NCBI RefSeq assembly: GCF_949628265.1
Contig: NC_088790.1
Span: 29,516,545-29,580,544, forward strand
From: Cloeon dipterum
Lineage: Eukaryota > Arthropoda > Insecta > Ephemeroptera > Baetidae
DNA length: 64,000 bases
Direction of reading: 5' to 3'
Below are positions 1 to 64,000 of the stretch, in pieces. The first letter of the stretch is position 1. The number at the start of each line of letters is the position of its first letter. The notes under the pieces are model-generated. The model was not told the origin of the DNA. It searched no databases and was given only the letters and a program-made list of their open reading frames with translations. The position numbers and the translations under genes were made by a program.

Positions 1-1325
1 TGATCACCCTTGATCAGCTCAATTCGAAATTCCGTGGGATTGTAACCCTTTTTGTCCTCCTCATCTTGGAGAGGATATTTGACAGGATTCACCGTGTCAT
101 TTACATTCATGTAAATTTTAGCTCTAAAAAAACAATTATTGCATCACAAATGGATTCCGAGAAAATTCCATCAAATCCCTCTACCTTTCATCATTTCCAA
201 GTTCTTTGGAAAGCTCAAGTACTGAACCTTTAGCTTCAATCATGAAGCCATCCAGTTCTTTAGGCTGATTCTTACGTGCTGAAATTTCGTCGTTCAAATA
301 GTCCAGCAATTCTCCTTCAGCTGCTCATGGAATAATTTACATAATACGTAGTATAATATGAGAATTTCTCCACGAGGTTGGATTCGATTGGCATGTGACA
401 ATTATATAATTGCCATGTAATTGCTTACTTGTCAATAGATGGTAAAATTCAAGGTTTAGAGTTTGGGCGTTCCCATTTTTTCGGTATCTTTAAATTCCCC
501 GAAAATCGAATTCTGTTAATGAAAGGGGGTAACTTCTTGACTTGAAGCACACCAAGTTTCATAGGTGCATTATTGATTTTGGCGTCTTTTTAAAGGTTTT
601 TACCGCTGCGTACAGCTAAAAATATAACCGAATGGCAATCTGAATTTGGTCTTTGAATAACTTTTAATGTGGTAGCTATAAATCCTGACGCGATACATTA
701 AAATTTTGAAATCTTCAATTCGATATCATGCAATGAAGTTCATAATAAGTGTTTAAAATTAACACAATCTTATTGTTAAAATGTAAAAATTATTAAAAGC
801 AATAACAAAATGTGCACTACTTTTATTAAAAATATGTAACTACAAAATAGTTTTATTATTTTTAAAAGTTAAGTCTAATTGATATTGCCTTTGATAACAT
901 TTTTCTTAGTAAAAGAATAAAAAATCGTTAATTTTCAACACCTAAAATATGCACTTCATTGGTACAAAAGAGAAGGATCATCTTGTCATCAAAATTAAAG
1001 ATTGCAACGCCAACCAAATGCGTCCAATCGACCTCCAATCTCGCAGAGAACTGTTCTATATATAAAATCTAAATCTAGAAAATAATATTATAATCTGTTT
1101 ACCTGTTGAGTTCACTCTCTGGTGGATGTAGCAGGAGCAGGAAAGACCGTGACTCTTGGTCGTCAGCATCTGATTATTTCCCGATGATGATGAGCACATG
1201 AGCCACAAAGGGCGTGTGGACAGATTAGTCGTGGCGTTTTTTGGGCTGGCCACAACAATTTGTCTCACAGGATTCAAAATGCTTCTTACCGATGAGATTC
1301 TCAACGCCGCTTTCACAATGTTCAT
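1..1325 (-). CDS. C1QBP: p32/C1QBP-like mitochondrial protein, left copy (3' part outside window)
   Basis: Minus-strand copy of the gene at 2686-4122. Exons seen: 1325-1103, 320-185 and 123-1 (cut by the window edge), with GT/AG borders and phases matching the right copy. Exon 1 gives a basic, Ser/Ala-rich N terminus beginning MNIVKAALRISS, typical of a mitochondrial presequence. Exon 2 reads EGELLDYLNDEISARK then KELDGFMIEAKG, resembling the start of the mature p32 fold. Exon 3 reads KIYMNVND followed by an acidic stretch and TEFRIELIKGD, the strand-rich middle of the family. I chose the start at 1325 because it aligns with the right copy; an in-frame ATG at 1361 has no counterpart there. 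p32 is a trimeric acidic matrix protein linked to mitochondrial translation. The visible part is open and looks functional, and its acidic stretch fits the family better than the right copy does. Confidence 0.8.
355..1062. repeat. Terminal-inverted-repeat insert in intron 1 of the left p32 copy
   Basis: A sequence like TCTCCGCGAGATTGGAGGT stands at both ends in opposite orientation (about 362-390 and 1018-1053). The same element, shorter, lies in intron 1 of the right copy at 2959-3358. Presence at the same place in both copies implies insertion before the gene duplicated. The rest of the insert is AT-rich without an ORF. Confidence 0.6.
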
Positions 1326-2685
1326 CTTGAGAAATAGATTATAAAAGCTACTTGAATGCAAAATATTTCAAGAAACTGCAGAACGGTCCAACGACTTCAA
1401 CCTGAGCCTTTACGATTACGAATTGATCACAAATAACACGACGTGCTGTTTTTGAATGCAGTTTGGTGTGGTACTAATACACACCACACCACTGGCAGCA
1501 GCAGCACAGTTTTTCTTGTTCAAGGAGAAAGTTAAATAAAATAAAATTCTAATAAAATCAGCGAGGTGTAAGAAAATTTGGAGGATAATCTCTTGAAATA
1601 ACTGTTAAAGCAGCGGGTCCAGATTCGTGCGATACGCAGATATGGCGTCTGCGATGGAGTGAGGCGCGAAAAAATGGTCACGTGAAAAAGCGCGAAAAGA
1701 AGCAATTAAGTTTTGGCAAATCTTGTGACGTATAATTTGCATTAATCTAAACTAATTGTGTCTTTTGGATCGTAAAAACAAACTCTTGACACTCGCCACG
1801 GGAATCCAAAGAGAGCATTTTGTTTCCACATTCAGACGCCATCTTGGATCTGCGCAGTGCGAAACAATTGTATCGCGCATCTGACCCCGCTGTATGTCAA
1901 AACGTGTTTATGAAAATATTTACTCAAAATATCAACTTTCAACTTTGAATGAGCAGTTTATATCTTGGTGATTATAAGTTTACATTTTAAGTTATAAATA
2001 TTGTTAATTTGATTTAAATAATAATTATAAACTCCGATGTTAAAAATTATATATTTTTTAATCAGTAAATTTCAAATATTGAACAAGAAAAAGGTATTCT
2101 ATTAACATTCCTTATTTTAAAAAATAATACCACGACATATATTTTTATAAGCATCTTTTTTTAAATCGTGCACAAATTGGTAAATGTTGGGCTCTCGAGG
2201 AACCACATTTTCGCGGTTTTTCCAACGCTGCTCCGCCGACTGTTTTTCATTTAAAACCTACCGCCCGCACCTACGCGCATAAGCGCTGGAGTGTAATATA
2301 CAGCAGCAATAAAATAACATTAAACCAAAATCTAATTCATTACAAAAACCGAATAAATGGCTCAAAGTACTAATTATAATCATCATTGCAGTGCAAAAAT
2401 TGTGTTTAATATGAAATTTTAAAATTAAAATGGCTCCTTAAGCAGAAATTTCAAGAGAATATCCTCCTCCCTTTCTTACTCCTCACCAAATCCTTGAACA
2501 GTGCTGCTGCTACAGGTGGTGTGGTGTGTACTAGTACCAACTATACCAACTGCCATCAAAAGCCGCATCTCGTGTTATTTGTGAGCAAATTCGTAATCGT
2601 AAAGGCTCCAGGTTCAAGTTGTAGGACCGTTTTCTGCAGTTCCGTGAAATATTTTGCATTGAAGTAGCTTATAATCACTCTCAAG
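1326..2685. promoter_or_regulatory. Shared divergent 5' region between the two p32 copies
   Basis: The two genes face away from each other across about 1.36 kb. The outer parts (about 1326-1535 and 2490-2685) are inverted copies of each other and include a conserved GTGGTGTGGTGTGTACTAGT-like tract and a GCTGCTGCT run, so the duplication took the 5' flank with it. The middle holds a family A element (1611-1892) and AT-rich DNA. No TATA box can be assigned with confidence. Confidence 0.45.
1611..1892. mobile_element. MITE family A, copy A1
   Basis: Starts CAGCGGGTCCAGATTCG and ends TCTGACCCCGCTG, forming terminal inverted repeats. Inside is a conserved GACGCCATCTTGGATCTGCG segment. About 280 bp with no coding capacity. 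Related copies lie at 10731-10992, 38511-38756 and 56987-57247. Superfamily not assigned. Confidence 0.75.
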
Positions 2686-4122
2686 ATGAACATCGTGAAA
2701 GCGGCGGCGAGAATCTCATCGATGAGGAGCATTTTGAATCCTGTGAGACAAAATGTTGGGGCCGCCGGCCCAATCGCCTCGACTAATCTGTCCACACGCA
2801 CTTTGTGGCACATGTGCTCACCATCGTCGGCAAATAATCAGATGCTGACGACCAAGAGTCACAGTCTTACCTACTCCAGCAGCATCCACGGCCAGGATTT
2901 GACCTTAGAAGGTAAAAGTTTAAAATAAATTTTTCTACATTTTGATTTTATGTATAGAACAGTTCTCCGCGAGATTGGAGGTTGATCGGACGCGATTTTT
3001 GGCGTTGAAATCTTTAAGTTTGATGATATTTTTGCCAATGAAGTTCATATTAGGTGTTGAAAATTAAAGATCTTTTATTCTTACTAAGAAAAATGTTATT
3101 AAATGCAATATCAATAACGCTTACTTTAAAAAGACCTTTTTTTAAAAGGAATGCATTTGTAACATGAACTTGACTGGTAGAAAATCGTATGATGTCTTCA
3201 TATAAATTGAAGATTTCGAAATTTTAATATATCACGTCAGGCTTAATAGCTTTCACAATTTTGATGATGAAACTTGGTGTGCTTGTGAAGATTTTCACGG
3301 GCTACATTTCAGCCCTGAATCGCGTCCAATCGACCTCCAATCTCGCGGAGAACTGCTCATAACATTATTATGTAAATTGTTCCATGAACATCAGCTTACA
3401 AAAAAGGACTGGTGGACTGTTTGAAGGACAAAATTTCCACACGAAAGCATCACCCTAAGGAACTGGATGGCTTCAAGATTGAAGCTAAAGGCCCAGTACT
3501 TGAGCTTTCCAAAGAACTTGGAAATGGTGAAAGGTAGGGATTTGATGAAATTTTATTGGAATCCATTTGTGATGCAATACTTGTTTTTTCAGTGTTAAAA
3601 TTTACTGCAATGTAAATCCCAAGGTGAATTTCCGCAAACCTCGCCGAGATTTTGATGACGAAATGCATTACAAGCCCGCTGAATTTCGAATTGAGCTGAT
3701 TAAGGGTGATCAAATATTGGACCTGATTTGCTCATTCAATGATCCAATAGACGACTGTAAGTCCTGAACTAAAAAACAGTTGAACTTTTTTTAATTGAAA
3801 ATTAAATTAGGTAACGGTCGTCCCTTCAAAGTGGATGACATAGGCCTGAACGTGTGTGAACGTAAACACAAGATTGAAATCTATACTGACAGCGGAAAAT
3901 TTCTTTCTCGTGAGGTAAGTTTAAATCACTCCCAGAAAACATAATATTTTTCCTAATTTAAATTTATCACAGGATTCCGAACTGCAGGTCCTGCATCTGG
4001 AAATGCTGAAAGAGAAGGGAATTGACTTTGAATTTGCCCGTAAATTGTATGACGTGGTGATTAAGTATGAGCGCGACCCATATGAAGATGTTCTCGAAAT
4101 GGTGGAAAGGATTAATTTATAA
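2686..4122 (+). CDS. C1QBP: p32/C1QBP-like mitochondrial protein (MAM33 family), right copy
   Basis: Five exons: 2686-2911, 3395-3533, 3593-3756, 3811-3914 and 3973-4122. They join in frame to 260 codons plus TAA, close to the usual family length. Residues 1 to about 70 form a basic, hydroxyl-rich presequence (MNIVKAAARISSMRSIL). The middle shows KIYCNVN and EFRIELIKGDQILDLICSF, like the p32 beta strands. The last exon reads LHLEMLKEKGIDFEFARKL, then a helix ending DVLEMVERINL, matching the C-terminal helices that build the doughnut-shaped trimer. Known role of the family: matrix protein supporting mitochondrial ribosomes and translation. Compared with the left copy, the linker in exon 3 is basic (KPRRDFDDE) where p32 is usually acidic, so this may be a diverging paralogue. 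An AATAAA follows at 4178. The family call is firm; function in this species is inferred. Confidence 0.85.
2959..3358. repeat. Terminal-inverted-repeat insert in intron 1 of the right p32 copy
   Basis: Bounded by AGTTCTCCGCGAGATTGGAG on the left and its near-exact reverse complement on the right, about 400 bp. No ORF. It matches the insert at 355-1062 in the other copy but is roughly 300 bp shorter. Confidence 0.7.
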
Positions 4123-4177
4123 GATGTGAATTTCCAAATAGAATGAGGCAGTATAATGTGGATTATGATCGTTGCCA

Positions 4178-4183
4178 AATAAA
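4178..4183 (+). terminator. AATAAA poly(A) signal of the right p32 copy
   Basis: First canonical signal after the stop codon, 56 bases downstream, at the expected distance for a short 3' UTR. Confidence 0.55.
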
Positions 4184-4199
4184 AAAGATAAAAGAATTA

Positions 4200-7100
4200 T
4201 GTTGACTATTATTTTATTATTTATTCCAACAATAAGAGTTACTCACAAAAGTTTAAAAAAAATCACTTAATAATACAAGATCTTTTCTTATAATTATATA
4301 CTAATTTTCAATTTTTATTTTATTTAGTCCATAAAAATCATAAATTTTTTGTCATTTGAAAACACTTGGAAATTTTTGAAAATTAAACGGTGGAATTAAA
4401 TTCAAATGTGTATTTAGATAAATTTCAAAATTGAGTTTGGGTTGATATTTGTATTTATTCTTAGCTTCAATGATCAAATGTTTTTTCTTTATCTTGAGTA
4501 TTAATCGTCAAAACTCACAATTAAAGTGAAATGTTAGTGATTTTTTATTTAAAATTGATTACCACGTGCGAAAATTTCTAATTTTTCTGATAATGAAAAC
4601 GTAATTAAAATGATAACTGAGCGAAGTTATGTTGCGCGCCCGTCGCCTACTGTAATGTAACCAGGATCGACGGTGTGAAATGCCCCTCTGTTGGAGGAAT
4701 CAAATTTTCTCCGAAATTTACAGTGCTACACTATGTTTTCTCGCATGATTTGGAATCCTCTCATCCAGATCTATCGGACAGCAAGTCTTTTTTTAAAGAA
4801 ATGCGGAATTTCAGTGAAAATCGCGATTGCACATTTCCGTTGAGAATTCTCCATTTAAAATAATGCTAACTTTGAGGCCGATTTTCTCGAAAATTTACAG
4901 TGCTGCCTATTTATTTTTTAAAATGTTCATGATCCTTAGGACATGATCTCTATGTATGTTACAGGATTTTGCGGGGAAATTCACAATCATTCCTCTTGAA
5001 GAGAAGCGAAACTTGAAACATGGCATTTGAGAAATATTATTATAAAGATTTCCGATTGAGACAGCACGCGGTGAAAATGGTTTTATTGCGCACAAGTTGA
5101 CATACCAGGAATTGGCAAAGCGAATAATCTAGCTAATTAGCAAATTCGCAGAATTCTAGAGGAGAACTAATGTGGTCCCTCTAAAGAAACGTGTGTATAA
5201 CAAGTGCGTGTTCTCGCGAATTTCCCCATTGCCGTGCGTTTCAAAAGCGGTGGCTCTCTCGCAGTAGATGAGGCGCGCGCGTATTTCAACACCTCTAATA
5301 TTTTGACACTCGTCGGCATAGTAAAGAAGCTCAAAGGCTCGGCTTTCGCAAAGGCAGAACTCTTAACCTTTCAGCAAATTAAAGCGACACATTTTTGCGC
5401 GATTATTTCTGGCCGCGAGGGAGAGCAACACACACACGTTACTCTTCTTGATGCCCTTCGAACGCCTCTGTTTCTGTTTCTTCTCGCCGCGCGCAAGCAC
5501 ACGCCCAAACAAGCTCCATTAATTGCGCCACGCCACGAAGTTACTGACCTGGCTCAATGCAAAAACCGCTCTCCGGTCGCCACGTCGCAGCCCCAATTTT
5601 TTCTCTGTTCTCTTGTCTTTGCGTCACCCCGGCTAAAAATAGATCGCTTCGTCTCTCTCGAAATCGGCCGCGTGTGCGTCTTTATTTCTGTTTATGCGAT
5701 TGTCAAACATGTTTTTGTGGAGCGCATTACGAAATTGAAACCGGAAATCTATGGTTGGATTTTTTACTTTCTGGCAAGACAAAATCCGGAGAAGAATGGA
5801 AATTTTTAAATCAGTTTTGTCGCTAAATACCGTTTGAAAACAAAATGAAATTTTGCCTAATTTCAGTTTTTACGTAATTTTAAACTGCCATTATTTAATG
5901 AAAATTGGTCGCATTTCTATAAACTTAAAAATTTTTAATCTGCTCAGCGAGACAACTCGAGTGATGCAAAAATTCCCAACAAAAAATGTGCAGGGAAAAT
6001 TGCCTGAAGAAATTACAATTCGTAGAGCTTTCATAAATGTTTAAAGCATTTTAATATTTTTGGGTTCCATATATTTTGTTGATAAATATGAGTCAAGAAT
6101 TAGAATAGTTTCCCCGGGAAATGTGGGAGGGGAAATTTGTATCAATAAATTTTATTTTAAATTAAATATAGCTCGCCATTATTTAATTCATTTAAAAAAT
6201 GCAATTAAATAAAATATTAATTAAGTTTTAAATTTTCAGGATTTTTAACTTAACCTTATAGTTTTACAGTGGTAGGGAAGTTTTTTAATAACACAAACCG
6301 TAATGGTGAATTTTAACTTTTCTTTTGCACTTCAAAATTAAAAAGAATTTGTTGAGAAAATAAATTATTTTTCGGTTAAAAACAAATTAATGCGAACAAA
6401 CGATTTCAAACTCCACGTGTAGACAAGTTTCCTCAGGAGACATTATTTATGTCTATTGGTATTTAGTCTTTTTCTGTTTATAAAAAAAAACGGAAAGGAA
6501 AGACTGGCCCCAACACCATCACAAAAAAAATGGTTGGGGAATTGCTTGTCAAAGCGCAAACAACAAAAGAGAGGGAACTGGTTCTGCAGAGGAATTTTAT
6601 TGTGCGGACAATAATGCAATCACTGGGTGGTCCATCCACAACTCTCTCACAATAGAAGCCCACGAGCATGGAAAACAGCTGGCTGCTTGAATAAATAGGG
6701 GTAGATTTCTGTCGCTTTTGATTCCCCCCATCTTTTGCAGTGTGTTGTTTGCCGCTTTTACGAAATAGGTCGAGCGTGGAATTTTTTCTGTATTCTTCAA
6801 ATTATATTCATTTTATTGCACTACAGCGGGGTTGTGAGATGTGACAGGGGACGCAAATTTAGTTTTGTGAAGCAATGATGAAGTCTGTTCCAATTTATTA
6901 CATATTCAATTCCTGTCGATTTAAATTTTTATCTATTCACATCAATAAAGTTAAGTGTGTGCTTTGACATTTATTCAGATCTTCCCTGTCAAAGAACCAG
7001 ACAAAAAGCGATCAGTCATATATACGAAAAAACCGTCTGAAATCGGTGAAATAGGTCACATTTCCGCTCATAATGTATTTATTTTATTTCAAGTGGTATA

Positions 7101-9205
7101 GAGAATCAGAATGTACTAAAACAACAGTATTAATTATGTCAAGATGAGGTCAATTTTGTGTGCATTACATACTCTTTTGAGATCTGCGCTTTTTATTATT
7201 TTATTTTATTTCGGAAACGAGAGAAATTTAATTTCTAAATTAAAAAAATACATTTTTTATTTCCAAATGAAAATAAAATAATTGAAATAATGTTGCAGTG
7301 TCAGAGAAACAAAACCAAAATGTATTTAATTTATCAATTTAAAGTTGGGCCATTTAAAAAAGCTTTAAAATTTGTATCGCGAAACTCTCTCTTAATTTTT
7401 TTTATGCTGCATTAAGTGAAATCTAATCTGAAGGAGAGTTCAATTATACTGATAAAAACCAGTGCTTATATAGTTTTATTTATAAATCCTAAATTAAATT
7501 GAATCTACAGAGCTTAAAATTCTTGTGAAAAAAATTACTCGTTTTGTCTTCAGAAAGGGACGACAGATGCGAAAACACGTGCTCCGCAGATGTTCCGTCG
7601 TGACTTTTTAATGGAAGAGCAAATATTGTGAATGTGAGCGGACGGAACGAACGGACTCAGAGTGAAATGATAATTAGCAATTGCCGAGATCAAATATTGC
7701 TACATGGCGTGATGCAGGTTTGCGCCGAGCGGATAAAAAGTCGACTTTGCTGTTGACTCTCGCAAGTGTTTGTGCTCTCGGTAATTACCCGACGAGAGCA
7801 TACACTCCAGACCTCATTGATGACACGACCCTAAACAGTAAACAGACTTTTTTGCCTCCAGAAATATTGACTTTTAATTTGAAAAAAGGGGGAAATGGGC
7901 AGGGGCAGATCTGGGATTGTGTTTTAAGGCCAATTTTGGGTATTTACAGGAATTCTTTTGGAACAACTTGTGCACTATTAAAATCTTTATTATTTTCTGC
8001 ACTTTGCTAGACTTGGGCCAGGTTTTAAATTAATTACCTCCAAAATAAATCTAATATTACTTCACATTTTTGGGTTTCTCGATCCCATCCGAGGACAAAT
8101 AATTAAAAAGTTCAGGTAAAAAACTAGAAATAGTTATTTTAGGGGATACAAATAGTACTTTGGGCTGGATATTATTTTAAAAAATTAAAATTTTAGCTTA
8201 AAACATTTTAAATTACAGGCAACAACGGACAAAGGACCTCTGATCCTACAAAATATTTAGTTTTCTGGGAAAATTATAACTTTAAGTCTTATTTTTTAGC
8301 ACTAAAAATACCATTAAATTATTAAATTTCATAAATTATAAATAAAATAGTTGGTTTTATTTAAATTTAAAAAAAAATGGATTGAGCAATTTTAGCAAAA
8401 ATAAAAATTTTCCTGATTGTTGACCATTAGCAAGTTTTAGGCTTATTTATTCCGGAATCAGAAATGATGATTTTTCATTACTTGCCACTCTGCTCTGCAG
8501 TGTTTGCTTTTAAGACACTAATAGATTTTGCAAACCAACAGGGTGTTAATTTTTTTTAACTGCTTTTTTCCTTTAAAAAATATTCCGGTAATCCAAACTG
8601 GCCGATTTCACCGAAACATAAAATTTAATTTTAAATAATAATCCATCGTAAACACACATTTTTAATTCCTCTCCTGATTCTCTAGCTAATTTATTTCAGT
8701 CTCAAATCCACAGAATTAAATTATTAGCGGTTTTAGAATCCGCGGTTTCTAAAATTCACTAAGTCACAGAATTACCATCTCCTTTTTTCCTGAATAAATA
8801 AAAACCTGCTGTCGGCCAGCAATCTCATTAAGATGGTCCCGAGTGCACGACCGTCCGGCCGGCCGGCACGCTGGCATTTCAGAATACGTGACCTCAAAAG
8901 CTCAATTATTATACGATCGAGGCACAAGCATGCACACAACGTACGAAAAAAATATAAAATAAAATGAATGCTGCAGCGCTTTGAGCGAAAGAAAGCAGCA
9001 AACAGGCATTATAGAACTCGAACAAACTAACACACAATGAGTAATAAATAAATTAATAGTATTTGCCCGCGGGAAATCGAAACATACTGGAGATTCCCCT
9101 TTGCAATTAAATATACAAACTGTTTGCTTCCTCTTCTCGATTTTTTGCTGCAATATGCTATGACGCGTTAATTTTCATCTTTTTTATTGTTTTTTTTTGT
9201 TGCAG
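4200..9205. other. Intergenic stretch without a supported gene
   Basis: Mostly AT-rich. About 4660-4990 has phrases seen in family B elements (CTCCGAAATTTACAGTGCTAC-like), suggesting a decayed copy. A less AT-rich patch at 5200-5830 has a 201-codon ORF (5204-5809), judged spurious. A second patch at about 7560-7830 (CGGACGGAACGAACGGACTC, then CTCTCG|GTAATT) could be a promoter and non-coding first exon of the gene starting at 9211, but no second line of evidence supports it. The run CCGGCCGGCCGGCACG lies near 8856. Confidence 0.4.
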
Positions 9206-11595
9206 AAAATATGGCCGAGGATTGTGAGACGGGCGAACAATGCCTTGACCATGAAACTGGCGAGCACTGTGCTGCTTTCACGTCTAATCAGGTGAGTAAC
9301 ATTTTCAAGTCTGACACGGCCTTGAAACACAATGCACTCATTATACAAATTCGTTTAAATGATCACTTGACATTGCGGTTATTATGCAATACACGCCGAG
9401 ATGCCTCTGCTTCGAGTGCTTCGACTCTGAAATTAAATTTAATTATTGAAGTTATTTCTGGTTATTATGCAATGCATCGTAAAGCGATAATAATTATTGC
9501 GTGAGCTTGTTTATAATCACTCCGTTTTTTTTATCTAGACAGCTGGAATTAATAAAACTGTGTTGGCACATTTATTGTTGTTTAAAAATAGAAGCTGATG
9601 CGACGAGTTTTAATTTACCATTGTTATCAGCATGGTGAAACAATCAATGGGAATGAAATTGTTTCAATGAAATTTTTAAAAATTCACAAAATTGGTATTT
9701 TTTCTGATTTTATTTTTATTTAAAATGGTAGTGCAATGGTAGTTGCTAATGAAAAAACTCATCCCTTATGGTTCAGTTGAAGCCCAATTTGACCTTTGTA
9801 GTTGTAGCAGTGTAAATTTTTTAGAAAAGTGGCTGCAAAGTTAGGACTGTCTCCTTGCTTGAAATCCTATTTTATTTCACTAAAAAGGAATTTCTCTGAA
9901 AGGTTTCACACGCTGTTGGACAGATCTCGACGAGAGGAATCGAAATCTGCCAAGAAAATGTGGCCATTCGCTGGAAACTTTCGAGAAAATTTGAATTTTT
10001 ACGGTAGCAAAGGTCATTTTTTTAATATAAATATTGCAAATTTTCGAACAAATTGTTTATCGATCAATTATTGCATCCAACAATTCAAATATTTTTCGAT
10101 TGTAGCCCTGTATCGGTCTACTTTAAATAACAGGCGATGAAATAAATTATAATTTGAATATTATTTTGATATAAACGCTCACTCTGACGGACTTGGATTT
10201 GATATTCACGCGTACTTGATTGAGTTTTTCATTTGCCTTGACTTATTTAATTATTTTATTAGAACAGTAACTTTTCTATCAGGTATATTTGCTAAATTTT
10301 ATGTATATAATAACAAAGCGGTTTTATTTTAGATTTGAATTAAAATAAAATTTAATTATTTTGTGTTTTAAAACTAAAATATCACCTCCTGGCCGTAAAA
10401 AATATAATTGTGCAAAATTTCAATCCAAAAAAATAATTTTTGTTCCAGGTATTGGCTTCAAAAGCATCTTAAATGTGATTTTGATTGAAAATTATTTTAC
10501 TAAAATTAATTTATTATCGTGATATTGCTCTCGTCAGAAATAATATCCTTGGATAATCCAGGAAAATTTGCCACATTCTACTGTTTAAAATTAACTGTGC
10601 AATTTGAAGTTAGCAGAGACACGTAAATTAGAATAATAATTGATTTTTATTCATTATTTTTTTAAATACTAAATTTGCGAGACAAGATTACACGTCAACC
10701 CGCGAAATTTCCTATTCCTTGAGGGGCAGTCAGCGGGGGTCAGATTCGTGCGACGCGCATTAATGGCGTCCGGTGGAGTATGGCGCGAAAAAACGGTCAC
10801 GTAAAAATGCGCGAAAAGAAGCAAGTTTTTGTCAATATTGTGACGTAATTTGCACTTGTCTTTTGGATCATAAAAACAAACTCTTGACACTCGTACGGCA
10901 ATCCAAACGAGAGCTTTTTGTTTCCCACGTTCAGACGCCATCTTGGATCTGCGCAGTGCGAATCAATTTTATCGCAAATCTGGACCCCGCTGGTAGTGTT
11001 TAAAAAGATATTTTTTTCTTATTTACAAGTTTCTGTTAACTTAACATTGCAAAATTACGAAAACCTTGTTACAAAAATAATTTAATATATCGCTAATTAT
11101 TTAAATTTTGTTCAGGTGATGGTGGCGACGGACGCGGAGACGGGCGAGAAAGACTGGCGCTGCCTTTCGACGCGGCGCAGGCCGACGCACACGTTCCACG
11201 TTCCCCGCTCGCTCCTGACAGCTGCCGCGGCCGCCGAGGGCCACGAGGAGGCGACGGAGGGGAGGTTGCGTCCTTCAGCGCTGGAGGAGGGCCGGTACCG
11301 CGCGTTCTTAGCCTGCGTAGCGGTGGCACTGATCGCCTTTCCCTCTGTCACAGTGGCCGCGTGCTTCGTGAGCGAGGTGGTGCTGCACTGCTGGCAGCAC
11401 CGGGCGGCGCGGCGCAAGGGCGCCCGCCGGCCACGCCCCCCGCCCTGCCTCCTGCAGCCCATGCAGCAGCTCGTAAGTGCCTTGTGTGCCGACTGCCAAG
11501 TTGACCGCTTCTACCGCACCGTCGAGCAGAAGCGCAGGAACCGCAAGCTCAGCAAGAACGCGGCCAGGGTGCTGCTCCAGGGCTCCGTCTCCTGA
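9206..11595 (+). CDS. Unrecognised small single-pass membrane protein, two coding exons
   Basis: Exon 9206-9291 (ATG at 9211, after a T-rich tract and TTGCAG) joins in phase 0 to 11116-11595 (acceptor TTCAG), giving 186 codons and TGA. The 27-residue first exon has two DxETGE motifs (CETGEQC, HETGEHC); the second exon begins with a third (DAETGEK). Residues about 89-117 form one hydrophobic helix (AFLACVAVALIAFPSVTVAA), followed by an Arg-rich run, so the C terminus is probably cytosolic. The tail has several Cys and ends with a basic KQRRNRKLSK-like helix. There is no classical signal peptide. Exon 2 is strikingly GC-rich against AT-rich surroundings, which supports coding use. I do not recognise the family and assign no function. 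The intron holds a family B and a family A element. Confidence 0.65.
9719..10127. mobile_element. MITE family B, copy in the intron of the membrane-protein gene
   Basis: Shows the family landmarks in order: CTCATCCCTTATGGTTCAGTTGAAGCC, CTGTCTCCTTGCTTGAAATC, GACAGATCTCGACGAGAGGA and an end GTATCGGTCTACTTTAAA. The ends are eroded. No coding capacity. Confidence 0.65.
10731..10992. mobile_element. MITE family A, copy A2
   Basis: CAGCGGGGGTCAGATTCGTG at the left end and ATCTGGACCCCGCTG at the right end form the terminal inverted repeats. Same internal order as A1. Lies in the intron of the membrane-protein gene, 123 bp before its second coding exon. Confidence 0.75.
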
Positions 11596-12250
11596 TCAGG
11601 GCCACCCTGCGAGCGAGTGCCGTCCGCAAAACTCTGTTCTCTGATGCACACCCGGCAGTCGCTGACCAAAAATGCGATGCCAGAGTGTGCTGCCATCTGC
11701 CGAGAGATATACACAGCACGTCTCGGGCCCTTTTGGTTTTCAGATTTTTTCCATTTAGTTTTATAAGTGCGTGTTATTTCTTCTCTTTCTCTCTTTTTCG
11801 TATAAAGAAAGGTTCCTGAAGGTGCGTGGCAAAGTCCCTGCTTTTATTCTTTTTTTGTGACGTTTTTTGTTGTGTTTAAATGATTTTAACGCTGAATCGT
11901 ATCGTCCATTTTGTACATTTTTAACGGGCGTCATCTCGGTTTCTTTGTTGTGATCGTGTTATTGCCGGCCAGTTTGTCGTCCTGGTGTCTATGTATATAA
12001 GGTCTGAAAAAAGGGTCAGTATAATTGTATATATTAATATGACGGCGAACTTAACGTACAAATGTGAGAAATGTGCCAAAAACGATTAAGATTTTAGTAT
12101 CATTTTTATCATTTTTATTATTTCAAAGATTTAACTCGTTGTGAGATAAAGAGGTTTGGAATATGTATATATACAGAAATTGATAAATTTGACCGTTGGA
12201 TATATGTAATGTTTTATAGTATATTACAATAAAATGAGTAAAATCTCTAC
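11596..12250 (+). terminator. 3' UTR and poly(A) signal of the membrane-protein gene
   Basis: After the TGA at 11595 the sequence turns from GC-rich to T-rich. AATAAA is at 12228-12233, followed by a GT-rich stretch. The cleavage site cannot be placed exactly. Confidence 0.5.
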
Positions 12251-12616
12251 AAGGTACGAAACATTCTTGTCTTTAATTATTCAATTACGCTGGGATGCTA
12301 CAAAACAACACGAAACACAATTATAAATCTGGAAGAACAGGTTCACAATAATTTGTTTTTATTTCTCTCGAAGACTTTAATGAGAAAACCCCGTTCTGCT
12401 GAAATGTATTACAAAGCTACAAAACGTGCTTAAATCGTGGATTAATTTTTTTCAATTCAAAATTCAAATTCGAAATAATAAATATACTTAATTTGGGTGA
12501 TAAGGATGCAAACAGGAGAGAGAGGTCATAAAAAATCAAGAAGCAAAAGAATATTAAACGTCAAGCATGAGACCAACCTGCTGTCAATCCTACACGCTTT
12601 GCCGCCACGACGCCAC

Positions 12617-12630
12617 CTGCCATCTTCTGG
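12617..12630 (-). promoter_or_regulatory. CTCF-like motif upstream of 5S copy 1
   Basis: The minus strand reads CCAGAAGATGGCAG, 13 of 14 positions of CCASYAGRKGGCRS by eye. The same motif occurs before copy 3 at 19252-19265 (minus strand) and, with one more mismatch, before copy 5 at 25408-25421 (plus strand). It always points the same way relative to the 5S gene. Binding is not shown. Confidence 0.35.
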
Positions 12631-12816
12631 CGGGCCGTTGAAATTTTCCAAACTCTAGTTCACTTTTGGGCTTAAACTTTAAGAACTGTTGGGGTTTTAG
12701 GCCTTCTTGGTATTCAAAGGACTAATAAAATTGTAAATTTACGCATTTCAATGAGAATTTTTGCGGTTGGAAAAAAAACCTTGAGTATTAATACCTAAAA
12801 AGAATTATCGTTTAAT

Positions 12817-12934
12817 GTCTACGACCATATCATGTTGAACACACCGGTTCTCGTCCGATCACCGAAGTTAAGCAACATTGAGAGCAGTCAGTACTTGGAT
12901 GGGTGACCGCCTGGGAACACTGCTTGTTGTAGGC
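12817..12934 (+). rRNA. 5S rRNA gene, copy 1
   Basis: 118 nt. The ends GTCTACGA and TTGTAGGC can pair as helix I. Internal promoter: box A-like AAGTTAAGCAAC and box C-like GGATGGGTGACCGCCTGGG. A T5 pol III stop follows at 12942. Identical in sequence to copies 3, 4 and 5. Confidence 0.93.
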
Positions 12935-13280
12935 GCATAACTTTTTGCGTTTTAAGATAAAAGTTTTAGTGCGTGGCCCTTGCTAATTGTTAATTTTGAT
13001 TTTTTTCGGTTATTCATCCACAAATGTATAAACTGTGCAGGCCCAAACCAAAGATGTGCAAGTGTGCGGCTTTTAATCATTATAAAATGATTAAAAGGTC
13101 AATTCTGCGTTCAGCTCAATAATCCTTAGATATGACTGGAAAGGCTTTAAATTAAGGGCAAAGAAAACGTCGGCTTCTCGCTAATAGAATCGAATTTTTT
13201 CCAGAGCTCACCAGAGAGAATATTAAAAACTTCCAATCATCAGAGAAAAAGCCACGAGCCGTATTTTCTTGTTTATATAT

Positions 13281-13725
13281 TGTGGCGCCTTCTCGCCACT
13301 ACTGTCCAACTACTTTGCATTTAACCTGTATCGCCAGGTGGCAGTACAGAGGTGTGCAACAATCAGTGCACCCTTACTGCACCTTCTCTCCACTGCACCT
13401 TAAGCCTCGCACGACAGAAGTCGCAACACAATATTCTCTCTCCGGCTAGGATGAGTTTTCGTGCGAGGATGTTCTAGAAACTTTGATCTCGAATTAATTA
13501 GACCCGAACTACGGGGTAAGTGTATTAATTGTTTGTATTTGAATGTGATGTTTTTATTGTTATGATCATTTATTGTATTTGTGATTTTTGATTATTTATG
13601 TAATTTCACAGTCTTGATCCTGATCTTAGTCTTGATCTTATTACTAAACCACGAGAAATGAATAAAAGACGAATTACTACAATGAGAAAGACGCATTTCT
13701 GTCACGGCTTCCACGTATACCCACA
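13281..13725. mobile_element. Solo LTR inserted in the left palindrome arm
   Basis: Begins TGTGGCGCC and ends TACCCACA, the TG...CA form of an LTR, 445 bp, with an AATAAA near 13664. It is flanked by ATAT on both sides. The mirror position in the right arm (about 24737-24748) has the uninterrupted target. No internal retrotransposon genes are present, so this is a solo LTR. The 4-bp duplication fits Ty3/gypsy or Bel/Pao; I cannot decide. Confidence 0.75.
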
Positions 13726-13920
13726 ATATACAAAATAATTTATCACTGGAACCAAGTTACTATGAGAAGGTAAGTTGAAAATTGAACTCAATGTTTTCTA
13801 AAGCGAATTGAGAATTTACATTAAAAAAATAATTCTTATCAGGAATTTGGTAAACATTTTTTACAAAACATATATTGAAAGGAAGAATTAAAACACAGAA
13901 AAATTTTATCAAACTAAAAA

Positions 13921-16892
13921 TTAACGTCTATATTTTTTAAGAACAGCAATCAGTTCCTCGTCCACAAAATACTTTTCAAACTCGCTACTGATATTGTGAT
14001 TTCCGAAAAATTGGTTGATGCCGTCGATTTCGTCATTTGTCGTTTTGCCAATCGCAAGGCTTCTTGCCAGCAATGCGTATTCAATAAAGCCAGCAAGAGT
14101 ATAAAAATCCAACGAAATGATACTAATAGTTGGCAGCGAGGCAGCAACGCATTTAATAAACGCCGCTACTTCCTTGAAATAATCAGCATTGAGAGTTCTT
14201 GCCGAGGCGAAAATCGAAAAATTAAGTTCTTTCAGTTTTCCCAAGATTTTCTTCTCTCTGATTAATGAGCTAACATTCCTAAGATCCTCAACATCAAAGT
14301 CGCATTCGTCGAACGTTATCTTTTCCAAATTCGGAGCTCGAAGGATGTCAGTCAGTCGGATGTGTTGGTTGTTAAAGACCCTGGTACAAAATAAATCATA
14401 TTATAATGAGCTTTTCGCTTCTCAAACTAATTTAAAAGAGACTTTTACCTCCTGAGAAAAATTCTGATATCCTTGAGATTGCTGAAAAACGCGACCGGCT
14501 CCAGATCTACCATGAAATGTGCCATGAATTCGAGTTTCTCCAGCTTTGGACACAAAGCTAAAAGTCGGCCGAGCGAATACTCTGTTGATACGCTATTGCA
14601 ATCATTCTCAACAAACTGAGGCGGATCATCATCATGAAAACAAATAGCCAGCAGATTTGCTCCGAATTTCTCCACAAAGAGGCGGAGAATGTTCTGCGGA
14701 ACCTTGGTGAACTCCAGACTTTCCAAGTGAACCAGCTGAAGCAACGCTTTCAACTTATCTGCTTCGTTGGCAGCGGAGGTCGACCATACAATCTGTTGAA
14801 AAACGGCATAATGTTTAAATTGTTCTTGAAATTCCCAAAATCAGTCAGTATATCAATCAGAAAAATTCAGATAGATTGCCAGATTAACAACAACATTTAA
14901 GTTAACATTTTTTCAGCGGTTTTTAATACTAAAAACAATTAGTTGACGTTCCCTGAGCAGATTTTGGTTTTTAGCGTGTGAATTTAAATAATATATCCCA
15001 AGAATATGAAACCAGAACGAAAAAGTATCTAAAAATTGAATATGAAAAATATGTGGCACCATTGTTGATAGCTTTGGAACAATGAATGGCGTTAATATCC
15101 ATTCAGGCATGCAATTTCTTTTTACATACGGAGTGGAATTGTTTTACACTTACCTTGAGATGCGTGATCAAAGGGTAAGCCAATGGTAAACGGGTGAAAC
15201 TCTCCACAGAATCATATTGAACCAGCAAGTGTCTGAGATTTGATGAGTTTCCCGAAGCTTGGGTAATTTCATTAGATGACGCATAATCTTCATAAGAGCT
15301 GAATACGCTTGAAAACGCTTGGATGACGCGAAGATTAGGGAGATTCTCAGCGCAAACTTTGGTGAGGGCATTCCTGGCACGCTTTTGATCCGCCGGTGTG
15401 TCAAACAGAAAAACTTTCAATTTTGGCATAGCGTTTTCCAGTTCATCAGCAATAATCGGCTCTGTGAAGTCAAGCCGGCCTAATATGTCGTCAGCTATGT
15501 TAAAATGTAGATATTCCAGGTCGGGAAGGCGTTGGCAAAGCCCGATCAAGTTAATAAATTTGATTGCGCAAACTTTTTCAATTCTTAGAACTTTTAGGCG
15601 TTTAAAATTTGCCAACGCCTGCAACAGCTCAACATCGGCAATATCAGAAACATTTAAGTAGTGTTCTCGAGGGGCGACGAGCAGAGAAAGCTCCTCAATG
15701 TCAGCAGCCTTTTCAGATATGCCAATCACCGTCTGTAAAAATTAACAAAATTAAATATTGCACGCCTGATATCTTCATATCAAATTCTCACCTGTTTAAA
15801 ATCTTCGTATCTTAGTCGTTTTACAGAGAAGGATAGAAAAGCCGTCAAATCGACTTTTGTGGGTCTCATGGCGAGATAGAGATGAAGAGCAGGAATCATT
15901 AACACAGACACTTCCATTGCTTCTCGCCGCAGTGAACTACACCTTGTTTCCATCAATTTTACCACAATCTTTGGAATCAATTCAATGGCTGAAAATAATC
16001 GAAATATATTTGTTGTTAACTTCGAAATAAATTTTATATTTCAGGGAAGGATTTTGTGTGTTTTCGCGAGAGTATCAAGGTATTTTTGGTCCAGATTGAA
16101 ATTTTGATGTGATCTTTTCACCTCCTGGCGAAGCTTTTTAAGTAGAACTAGCTTGCTATTGGCAAAAAATTTTTAGGTCAAAGGTCAAGGCTACAAATTC
16201 GTTCAGTTACAATTATCGCAAAATATTCCCACTCGGATTTTGTTGCAAAAACTACCCACAGTTGGAATGGTCTGGACCTGCCCTGACAAGTTGAAAGGTT
16301 TAGGGGTGCTTATCCTCCACTCCACCCCTAAATTGTTAAACTTCAACCTTCTAGAAAAGGTAAAAAAATGTAGCATCTTACAGTTAGGAATGGAGGGTAA
16401 GCACCCCTAAACCATTCAACCTGTCAGGGCAGGTCGAGACGAGTCCAACGGTGGGCAGTTTTTGCAATTCTGATGGTTAGAACCTGAGATTTGCAAAAAT
16501 ATCCGTATATGAAAATTTTCTGATATTTTCTTTTTGCGCTGCTATTTCGGATTTAATATCAGGAGCTGAAAAATTTCAAAAATCGCGAGCCCCGAATTTT
16601 TTGGTCAAATTTTCAGGTTACACCCTATGAAACACCCCTGAAAAAGTCGGTTAAAATGGACAGTTACTCTTAATACCCCACTCCAAAACACACATATAAA
16701 ACCGTCGAAAATATCTTTTAACTTGAAAAATTTGGCAATAAAATACATACGCAAGTTGGTGAGATGAGTCAGTTTGAAATCAACAGGGAGCTTCGTTCCA
16801 AAACCACAGGCAATGGCCCGGATTTGATTTGCTGCTTCTGCTTCAACTTGCATAAATTTCGACATTATTTGAAAATGAAAAGAGAATGCCAT
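13921..16892 (-). CDS. F-box-like / leucine-rich-repeat protein, left copy
   Basis: Five minus-strand exons: 16892-16751, 15988-15792, 15732-15154, 14792-14449 and 14380-13921. They join in frame to 573 codons. At the exon 1/2 junction the protein reads TNLPIELIPKIVVKL, like the first helix of an F-box (LP-x-EL-x-x-I), followed by two more helices. From residue about 115 it has irregular leucine-rich repeats (IEELSL, LKVLRIE, LEYLHFN, LRHLLV, LESLEF, LEKLEF, LKDIRIF, LEKITF). F-box/LRR proteins usually bring substrates to SCF ubiquitin ligases; whether this one binds Skp1 is inference, since the F-box is weak. The ATG lies in a CCATGG palindrome. All splice phases match the right copy and length differences are multiples of three. 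An AAATTTGG-rich MITE-like palindrome sits in intron 1. I do not know a named orthologue. Confidence 0.75.
16255..16445. repeat. Small palindromic element in intron 1 of the left F-box/LRR gene
   Basis: GACCTGCCCTGACAAGTTGA followed by AGGGGTGCTTATCCTCC is repeated in inverse near 16390-16440. The same block is at 22010-22215 in the other copy, so it predates the palindrome. Non-coding. Confidence 0.6.
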
Positions 16893-17302
16893 GGCAGCTA
16901 CTAGCTTGTCTCAACCAGTCCTCGATTGTCTTGAAACACGGCCTTCTACAGAACCACAAATGCACGCAGGATTTGAGCTGAATTTACGGAAATATTTGAA
17001 GAGGGATGTTTATTGCACAGCACGGAGAGCTAGCGTGCGTTTTCAAACACCTGTTTGCTGTTGTGACGCTGCTAGCTGTGAGAAAAGGAGGGAAAATATT
17101 ATCCCCTGATTCACCCTCAGGTCCCTCAGGTGGCAGCACTCCTTACTCAGGGAGAAATTTAAGGGCTGCTGGCGGAAACGTGCGTGAAATAAATTTATAT
17201 ATAGAGCATTTTAATTCAGGAAAAATATCCTCTTTCCTATTTTCATTTTGGCTTATACTGTCCCATTATTTTTCCTAGTTCTCAGTGAATATTTTTACAT
17301 TT

Positions 17303-17738
17303 AATTGACCAGCTGCATAAACCGTTAGTGTTCAAAGCCGCCAGCAGATGGCGCAACCACAGACTTTCTTAAAAAATTTTGTTTTAAGCGGTTTTAAGGC
17401 ATTTCCGCTGCGATATCAGACTAAATCTAGCTATTTTGAGTTCTTCAATTAATTTGCTTTATTTTTTGACGTGCTGAAAACCAAAATCGGTTGAGCCATT
17501 CGCCGTAGAAACGTTGGGAAAGATTTTTTTATTTCAAAAAATAGTTTTTCACGATTCTACGGCGATTGGCTGAACCGATTTTGGTTTTCAGCACGTCAAA
17601 AAATAGCAAATTAATTGAAGAATGCACAGTAGCTAGATTGAGTCTGAAATCGCAGCGGAAGTGCCTTAAAATCGAAAGTCTACGGTGGCGCCATCTGTTG
17701 GCGGCTTCGAACACTTAGGGTTTATGCAACTGGTGAAT
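17303..17738. mobile_element. Foldback MITE family C, copy C1
   Basis: About 430 bp, almost all one long inverted repeat. The halves meet near 17520 around AAAATCGGTTGAGCCATTCG and its inverse. Flanked by AATT on both sides; the right arm has one AATT at the mirror position (about 21148) and no element. Carries CCAGCAGATGGCGC at 17341-17354 and CCAACAGATGGCGC on the minus strand at 17688-17701. Other copies: 30284-30710, 31590-31932, 49599-50020 and 62068-62500. Confidence 0.8.
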
Positions 17739-17959
17739 TTTGGCACTTTTAAATAGCACAAAAATATCGGAATTGATTTAAAAAAAACAAATAGGAGCTA
17801 TATGGCATAGAAATATTAAATATGTTAAATATAAAACGAGAAAAGCTACAGCCAATTATATTTTTTAATCGAGTTATTATCTTTAGAACCGCGGCCGCTC
17901 TGAGATAAATATTTTGCTGCCATTGCTTTTCTGCTCAAAAGGGAACCGAGCGCAGCGAT

Positions 17960-18245
17960 TCATATTATTTTAATTAATCCATTGAGGACTCATATCGTCT
18001 TGGACATCTCCAGACTGTGAATATCGGAGCCGCTCATGCTGGTGAAAAAGCAGTGTCGGAGCCGAGGAACTCGGCGATGCCCATGCGGCGATGGCCGATT
18101 TGCTGTTGCCGGGGGTAGCAGGGTGGCTCGCCAACAATGCCCTCGGACACGTTAATTTGGGTCGCATGCGTCATCCAGGCCCAAACCACGGATGTGCGAG
18201 AGAGCGCCGAACCGCACAAACCGCGTCACGACGCCTGCACATTGA
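17960..18245. other. GC-richer block in the left palindrome arm
   Basis: Stands out from its surroundings and is kept in the right arm at about 20690-20935. An open frame on the minus strand here (18219-18034) and on the plus strand there (20706-20930) shares TSVVWAWMTHATQINVSEGI and then GEPPCYPR. The frame breaks after about 50 codons and an internal tract differs in length between arms. It may be an exon fragment of a captured gene; I do not recognise it. Confidence 0.35.
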
Positions 18246-18269
18246 CAGAAGTCGACATACATTTTTTTA

Positions 18270-18387
18270 ACTGATTTAGGACTGACAAAGGACTGATTAA
18301 ATCTCAGATTTATGCATTTGAATGAGAAATCTTGCGGCTGGAGGAAAAATGTTGAGTCTAAATTTTTGTGAAGTCCTCATGAACATT
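18270..18387 (+). promoter_or_regulatory. Conserved 5S upstream region
   Basis: All five 5S copies share about 110-130 bp upstream, with the order AAAGGACTGATTAAA, ATTTCAATGAGAA, TTGCGGCTGGAG and TTGAGTCTAAAT. Corresponding positions: about 12712-12816, 19352-19453, minus strand 20339-20445 and minus strand 25219-25330. Known 5S genes use internal boxes A and C plus short upstream elements; the length conserved here may just reflect recent copying. Confidence 0.5.
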
Positions 18388-18505
18388 GTCTACGACCATA
18401 TCATGTTAAACACACCGGTTCTCGTCCGATCACCGAAGTTAAGCAACATTGAGAGCAGTCAGTACTTGGATGGGTGACCGCCTGGGAACACTGCTTGTTG
18501 TAGGC
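18388..18505 (+). rRNA. 5S rRNA gene, copy 2
   Basis: 118 nt. Differs from the other four copies only by G to A at 18408 (nucleotide 21 of the RNA). Box A, box C and the terminal helix are intact. A T5 terminator lies at 18513. Counterpart of copy 4 in the other arm. Confidence 0.92.
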
Positions 18506-18679
18506 GCATAGCTTTTTGCGCTTTCATATAAATGTTTTTAGTGCGTGAAACTTGTAAACCACATGTTGGGTAACCCTTGCTTGTTATTAATTTTAATTTT
18601 TGCGGTTTTAGTTGGTTTTTCGCCAACTAATGTGCCAAGCGCATAGGCGGAAATGGTGTTTTTTTCTGTTTGATGATTT

Positions 18680-20040
18680 TTTTTAAAGGAATTAGAGTAA
18701 TGAATGTCCTACTTTGTTCTGCAGTACACAGGGCTCTGTTGCTAGGGTCGGTTACCCTCTCTCGGTAATAAATTTACATTGGTGTTATTATCATGCTGTT
18801 TAGACAAACAACTAGATGTGCGTCTATACATAATTCGGTTCTTTGTAATTCACAAGGCAGTCTGTTTTTACCTTCTATCTTTAAAACACAAAACAAGCGT
18901 CTCTTGGATGAAAACACTCTTTCAAAGAAATGTTTTGGCTGGCCCAGCAGTGTTTTTCATATACTATCTCTGGTTTCGAAGCAAATTTGCATAAGTATTA
19001 AGTTTAGTTTATTATATTGGTTTTCATGCGATTTAATTACCTATTTGATTGCACTATTTATAGCGAAAATTCTTTAATACTTGCTAAAATAGCATATGTA
19101 CATGATAATACAAAGTTAAGTTACTCAATTTCAGTCATCAGAATGAAAACAGGAGAGAAGATTAATTAAAAAATTCAAGAAGCAAAAGAATTAAACAGCG
19201 AGCATGAGACCAACTTATTATCATTTTTACGCCTTACCGCCAACAACGCCACTGCCATCTTCTGGCGGGCCGTTGAACTTTTTGAAACTCTAGATCGCTT
19301 TGGTTGTGAAACAAAAATAAAAAAAAGAGTTTTAAAGCCCTTTTAGTAATCAAAGGACTGATTAAAAGTTCATATTAACGCAGTTCAATGAGAATTCTTG
19401 CGATTGGAGAAAAAGATTTGAGTCTAAATATCTGTAGAGTTCTTATTCACATTGTCTACGACCATATCATGTTGAACACACCGGTTCTCGTCCGATCACC
19501 GAAGTTAAGCAACATTGAGAGCAGTCAGTACTTGGATGGGTGACCGCCTGGGAACACTGCTTGTTGTAGGCGCATACCTTTTTGTATTTTCAAATTAATG
19601 TTTTTGTGCGTGAAACTTTTACCACATATAAGGTGACGACCCTTGCTAACAATAGTTGAGTTTTTCTTAATTTTTTTTAGTTTTTCTCACAAAATATAAT
19701 TATGTAAATCGCATAGGCGAAAATGGTGTTTTTTCGCCTTTTTCCGCGATTTTTCCAACGCCTCTTTGCCGACTTTTTACGTCAAAAATCACAAACCAAC
19801 ACATAGGAAATCGCTTTTTAAACTTTATAATATAAAAATAAAATATTGAAGCAAATTCCCACTAAAAATAATGTTCGACTCCAGCTCAGGAGCTTTCTGA
19901 ATCATTCCTGTTTTTCGACAGATTCCCGGGATTGATCTCAGGGTGGAGGTGCCCTGAAGAAGGTCGTCTGGGTAGGTCAGTAGATAAAGCTTGTCGAGAC
20001 CTTTCGTTTGAGACTTCGTGACTTGAAATCCAGCAAACCG
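18680..20040. other. Spacer between palindrome arms
   Basis: About 1.36 kb holding 5S copy 3 with its own flanks (about 19140-19780). The first part (18680-19130) is AT-rich, with an ORF of 94 codons (18793-19077) that lacks any recognisable motif. Confidence 0.5.
19454..19571 (+). rRNA. 5S rRNA gene, copy 3
   Basis: 118 nt, lying in the spacer between the palindrome arms. Its upstream 300 bp resembles that of copy 1, including the GCATGAGACCAAC motif, so it is a separate repeat unit and not an arm end. T5 terminator at 19579. Confidence 0.93.
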
Positions 20041-20220
20041 TTGAATTTTAACAGAAAAAAAAACATTTCCGCCTCTGCTCTTTACACATGTGGGCGAAAA
20101 ACCGACAGAAATCATAAAAATCAAAATTATTAATTGGCAATACGCTACAAAGGTTACCCGACATGTAGGTTCCAAGTTTCGCGCACAAAAACATTTATTT
20201 GAAAGCGCAAAAAGGTTTGC

Positions 20221-20338
20221 GCCTACAACAAGCAGTGTTCCCAGGCGGTCACCCATCCAAGTACTGACTGCTCTCAATGTTGCTTAACTTCGGTGATCGG
20301 ACGAGAACCGGTGTGTTCAACATGATATGGTCGTAGAC
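20221..20338 (-). rRNA. 5S rRNA gene, copy 4
   Basis: 118 nt on the minus strand, identical to copies 1, 3 and 5. The minus-strand terminator is the A5 run at 20209-20213. Mirror partner of copy 2. Confidence 0.93.
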
Positions 20339-21565
20339 AATGCTCCATAGGACTTCTCAAAAATTTAGACTCAACATTTTTCCTCCAGCCGCAAGGTTTC
20401 TCATTGAAATGTATAAATTTACGATTTAATCAGTCCTTTGATTACCTATAATCCACATAATTCTCTTAATTTTAAGACCAAAGCGTTCTAGAAGTGGAAA
20501 AGGTTCAACAAACACCTTTAGTTTGAAAACCAATTTACGTTTTAATAAATCAATTCTAAAAATTATAAAGAAAAGATAATATAAAGCTTCATTGTAAATG
20601 CAAAATAAAAGTCGAGACGAAAATTTTAAAGATTTAAAATTTTTAAAAATTGTCAAAATCAGTTAAAAAAATTTATGTCGACTATTCTGTCAATGTGCAG
20701 GCGTCGTGACGCGGTTTGTGCGGTTCGGCGCTCCTCGCACATCCGTGGTTTGGGCCTGGATGACGCATGCGACCCAAATCAACGTGTCCGAGGGCATTGT
20801 TGGCGAGCCACCCTGCTACCCCCGGCACCAGCAAATCGGCCATCGCCGCATGGGCATCGCATCGGCTCCAACGACACTGGTTTCACAGTCTGGAGGTGTC
20901 CAAGACGATTATGAGTCCTCAATGGATTAATTAAAATATTAAATATGAATCACTTCCCTTTCGAGCAGAAAAGCAATGGCAGCAAAATATTTATCTCAGA
21001 GCGGCCGCGGTTCTAAAGATAATAACTCGATTAAAAAATATAATTGGCTGTAGCTTTTTTCGTTTTTTATTTAATATTTCTATGCCTTAGCTCCTATTTT
21101 TTTTTAAATCTGATTGAATTCCGATATTTTTGTGCTATTAAAAGTGCCAAATTAAAAGTCAAAATATTTCACTGAGAACTAGGAAAAATAATGGGACAGT
21201 ATAGGCCAAAATGAAAATAGGAAAGATGATTATATTTCCTGAATTAAAAAAAGCTCTATGTATAAATCTATTTCATGCACGTTTCCGCCACCAGCCACCA
21301 GCCCTCAAATTTCTCCCTGAGTGAGGAGTGCTGCCACCTGAGGGTGAATCAGGGGATAATATTTTCCCTCCTTTTCTCACAGCTAGCAGCGTCGCAACAG
21401 CAAACAGGTGTTTGAAAACGCACGCTAGCTCTCGTGCATTGCAATAAACATCCTTCTTCGAAAAATTCCCGTAAATTCAGCTCAAATCCTGCGTGCATTT
21501 GTGGATGTGAAGAAGACCGTGTTCCAAGATAATCGAGGACTCGTTGGGACAAGCTAGTAGCTGCC

Positions 21566-24547
21566 ATGGCATTCTCTTTTCATTTTCAAATAATGTCGAA
21601 ATTTATGCAAATTGAAGCAGAAGCAGCAAATCAAATCCGGGCCATTGCCTGTGGTTTTGGAACGAATCTACCTGTTGATTTCAAACTGACTGATCTCACC
21701 AACTTGCGTATGTATTTTATTGCCAAACTTTTCAAGTTAAAAGATATTTTCGACGGTTTTATATGTGTGTTTTGGAGAGAGTATTAATTAAAGAGTAATT
21801 GTCGATTTAAACCGACTTTTTCAGGGGTGTTTCATAGGGTGTAACCTGAAAATTTGACCAAAAAATTCGGGGCTCGCGATTTTTGAAATTTTTCAGCTCC
21901 TGGTATTAAATCCGAAATAGCAGCGCAAAAAGAAAATATCAGAAAATTTTCATATATACGGATATTTTTGCAAATCTCAGGTTCTAACCATCAGAATTGC
22001 AAAAACTACCCACCGTTGGACTCGTCTCGACCTGCCCTGACAAGTTGAAAGGTTTAGGGGTGCTTACCCTCCATTCCTAACTGTAAGATGCTACATTTTT
22101 TTACCTTTTCTAGAAGGTTGAAGTTTAACAATTTAGGGGTGGAGTGGAGGATAAGCACCCCTAAACCTTTCAACTTGTCAGGGCAGGTCCAGACGAGTCC
22201 AACGGTGGGTAGTTTTTGCAACAAAATCCAAGTGGGAATATTTTGCGATAGTTGTAACTGAACGAATTTGTGGCCTTGACCTTTGACCTAAAATTTTTTT
22301 AACAATAGCAAGCTTGTTCTACTTAAAAAGCTACGCGAGGAGGTGAAAAGATCACATCAAAATTCCAATCCTTGATACTCTCGCGAAAACACACAAAATC
22401 CTTCCCTGAAATATAAAATTTATTTTGAAGTTAACTACAAATATATTTCGATTATTTCCAGCCATTGAATTGATTCCAAAGATTGTGGTAAAATTAATGG
22501 AAACAAGGTGTAGTTCACTACGGCGAGAAGCAATGGAAGTGTCTGTGTTAATGATTCCTGCTCTTCGTCTCTATCTCGCCATGAGACCCACAAAAGTCGA
22601 TTTGACGGCTTTTCTATCCTTCTCTGTAAAACGACTAAAATACCATGATTTTAAACTGGTAAGAATTTGATATGAAGGTATCAGGCATGCAATTTAATTT
22701 TGTTAATTTTTACAGACGGTGATTGGCATATCTAAAACGGCTGCTGACATTGAGGAACTTTCTCTGCACGGCGCCCCTAAAGAACACTTAATTTTTTATG
22801 CTTTGGCCGATGTTGAGCTGTTGCAGGCGTTGGCAAATTTTAAACGCCTAAAAGTTCTAAGAATTGAAAAAGTTTGCCTAATCATATTTCATAACTTGAT
22901 CGCGCTTTGCCAACGCCTTCCCGACCTGGAATATCTACATTTCAACATACATGACTACAAATTAGGCCGGCTTAACTTCACTGAGCCGATTATTGATGCT
23001 GATGATCTGAAAAACGCTATGCCAAAATTGAAAGTTTTTCTGTTTGACACACCGGCGGATCAATGGCGTGCAAGGAATGCCCTCACCAAAGTTTGCGCTG
23101 AGAATCTCCCTAATCTTCGCGTCATCCAAGCGTTTTCAAGCATATTCAGCTCTTATGAAGATTATGCGTCATCTAATGAAATTACCCAAGCTTCGGGAAA
23201 CTCATCAAATCTCAGACACTTGCTGGTTCAATATGATTCTGTGGAGAGTTTCACCCGTTTACCATTGGCTTACCCTTTGATCACGCATCTCAAGGTAAGT
23301 GTAAAAAAATTCCACTCCATATGTAAAAATACATATTTAAAAAGAAATTGCATGCCAGAATGGATATAAATGCCATTCATTGTTCCACAGCTATCAACAA
23401 TGGTGCCACATATTTTTCATATTCAATTTTTAGATAATTTTTCGTTCTGGATTCATATTCTTGGGATATATTATTTAAATTCACGCGCTACAAACCCAAA
23501 ATCTGCTCAGGGAACGTCAACTAAAAGTTTTTGGTATTAAAAACCGCTGAAAAATGTTAACTTAAATGTTGCCCTCCACACATTAATCTGGCAATCTATC
23601 TGAATTTTTCTTATTGATATTGACTGATTTTGGGAATTTCCAGAACAATTTAAACATTATGCCGTTTTTCAACAGATTGTGTGGTCGACCTCCGCTGCCC
23701 ACGAAGCAGAAAAGTTGAAACCGTTGCTGCAGCTGGCACACTTGGAAAGTCTGGAGTTCTCCAAGGTTCCGCAGAACATTATACGCCTCTTTGTGGAGAA
23801 ATTCGGAGCAAATCTACTGGCTATTTCTTTTCATGATGCTGTTGATAATCCGCCTCAGTTTGTCGAGAATGATTGCAATAGCGTATCAACAGAGTATTCG
23901 CTCGGCCAATTATTAGCTTTGTGTCCAAAGCTGGAGAAACTCGCCTTCATGGCACATTTGAAGGAAGATCTGGAGCCAATCGCGTTTTTCAGCAATCTCA
24001 AGGATATCAGAATTTTTGTCAGGAGGTAAATGTCTCTTTTAAATTAGTTTGAGAAGCGAAAAGCTCATTATAATATGATTTATTATGTACCAGGGTCTTT
24101 AACAACCAACACATCCGACTGACTGACATTCTTCGAGCTCCGAATTTGGAAAAGATAACGTTGGACGAAACCGACATTGATGTTGAGGATCTTAGGAATG
24201 TTAGCTCATTGATCAGAGAGAAGAAAATCCTGGGAAAATTGAACGAACTTCATTATTCATTTTCGGCAGGACCTTTCAATGCTGATCATTTCAAGGAAGT
24301 AGCGGCGTTCATTAAATGCGTTGCTGCCTCGCTGCCAACTATTAGTATCATTTCGTTGGATTTTTATACTTTTGCTGGCTTTGTTGAATACGCATTGCTG
24401 GCAAGAAGCTTTGCGATTGGCAAAACGACAAACGACGAAATCGACGGCATCAACCAATTTTTCGGAAATCAAAATATCAGTAGCGAGTTTGAAAAGTATT
24501 TTGTGGACGAGGAACTGATTGCTGTTCTTAAAAAATATAGACGTTAA
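21566..24547 (+). CDS. F-box-like / leucine-rich-repeat protein, right copy
   Basis: Five exons: 21566-21707, 22462-22658, 22716-23294, 23676-24025 and 24094-24547, giving 573 codons and TAA. Same architecture as the minus-strand copy at 13921-16892: N-terminal helical segment (MAFSFHFQIMSKFMQIEAEA), F-box-like TNLPIELIPKIVVKL, then leucine-rich repeats to the C terminus (VLKKYRR). Both copies are open, with matching donors and acceptors. Exon 4 is 6 bp longer and exon 5 is 6 bp shorter than in the left copy; exon 3 has compensating one-codon indels. Amino acid changes gather in the first half of exon 3, in parts of exon 4 and in the first third of exon 5, while the second half of exon 3 is almost identical at DNA level. 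No signal peptide or membrane segment. Expression is unknown. Confidence 0.78.
22010..22215. repeat. Small palindromic element in intron 1 of the right F-box/LRR gene
   Basis: Mirror counterpart of 16255-16445, with arms GTGCTTACCCTCCATTCC and GTGGAGGATAAGCACCCC. Non-coding. Confidence 0.6.
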
Positions 24548-25100
24548 CTTTTAGTTTGATAAAATTTTTCTGTGTTTTAATTCTTCCTTTCAATATATGT
24601 TTTGCAAAAAATGTTTACCGAATTCCTGATAAGAATTATTTTTTTTAATGTAAATTCTCAATTCGCTTTAGAAAACATTGAGTTCAATTTTCAACTTACC
24701 TTCATAGCTACTTGGTTCCATTGATAAATTTTTTGTATATATAAACAAGAAAATACGGCTCGTGGCTTTTTCTCTGGTGATTGGAAGTTTTTAATATTCT
24801 CTCTGATGAGCTCTGGAAAAATTCGATTCCATTAGCGATAAGCCGACGTTTTCTTTGCCCTTTATCCAGTCATATTTAAATTATTGAGCTGAAGGCAAAA
24901 TTGACCTTTTAATCATTTTATAATGATTAATTTTTAATCACTTTATCATTTTATAATGATTAAAAGCCACGCACTTGCACATCTTTGGTTTGGGCCTGCG
25001 CAGTTTATACATTTGTGGATGAATAACCGAAAAAATCAAAATTAACTATTAGCAAGGGTCACGCACTAAAACTTTTATCTTAAAACGCAAAAAGGTATGC

Positions 25101-25218
25101 GCCTACAACAAGCAGTGTTCCCAGGCGGTCACCCATCCAAGTACTGACTGCTCTCAATGTTGCTTAACTTCGGTGATCGGACGAGAACCGGTGTGTTCAA
25201 CATGATATGGTCGTAGAC
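25101..25218 (-). rRNA. 5S rRNA gene, copy 5
   Basis: 118 nt on the minus strand, identical to copies 1, 3 and 4. Terminator A5 at 25089-25093. Mirror partner of copy 1. Confidence 0.93.
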
Positions 25219-25499
25219 ACTGAACTTTTAATCTTTTCAGGTATTAATACTCAATGATTTTTCTCCAACAGCAAGAATTCTCATTGAAATACGTTAATTT
25301 ACAATTTTACTAGTCCTCTGATTACCAAAAGGGCTTAAAACCCCCATAATTACAACAATTTTAAGACCAAAACGATTTTTTAAAGTTTAAAAAGGTTTAA
25401 CGGCTCGCCGGAAGATGGCAGTGGCGTTGTTGGCGGCAAGGCGTAAAAACGACAGGTTGCTCTCATGCTCGATGTTGCCCTCTCCACGTGAACCAACAC

Positions 25500-25746
25500 A
25501 AGCCGAGATTTCTCTCTGCGCTGCTCTGGTCCGGGGGATTTCTCTCTGGCAGTCGAGACTCAGTTGGCGATTCAGTTGGTTCAAAAGTCAGTTTTGTCGG
25601 TGCTCAGGTGGCTCGTGCTGTCGCGTCCGCGTTTCGCTGTCCGGACCATGTGCTTCTGAGTTGGACCGTGTCCGTGCCTGGACGAAGATATTATATCTAG
25701 ACACTCGGTGGATTACCCCCAGACCCTCGCATTGTGCACCTCAACG
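25500..25746 (+). promoter_or_regulatory. Possible promoter and non-coding first exon, perhaps of the calpain gene
   Basis: A GC-richer, pyrimidine-rich segment just outside the palindrome with several initiator-like TCAGT words (25559-25613) and a clean splice donor TCAACG|GTGAGC after 25746. The next plus-strand coding exon is calpain exon 1 at 29556. No transcript evidence; the assignment is a guess from position. Confidence 0.3.
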
Positions 25747-25978
25747 GTGAGCTTTTCCACTCGATCTCGTTGTTTTTTCCTGGAAATCGCGGGTTGATGG
25801 ACCAGTCGAGAGAGAAATAACGAGAGCATTGTGTGCCTTCAGCGATCTCGACAACAACTCGATCTCAGCCGGATGAATTTTAATTATATGTGTATCATTT
25901 TTTTATTAATTATTGGCACCGAAGGAAAAGAAATGTTTTTTTTAATTATTTTTCCACATTTTGGTTTACTTTAGCGGC

Positions 25979-26404
25979 TTTAAGTGGAATGATGCAGAGC
26001 AACAATTGAAAATAATTTGAATTGTTGGAACAATTGATCGATAAACAATTTGATCAACAATTTGCAATAGTAAAAAAGGACCTTTCTACAGTAAAAATTC
26101 AAATTTTGCCAATTTTCTCCAAAATTTACAATGCTTGAACATATTTTCTTGGCATATTCCGATTCCTCTCGTCGAGATCTTTCCAACGGTTCATTGGGGA
26201 AACTCTTGGTTTTGAAATTAAATCGGATTTCAAGTAAGGAGACAGCCATTACCATTTGAAAAGCACGCTCACTTTCCAGCCAATTTTGTCAAAAAATTAC
26301 AGCGCTCCTTAGGTCAATTTAGGCTTTAACTGAATCCTAAGGGACGAGTTTATGCATTGGCAACAAGCGTTTTCCAGGATTTTGCACTATCATTCCTCTT
26401 TAAG
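25979..26404. mobile_element. MITE family B copy
   Basis: Ends TTTAAGTGGAATGATGCAGAG and CACTATCATTCCTCTTTAAG are inverted repeats. Internal GTCGAGATCT and CAAGTAAGGAGACAG landmarks are present. Non-coding; the 91-codon minus-strand ORF at 25980-26255 is a family feature without a domain. Confidence 0.75.
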
Positions 26405-26409
26405 TTTGG

Positions 26410-27620
26410 ATATGATTTATTTTAAATAATAAAGAAATAATGCATGCAAAGCTGATGGATTAAACTAAATAAAATATTAATTTTAAACCTCCATGTGATT
26501 TGGCCAGAAAATTAACAATTTTTAACTCCTTCTGAATTTTGAGCATGGAATTTCCTTATTTTATCAATTAAATCGTGAACCAAATTTTAAAATATTCAGA
26601 TTAATTTTTATTGAAAGTAATTGATCGTAAAATTATTACATTTTAATGAACTCAATATTGGATGGTATTACACAATTTTACTTGCGATGGTATTAATAAA
26701 ATGAAGTCTATCCCGCTATTAATATTTAAGAAATCTTTAAATAGAATAAAAAATTTTGTTGCGCTGGTAATAAAATAATTTAAGAAAAAATGTGGAAGTA
26801 TATTATTTTATAAATTTCTATCCGTATTTTTTATTTATTAATTCAAAGACGGGTAGAAAAAATTCCATTTGATCATCTTCACATTTTGAAATTGTATTGC
26901 AAACGAAATTTTACATTCTGATTAATTCTTATTTTTAATTTCTCGCCTATGAAATTGATAGAGGTTTTAATTTGTAACCAAATGACATATTTTTTAAAAA
27001 ATATCAAACGAAATATATAAAATTGTAATTCTAATTTATTTCAACGTCACTTTTCATTAAATAAAAATGTATCCTTGAAGGCTTTGGTGCCAAGAAAACC
27101 TCTCAAATCAATCTTAAAATAGGAGCAACTCGAGTGTGAATCAGTGACAGCTAGCTTTTGATTAGAATAGAGCAATTATTACGATGCATCAAGTGTCCAT
27201 ATTTTTATCCCACACTCGTGAACGGAATATGTGAAAAGCTAGATGCGAGGTCGTGCAGCGCACAGAGTAAAAAATCGAGCGAAAGGCAGGCTGGCAGGCA
27301 ATGACCGTGCCCGCGCGCACTGGTCACTCGCAAGGTCATTACACCGCCCTGAGTATGCACATCTCGCGGTTTAGCGCACAGATCGAGCAGCACCGAAAAT
27401 ATACACATATTTCAAACGCCGCACACGAGATAGCTATTACGTAAGGTAAAAAAATAAGAAATGATGTACTTTCCCAGCGGCACCATTAATTTTATCTTCA
27501 ACCGCCATTAACGACCGCGGTTGTTGGTTTTCATTCAGAATTAGAGAAATGTTTTCTTGCGGCTTAAGTGCAAAAATGTGTCGTTTCCCTGTTGATTGAC
27601 TCATAACATTCATTGATGCT
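26410..27620. other. AT-rich gap with one GC-richer patch
   Basis: 26410-27180 shows nothing but AT-rich DNA. About 27200-27440 is less AT-rich (GACCGTGCCCGCGCGCACTGG) and could be regulatory. No gene seen. Confidence 0.35.
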
Positions 27621-27624
27621 TTGA

Positions 27625-28065
27625 TTTAAAGAGGAATGATACTGGAAAAGCCTGGAAAATGCTTATTGCCAATGCATAAACTCGTCCCTTAGGATTCAGT
27701 TAAAGCCTAAATTGACCTAGGAAGCACTGGAATTTTTCGAGAAAATTGGCTGGAAAGTTACCGTGCTTTTCAAATGGTAATGGCTGTCTCCTTACTTGAA
27801 ATCCGATTTAATTTCAAAACCAAGAGTTTGCCCAATAAGTGGCAAACACAATTGGACAGATCTCGACGAGAAGAATCGGAATATGCCAAGAAAATATGTT
27901 CAAGCACTGCAAATTTTGGAGAAAATTGGCAAAATTTTAATTTTTATTGTAGGAAGGTCCATTTTCTATTATTGCAAATTGTTGTCAAGTTAATGGATCA
28001 ATAGTTTATGGTATCCAACAATTTAAATAATTTTCAATTGTTGCCCAGTTTCATTCCACTTTAAA
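27625..28065. mobile_element. MITE family B copy, near full length
   Basis: TTTAAAGAGGAATGATACTGG at the left and CATTCCACTTTAA at the right. 441 bp. Immediately followed by a second, partial B-like element to about 28335. Confidence 0.8.
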
Positions 28066-28335
28066 GTGGATTAATACAGTTTTCTGAATTTTTCAAATTT
28101 TCTCCAAATTTTTCTCGGCAGATTCGATTCCTCTGGTTGAGATCTGTGCAACGGTGTGTGAAACCTTTTAGGGAAACTCTTTTTTAGTGAATTAAAATAG
28201 GATTTCAAGTAAGGAGACAGTGCTAACTTTGCAGCAACTTTTTTCAAAAATTTACACGATTACTTAGCTCAATTGTGGTTTCAAAAAAATCCTACAGGAC
28301 GAGTTCATGCATTGGCAACAAGCATTATTTTTTTT
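28066..28335. mobile_element. Partial MITE family B relative
   Basis: Contains the GTTGAGATCTGTGCAACGGTG, AAACTCTTTTTTAGTG and CAAGTAAGGAGACAGTGC blocks and the GCATTGGCAACAAGCAT end. One terminus is missing. Confidence 0.6.
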
Positions 28336-28339
28336 ATTC

Positions 28340-29555
28340 ATTGGTCTGCGTCTTTTAACAAATCATTGAAGAAAATTGTTACCTTCGATGATCGAATGAA
28401 TTGTGCTTAACAAACGCGTGCATTGTTTTCATCCTAAACACATGTTCAGCCGGTCAAAAATGAGAAATGAGTGACAGCTGCATAATAATAAATGGGAGAA
28501 AGTGGTCATTCTTTGTATTGAAACCATTGTTGCGAGCTATAAAGGAACGAACAGTCACCTTTGTTTCCGTCGTCGTCGTGTGGGACAAAAATCGCACACG
28601 CCCCTTCGTGACAGGATGAAGAAAATCACAGGCTGGGTGGTGCAGTTCTATCCAAAATCAGTGGCAGGAAATACGCTCCTTTATTTTAGGATGTTAATAA
28701 TAAATTAATTAATTAAATTCAGGGTGCACACAATTGTTTTTATAAAAATGTCTATTTTATTCAAACTCTAGGGATTTTATCTAGAATATTTTACAAATTA
28801 CCAAAGTTCTGAGGTCAAGAGATCAGAAATGTTTCCAAAATTACTGCAATTTTTATTTTTATTATATTCCTCAACATGAAAATTATTCGTTTAGACCGTT
28901 TTTAAAATCAGTTTAAATTTACCAACTTGAAACAATTAAAAATAATGTACCTTTAAGCTCCGGAAAAACCTGAAATACATCTGAAAATGCTATTTCTAGC
29001 CATTGAATATGATTTTAAAAATAGAATCATGCTTAAAATCAAAGACATTAATAAATAAAAATATGGAGCGATTTTATTTTGTAGTTCTGCCTTTTATAAA
29101 ATTTTCGGGCTTTTAATGTCAACACCGTAGAGAAAAGTAAATTAATAATTTAATTTTGTTTAAATTAATTTATTTTTAGTTTATGCTTCCCATTTAACAA
29201 AAAATGAACCATTTATTATGTCGATTAGAGCCAGTTTACAAACGTTAGACGTTGTTAAAATTAATCATTTTCATTTTCAAGGTTAAAAATTATATTTTAT
29301 CTATTTAAATTAAAAATGCAGGAATGTGTTTCGCTCTGGACATTTTATATAACATGTTGAGTTATTAGCCGTGTGTATAGTTGCATTATTATCAGCGCGT
29401 ATCGAATTGCAACGCCGCGCGGATCCAGTTTCAATTAAGCCGCGCTCTTGTCTTATATGTTGAGATTGTTGGCCGTCACACCAGTGTCTCAATAAAAAAA
29501 AAGATAATGTTGTGTATTTTCCTAACTTTGTGCGTGTTGTCGACAGGTTTTTTAG
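28340..29555. other. Sequence before calpain exon 1, no gene seen
   Basis: AT-rich, with a slightly GC-richer patch near 28540-28640. The acceptor of exon 1 is either AG at 29545-29546 or TTTTTTAG at 29554-29555, just before the ATG. Confidence 0.35.
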
Positions 29556-29699
29556 ATGACAATGTCGGAGTTCGAGAGGATCCGACGCGCTTGTGTGAAA
29601 CGCGGCGAGTTGTGGGAGGACCCTGACTTTCCGGCCACCCAGTCCTCCGTCTTCTACCACCAAACGCCACCCTTCCAGTTCGTCTGGAAGAGACCACAC
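29556..29699 (+). CDS. CalpC: Calpain-C exon 1
   Basis: 48 codons, start MTMSEFERIRRACVKRGELW; the second Met at 29562 is an equally possible start. Donor CAC|GTGAGT. Encodes the stretch before the protease core, including ATQSSVFYHQTPP. Confidence 0.88.
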
Positions 29700-32600
29700 G
29701 TGAGTACCTGATCCAATAATTATCAAACGAATAAAAAATGAAAGCAATCTGTTAAATTTACCTTTCAAATTTTTTTAAATTTATTTTTAAACAGTCTGTC
29801 AGGATGAAGTGATGAATTCCTGTATGCCTCGACAGCAATTATTATTATTTTTCTTTCTCGGCGTACATGTACTCTTGTCGGGCGCGTTAATTGCGATCAG
29901 ACCGCTTATTTTGAGCACCACGGTGACGCAGATCGTTTTTTTCTCTCTCTCTCTTACGTCGCTTGACACCTCCCGGCGAGATGAAAGAAAGCGTTGAACA
30001 GCTGCTGCCGAGAGCCTTTCCTGTTTTTAGTTTTTAGTTGACGAATTTGCGTTGTAAACACCGAATTTTTACGTTAATAGTCGGCAAACAAGATGAGAGA
30101 AATTTGGTTAACATCTGACTGCTCTCCAGATTTCTATTTCTAATAGGGCGATGTGTTTTATTTGCTTGTTTTAAACGTTACAAATAAATAATTCTGGGTT
30201 CTTCTTTTGCTGAGAAAATTTGAATTAAATATTTTAAAATTTTAATATGTTTTCCGTAGATTTTCCGAAATTAATAAAATTGCAATTGACCAGTTGCATA
30301 AACCCTTAGTTATTGAAGGCGCCAACAGACGGCGCAACCACAGACTTTCTTAAAATTTTTGTTTTAAGGCATTTCCGCTGCGAGTTCAGACTCAATCTAG
30401 CTATTTCGCTTTTTTAAATTAATTTGCTTTTTTTGGCGTGCTAAAAACCAAAATCGGTTCAGCCATTCGCCGTAGAAACGTTGGAAAAGATTTTTTTATT
30501 TCAAAAAATAGTTTTTCATGATTTTACGGCGATTGGCTGAACCGATTTTGGTTTTCAGCACGTCAAAAATTAGCAAATTAATTGAAGAATGCACAGTAGC
30601 TAGATTGAGTCAGAAATCGCAGCGGAAGTGCCTTAAAATCGAAAGTCTACGGTGGCGCCATCTGTTAATTGGCGGCTTCGAACACTTAGGGTTTATGCAA
30701 CTGGTGAATTGGCACACGCAGGATTTAATCTTCATTAATTTTCGAGTTTTTTTAATTTTTTGAAGTTTAAAGGGATTTAAACCTTTAATTTTAATTAGTC
30801 TTTAATTAAAATTTTAAATAAAAAAACTTCCTCACTTCCCATTCATATCATTTCCTCAAAAAAGATATTTTATATTGTTATTTTTGTTTGCTACAACCAT
30901 TTCATGCACCCATATAATTTTATATAAACCAGAACTGCAATTTTAAAAATATTCCAGCAGAATTTAAGCGGAAATGAGTCCTCAGTGGCGCACCCTGGTC
31001 AATTTACGAATTTACCTGCGATAACTCCATGAAAATTACCATAATTTCTTGACATTCCGGTGCATTAAAGGATGGGCGGGCCGCAGAAAAATGGTTTTCA
31101 GAGCGAAGACAATGCCTATGATTCAGTGTCGACGTTGCTGCCACTGCCTGAGTCGAAAATAATTCATTCCTTGTTGCGTTTGAGATAGAGAGAGTAAAGA
31201 GGCAGGCAGGAGGATTCCCCCGAGGTGCGGCTGACCGCAAGGAATCTTAATTACGCATCCTCTCCTCTATCTCGCGCTGACCGGGGGCTTTATTTCTTGT
31301 CTTGTTCTTCTTCGAGTGCATCTCTCATCCCGAGCCAAACAAACGCATAAGTTGCGCCTGTCGCGCGGAGATAGAAAAAAGATAAAAGACGGGACTTAAT
31401 TGATCGGTCGGCGCCTCGTGCGGGCGAAAACTGTTTAATTTTGTCCCGTTGATGCGTGTCGATGTCGATGAACGAATAAATTTTTTATCAGCCTGATTGA
31501 ACTTGGGTATTGCCATCATGCTGGCAGAAATTAAAACTTTAAGCAATTCGCTTAACTAAAAAATCGTAAAATTGATGTGTCGATTTTTTTAATGCATTCC
31601 CGCTGCGATTTCAGGCTCAAATCTTGCCACTGGGATTCTTCACTTAATTTGCTTTCCTTTGACGTGCTGAAAACCAAAATCGATTAAACCAACCGTCGTG
31701 GAGTTGTGAAAAACTATTTTTTGAAATTAAAAATCTTTTCCGAGGTTTCTACCACGAATGACCGAGCTGATTTTTGTTTTCAGCACGTCTAAAGAAAAAA
31801 TTCTAGAAGCAGAATGCACTGCAACAGGATCAAGTCTGAAATCGCAGCGGAAGTGTCTTAAAATTAAATTAATTACGAAAGTATACGGTGGCGCCATCTC
31901 TATTGGTAGATTCGAACATTATTTGTCACCCAATTGGTTTGTAATTTATTAATTTAATTTTTGAAACCAGAATTCCTAATTTTCCATTTGGACTATAAAT
32001 ATTTAAGCTTAGGAACAGATTTGAATTAAGATTTTATCATTTTTTTCTCAGGTTTTACGAACTCAAAGAAGTTTGGCTAAGTCTAGAAAATAAATGGAAT
32101 GCATTTCTCGAATTAATACATGCATGTCTGTTCGCTTAATTTCCGTTCCAAAATCTGCTTATTATATAATAAATACTGCATTTTTAATCCCTCTTTAACT
32201 GGAAAAATATATATATTCGGTTTAAAAATTGAGAAAAATTTAACATTTATTTTGCCTATAAAAATTCCCGAATTTAAAAACAATTAATTTTTGTTTATCA
32301 TAGTAGCCGATTGGGATAAAAAAAATAATAACAATAATTCAACCTGACAGAAATAAGAATTTTTTTAAATCATCACCATCACCATTCTTGAGTCTCTTCA
32401 TTTTTTATTTCATTTCTGTCATTCTAAAAGAGGAAATTCCTGGGAAATCCTTATTGTTGCCAATAATAATGCATGAACTCATCACTAACAATAAGGATTG
32501 AGTTTAAGCCAAAAGTAATTTAAAAAATGGCTGCAAAGTAAGCTTGCGTTTTCATGATTGTCTCCTTTTATTTCACAACAAAGAGTTTTACGCCGTTGGC

Positions 32601-35600
32601 CAAGAAAATATGGTTAAAATAAGCGATGAAAATGTTACAAAAACTCAAATTGATCATCAATACAATTTTTAGAAAAAAATAAATCAACTGCTAAAAAGTC
32701 CAAGTAATTTCTAAATTCTAAAATAGTAAATAATAGTTTTTCATGTCCGTAAATAACACGAAGCGATTTAAATCAATGTTGAGGCTATTAGTTGCGTCAA
32801 AGGTGGTCAGATAATAGCCTTTCACCGCGGCTATTCGGCAATCGAGATGCCATCGGCGTGCATCGGCCGATTTAAAAATGCTCTATCGCAATTCACGCGT
32901 GCAGTCCACCCCTTGCGGTCAAATTTAACCGCACAAATGCCAGCCGACCATGCGACGACGACGAGCGACGACCCAGCAATTTTTATGATTGCACGTGGCT
33001 AAAAGGCTTCCCTTCAAATGTCAAGTTTTCCCATCCCACCACCTTAAATCAAACGGGAGCGAAAACCCGCCGCGACTATATAGCTATTATGCAAGGCGGA
33101 CGTGAGAACACTTTTGGCACAGCTTCAGCCACTATGCTATTTTTTATTTATAAGCAGAGACGTTTTGTTTTGCCGGCTTTTTATTTCGTCTGGCCCACTC
33201 TTTAAAATCGTATCAAGCGACAACAATGCGCCTGGCACATATTACCTCCTCGATCTCTGGCTGATTTTACTTGCGGTTTGACTTGAAGAATTTAATTTTG
33301 GTTCGCAGATTTTTTTTGATGAAAAAATTAATTTAAAAAATTGATTTTTGCTTCGGTGTTTAGCTCAAAATCATCTATCAACGGGGGCTGGGTTTCGTTA
33401 TGTGTTGTTTCCCGCCGGTCAGAAGTCAATATGGCGTCGAAATAATGGAGGTCAATCCAGTCGGCCAATCAGAAGCGTCGAAAAAGAGGCGTGCCGACCT
33501 AATAATATCATTCCTGCGTATTTTGTTACATTTCTATTAGCCTGATGTGCCATCTAACCGTCGATTCGCCAATTACCGGACTAATCAGCTGTTAATAAAG
33601 AAATAACAACAAAAATATTCATTCTGCTGAAGCCATTTTCATGATAAATTTTCAAAGTTAATCTCAACTTTCCCGCCGTACACTACCAGACGCCATATCT
33701 GTGACCCCGGTGTCAGCTAATTAATTGTTTATTGATTTTAAGGAAAATAATCAGTACTTAATCGGTGTATAAAGGTTCATTTCCACAAATTTACCGTAAT
33801 TTTTAAAATTTGTGGAATTTTAAATTGAAAAACGTGTTGCTTTGGATTCCCCGGGAGAACGGAACTCTGGAAAGGCGCGTAACTAGCAAGAATTTTGAAA
33901 TAGGGGCGTGTTTCCCGGGTAATTTTAAAAAGAAGGCGTGGCGGGTTTTGCAAAACGCAGGAAATTGACGTTTTTACTGAGATTATCAGCTAATTTCCGA
34001 AATAACGGAGCATTATTTGTTTTCCTCAAGCCAGGAAAAATCTAAAATCTCTCAATTTTTATTTTATTTTGAATTTTTAGCACACTAAAATAATTTGTGT
34101 AAATATGTAGCGTTTAATTTTCTTTTCGAATAACGTTGTTTGATTTTTAAGTCTTTATGTCTCTGTCTGGTCAAGAGAAGAGAGTGATGACTTACTCGGT
34201 GCGATTGGCACGATTTAATCCGGAAATCAGGGCCTTTTTCTTTTTCTTTGGTGAAGGAAAGTGTCGCACAAGACGGCATATGTGTTCCTTGACTGTCCCA
34301 CGATATATATGCAGATTAGCGAGCGAGTTGAATACACAAATAGTTTTTCAGCTTCTGCAAATGGAAACGGCCTATTACAGAGAAAGCTAGCTTGCTTGCT
34401 TGTTAGTTTGCTGCTGACTTGATTGCTTTACTTTTGAATCAAGATAATAATTGCCGTCAATCTTCTTGTTAGCTACCTGATCTTTCTCACCGCAAACTAG
34501 AACTGAAATAAATAATGTTAATTAGAAAAAATGTCTCAGCTTTTGTAAAATGTTTATTTTAATTATTATAACAGATAAAAAATTCAAATCTGATGAAATA
34601 TGCGAAAGGATTCAGATGTTAAATTAAAAAATAAAATTCTACAGCATTCTTATATTTAAAAAAACATCAATTTTTGATAAAATTTTAACATTTTTACTAT
34701 TTAAATTATTATTAAAATAGATGTTAATTAATTTTTATAAATTTCCTTTGGTATTTCAGATCACCATTAGATTTACCAAGACAATACAGACAGATGTGAT
34801 ATTGTGAATTAAATTTTTCTTTCATAACTAAATAAGCCCAAATAAAGTGAAACTTTAGATAAATAGTCAATGAAACAATATTTAACAAGAGAGAAATAAT
34901 TGTCACGCACTCATTAGAACAAGAAAGTGCGAGCAGTGTTGAGTGTGTGTGTGTGTGTATTAATGCGGCGATGAAAACGGCGACATAAAATTGGTACAAT
35001 CTGTCGCACAGAGCGAGATTTCTCTCTTTGCCGCCACGCACACTGCTCTCTCGGCGTTTGCTCATTTCTCGTTTCGACAACAATGCGCGAAAAACAATCG
35101 AGGAATTCGGCAGCAGCAGCAGGCCGTGGTAATCGTCGTGTCGCACTTGCTGGCTATGAAATTCTGAAATGAGAAGAAGATGCGCGCTGGTGTTGCCGCC
35201 GCTGCTGCGTGGTATTTTATTTTTTCTCTCCGGGAACCTGCTAACCCACATTCGCGCCCGCGTATTGTTGCTGTGGAATTTATTTCCACGCAGCCTCGCA
35301 GCCGCTGCTGGACGCGCTTTCAAATCGGCCGAATTTATGCGCACGTTCGAGAAATTCGAGTTTAATTCTAATCGATCTAGCTCGACCCTGATTTTAAGCC
35401 AGAGACACAGGAATGATTGTCTTATATTATATGGATGGACGGTAGTTTGTGTGTTTGATCTTTTGATCTTGACTCTGCTTGGCAGTCCGTTACTCGAGAG
35501 TTGAGTTCATTCAGGAATTTTGTGGTTGTTTGTTTACGCTTGTACCGCGAGTATGCATGAAATGTCTCGATAAAACGGGAGATTTTTTACTTCCTATGCA

Positions 35601-38600
35601 TCGGAACTCTTGATTAACATCAACGATTGGATCTAGGCATATTTTTTCTTTTATAAACAGTTTTTTTTAAAGAAAATCCTACAAATTTTTAATTAAAATG
35701 TCTGTTAATCTGCTTACTACCTGACTTTTTTTTCTCCACTGGTTTTTACCACTCAATATTTATCAATTTCTTGTGCAAGAAATGGATTTTTTCCATATTT
35801 CCCTGTGAAAATCTAAAATTTGCGGTTGGAGTGCTCAACATTTCCTCTACCGTGCAGATTTTTTCTTTTAAATTGCCATTTTTTGCCTCAATTTCTCCAA
35901 AAATTTATCTCTGACAATTTTTTAAGTCGAGCTCATTAGAAAATTATTGAAAACTGAGATGCAAACATATTGCCTGCAAGAAACTGGTTAAAATTAATTG
36001 AAAAAAACCCGCTGTTTAACACTGAACTGCATTTTTTTTAAATGTGGGGTTCTTGCAACCCTGTTTGTAAGTGTGCTTAAAAAATGTGTTGCGAAAAGCC
36101 AGGGAATTATTTTTAATTTGGATAATTTGTTATTAATTTTTGTTTGATCAATTCAAATAATTAAAAGAAATACACAAGGCAACAAAAACTCATTTTTATC
36201 AGAATGAAGAGCACAAAATTTTCTTCGCTTGAGACAGACAGTGTTAAAGAGGGCAGCGATACTGCAAAAATCCGGAAAATCCTTGTCTTTAATGAATAAA
36301 ATCGTCTCTTAGAATTCAGTTAAAGCCAACATTGACCTAGGTAGCAGTGAAATGTTTTGAAAATAGTGGCTGAAAAGTTAACATGCTTTTCAAATGGTGA
36401 GGACTGTCTCCTTACTTGAAATCCTCATTTTATTTCACAACAAAGAGTTTCCCTAAAACGCTGTTGGACAGATCACGGCGAGAACAATCGAAATCTGCCT
36501 AGAAAATGTGGTCAAGCGCTTTTTATTTTCCTTTTTTTATTATTGCAAATTGTAGAACAGATTTGTTTATTGCATGCAACAATTTAAATAATTTCCAATT
36601 GTTTCCTTTGTGTCATGCCAATTATTGCGATAGAAATTTTATTAAAAAAACCACAGCTGCATTTTTCTCACCGTCATTTTTCACATCTTCATTATAAATT
36701 TTCTAGTAATATTATCATCATCAAAACCACACACTTAAATGGTACGAATCCTGAATCCGTGAATCAGCAGGAGTGGCAATTTAGTAAATGGGGCACAAAA
36801 CGCGCGGCGTTCGACCTTGTGACCCTTATGCGAGATGCGACGACAATAATCATTCTTTCCCGTTGCGCGCGGGGCTCTATCAAAGAAAAGGTAATTGAAC
36901 CTGGCGCGGCGGCAGCTATGGAGAGGCAATAAAATTAGGCGGTGCGTATATATACGTGTATTTATTATCATAATCATTGTTGTGCCGTGAGAACAGCAGT
37001 CTTTCAGCTCAATTATTGGATCCCCTGCCCTGCGCGTGTAACAATAAGGCCGCTGCACATTTCGGGCTGCAGTATTTTATTTTCAGGTTGCTTACACGCC
37101 ACCTTCCTTCCTTCTTCTTCTCTCGACTGTGAATTCTTAATTTTTTTTTCTTTCATTCGCCCGCGCGTGTGCCATTTTCGGTATGCTCATCACGTTTTTT
37201 TTTCTCCGGAAGAGGCGCGCGAGTTTTACGTCGATTTGCATTTTCCTGCTGGGATCGTTCTTCCCCTTTCTCATTCGCGTTCGGTGATTTACAAGATTGT
37301 TCTTGCAGGAAGCCGAAGGGAAACTCGAATCTCGGCCCAACAGGCAGTGCAGGATATGCAGATGAAACGTGTTTCTAACTGCAAATCACCTTTTTGCATA
37401 AATTATTCCGCTGCTTCCTTAAGCAGGGTCGTCATTGAGAGTGAGAAATATTAATGACGCAAACGTACACGGAATATTTAAAATGTAAAAATTAGTTATT
37501 ACAATTTTCTAAATTCTAGAAAATACATGTAATTTAAATTCTTCAGGTTGCTTCATGTGGGCTTGTTTTTAACTGATTTTTTTCTAGTGGTCGTAGTTAT
37601 TTTGATTTTATAATTTTTTATAATAAAAAAATTGGTAAAATTAGTAAAATTACTGACGCAACAACAGATAAAAATTGTCGACCTCAACAGAAACACCCAA
37701 ATAGCACAGTCCTATATATATTTAATTGTGCCTCCATCATTTCATAATTGCACAGAACAATAAACCCTTTTTTGTGGTTATAATGATCGTATAAAGTTTT
37801 ATTACTTTTTATCTATGCCCTATGGGCGGGAACGTATTTGAAAGTCGCTTTAAATTGCTGGAGATATAATAAATATTTTAATTTACTTTGTTCAAACATT
37901 TGTTTAAATCTAAAATATCCAGCCAGAGCCAGACAACCGATTGTTTATTTTTATTTGGTGAAAACCCGCCACTAATTTAACTTTCATCTCCCCTCAAATA
38001 ACACGTCATTGAATGGACCCTGATGTGTAAAAGAAGACTAATAAATATTCTGTTAAAAAAATGATAAATATGGAATGTAACTATTTTTATGTTAAATTTT
38101 ATAATTTAATATTTTCGAAAACTTGATTTTGCGGAAAAAATTAATTGAACATTTGTTTGGGATAGTTACGTTTTTTTATCATTTATAAAATAATTTCGTA
38201 TTTTAATTCTAAAAGTCTAGTTCTTTCAATATTTATCATTCTCAGTACAGGGAAATTAATTCCACGCTGAAATTCTTTTTATTTAACCACATTGTCTTCT
38301 AAAGTTAACGTTTTTACGGGTTCTGATGGTCTTATCTGACCTTATTGGCGCCTCCAAGCTTGTCCCGAGAGGAAAAGGTCTCTAAATTTGTAAAATCTCC
38401 AGGTGGTTTTAATTTGAAAGTTGTTGGTCGTTTAAATAGGCTTCTTCTAACACAAAGTTTGATGTTCTAACTTCATTACAATTCAAGATATCCTCAACTT
38501 TTGGAAGCTCCAGCGGGGGCCAGATTAAATTGGTTGCCACTGCGCAGATCCAAGATGGCGTCTGAATGTGGGAAACGAAAAGCTCTCTTTGGATTGCCGT

Positions 38601-41600
38601 ACGAGTGTCAAGATTTTGTTTTTACGATCCAAAAGACAAATGCAAATTATACGTCACAATATTGACCAAAACTGGATTCTTTTCACGTGACCGTTTTTTC
38701 GCGCCATACTCCACCGGACGCCATATCTGCGCGTCGCATGAATCTGGCCCCCGCTGGTACAAGCTCTGAAATTCTGTTATTCCGGGAAAATTCTGTTTTT
38801 TCAACACACCGAACACCTAAAAAATCTACTAAAAAATTAAATGGTGCTAAACAAAATGTTGAAAATTTCCGGTGATCACATTCGCCGTGCTAAGATTTTT
38901 TCTTTAACTTATTTAAAAACAATCAAAAAGTCCTTCACAAAAGAAAGTTCTAGGATTTATTCTTCCTCACAAAGCGTTGACTTGCAAAACCCGAACAATT
39001 ACTGTGAATCGTGTCTTTCTTTCGAACAGCAGAAAATACGTTTGAGGCGTGCAGAAAATGTGTCAAGAGGCGATTAGCAAAGCGCAAAACAATCTGCTCG
39101 CTGTGGCAGGCGTTCGACTCGGCATAAAAACGGCGTAATAGCGAATTCCCCTTTCTTTGTACTACTCTATGTATGCTATGCCGTCACAGCGCTTGAGAGA
39201 TGTTGTTTGCAAACCTCATTTTTGCGGTCTCGCGCGTACACACAGAAAAGAGGAGGCGTGGAGCTGGGTGTGGTGCAAAATATGCGCCGAGGAGATCGAG
39301 CCACAGGCGATCCGACGAAGAGAAACCCAAACGCGCGCGCACACCTGACCCCTAGAGCAGATTCTCTGTTGCTTCCGAGTGAAATCTAAGGATGCACTTT
39401 CCTTTATCGGAAATGTTTATTATTTTTAATTGTAATACATAAATATACTTTCTTGCCCCGGGCCCGCGAGAGCGACACGTGACAGCTGATTTTTTGATCG
39501 GTCACCAACCTGCCGGGAAGGTCGAGCCGGAAAACGTTTTGGAGAGAAATTCACACTCGTGCGCGATTTCTTCGCACGTTTTTGGCAGCTCCCAAAACCG
39601 ACGGCTGACAATTTCTCACAAGTGGGGTGCAGGCGCTCTCTCGCCCAGGGAAACTCGTCGCGGATCGACGAGTCGTGCTTTTCTCTCTTTAGCTAAATAA
39701 AAAATTAAACGATTTGAGCTGGAAAATATTATTTGTTTCTAACCAGCAGCAATGAAAATTTCTGTTTTTATTTATTTACTAACTGCTGATTAGCCCGGTA
39801 ATTGGCGAATCGACCGTTAGATGGCACATCAGGCTAAAGGAAATGTAACAAAATACGCGGGAATGAAATTATTAGGTCGGCACGCCTCTTTTTTGTCGCT
39901 TCTGATTGGCCGCTGGACTGTCTTCTGATTGGTCTCCATTTTTTCGACGCCATATTGACTTCTGACCGGCGGGAAACCAACACAGATCGCAACCCGGGCC
40001 CCCGGTGGGAATTACGACTGCGCAGAGGGTTTTAATTTGGGTCACGCATGCGCAGTGATGAGTTTCAGCCTCTCTGTGAGCTTAAGAAGCGATCTGAACT
40101 TACTGCGCATGTTTAAGATGCGCACAAGTTTACTGCGCAGCTCCAGAATTAGTTAATATTAAAACAACTATAAATTTCGACGCCATATTGACTTCTGACT
40201 GGCGGGAACCAACACAGATCGACACTTGACCCCCGGTTATAAGGAAAAAATAAAAAAATTAGATATTTTAATGATAATTGCAGGCAAAAAATCAACTAAA
40301 ATAAAGGCTAGAGGTCGTTAGAAATTTCATTTTAATTCCCTTACATTTTTACTGTTTCAACTAATGAACGTAAAGTTAATTAAATCATCTTAACACTCTC
40401 TCGTTAATGAAATTGTTTCTTTTACAACGAGTATATAACACTAACAAATTGGCTGGTGAATGAGTTGTTCCCTGGTGAGAATTAGCATACCGTGCACAGC
40501 ACAGCGGCTCTTTCCGTTCGGCCAATTTGCTGCAAGCTACACGCTGTCCCCCTGCGAGCGTGAGAATATCCGAGCAGCGCGCCGTGGTGAAATGACAAAA
40601 GTGGACACTCTCCGCCGAAACAATCAGAAAGTGTAGCAAAAAACGAAAACGGCGAGCACAATGGGAGAAGGAGCATTTTTGTTCGTTGCTCTTGTCAGGA
40701 CGACTCTTCAAAGAAAGCGTCCGCGCGACCACTGCGAAAAATCCGAATCCGGAGAAAGGACAGACAGGCAGGCAGACGTCGTGGAATGAAGGAATTTTGG
40801 TGCTTTTAGAGACGTGACACTGACGAAAATAGACGTTTTTGTGATGCAACAGAAAAATGCCGCCTCTACAAATGAATTTAGGAGGCGCAGTGCCTAAAAT
40901 ATTAATTTTCTCAAAATGCCATCTAAAAATTGTGTAAATGAGTAAAATTTAAAAAAAATTGTATAAGTTACTTTTATCTGTGAGGGAAAGAAGGAAATTT
41001 ATGAAACAAATATTTTTAATTGAAGTCCATAGAGTTTAAACAAAAAATTATATTTTACTAACACAAAATTTAAAAAATTGTAACAAATAAATTGAAAGTG
41101 GTGGATGTATACAACCTAAGTTTATAAATTAGAAATTCCATCCTATTAAGCCTAATAGTGGAGGTGTATAATTATTTTACTTGATAACTCCTTTTAAAGA
41201 AAACTATATACCAGGATGAATTACCATATCGCTAACTAGTTGTGTTCTACATCTGCGTTAATTAATTGGAAAAAGGGCTATTTTGCCAGAAACTGTGTCC
41301 TATATATATCAGTGCATAGATCGTCCACCAAAGATCAACAGGTTAAATTAAATACAGAATTATATGTGTGACTAAAATTTTACCAGAAATTGAAACTGTT
41401 TGTTAAAAAAAAAACGACAGAATTAAAATATAAAGCTTATTTATTTAGATGAAGCTTATTAAAACTGAACTAAAGGTTCATCTCATTCCACAATGATTAA
41501 CAAACTTTAAAAAATGTCCAAAAATATCAGACAAATCCTACAAGAAAAGTGTTTTGCGGTTAAAAAAGCAAATTATCCCATCGATACAGGGTGACAATTT

Positions 41601-44600
41601 AACGTTATTTAAATTGTTTGAAGCAATAAGCATTTAATTTGTTCTACAATTTGCAACATTAAAAAAATTCAAATTTTGTCAAATTTTCTCAGTTTGCAGC
41701 GCTTGACCACATTTTCTTGGCAGATTTCGATTCCTCGTCGGTGAGATCTGTCCAATAGCGTGTGAAACCTTTTAGGGAAACTCTTTGTTGTGAAATAAAA
41801 TAGGATTTCAAGCAAGGAGACAGTGCTAACTTTGCAGCCACTTTTCTCAAAAATTTATACTGCTATTTAGGTCAAATTTGGCTTCAACTCGATCCTAAGG
41901 GATGATTTCATGCATTGGAAACAAGGATTTTTCACTTTTAGGGTTTATCCGGAAATTCTGACTTAAATTTTTAGTTTTAATTTATTGCTTCAAACTTATT
42001 TTAAATAAAAAACGTCATCCATCTCCCATCAATCATGCTCCGGCCTTGATTTTATTAAAATTTGTATAATTTCTATCTTTCAGTCTGTGCCGCAATTGCC
42101 GTGCAAATTGCACTATAATTCTGAACAGAACGCAATTCAGATCTCGTCGGCTAATCGATGAATTCGAGAGTCGATGTAAATGGCCGTGCGAAATCAACGC
42201 GTCTCTCGAGTGTAATTGTGCCAATTAACGTAGCTGTTTTTGTTCTGCTCTTCTCACTCGTTGCTCACAATCACAATCAGGAAGCAGGTATAAACAAACA
42301 AACGAAACCGACCAGCAGCCGGCGCAAAGGAAAAGAAAAAAAACCCACTGTGTGCAGCCGCAGAGCGGAATCGGGGGCAAAAAAAATGCTTCCACGCCGC
42401 GCGGATGTGTGAAAAATCGAAAATATGAAACGGCAGAGGCAGAGACAGGAAGCATTCATTGGTGCAGTGCACCGCGATTTCGGCAGCAGGTGTGTGTGCT
42501 CTTTTCGCCCGCGGCCTGATTGTTTTGCCTGCGCAAATTTATTATTTCTTTCCGCGAGCGCATGCAGCAGTGAAAGAAAAGAGACTGCACGAATTAAAAG
42601 GATTTCATACTGTTGTGCTCTGGTTCTTGCATTTCTTTTGGCACTGAAATTATGTTTCTTAATCGAATTAAACTATTAAAAAAGTGAAATGTTGGCAGTG
42701 AAGATTTTCACTGCAAGTATTAACTTCAATGGATGATGTTCTACATAACAATAATTTATGATTTTTCTAATGACAATTTTTCTAATTTGACTTATAAATT
42801 TATTTTAAAAAAACTGCCAGCTGGTTATTTTTTCCAACCTCTACATAAGTTGCTAAAATTGCTGGAAATGGATTAAAAAGAAATAAATAAACTAAAGATA
42901 TTAAAAAATCTTCTGTCTACACTGCTAAAAATAAATTTGAGTGAATTACAGGCACAAATGCAACCTCGTGATCATACAATTAATTAGTCAATATTTATTT
43001 AAATACAACCTTTTAAATAAAAATGATGCAGGGGTAAAACTCCTGCCAATGAGTCTTACATTTTTTAACTTTTAGTAAAGTGCTTAAAAATTACGTTTGT
43101 TTGACGAACAGCTTGTCATTTTTGTGCTTAAATGCTTCCAAAAAAAACCAAAATTCTATCATTTTTAATTCACTTTCAAATGTACGGGTTTAAAATGCTT
43201 AAAATAGAATTAAAAAACAGATTGGTCTCTTCTAAATAATTTTTTTGCTACCTAAAAAGCAAACAATTTAATTTAAAGCTCTGTAAATATGTTTAAAAAT
43301 TCTTATCCACGCCAAAAAGACATTTTTTATTTTTAAATTTCTCTTAGGATTTAAACTATTTATTTACGAATAATAAAAACCTTAAAGATCGTCTTTGGCG
43401 AAGTTTCTGAGCGCACCAATCGATTCCTGAGGGTCGAATTTGGTCAAGTGGATATTTTTCCCGACCAAAAAGTGCAGCGCGACGTGTGAACTTTTTTTCC
43501 CGCCAAAACAATTTGAATGCAAGGAGTGCGCATGCGTCAGAGCTGGTTTGAGCACTTGCAGAGAGACCGCCTGTAAAAATGACTTCTTTGTCAGATCCAG
43601 CCAGTTCTCTCACGCATGCGCACTTCTCGCATTCAAATTGTTTTGGCGGGAAAAAAGTTCGCACGTCGCGCTGCACTTTTTTAACGGAAAAAATATCAAT
43701 TTTAACTGATTCGACCCTCAGGAATCGATTGGTGGGCTCAGAAACTGCGTCGAAGACGATCTGGAATGTAAAATAATTTATTTGCTCACATTTAAGTTTC
43801 AAGGATTAATATTATTTTCCCTTAGTATTGCAAACTGTAATTTGCAACACATTTTGTATACAATTTGCTCTTTCTATAGTGAAAAACTCTTTATTAATTC
43901 AATTAAACTCTAAACACAATGTCAGTTCAAGTAAACATTTGGCATTGAAGCGCCGCTTTCCGCTTTACAGCTGAGAAACGGTTGATTTCTTCATTTATTT
44001 CTTTCTTTCTCGCGAGCCTTGGCAACCTTCGCTTTTGGATGCTGCTAATGGACCCCGGCAAGAGCAAACCATATGCTATGCCAAAGAGACGCTTTGGCTT
44101 TTTATTCCTCCTTTAGCAAACGCTGGGTGCACCGCCGCACGAGTCGCCTCTGCCGCTAGCTGATGCTGTGTATTATTTATTTCGTTCCGTGCAGAGCCGG
44201 ACGGCGGATAATTTACCTTTCAGGTTTGCAAAGAACAAAACGCCCACGCTCGCCGCCGGATTGAAAGTGCACGGTGGCTCTCGGTTAAATCAAGGTTAAT
44301 CGCTCCGCGAATTAAATTCAATTGCAACTGATCGGCTTTCAAAGAATGCTGCCAGTTGGTGCATTTTTTCTATGCTTCAAAATTAATATAATTTATTTTC
44401 TGAAAGGGGATCGGTCGATTCAGGGCGGAAATTGAAAATTAACAATTTGTTCTACAATTTTTAATATTAAAAAATGATAAAATTAGAATTTTTCTAAAAT
44501 TTCCATCGTTTGAGAACGTTTTCTTGGTAGATTTCTTTTCCTCTCGTCGAGATCTGTCCAACAGCGTTTGAAACCTTTTAGGGAAACTCTTTGTTAGGAA

Positions 44601-47600
44601 ATAAAAATAGGATTTCAAGTAAGGAGACAGTCGTCCTCTCCATTGCTAATTTTGCAGGCACTTTTCTCAAAAATTATTAGCCCAATTTTGGTTTCAACTT
44701 TATATGCGTTGGTAAGAATTATTTTCCAGGCTTTTGCAATATATAACCTGTCTCAAACTAAAAGATTTGAATTAATGTGAAAATCGACTTAAATTTGTGC
44801 ACTTTCAAGATTGTATTTTGAGAATAATCTATTTAATATCCATTTAATCAACATATTTGTGACTTAGGGCATGCTTCGAGATTTTAATTTATTATCTTTG
44901 TTCAATTTTAATTGTTGGCCGTGCATTTTATACGATTTTGTTCTAAATAATAAATTTATTTAATAAATAAACAGGAAAAATAAAAACAACATTACACAGA
45001 CAAATTTATGAAATTTTAATTTAATTAAATTAAAAAATGGCTTTCTAGCTCTGTGCTGAAACAGCCATTGTGCAATATGAAAGTGTGTTTTTAAGTTTTT
45101 CTCTCAGATGCATTTGTTAATAGCCTTTGAACAATACGTTATGTAGGAGAATTCTTAAACAAACAACGAGTAAAATGCTTTTCTGCTTGAGAGCTGAATG
45201 CATTGATTTTTTTTTAAACTTTAATATACCACAAAAGCGCGAGGATTTACAAGTAAAAAACATGATTTTTGTTTACGTTTATTTCAATAAAAAAGGAAAT
45301 AATTAAAAAAAATATGAGCTAATTAATTTGACTGAAAAAAGAGACTGAAATTTTAAGATTTTCATTTTCTAGAGTCAATAAAATTATCGCTTTTATGTCA
45401 ACGAATCATAATTTTATTTTAGATGGTTTTAAATTATTTTAACGATTGGGAAAGGTCAGGAAAAAAATTTGCCACGCGCTTAATTAAAACCGAGTAAATC
45501 AGTAAATCGTAATTAAATAAAATCGCTTTTAACCCACCATATTATTCTTGATTAGTTTGCCTATCGAGAGCAGAAATTTGAAAAGTTAAAAATTCCTGGT
45601 CTCTGGTCTAAAATTTGAATTTAAAGTGGAATGATACTGGGCAACAATTGAAAATTATTGAAATTATTGGATGCCTTAAAACAATTGACCGATAAACAAT
45701 TTGTTCAACAATTTGCAATAATAAAAAAGGACATTCCTACAGTAAAAATTCAAATATTGCCAATTTTCTCCAAAAGTTAGAGTGCTTGAACGTATTTTCT
45801 TGGCATTTTTCGATTCCTCTCGTCGAGATCTGTTCAACGGTGTATGCCACTTATTGCGGAAACTCTTGGTTTTGAAATTAAATCGGATTTCAAGTAAGGA
45901 GACAGCCATTGCCATTTGAAAAGCACGCTAACTTTCCAGCCAATTTTCTCAAAAAATTACAGCGCTCCTTAGGTCAATTTAGTCTTTAACTGAATCAAAA
46001 GGGATGAGTTTATGCATTGGCAACAAGCATTTTCCAGGCTTTTCCAGTATCATTCCTCTTTAAATGAACCATTTTCCTTTTTTTTATTAAAATTCCCTTA
46101 AAAGCAGAGTTTTTACGAATAAAATGAATTTGTGCTCTTCACAGAGAGCTCAAAGGCATGAAAATTAGTCTTTTCGATCCGTCGCAGGTCGCAGCGTCCG
46201 GTATTGACGTCAATTCGCGTTTCCAAGAATCGGCGAGAAGAAAAGCAGTGCCGTGAAACAACACTTTCGCTGCCAGGGAAGGAATCAAGGATAATGCACT
46301 CGATCGGCGTGTGTGTGTGTATTGTGCAGACGTAAAATAAAAGTGCTGGCTGGCTCGGCGGCGGCGGCGGCGGCCGCTCGAGATCAGGTTAGGCCAGTCC
46401 TTGCAGCACAGCACACTCTGAAGCCCAAGCCGAGAGTTGGCGGTGCGTGTGGGAGGCGCATTATGTATTTCGCCTGCTCTCTCTCTCAGTCTCGCAGAGC
46501 CAAAGAACCAAACGAGACCCTTATTAGGCGAGCGCGAGCACCGTAGACGAATTAACGGCTTTCTCGCGCGCTGAAAAATTGCATTATTATACACTTTGAG
46601 ACACACGAGACCGAATAGGAAAATCAACTCGAGACGAGAACGACAATTAATTAATTATGCTGGGAATTTTTAACCTCACTCAGCAAGCGGCCAATTGAGT
46701 GGATTTTTTTTTATTTAAAGAGGAATGATACTGGAAAAGCCTGGAAAATGCTTGTTGCCAATGCATAAACTCATCCCTTAGGATTCAGTTCAAGCCTAAA
46801 TTGACCTAAGAAGCTCTGAAATTTTTGGAGAAAATTGGCTGGAAAGTTAGCGTGCTTTTCAAATGGTAATGGCTGTCTCCTTACTTGAAATCAGATTTAA
46901 TTTCAAAAGCAAGAGTTTCCCCAATAAGTGGCATACACAATTGGACAGATCTCGACGAGAGGAATCGGAATATGCCGAGAAAATATGTTTAAGCACTGGA
47001 AATTTCGGAGAAAATTGGCAAAATTTGAATTTTAATTCTAGGAAGGTCCTTTTTTATTATTGCAAATTGTTGAACAAATTGTTTATCGGTCAATTGTTTA
47101 AGGCATCCAACAATTCAAATAATTTTCAATTGTTGCCCTGTATCATTCCACTTTAAAAGACGATTGACTGCAAAAGGCTTTTTAGAAAAGTGGCTGCAAA
47201 GTTAGCACTGTCTCCTTACTTGAAATCCTTTTTTATTTCACTGAGAAAGAGTTTCCTTTAGAGGTTTCGTACGCTGTTGGACAGATCTCGACGATAGGAA
47301 TCGAAATCTGTCAAGAAAATGTGCTCAAATTTTGGTGAAAATCCGAGAAATTGGAATTTTACTGCAAATTGTGTGTCAATCAACTGCTTTTTGCATCCAA
47401 CATTTCAAATAATTTCCAATTGTCTCTCTGTAAGTGCTAACCTCCATAAAATCATTGTTTTTAAATCAATAATTTATCCCTCATGATTCAGTTGCAGCTA
47501 AAATGGACCTAGGTTCAGCAATTTTTTATTATTATTTATTTATTTTATTTTTTGTTCATATTTTTTTTGTAAAGGATCGTTTTAGCTTTATTTTGTTGTG

Positions 47601-50600
47601 CTGTAAAACAAACTCAACTAGATCAAATTATATTTTATAAAATAGATCAAATTTACTTTTATTGTTGCCAAATACCAGTATAAATCCACTGAAGGAATCC
47701 TGAGAGTTTAAATTATAATCACCTTCTAAATTTTAAAAATTCATTTTTAATCTGCATGAATGCTGTTATTCAATCGGTGAGATTATTTACTCTATTAAAA
47801 ATCATGATTTATTCTGTTAGAAAGGAAATTTAGCTCATAATTTGTGCATCGTTTGAAGGATCGCGGAGAGAGGAATTGAAATCAATAGAAAAACATGTAA
47901 AAATTTCGTAAAATCATCGATTTTAATTATAAAGTATAGTGCTAAATTGTTGCTAAAATTATTTTAATAATGAATTTAATGAAAATCTTCATGCGAAACG
48001 TTGTCCTGAAATGATTAGCTTCATTTTAAACATCTGGAAGTTTTAAAATTGAAACAGGAGCTAAAAATCTTGATTAATTTTAATTTATAATTAATTTTAT
48101 GTCAGTTAAAGAGGGACGGAAAATGATGAACCTATTTATTTGGTTCAAAAATAATGTTTTCCTGAGACACATCCCAAATTTCTTTCCATGAATAACCAGT
48201 TAAAATAAAAATTTTGACCATAATATAGAACTTGCAATCAGTAGAAGTGATTTTTAATTGCAATATTGAAAATTTTATATGATTTCATCAAACTCGTATA
48301 TCTAATTACTCTCTATATACCTAGAAATCTGACTGGAATTATCAATATTATCTAGCTAACTTTAATATGTTGCTGTGAACGAGTTTATATACAAAATTTT
48401 TACATAAATTTAAAAAACAAAAGCAAATATTTTTAAGAAAAGAAAACTCAAAGAACAATTTATGGGTATATTTTAATTAAATCAAAAACAAAAAATTATT
48501 AATATGAATATAACATTTAAAATAATTTAAATCACAAACAATTAATATGCCTTAAAATCTTAAACTGGGTAAAAAATAATTAAGTACATTTTTTTATATT
48601 TAACAAACTGAATAAAATAAAATTGAAAATATAATTTTCAATCAATTTCTAAGTAAAAATATCGAGAGTAGAGGAAATAAACGCACCTCCAAAATGCACG
48701 CCTGCTTAACTGATTGTCAATTGTGATAAAATGTTGAAAACCCTCATTGATTCCTCCTCTATTCAATCGAATTTTCCGCTTCTCCCTTTTCGGCCTCAGC
48801 GTCTCCAATGCAAAATTTTGCGGCTATGGTGTGCGTCTCAATTAAAATGAAAAGCAGCCAGCGCCGATTCGCGTCGGCATATAAATATATATTTCGATTA
48901 TAAAGCGTGAAAAGCATATTTCAGCGCAGCACCGACTCGATTATTCCGTCCGACGGACTCGGTATTAAATATTCCGATCTCCTTGAAAACCGAATCGACG
49001 ACGCGCGTAGATTCATTCGTGTATTGAGTGACAAGTAGGTCAGTGGCGGCGCGGCGCATAATCACACGCTAATTGAAACGAAATAATATCATATCGAGTT
49101 TTTAATTGAGCGTCTTTTTGTTCGGCAGGAACTGTGCAGCCGACCGCTGTTCGTCCACGATGCCCCCTCCCAGTTTGACATCATTCCTGGCAAAATGGGT
49201 AAGTGCAATCGGCAACAATCAAGCCGACGGCGCCTCGCAATTGTCTGAATAATAAATATATGAGCTGTATCTGACTGAGGCCGCGCGCAGGCCAATTTTC
49301 GAGCAGGTGTTTTCTCGATTGTGCTGTGCGTGAATCATGTATGTGTTCAACGCATACATCATTTTCTTTTTTTATTCTATTCTTGTGTTCAAAAGATGAC
49401 ATGTGGATAAATAAGAGAGGGATTAATGATCGGAGAAATTGCCTTTTACTCGGAATGATTTAGCAGATTCATGTTTTGATGTAAATTCGATTTTCGTAAA
49501 AATTCGTCAGTCGAAAAAAATTGAACCTCTTAAAATCTCAGTTCTTACTAATTATTTTTCATATTATATCCCAGAACTGGAACTTATGATTTCGTTGAAA
49601 TTCACCAGTTGAGTTAGCCCTTAGTGTTCGAAGCCGCCAACAGATGGCGCCACCATATAATCTCTTAAGAAATTTAATTTTAAGGCTTTTCCGCTGTGAT
49701 TTCAGACTAAAATCCTGCCACTGTACATTTTTCACTTAATATTCTTTCTTTTGACGTGCTGAAAACCAAAATCTGTCCAGCCATTCATCGTAGAAACGTC
49801 GGAAAAGATTTTTAATTTCAAAAAATAGTTTTTCACGATTCTACGGCGATTGGTGTAACCGATTTTGGTTTTCAGCACGTCAAAAGAAAGATAATTAAAT
49901 AAAGAATGCACAGTAGCAAGATTGAGTCTAAAATCGCAGAGGCAGTGCCTTAAAATTATTTTTTTTACTGAAGTATAAGGTGGCGCCATCTGTTGACGGC
50001 TTCAAACTCTAATTGTTTAGCGATTTCCTAATTAATGAATTAATAAATAAAATCTTACAATACCAGGGAACATTCTCACATAGAAATTAATACTTCTAAC
50101 CTAACCGGGGGCCAGATGAGCACTGGAATAAGTTCCCGCCGGTCAGATCCAAGATGGCGTCGACTAGTGCTCAACTTCGAAGCTCTCTTTTGCTTTTTGT
50201 GACATTTATTTTCAGGAATTATACCTTTTTCTACACTCACAAAACGTAAATGGATTCATGCAGCCAGTTTACAAGATTTTCAACATTTATTTCCCCTCTA
50301 TTTTGTAATAACAGGCTAAAGAGACAAACAAGATTGACGAAATCCATTAAATTCGAGTGTTATTGTGGAAGTGTATCAGCGCAATTTCACGCGCATTGAT
50401 CCAAATCGCAAGATGTTGCGTAGGAAGGGAGGGACGCATTGCAACGCCGAAAACCGACGTTCGATGATTTAATTGATAACAATGCGAGGCGGCGTCCCCC
50501 GCGATTGCAGACTACTAGGTCAGCTCTATAAAAAGTGTCCTCCCGGCGAATTAATTAGCTTCTCGCGCGGTTTTGAACGGAATTGACGCAAATATTTGGG

Positions 50601-53600
50601 CTAGGTGGGAAATCCTGTTAAATCAAAATTAACGCGAAGCTGCTTGCTACGAGCTGCGAGCAAAAAATAAACCAGCTATTTATTTTATTAAGAGCGAGAA
50701 GAGCCCCTTTAATTTCTGATGAATTGCCAGCGCCCGCGCGCCGCGCAGTCATAACACGACGTGACTCGAATCCATTGCAGCAAGTGAAATTATATACACT
50801 ACACATGATGCACTTTGATTAATTTTCCACGGCGTGACTCACAAACAATTTCCCTTTTCTCTCATCTGAGTCAGTTTCGCTTAATTCAATTACAGAATCG
50901 AGACCAAAGGTTTGCTACACTCTGACCGGAAATAATCCGAATGAATTGGGTCATTCAGACGTTTTCTTATCTTGAACGGAATGACGTATGATTTGTTTAT
51001 TTATTTTTGGCCTCTGCAAAAGATTAAATAGGTTCGATTCTGTAAAATCTCAGGAAATCCTTGTTGACACGCGTAAATATAAAAAATTAGCTTGGAGAAG
51101 AGTGGCTGCAAAGTTAGAATGCTTCCAAAAAGGTGGAGACTGTCTCTTAATTAATTTCACAACAAAGAGTTTTCTTAAAAATCTTCATAGATCTCAGAAA
51201 ATTTGATTAAAATCAGCAAATGTAGTGCAAAGTCCTCTTTTGATTTGTATAAAAAATTATTAAAACCAAAATTTCGCTAGTGTTGCAAAATAAATTAATT
51301 TCAATTGTTGCTTTGTATCAGCCCATATTTAATTGAGGTTAATTTTGAAACAATGTTTTAACACAATCATGGTGCGCAGCAACCAATTACTATAAGTAAT
51401 TAAACAAAAAACAATTTTAGTTTGCACCAGCATTAAATTATTTTATTTTAATATTCAACCAAAACAAATATTTATATTTTAAGCTGACATGTTTATTTAT
51501 TTTTTATTTAGTTCTATTTGTTAATGAATTAAATTATACGTGACGTTCAATATATTATATAATATTAATCTTAAAAAATATTACTAATCTTTTAAATTCT
51601 AAAATTTTAATTCATTATATAATTTGTTAAACGCGATATCTGTGTAACACTCATTTTATATAATTAATTAAACTTCTAGTACTACTTATTTGCTTCTCTC
51701 AAAGTCAATTTCTCAACAAATTCAACCGATCAAAGAATTGGGATAAAATTCTCAACAGCATAATATGGCAAAGCCGTGTAAATAATGCTGTGATTAAATT
51801 TTCACTGTTGTTTGACCATTAATTTTTATTATGTAAAGCTCAAGACAAATTATTAATAAATCCACTTTAAGAGGGTTGATACTGCAAAATCCTAGAAAAA
51901 ATCTAGTTTTTATAATTATATTTACAGTTCAAAAAGTGACACATACAAATTTGTAGCAATTCTAATTTTCTCCTTCATTCAACTCTAAAACCCTAAAAAC
52001 AAGAGTCGAAATAACTTTGTTCCTATTTCAGATAAAAATAGCTGCAGAAACTAGTTGATTTTTTCTATTCAAATTCCATTTTGTGTATTTTTCTGTCATT
52101 TTCTTGCTCTTAACAAGAATTATCACTTATTTAATATTTATTTTTCTGTTGAATGCATTTTAAGGGTAGCAATTTTAATTTATAAAGAGTGAAATGCATA
52201 ATTCCTCTTGTGTTTTTTCTTTTTTACAAAATTGCCCTCGCGTGTTGACAGACGTTAAATCTCATTCGGAAGAATTTTAATGTTCGAATTATTGAAATAC
52301 AAGAAAGAGCCTCTCCCATTAAACATGACGAAATGAAATGGTTTATAACTGGGTTCGTCATTAAATAATTCGACTCATGCTTAAATTTGACAGACGCGCA
52401 TGCTACATTCCACCGATTACTGCCAGATTAGTTTGTTTTCCACGACTGCCCGAAAATAGTGGTCATTAATAATTAATCCCTTTCAAAAAGTAAATGCACT
52501 TCTCCACGTCAGCTTTTAATGACATAATCACCCAATTATCTCTTTAAAAAGAGGCAGCCGCCAATTTGGTGCAGCGGAAAAAGGAGGTTGGAATCAAGGC
52601 CAAGGCTTCCAACAGGTGATTTGAATGCTGCTCCACGCCTGAATGAGAATTTTATTTTAATTTCTTAAATATGAAAAAAAGCTAGATAAAAATTTCTTAT
52701 CAAACAAAGTTATTTTCTCTAGCAAAATCGTAATAATATAAATCAAAATTTTTATATAGTTCACAAATGAATGAATTTTACTGTGATATATTAATCTACA
52801 AAATTTTCCAATTACTAAAAAAGTCAAATTGTTAAAACCCATGAATAAATATTTTAAATATTTAAAAAAAAAAGATTTTTGTAGCAAAACCAAACAAAAA
52901 TACAGTTGAATGCTTTTTTGATTGATTTAATCACTATAATCTCTTAAAGTAATGGGGTCTAAATTTGCGTGACGCGCAGATATGGTGTCTGGTAGAGTAC
53001 GGCGGGAAAGTTTTAAACGTAAAATGAAATTGGTTTGGAAAATCATGAAAATAGCTTCAGCACAATTAATATTTTTGTTATTTCTTTACTAATAGCTGAT
53101 TAGCCCATTAATTGGTGAACCGACCGTTAAATTGCACATCAGGCTACTGAAAATGTAACAAAATACGCGGGAATGAAATAATTAGGTTGGCACGCCCCTT
53201 TTTTGTCGCTTCTGATTGGCCGCTGGACCGTCTCTTGATTGGCCTCCATTATTTCGACGCCATATTGACTTCTGACTGGCGGGAACCAACACAGATCGCA
53301 ATCCGGACCACGGTGGGTATTACGACTGCGCAGAAGGTTTTAATTTAGTTCACGCATGCGCAGTAATGAGTTTCAGCCTCCCTGTGAGATAAAGAAGCTA
53401 TTTGAACTTACTGCGCATGCTTAAGATGCGCACAGGTTTACTGCGCAGCTTCAAAATGGGTGAATATATTCAAACAACTATAAATTTCGACGCCATGGAG
53501 ACTTATGACCCGGCGGGAACCAACACAGATCGCAACCAGGCCTCCGGTGTCTTAAAGAAAGTAATAAACATAAAAAACGACAATTTGTTGCAGCAGAAAG

Positions 53601-56600
53601 GAACTGGAATCAAGGTCCAGTAGGTGATTTAAATACCGCGTGCGTAAGAGTCGCGCCAGTCAGCTAATCTCGTGAATGGGATTTAAATTTGAGGTCGGCC
53701 CGAGCGCGCAGAAATAAAAAACCTGTCTTTTTACCGCTGGATGTTTTTGTGGGAACGCCCTCTATATCGATTGAGGACGAAAGTAAACAAGCCACCCGCG
53801 GAACGGCTCTCGAAAGGTTGCTTGAATTATGAGCATGCAGATAATATTCTTGTGCCTTTAGACTTTTTTATTGCCTAATTATACGCGCTCAAATAACGAA
53901 GCTTTGTTTCTGAAAATCGGCGTGACGGCGGAGATCGCCCGCCGCCTAATTGACCGCAAGCCATTGCCTGGCCTGGATTTCCGAAATAAATGCCGCATTC
54001 CTTATTCCTTTCCACGTAGCATGCAGGACTTTTACTTTGTCCACACGGTAAAATGCGTCAATAAAACGACGGCGCTAATTTATTATCCTCTCGCAAAAAG
54101 CCTTTTTCGCACCACATGCTGGGAATTTCTCGTGACCCTCAACACTTCGCAGGCTGTAAAAAATCCTTTCTTTTCCCCCCGAAATTATATAGTTCTTATG
54201 AAATTAAACAACTTATTTAAAACGATATATTTAATATTGAGGTTACGCACCAACTTCATTGATTCATTAACCAGTTAACGAACAATAATTTCATTAAATT
54301 GCATATATAATTTGAATATTTATCAAAAACAATTAATTTTTTTAATACAATTAGTAAAAAATATTCAATATTTGATTTTATAATATTGAAAAAGGGGCAG
54401 AAGATGAGAAGAAAAATATTTAGAAAACTGATTTAACGACCGTAAAATAAATATGTATATCAAGAGTTCAAAATCAAATTATCAGAAATTAATCAATTTT
54501 TAGATCTTATGTTATGGTTGGAAAATTCAAACGTTATATTTTTACTTCTGATTAAGCAAAAATTTAATCTGGTCTCAAATAAATAAAAATTAAAACTAAA
54601 AAATCTTCAAAATGAACTGAAGTTTAAGCCAATCAATCAATCAAGGGCTTTGGAATATTTTTTCCAGCAATAACATCAATTTTTCTATTTTTGTTAGAGT
54701 TGTCATTGACGTGACATTTTTTCGTTAAAAGCTAAAAATGTAATTCTTTAAATATCCCGATCATTTTGCACATCTTCAAATTATTGAACAACGAAATCTT
54801 AAGGCTGTAAATGTTTTAAAAGCAAAACATTTAATAAAGAAATTAAAATTAAAAATAAATTTAAAGATTTTTCAAAATATTTTGGTTTTTAAAATAATTT
54901 AAAATATATTTAGTAGCAGAAAATGCACAAACCGTTAAGATTGTTTCCAAAAATCAACGTTGTGCTCTGAACTTGTAATCTTGTATAAAAGCAACGAATT
55001 AATTTGATTTTTCTTATTTTTTTATTAATTTTATAATTTTGGATGCGCTTATTTTTTATATTTAAAATAAAACTGTTCTTTTTAGATCCCTAAAATTCAT
55101 TTTTGTTTTCTTACACATAAAAATCTTAAAAACAACCTTTTTAAAAATTTCAGGTTGAAGAAATAATTTTTGGCTGCCAAATTCCACCTTTAATTTCAGA
55201 AATGAGAAAAATTCACAAATTTTATTCGTAATTTTTACTACCAAACGATTTCTACAGTTCTAAACAGCTTTAATTATTATCAAAATGGTTTGAAATGAAA
55301 TAAAAAATTTGGGCGTGAGCGAAATTAACAATTTGGTTTTGGTGTTGACAGGCGACAAGTGGCTGGTGGCGTGCCTGGGCGTGCTGTACCTGAGCAAAGG
55401 TCTGTTCTACCGCGTGGTGCCGGCCGACCAAGGCTTCGACCAGCACGGGGGCGTGTTCCGCTTCCGACTTTGGTGGTGCGGCGAGTGGACCGAGGTGCTG
55501 GTCGACGACCGGCTGCCCACCGTCCACGGAAGACTCGCATTCCTGCAGGCCTCCCTCACCGACCAGTTTTGGCCAGGACTCCTCGAAAAGGCCTACGCCA
55601 AGTGAGTATATTGTTTTGATACTTTTTTGGGTAAACTAGGCCGTGGGGTCAAAGGGAAAAGGAATGTTTTCGTATCTGGTATTGAATTATTTAATTGGAA
55701 AGACGCCCAAATTATTCAATTTATTCAAAGGACTGGATTTAGATTTTCAGGTAGGCCAAAAGGGTTGCAAAGAGGGGCATTCGTTATAGCGTTTTTTAAA
55801 TTTTAACCAGTTTCATGCAGGCAATGTTTGCACCTCAGTTTTTAATAATTTTCTAATTATTTGCTCATGAACTCGACTTGAAAAACTGCCAGAGAGAAAT
55901 TATTGGAGAAATTGAGGCAGAAAATGGCAATTTAAAAGAAAAAATCTGCACCGTAGAGGAAATTTTGATAGCTCCGGCCACAAATTTAAGATTTTCACAG
56001 TGAAAAAATGGAATAAATTCATTTCTAGCGCAAGAAATTGGTAAAAAATTGAGTGGTAAAAACCAGTGGTGAAAAAACCCTGACTGATCACCTTAAAAAT
56101 AGTGATTTTCAGGCAAATCATAACTTAAGGTCGGATGGCTGGACATTTTAAAACAAATATCTTGTTTTCGAGATGGTCGAAAATTGTTTGGGAGACAAAT
56201 TTCATTAAAAATGTCTTAAATTTGGCAATTTTTCTTGTTGGTTTTCATATTTTTTACCCTGATCAGAAATTTATTTATTTTAAATCAATTTAACATAGAA
56301 TATCTTGTACATAAGATGGAAAAAATTAACATTTTTTAACCTTTTGGATCACGTCTGATTGAAACCGACACTCGAGCGATGTGTCAGAGGCGCTGACCCG
56401 GCTGCTAATGAGCGATTTTTACAGCCGAACGCCGTAATCCGCGCTCATTCTGCAGCATGCTGATTGATTTACAGCGTAGATAGTGCGTGAAAGCGTGCCA
56501 CAAAATCCGACAATGCATAATATATGCCATTTCCTAACGAGCAGCCGTCTGCATTAATACGTACAATGCATTCAAGGTTCGCGTGCGAAACCGCAGCGAA

Positions 56601-59600
56601 TCAATTGCAAAGTGCAACGAAATACCTCCGGAAATCGAGCCGCGAGCGCGAGTCGCGTACCGATTTTTACGTAATTGTCTCGTCTCTTTTTACTTCGCAG
56701 TCGATGAGGTCACGGGTCGGCATCTTTGCGACCTCTGCCCGCGACAGGTATATCTGTTCCGCTCGCTGCATGATCAGCTGTCAAAAGCACGCATTTTTTA
56801 TTTTCGCGTGCTACATTCGCTAACAATAAAGTTCTGCGTCCTGTTTTTTTTATGGAATGAGTTTGTATTTTTAATCTTTAAGGCAGGTCATATACACGGA
56901 ATACTGGTTTTTTTTAGTAAGTTAAAATGATAAAAATCAGGAAGAAAATTTGCTTGATCTTTAGAAAGTCACTCTTATAGAGGTGATTAAAAATTCGTGA
57001 TGCGACGCGCAGATATGGCTTCCTGTGGATTAAGGCGCGAAAAAACGGTCGCAAGTGAAAATGCGCGAAAAGAAGCAAGTTTTGGTCAATATTGTGACGT
57101 ATAATTTGCATTTGTCTCTTGGATCGTAAAAACAAACTCTTGACACTCGTACGGAAAACCAAAGAGAGCTTTTTGTTTCACACATTCAGACGCCATCTTG
57201 GATCTGCGCAGTGCGAACCAATTTTAACGCTCATCTGGCTCCCGCTGATTGAAAGTGGCCTTAACAAACATCAAAATGCGGCGCGCATTCAATGATAGAC
57301 TAGACAAATAGCTTAAGTAATTGTAAGGAATACTTTTTAATTTTTTTTTATTTTTTATTAACAAAATTATATAATTTAAATTGTTTTGAAAAAAAATTAG
57401 TATTAATCTAGCAATTAAAACATTCAAAAATTACTTCGGATTAATAATAACAATAAAAATAAAATTACTTTGATTTTAGAGCGTTTATTTTAAAATTGGT
57501 AAAGAAGAGAATTTAAATAATCTAGGTCTGTATTATTCAAAGTTTTATCAGAAAAAAATTCATGTTTCGACATATTTTTTAATAACAAATTTAAATTTTT
57601 AAACATTTTTCTACATATTAGTAACAAGACAAGACAAAGAAAATCCATTTTGCGAACAGGAACAGGACAGGACCGGAACAGAAATACCTTTCTTGACTAC
57701 GCTGTTGCTAATCCAAGAAGTGCAGAATTTGACACACCCTCATGGCAGGAGGGAGTCGCTCTTTGAAACCACATTGTTCTTGATATCTATGCATTAAAAA
57801 CAGGGTTGCAAAAAACCCGAATTTAAAAAAAAATGCAAGGCAGTGTTGAAAAACAGTTATTTTACCTTTTTCTTAATTGCGGGAAATGTTTGCACCTGAG
57901 TTTTTAATCATTTTCTAATTATTTGCTCATGACCTCGACTTGAAAAATTGTCAGAGATACATTTTTGGAGAAATTGAGGCAGAATATGGCAATTTTAAAG
58001 AAAAAATCTGCGCAGTAGTGGAAATTTTGAGCACTCCGACTGCAAATTTTAGATTTTCAAAGGGGAAAAACGGAATAAATTAATTTCTTGCGCAAGAAAT
58101 TTGGTAAAAATTGAAAGGTACAAAACCGGGTGTTAAAGCAAATAATGCAACCCTGACTAAAGAGAATTTAAATTAAAACCGACTGATTAAGAATGAAAGA
58201 TGTAAAATCGAATTGGAGAATTTTTTCGCAGTGAAGTTAGAAATTAACTAATTAAATTTATAGCTCTTCCTTTCCGCAAGAAAAACAATCCATTTAAAGA
58301 AACTGAATTTCAAAAATTGGATAAAAAATCACATCAGACCGAAAAAAGTCCTCTTTTCTGGCAAAAATGGCTCGTTGAAATGAACACTTTGAAACAATTC
58401 CCTAAATGAGCAGGTGCAACAATGTTTCACTTCGCGAAAAAAATAACACACACGTAGGAGAGGCGGAGAAACCGCGGAGGACGAAGAGGAAGATACATCA
58501 TCCGAGGCGAGCCGCCGGCCGCCCGGCGGAGAGAAGGAAAATCACCGTTATTGCGTACGCCAGGCATAAGTGGGTCTCTCTCTCTCTCTCTCACTCGCGC
58601 TCGCGCCGCCGATGTGCACTCTTTTGATGGACACTCGAGGAATTTTTATTATTCAGCACGCCGAGAGCGACCATTTTTTCCTCGCCGCGCCGCTGCTAAT
58701 TTAATTGATTAATGGCATTGCACTTTTTGTCCGCGCCTCCTGATGAGCCGCAGTCGTATATTTTGAGCCGCTGGAAAACTGTTAATTTCACGCCAAACAA
58801 TGCAGATAAAGGCTGATGATTTGTCAGATGTTTCGACACTTTGGCACCATGTAAATTGATTTTTTGACAATGCAAATTTTTTACTGACAGCTTTTCAGAT
58901 TAAAATTGTAATAAAAACATTTGAAAAGGGAAATAGGAATTTTAAAGGAGTGAAAAGTAAAAAATAGGCAAGAGAGCAATTTAATTTAATGTCTCTGCCA
59001 AACCTTTTTGAAACGGAAATAATTTTAATAAATTCCTAAAACGCCCTGATTTTGCATGAAACGCACTGTTAGAAAATTAATTTTTTGATGTTATTTTATA
59101 TTTTCTAAATTCTACGCTTTTCTTCGACATTGATTTTTTTCTGTGAACTAAACTTTAGCAGGTAAAATGTTCCTGTAAATTTAAACAAATTATAAGCTAA
59201 TGATCTTCGCGTGGAAATTTGTTCATTTTCTTTGGAAAATAGGAAATAAAGTTGAAAAACAAAATTAACTAATTTAAAACTCCCTTTGAATTTTGTGTGT
59301 TGGTTATGCTTAATTTTAATTTCATTAAAATTTACCAAATAATAACAAATGTACTTTTTCAGGTTGCATGGTTCGTACGAGGCCCTGAAGTACGGCTCTC
59401 TGCTGGACGGGCTGGCCGACCTGACGGGCGGAATCACCGAGAGCGTGGCCATCAGACACGACCCGACCACCTGCGGCCGCCTGCTGACCACCCTTCTGGA
59501 GATGACCTCCATAGTCACCTGTACAGTACACCCAGCCTCGCCAATTAACGGCACCCAGTCACCGCAGGTACAAATCTGACCCGCGGGCAAAAACGCGGCG

Positions 59601-60750
59601 GCGGCGACGGCGGCCGCCGCGTCACGCCACTAGTCTAGACCCCTTTCGAATAAATTGTCTGTGACACTTTTCAGTTACTAAGCCAGACTCGAGTTTAAAA
59701 AAATGTCCTCAAAATTAGGATGGACTGCGAAGAAAACATAAAATAAATCCCTGAATGGAATTTAAATCAGTAAAAATTAAATTGTTAAATCTTTAGTAGC
59801 TTGGAAAAAAAAGGAAATTTAAGTTACTGACGAGTAGATTTTTTAAAGACTATATTTGACGAAGTTTCTGGGCACACCAATCGATTCCTGAGGGTCGAAT
59901 TAGGTAAAGAGAAGATTTTTTCAGCCAAAAAGTCCAGCAAGATGTGCGAACTTTTTTTCCCCGCCAAAACAATTTGAATGCTAGAAGTGCGCATGCGTCA
60001 GAGCTGGTTTGAGCACTTGCAGAGAGACTGCCTGTGCGAATATGACATCTTTGTCAGATCCAGCCAGCTCTGACGCATGCGCACTTCTCGCATTCATATT
60101 GTTTTGGCGGGAAAAAAAGTTCGCACGTCTTGCTGCACTTTTTGATCGGAAAAACATCCATTTTACCTAATTCGACCCTCAGGAATCGATTGGCGTTCTC
60201 AGAAACTTCGTCAAAAACGGTCTTTAAATTACAATAAATAAGTTCCTCTTTAAATATCATCCGAAAAAACTTAAAATCATCAATTTTATTTGTTTCCAAA
60301 GCTCCTGTTGGTGCCCGTTTGTAATAAACAATTAATTTCTCATCTAAAGATTATAATACCGCATTTTTCTAGCAATTTTATTCGCATTTTCATATGCCTG
60401 AGGTAGAGTGAAAAGGCAAATTTGAGCTCAGGCGTTAAATTGCATAGTTTCCCGCTGCTCTCGTGACGTGCCGCAAACGCAAACGCACCTAATGCGGACC
60501 AAAACGTACGCACACAAAGCCCGAGAGATTAATTACCCGTGACGAGAGTGTATAACCTATACGAGCGCGCGCGCGAGCGTCCTAGATAATATCCTCGTTT
60601 TATTTTTCGGACTGACCGTTCCGACGAGAGATAAATAACTATCTCGCTGCTGATGAGACCGCTTGTTTTGTTCCACAGATCAGACAACTCGAGAAACTGG
60701 CCAACGGCATCCAAATCGGGACCAACTATCGCCTCTACGCCTTGGACAGG
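29556..60750 (+). CDS. CalpC: Calpain-C-like non-catalytic calpain, 5' part (continues past the window)
   Basis: Coding exons 29556-29699, 49129-49198, 55352-55601, 59363-59567 and 60679-60750 join without a frame break (phases 0, 1, 2, 0, 0) to 247 codons: the N-terminal segment and most of the protease core. Family marks include ELWEDPDFPATQSSVFY, the region at [46 protein letters not shown] and TNYRLYALDR. Where active calpains have GxCW the protein has GDKW, and where they have GHAY it has TNYR, so Cys and His of the triad are gone. Drosophila CalpC and vertebrate CAPN6 are known to lack catalytic residues, and CAPN6 also has Lys for Cys. Expected to be a cytosolic regulatory or scaffold protein, not an enzyme. 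The remaining core, the C2-like domain and any EF hands lie downstream. Introns are unusually long and full of MITEs. Confidence 0.88.
30284..30710. mobile_element. Foldback MITE family C, copy C2
   Basis: AATTGACCAGTTGCATAAAC on the left and its inverse ending CAACTGGTGAATT on the right; AATT on both sides. Long inverted halves. CTCF-like word at 30322-30335 with two mismatches; the right one is broken by an insertion. Confidence 0.8.
30720..31589. other. Calpain intron 1 stretch without a gene
   Basis: AT-rich DNA to about 30990, then a more mixed patch (31000-31480) rich in CTCTC and CGCG words that could be an intronic enhancer. No ORF with a domain. Confidence 0.3.
31590..31932. mobile_element. 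Foldback MITE family C, eroded copy C3
   Basis: Contains GCTGCGATTTCAG, GACGTGCTGAAAACCAAAAT and their inverses, and the right-end GGTGGCGCCATCT. The left terminus is lost. Confidence 0.65.
32425..32640. mobile_element. Decayed MITE family B fragment
   Basis: AGAGGAAATTCCTGGGAAATCC, GCATGAACTCATC and TGTCTCCTTTTATTTCAC recall the family order, but most of the middle is gone. Confidence 0.45.
32640..33379. other. Calpain intron 1 stretch without a gene
   Basis: AT-rich flanks around a GC-richer block at about 32810-33260 that includes CTATATAGCTATTATGCAAG. Possibly regulatory; nothing coding. Confidence 0.3.
33380..33712. mobile_element. MITE family E, short form
   Basis: Ends ACGGGGGCTGGGTTTCG and TGTGACCCCGGTG. 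Inside are GTCAGAAGTCAATATGGCGTC, GTGCCGACCTAATAAT and GATGTGCCATCTAACCGTCG. About 333 bp in the opposite orientation to 39735-40235 and 52953-53549. Confidence 0.7.
33713..35730. other. Calpain intron 1 stretch without a gene
   Basis: AT-rich, with a GT dinucleotide run at about 34937-34958 and a GC-richer patch at 34960-35510. That patch has ORFs of 111 codons (+) and 206 codons (-), both of low complexity and not supported as genes. Confidence 0.35.
35731..36063. mobile_element. MITE family F, reverse copy
   Basis: Ends TGCAACCCTG on the right. Internal words shared with 55758-56083 and 57801-58155 are CAAGAAATGG, GCAGATTTTTTCTTT and TGCCTCAATTTCTCC. The left end is eroded. Confidence 0.65.
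36245..36625. mobile_element. MITE family B copy, eroded ends
   Basis: AGAGGGCAGCGATACTGC, TTAGAATTCAGTTAAAGCC, CTGTCTCCTTACTTGAAATC and CAATTGTTTCCTTTGTGTCA in family order. Confidence 0.65.
36630..38510. other. Calpain intron 1 stretch without a gene
   Basis: 36730-37450 is less AT-rich and holds overlapping ORFs of 105-170 codons in several frames with no domain; read as non-coding. 37450-38510 is AT-rich with nothing recognisable. Confidence 0.35.
38511..38756. mobile_element. MITE family A, reverse copy A3
   Basis: Left end CAGCGGGGGCCAGATTAAA and right end GAATCTGGCCCCCGCTG are near-perfect inverted repeats. Carries AAGATGGCGTC at the left and CGGACGCCATATCTGCG at the right. Confidence 0.8.
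38760..39734. other. Calpain intron 1 stretch without a gene
   Basis: 38870-39720 has a mixed composition with short ORFs and no recognisable motif. No gene supported. Confidence 0.3.
39735..40235. mobile_element. MITE family E, long form with duplicated 3' end
   Basis: Contains GTCGGCACGCCTCTTTTTTG and CGACGCCATATTGACTTCTG, ends once at CCCCCGGTGG (about 40007), then continues with a 228-bp extension carrying ACGCATGCGCAGT and ACTGCGCATG words. It ends again with a second CGACGCCATATTGACTTCTG block and CCCCCGG. The 5' end is missing. Confidence 0.7.
40236..41589. other. Calpain intron 1 stretch without a gene
   Basis: AT-rich except for 40490-40800, which is more balanced and carries a 154-codon minus-strand ORF (40849-40385) without a recognisable domain. 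Not called as a gene. Confidence 0.3.
41590..41930. mobile_element. MITE family B copy
   Basis: GGTGACAATTTAACG, TTCTCAGTTTGCAGCGCTTG, GAGATCTGTCCAATAGCG, CAAGCAAGGAGACAG and GCATTGGAAACAAGG in the usual order; ends eroded. Confidence 0.65.
41931..43385. other. Calpain intron 1 stretch without a gene
   Basis: 42100-42660 is a GC-richer patch with ORFs in several frames, none supported. The rest is AT-rich. Confidence 0.3.
43386..43763. mobile_element. Foldback MITE family D, copy D1
   Basis: One long inverted repeat of about 378 bp. AGATCGTCTTTGGCGAAGTT and CGATTCCTGAGGGTCGAATT on the left return as inverse on the right. Contains GTGCGCATGCGTCAGAG and its inverse. Hairpin centre near 43570. 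Second copy at 59844-60227. Confidence 0.8.
43765..44430. other. Calpain intron 1 stretch without a gene
   Basis: 43970-44340 is GC-richer and could be regulatory. Nothing coding is seen. Confidence 0.3.
44435..44750. mobile_element. Decayed MITE family B copy
   Basis: CTCGTCGAGATCTGTCCAAC, AACCTTTTAGGGAAACTC and CAAGTAAGGAGACAGTCG blocks are clear; both ends are worn. Confidence 0.55.
44751..45619. other. AT-rich calpain intron stretch
   Basis: Nothing recognisable; no ORF of interest. Confidence 0.35.
45620..46064. mobile_element. MITE family B, full-length copy
   Basis: TTTAAAGTGGAATGATACTGG at the left and CCAGTATCATTCCTCTTTAAA at the right: about 20 bp of terminal inverted repeat. 445 bp, non-coding. 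Best copy for defining the family. Confidence 0.85.
46065..46713. other. GC-rich patch in calpain intron 1
   Basis: 46140-46560 is the richest GC patch in this intron, with a GT run (46304-46320), a GGC triplet run (46355-46374) and a CTCTCTC run. Two MITE B copies flank it on either side. Could be an enhancer or an alternative promoter. The ORFs of 162 (-) and 77 (+) codons have no domain. Confidence 0.35.
46714..47157. mobile_element. MITE family B, full-length copy in reverse orientation
   Basis: TTTAAAGAGGAATGATACTGG at the left and CTGTATCATTCCACTTTAAA at the right, 444 bp. Orientation is opposite to 45620-46064, so the two could pair across the 650 bp between them. Confidence 0.85.
47165..47520. 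mobile_element. Second MITE family B relative, adjacent to the previous copy
   Basis: TGGCTGCAAAGTTAGCACTG, CTTACTTGAAATCC, GGACAGATCTCGACGATAGG and a CAATTGTCTCTCTG end; same subfamily as 9719-10127. Confidence 0.6.
47521..49128. other. AT-rich end of calpain intron 1
   Basis: 47521-48760 is very AT-rich. 48770-49070 is more balanced and lies just before exon 2. No gene. Confidence 0.3.
49129..49198 (+). CDS. CalpC: Calpain-C exon 2
   Basis: Short 70-nt exon, ELCSRPLFVHDAPSQFDIIP then GKM plus one base. Acceptor TTCGGCAG, donor GG|GTAAGT. Found because it bridges exon 1 and exon 3 in frame and matches the family before the active-site loop. Confidence 0.85.
49599..50020. mobile_element. 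Foldback MITE family C, copy C4
   Basis: AATTCACCAGTTGAGTTAGC at the left; inverse halves around ACGATTCTACGGCGATTGG. CCAACAGATGGCGC at 49637-49650 and TCAACAGATGGCGC on the minus strand at 49983-49996. The right terminus is worn. Confidence 0.75.
50105..50170. mobile_element. Fragment related to MITE families A and E
   Basis: CCGGGGGCCAGATGAGCACT followed by CCCGCCGGTCAGATCCAAGATGGCGTC: terminal words of both families in a short stretch. Confidence 0.5.
50171..51044. other. Calpain intron 2 stretch without a gene
   Basis: 50380-50780 is less AT-rich, with CGCG words and CTATAAAAAG near 50526. No coding evidence. Confidence 0.3.
51045..51335. mobile_element. Decayed MITE family B copy
   Basis: AGGAAATCCTTGTTGAC, GTGGCTGCAAAGTTAG, GACTGTCTCTTAATTAATTTC and CAATTGTTGCTTTGTATCAGC in family order. 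A further terminal scrap (GAGGGTTGATACTGCAAAATCC) lies near 51872. Confidence 0.5.
51336..52952. other. AT-rich calpain intron 2 stretch
   Basis: Nothing recognisable except the short family B scrap near 51872. Confidence 0.35.
52953..53549. mobile_element. MITE family E, complete long form
   Basis: 5' end AATGGGGTCTAAATTTGCGTG with GCAGATATGGTGTCTGG; first 3' end ACCACGGTGGG at about 53316; then an extension with ACGCATGCGCAGTAA, ACTGCGCATGC and ACTGCGCAGC words. The second 3' end has CGACGCCATGGAGAC and CCTCCGGTG. Same extension as in 39735-40235. Confidence 0.75.
53550..55351. other. Calpain intron 2 stretch without a gene
   Basis: A mixed patch at 53620-54170 carries a 135-codon ORF (53871-54278) without recognisable domains. 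54280-55350 is AT-rich. Confidence 0.35.
55352..55601 (+). CDS. CalpC: Calpain-C exon 3, altered active-site Cys region
   Basis: 250 nt. Begins in the split Gly codon and reads [10 protein letters not shown], with Lys in the catalytic Cys slot. Continues [30 protein letters not shown] and FWPGLLEKAYAK. GC-rich against its introns. Confidence 0.92.
55758..56083. mobile_element. MITE family F copy
   Basis: AGGGTTGCAAAGAGGGG at the left; AATTGAGGCAGAAAATGGCA, CGCAAGAAATTGG and AACCCTGAC at the right. Same orientation as 57801-58155. Confidence 0.65.
56084..56986. other. Calpain intron 3 stretch without a gene
   Basis: 56350-56830 is more balanced, with ORFs of about 100 codons in two frames and no domain. 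Possibly regulatory. Confidence 0.3.
56987..57247. mobile_element. MITE family A, copy A4
   Basis: ATTCGTGATGCGACGCGCAG at the left (outer bases lost) and CATCTGGCTCCCGCTG at the right, with the family interior CGCCATCTTGGATCTGCGCA. Confidence 0.75.
57248..57800. other. AT-rich calpain intron 3 stretch
   Basis: Nothing recognisable. Confidence 0.35.
57801..58155. mobile_element. MITE family F, best copy
   Basis: Starts CAGGGTTGCA and ends TGCAACCCTG, a perfect 10-bp inverted repeat, 355 bp, no ORF. Other copies at 35731-36063 and 55758-56083. Confidence 0.75.
58156..59362. other. End of calpain intron 3
   Basis: 58430-58760 is GC-richer, with a CT dinucleotide run at about 58574-58592. The rest is AT-rich. 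No gene. Confidence 0.3.
59363..59567 (+). CDS. CalpC: Calpain-C exon 4
   Basis: 205 nt, [20 protein letters not shown] then TGGITESVAI. Donor CCGCAG|GTACAA is weaker than the others, but using it keeps the frame into exon 5. The end PASPINGTQSPQ looks unconserved, so an earlier donor is possible. Confidence 0.88.
59844..60227. mobile_element. Foldback MITE family D, copy D2
   Basis: AAGACTATATTTGACGAAGT and its inverse ending AAAACGGTCTTTA; inside are GTGCGCATGCGTCAGAGC and GACGCATGCGCACTTCTC. About 384 bp, in calpain intron 4. Confidence 0.8.
60679..60750 (+). CDS. CalpC: Calpain-C exon 5, altered His region
   Basis: 72 nt, IRQLEKLANGIQIGTNYRLY then ALDR. Acceptor TTCCACAG, donor AGG|GTGAGT. 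The usual GHAY is replaced by TNYR, removing the second catalytic residue. Confidence 0.85.
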
Positions 60751-62067
60751 GTGAGTCAGTCCATCCTCCAATTATTATTTTCTTTCTTAAATGCTAAAGG
60801 CACGTAAATTTTATGGATGAATGGGGATTTAATTTTGTCCTTGAATCTGATGTTGATTTTTTATTTTATTTAAACAAAATTTATATATTGTTTTTGTATA
60901 ACTTTATAGACATTTTTGAGAACCCTGAATAGAGTACCTAGGGATTGTATTTCATGCATAGAACTAAATTATGGCTGCTCCTCGTTTAAATGATTTATTC
61001 TTATTAACTATTATTTTTGTCAAGCTACAGTAGGATTTGAATTGCAATTTAAATTAAATTAATTAAATTTAAATAGTTAAAAATTATTTTATGTTTGCTA
61101 AACATATAAAAAACGTTTTTTTTTAATTCAAAATTTGTTAAAACTTTTGTTTAAACCGACTGAAAATTTTAAAAAGTAAAAATTTCGTCTGAAAACCAGC
61201 TTTGTAAAAATACGACGCGCGTGAGCCAGAAACTGGCAATCAGAAAAGGTTGCGGCTTCCGTTACGGCATTTTCGAGAGCAACTTTCGTTTGTTCGCGAT
61301 GCATATCGCATGCAACGCACGAAACTGCAAGGTGCTGCGATCACAGAGTGTGAAGAGAGAGAGAAGGAAAGCAAAAAATACGAAGAGTTAACGGCCCTTC
61401 GTCTCTTTCTTTCTTTGTTTCTACTTTTTATTTTGCATCTCTTCACTCTAGAAGTGTGTAAACACACGGCGATAATTGATTTATTGCCCTGCTAATTACA
61501 GGAATTATGGCGAATGATTGAATCCAGGCAGTAGTGTTTTTATTTTAACTCTTCCGCCGTCTGCTGCGTGTGGATGTGGACTCGTTAATTCACTAATTTC
61601 GCTCTGCCTTTTTCGGTCGGAGCAACGAAAGCATGACACACACACGTATGAAAAAGAAGCCAGTTGCGTGTCCGGAATAATCGCACCAAACGCACTTTTT
61701 TCTCTTCAATGAAATTTAATTTTATATACGCACACTCTCTTGGTGTCGCTTTCATGCAATGAAATTTTTAGAGCAAGAAAAATTAACTCATTTTTAATAA
61801 AAAATTAGGAAATAAACCCGAAAAGATTTTTAAAACATTTCTCCTCATTGGTAATCAAATTTTAAATGTTAAAATTCGGTTTCAGGTAACCAAAACGGTT
61901 CCAATAGTGTCAGAGGACCGGATCGGAACCGAAATCTGGGGTTCGGAAGCGATTCCGGTTCCTCGATAAGATTGATTTAGTTCGCCGCCAACGATCACGC
62001 TCGATTTTTGAATTTCTTAATTAAATTTCGAGGACAGAGGATCAGACAAAAAAGAAGTTCATGCGTT
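60751..62067. other. Calpain intron after exon 5, first part
   Basis: AT-rich, with a mixed patch at 61210-61720. No coding evidence. Confidence 0.35.
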
Positions 62068-62500
62068 AATTCACCAGTTGTGCTAGCCGCTAGTGTTTGA
62101 AGCCACCAACAGATGGCGCCACCGTTTACTTTCGTAATAAATTTAATTTTTAAGTCATTTCCGCTGCAATTTCAGACTTAATCCTTCCACTGTGCATTCT
62201 TCACTTATTTTTCTTCCTTTTGACGTGCTGAAAACCAAAATCAGTCCAGCCATTCGCCGTAGAAACGTTGGAAAATATTTTATATTTAAAAAAAATAGTT
62301 TTTCAAGAATCGACGGCGATTGGCTGAACCGATTTTGGTTTTCAGCACGTCAAAAGAAAGTAAATTAAGTGAAGAATGCACAGTGGCAGGATTTAGTCTG
62401 AAATCGCTGCGGAGAGTGCATTAAAATTGAATTTATTACCAAAGTATACGGTGGCGCCATCTTTTGGCGGCTTCAAACACTAAGGGCTTATACAACTCGC
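62068..62500. mobile_element. Foldback MITE family C, copy C5
   Basis: AATTCACCAGTTGTGCTAGC at the left, inverse halves meeting near 62290. CCAACAGATGGCGC at 62106-62119 and CCAAAAGATGGCGC on the minus strand at 62454-62467. Confidence 0.78.
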
Positions 62501-64000
62501 TTTAAATTTTGATTATTGGAGTCAAAAATTAACAGAAATAAATCCCGGTTGTCATTCAGGAGAAATTGCGCCTGTTTATTAATCGGAGAGCTGACTGTGA
62601 AAAATTATCTTCTAACAGCAACACATTTCGGCCAAATTTCCATCAAAGAATGTGTCTGTTATCAATCAAGGATGACTCTAAGAATATGTCCAAGCAAAAG
62701 CTTTTACGGCTGCAAACGTATATTAGTGCTGAGCGGCGGACAAAGCCTATTATTAACGCGACAGGTGAAAACTGCATCTTAATCGAAGCGAAAACGAAAA
62801 CACGCGATCCCGGACGGGGCCGCGCGCTGTAGAATTGTAGATGGAAAGAAAATAATATTCACAACAATCCGGCTGACTGGCTAAAAGGTTAATGCATGTC
62901 ATGATTATTCCATTCCTCTCCTGACGAGAGAAGCAGGTTATTGGCCTGCTCCTTTGTGCATCGTCGAGATTGTTCGTTCCTTCCTTCGTTCGTCGGGGAG
63001 AAATTTTCTTTGCGCGCGCGGGGCACAAATAATAAATAAATAATCCGCCTTATTTCAAGAAGGAAACCCGCTTCCGTGACTGCAAATGCGCCTGGCCTTT
63101 TTTTCTTCCCAATTCGGCGGCGAAATACACGTAGTTGGTTTTGCAAGCGACAAACCCGATCGTGTGCAGTGAATTGATAATTTTTGCAACCGCCGCCGCC
63201 GCGTTGGGTTTCCTTTCGCGAGAGAGAGAGACAGGTGTAATGAGACGTTTTGTCGCGCCGAGACAGAATTTCACGCCTTGTTCAATCGCCAAAGGCGGAC
63301 AAAAACAATTGCAAAATAAATAAATAAATACATGGGCGCGCAGCAGTCGTGCCGTCACAGCCTGGAGACACCTTTTTCGCCTTTTGTTCGATTTTGTTTG
63401 CGAGAGTTAATTGAATTTGCGGACGAACAATTTGAGGTTTAAATTGATTCAGTGCATGAAACTGATTTTTATTAAAAAAAAAAATACCATTTTTGCTCCA
63501 AAACATCGTATTTTTAGCCGGGCTCACATTCGCAAAATCCCGCATTTTCTGCAATTTTGCGCATTTTGATTTAAGATAAAAATTCTCACGATGGTTGACC
63601 AAAATATATATTTTGCAAAATCAGTATAAAAGCCACCGGGATTAATTTGGAAAAAGTAATACATTTTTGCGCATTGAAAAATTGGCGAACCCTGATTTTT
63701 AGGACTTTGCAAATCTTTTCCATGGGTTAATCTTTTAAAAAAGATCTCTTAGGTCAAAGTCAGGTAGTTTCAAGGAGAGATTTCGATCATTTTTAACGAT
63801 AATAAATTACAATCTGGAATTTCTCTTGGTCTCGCTTGGAATGGGTCTTCGCAGATCTTGATGGAATTTTGTGAAGGTATTGTCCTAGTGGAAAAGAAAG
63901 GCCAGATTTTCAAGAAATGCCTATTTTAGAGGGGCTCACAGTTTGAGATTTCTTTAATCGAGTTTTTCAGGGGATTTAAACTTTGGTTCTGGTTAAAGAC
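62501..64000. other. Calpain intron continues to the window end
   Basis: 62500-63420 is mixed in composition with several short overlapping ORFs that look accidental. 63420-64000 is AT-rich. No further calpain exon was found, so this intron is at least 3.2 kb. Confidence 0.35.

What the first reader, a model, noticed from the sequence alone, without database searches (positions are those of the whole stretch)
12540..25470. A 13-kb imperfect palindrome joins 5S rRNA genes to two intact F-box/LRR genes
Both arms carry the same order of parts in mirror image, with a 5S gene at or near each arm end and a fifth in the spacer. 5S units may have been the substrate for the inversion, since inverted 5S copies can recombine or switch templates. 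Both protein genes are open, so the palindrome is probably not just debris.
Basis: partly seen in the sequence, partly recalled or inferred. Interest (0 to 1): 0.75.

Follow-up and report, generated by a model that had tools for sequence, protein, structure and literature searches.

The report
Inverted gene duplication bounded by 5S genes
A real 13-kb mirror-image duplication carries two intact, freely diverging leucine-rich-repeat-like genes, and its edges lie at 5S ribosomal RNA genes, which elsewhere in the same genome also mark points where neighbouring DNA has been flipped.

Summary
The palindrome is real. Arms 12557-18670 and 20050-25476 mirror each other (5S, protein gene, 5S); a fifth 5S lies in the spacer. 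Core identity is 4133 of 4362 columns (94.7%), with arm-specific insertions, so an assembly echo is unlikely. Both genes are intact (five exons, 573 aa) and belong to a multi-copy family with weak leucine-rich-repeat similarity; no F-box model matched. Coding and non-coding divergence are equal (5.3%, 5.2%), yet 4 of 4 coding indels are multiples of 3, against 5 of 33 non-coding.

The guess that 5S units were the substrate gains support. Arm-level identity stops just outside the 5S gene at both ends while the flank beyond is still 5S-unit sequence; at the outer end E's distal upstream groups with C, not A. Elsewhere in this genome 14 of 15 neighbouring 5S pairs within 1 kb are inverted, and on contig C2 a spacer is flipped between two inverted 5S genes (195/213 inverted, 147/207 direct). 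A control showed that the 100 bp upstream of a 5S gene diverge fast without any breakpoint, so that stretch is not used as breakpoint evidence. The inner edge is only suggestive: B and D stay nearest relatives there.

The parts
12485..13045 (+). 5S unit A (outer left): upstream flank shared with unit C from 12485, 5S gene 12817-12935, downstream flank
   Evidence: Self-blast 12485-12975 vs 19122-19612, 80.8%; unit alignment. Right edge read from the alignment by eye, approximate
12817..12935 (+). 5S rRNA gene A
   Evidence: Rfam 108.6 bits; identical to C, D and E
13281..13730 (+). 450-bp insertion found in the left arm only; solo-LTR-like (ends read by eye, not tested)
   Evidence: gap in arm alignment, sequence
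13921..16892 (-). left protein gene, five exons: 16892-16751, 15988-15792, 15732-15154, 14792-14449, 14380-13921; 573 aa, weak LRR similarity
   Evidence: GT-AG splice model made by eye, no stop inside; LRR_14 E 3e-5, 23.3 bits against a cut-off of 40
16243..16467 (.). fold-back repeat in intron 1, also in the right arm (21997-22221), hence older than the duplication
17305..17739 (+). 434-bp interspersed repeat, left arm only; many copies in the genome
18286..18670 (+). 5S unit B (inner left); 5S gene 18388-18506, one base different from A
   Evidence: its far upstream part (207 bp present in the right arm) is missing here
18698..19107 (.). interspersed repeat between units B and C
   Evidence: genome hits at 71-85% to this stretch
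19122..19735 (+). 5S unit C (spacer); 5S gene 19454-19572
20050..20509 (-). 5S unit D (inner right); 5S gene 20220-20338
21566..24547 (+). right protein gene, five exons: 21566-21707, 22462-22658, 22716-23294, 23676-24025, 24094-24547; 573 aa, weak LRR similarity
   Evidence: GT-AG splice model made by eye, no stop inside; LRR_14 E 0.0026
24991..25476 (-). 5S unit E (outer right); 5S gene 25100-25218; distal upstream flank groups with unit C, not A
   Evidence: Left edge approximate

Best explanation
An inverted segmental duplication made by ectopic recombination between 5S units. Shown: a young block (about 5% diverged) made of 5S, protein gene and 5S exists twice in opposite orientation; its edges coincide with 5S units on both sides; the flanks just beyond are still homologous 5S-unit sequence but more diverged, and at the outer end differently related; on contig C2 of the same genome a spacer lies flipped between two inverted 5S genes. 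Inferred: a break in or near a 5S unit was repaired from another 5S unit in opposite orientation and the interval between two 5S genes was copied (gene conversion or break-induced replication; re-insertion of a 5S-bounded circle is another route), carrying the protein gene as a passenger. Both copies then kept their reading frame and diverged freely in amino-acid sequence.
For: Core arm identity 4133/4362; it falls to 110/155 (71%) at -260..-100 of the outer 5S and 128/155 (83%) just after the inner 5S (P 4e-20 and 1e-7). Outer end: sites with A=E number 44 against 6 others downstream of the gene (119..300) and 4 against 26 at -260..-150, where E=C leads with 17 (P 2e-11; E=C 17 against A=E 4, P 0.007). 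The downstream flank of a 5S in a C4 duplication is not a divergence hot spot (187/189 over 119..318; against 128/155, P 3e-8). C2: the divergent spacer of one 5S trio matches that of the next trio 195/213 inverted and 147/207 direct, while the adjoining convergent spacer is direct (307/341 against 166/290 inverted) (P 4e-8). 13 strong one-sided unit pairs (6 sharing only the upstream, 7 only the downstream flank; score 180 or more on one side, under 38 on the other) among 595 pairs, all 13 in the C2 clusters. Neighbouring 5S genes within 1 kb are inverted in 14 of 15 pairs.
Against: At the inner end B and D stay nearest relatives beyond the gene (B=D 29 sites, B=C 12, D=C 13), so no topology switch is shown there. 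The outer switch is not sharp: -100..0 still favours A=E (23 against 11) and -150..-100 is mixed (A=E 10, A=C 3, E=C 8), and it could be later conversion of a flank by unit C. The drop in the 100 bp upstream of the outer 5S (84/100) is discounted, because an independent C4 duplication shows 85/99 there against 3157/3226 around it. That C4 inverted duplication has its 5S inside at least 16 kb of matching sequence, not at an edge, so 5S is not always the breakpoint. On C2 the left flank of the two trios is not alike (146/294), and one divergent spacer of L020 and one convergent spacer of L019 match neither orientation well. The 14 of 15 includes related clusters and is not 15 independent events.
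Confidence: 0.57

Rival explanations
1. Inverted duplication by 5S-independent template switching (for example microhomology-mediated), whose ends fall near 5S genes because 5S units flank the gene; later conversion among 5S flanks produced the step in identity.
For: A large inverted duplication with its 5S inside exists on C4 (35.8/35.97 Mb); B and D remain nearest relatives beyond the inner 5S, and the outer switch is gradual.
Against: Flanks outside both edges are still 5S-unit sequence rather than unrelated, and a 5S-bounded flip occurs independently on C2.
Confidence: 0.28
2. Assembly artefact, or a second haplotype joined in inverse orientation.
For: No reads were available to exclude it.
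Against: About 5% divergence, 33 short non-coding indels (under 50 bp) and three longer ones in the core, two of them insertions seen in the left arm only. An echo of one molecule would be near-identical, and false haplotype duplications are usually direct (general knowledge, recalled).
Confidence: 0.06
3. A palindrome kept alike by continuing arm-to-arm gene conversion, as in ampliconic sex-chromosome palindromes.
For: Mismatches are over-dispersed (variance/mean 1.9-2.2) and the longest identical run, 164, slightly exceeds the shuffled 95% bound of 155.
Against: Arms are 94.7% identical, and coding and non-coding parts diverge equally.
Confidence: 0.06

Closest known systems
5S rRNA genes linked to repeat units of other multigene families (Drouin and Moniz de Sa 1995; I saw only its entry as reference 14 and a passage citing it in PMC6204057)
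   Same: 5S genes sit next to members of a protein gene family
   Different: Here 5S genes bound an inverted duplication. The protein family is not closely linked to 5S elsewhere: 1 of 17 5S loci lies within 20 kb of a listed family member, and that is this one
Inversions and inverted duplications by recombination between inverted repeats (recalled)
   Same: Mirror-image arms; spacer flips between inverted repeats
   Different: The repeats are short, apparently functional Pol III genes
5S extrachromosomal circles (PMC3225859, passages read)
   Same: A route by which 5S-bounded DNA could leave a chromosome and perhaps return
   Different: No evidence for circles was sought or found here
Mammalian sex-chromosome palindromes (recalled)
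   Same: Inverted arms with protein genes
   Different: Arms here are about 5% diverged

Membership tests
F-box/LRR (FBXL) proteins | F-box domain | tested here: not met
   No F-box model among matches of 6 of 6 members with the limit set at E 10, though HMMER's filters drop most matches above 0.1; a very divergent F-box is not excluded
F-box/LRR (FBXL) proteins | leucine-rich repeats | tested here: inconclusive
   LRR_14 in 4 of 6 members, best E 2.3e-7; the two scores shown, 23.3 and 17 bits, are below the cut-off of 40; 0 PDB sequences at E up to 1
Canonical 5S tandem array | head-to-tail repeats | tested here: not met
   14 of 15 neighbours within 1 kb are inverted. The gene list is a lower bound: 47 of 4585 first-look candidates were scored
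Functional 5S rRNA gene | full-length conserved gene followed by a T run | tested here: met
   5 of 5 over cut-off over the whole model, T5 after each; A and E show 0 differences in 119, chance 0.002 at 5.25%
Functional 5S rRNA gene | transcription | not testable with these tools
   no expression data
Inverted-repeat-mediated rearrangement | breakpoints inside the repeat | tested here: inconclusive
   Outer edge: topology switch within the 5S unit, gradual. Inner edge: identity drop only
Homogenised palindrome | near-identical arms | tested here: not met
   94.7%
5S-derived mobile element (SINE3, Cassandra) | element ends with target-site duplications | not tested
   5S flanks were compared but ends were not searched for duplications

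The most novel reading that the evidence does not exclude
In this genome dispersed, inverted 5S genes work as general exchange joints: DNA lying between two 5S genes can be flipped, copied or moved as a 5S-bounded cassette, and such a cassette gave rise to a pair of fast-diversifying LRR-like genes.
Probability: 0.3. Interest if true: 0.65.

Novelty: new variant of a known kind. Interest (0 to 1): 0.5.

Why it matters
5S genes are usually described as tandem arrays that evolve in concert. Here they are dispersed and mostly inverted, and they appear to mark rearrangement joints. That would make a housekeeping gene a driver of local inversions and of new protein-gene copies, and it can be tested directly with haplotypes of the same species.

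Tried and rejected
Rejected as breakpoint evidence: the 100 bp upstream of 5S, because the C4 control shows raised divergence there without a breakpoint; most other comparable 5S pairs also show it in the last 25 bp, the L023 pair does not (24/25). My first topology test had nevertheless counted the sites of -100..0 on the arm side; one search repeats it without them and the result stands.

Not upheld: a close link between the protein family and 5S (1 of 17 loci within 20 kb, P 0.11). A loose one is more than random placement gives: 3 of 17 within 110 kb (P 0.012) and 4 of 17 within 200 kb (P 0.005). These distances were chosen after I had seen spacings near 100 kb, this locus is counted in each, the length of C3 was set to 35 Mb (one search shows it is a little longer), and 42 places were typed from the 90 exon matches. 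I leave it open.

Not shown: positive selection (Ka/Ks 0.88; of six windows one is at 2.84 and two others are above 1; no site test was run).

Led nowhere: COX1 search to name the organism (one match below the cut-off); search with the spacer, which besides the 5S units hit an interspersed repeat.

Papers: listings (1 paper; 2; 2; 0; 4; 12 shown of 43; 6 shown of 37; 3). No title or abstract opening listed there reports a 5S-bounded inverted duplication of a protein gene; the library holds only part of the literature. Passages of PMC8961926, PMC6204057 and PMC3225859 were read, no paper in full. That transcription can raise mutation beside Pol III genes is recalled.

Full report
Setting. The window is C5:29516545-29580544 of a 190-Mb assembly in 10 contigs. 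The genes have introns, so it is a eukaryote; an invertebrate animal is my inference, and the organism was not identified (one search did not help).

Observation. The inverted repeat is real. From left to right: 5S A(+), protein gene (-), 5S B(+), 5S C(+), 5S D(-), protein gene (+), 5S E(-). All five 5S genes pass Rfam's cut-off and are followed by a T5 run. A, C, D and E are identical and B has one change; the same sequence, with at most one difference at the second base, occurs at two C1 loci, one C4 locus and one further C5 locus. In the core the left arm alone carries a 450-bp and a 434-bp insertion, and the right arm alone a 207-bp stretch; the 434-bp one is a high-copy interspersed repeat. 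A fold-back repeat in intron 1 is shared by both arms. An assembly echo is therefore unlikely; reads were not available.

Protein genes. Each arm holds a five-exon gene of 573 aa with GT-AG introns; the proteins are 89% identical. The family has 90 exon matches on C1 to C5, a lower bound. Of six paralogue loci examined, L040, L042 and L045 (C2) show matches to all five exon parts, L041 and L043 (C2) to four, and L046 (C5) is cut short. None of the 16 other 5S regions fetched (5 to 9.5 kb each) matched the proteins at E 0.01. Pfam shows weak LRR similarity and no F-box in 6 of 6. Substitutions are as frequent in coding (91/1713) as in non-coding core (138/2649). Indels are 4 against 21 expected from the non-coding rate, 4 of 4 multiples of 3 against 5 of 33 outside coding; the three longer gaps (207, 434, 450 bp) were left out of the 33 (Poisson P 6e-6). 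With neutral substitutions alone the simulated chance of no stop in either copy was 0.03. Ka/Ks is 0.88. So frames are kept while amino acids change; diversifying selection is possible and unproven.

Edges. Core identity is 94.75%. Beyond the outer 5S it is 84/100, then 110/155; on the inner side it is 91/102 just upstream of the inner 5S and 128/155 beyond it. An independent inverted duplication on C4 served as control: the 100 bp upstream of its 5S are 85/99 against 3157/3226 around it, with 96/97 in the first 100 bp downstream and 187/189 over 119..318. So the 100 bp upstream of the outer 5S says little about a breakpoint, but the other drops do. The distal upstream of E (-260..-150) groups with C rather than A (17 sites against 4; A=C 9), a reversal of the arm relation (44 A=E against 6 others downstream of the gene). 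The change is gradual: -100..0 favours A=E 23 to 11, and -150..-100 is mixed at 10, 3 and 8. At the inner end only the level drops; B and D remain nearest relatives (29 against 12 and 13). Homology of the protein-gene unit to a C2 paralogue region reaches 18269 in the left arm and 20583 in the right, close to the 5S units.

Genome context. Of 47 5S matches listed, 35 score 78 bits or more and were used; 12 weaker ones were dropped. They form 17 loci; 14 of 15 neighbour pairs within 1 kb are inverted, and 14 of 18 within 10 kb; the one direct close pair is B-C, which has an interspersed repeat between its units. On C2 three fetched regions (L019, L020, L021; 6.87 to 7.13 Mb) hold alternating 5S genes. 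In L021 two trios 4.6 kb apart share a directly oriented convergent spacer (307/341) and right flank (300/384), but their divergent spacer is inverted (195/213 inverted, 147/207 direct); their left flanks are not alike (146/294). Compared with the second of these trios, L019 has a direct divergent spacer (199/213) and an inverted convergent one (318/347), while L020 has both direct (187/207, 299/333). One divergent spacer of L020 and one convergent spacer of L019 match neither orientation well. Spacers thus seem to flip separately with 5S genes as joints. Among 595 unit pairs 36 share both flanks, 53 the upstream only, 21 the downstream only, 485 neither. Many low-scoring upstream-only pairs arise because the upstream window of close head-to-head genes takes in part of the neighbour gene, so only 6 and 7 pairs with scores of 180 or more are used.

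Mechanism. The simplest account is recombination between 5S units: crossing-over between inverted genes flips spacers (the pattern on C2), and repair that copies from one 5S to the next duplicates the interval (inferred for the palindrome). The direction of copying is unknown. A 5S circle is a possible route, since 5S circles are reported from several organisms (PMC3225859, passages). The chief rival is a 5S-independent inverted duplication with later conversion of flanks; the C4 duplication with its 5S inside shows that not every inverted duplication here ends at 5S.

Verdict. Observation confirmed; interpretation partly supported and made more specific; F-box label not supported. After checking, I lowered confidence slightly (0.58 to 0.57) because the outer switch is gradual.

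Noticed in passing
L028 3794-3893 against L030 (C4 35.82/35.97 Mb): The 100 bp upstream of 5S diverge 6.6 times faster than their surroundings in a 98% identical duplication (85/99 against 3157/3226); most other 5S pairs show raised divergence in the last 25 bp. Possibly transcription-linked mutation (inference).
   Followed up: partly
C4:35.69-36.04 Mb: A 3-kb stretch occurs at 13 places (itself included), 10 direct and 3 inverted, at 79-92% identity: a dense cluster of segmental duplications that also holds 5S genes.
   Followed up: no
C2:6345397-6387883: Members of the protein family in a tandem array with a period of about 13.53 kb.
   Followed up: no
L021 3-626, 4745-5599, 9058-9501: Related open frames, secreted-looking by eye, alternate with inverted 5S trios on C2.
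   Followed up: no
window 25979-28065 and 45620-47157: Two inverted pairs of an interspersed repeat of about 440 bp, copies 87-92% alike.
   Followed up: no
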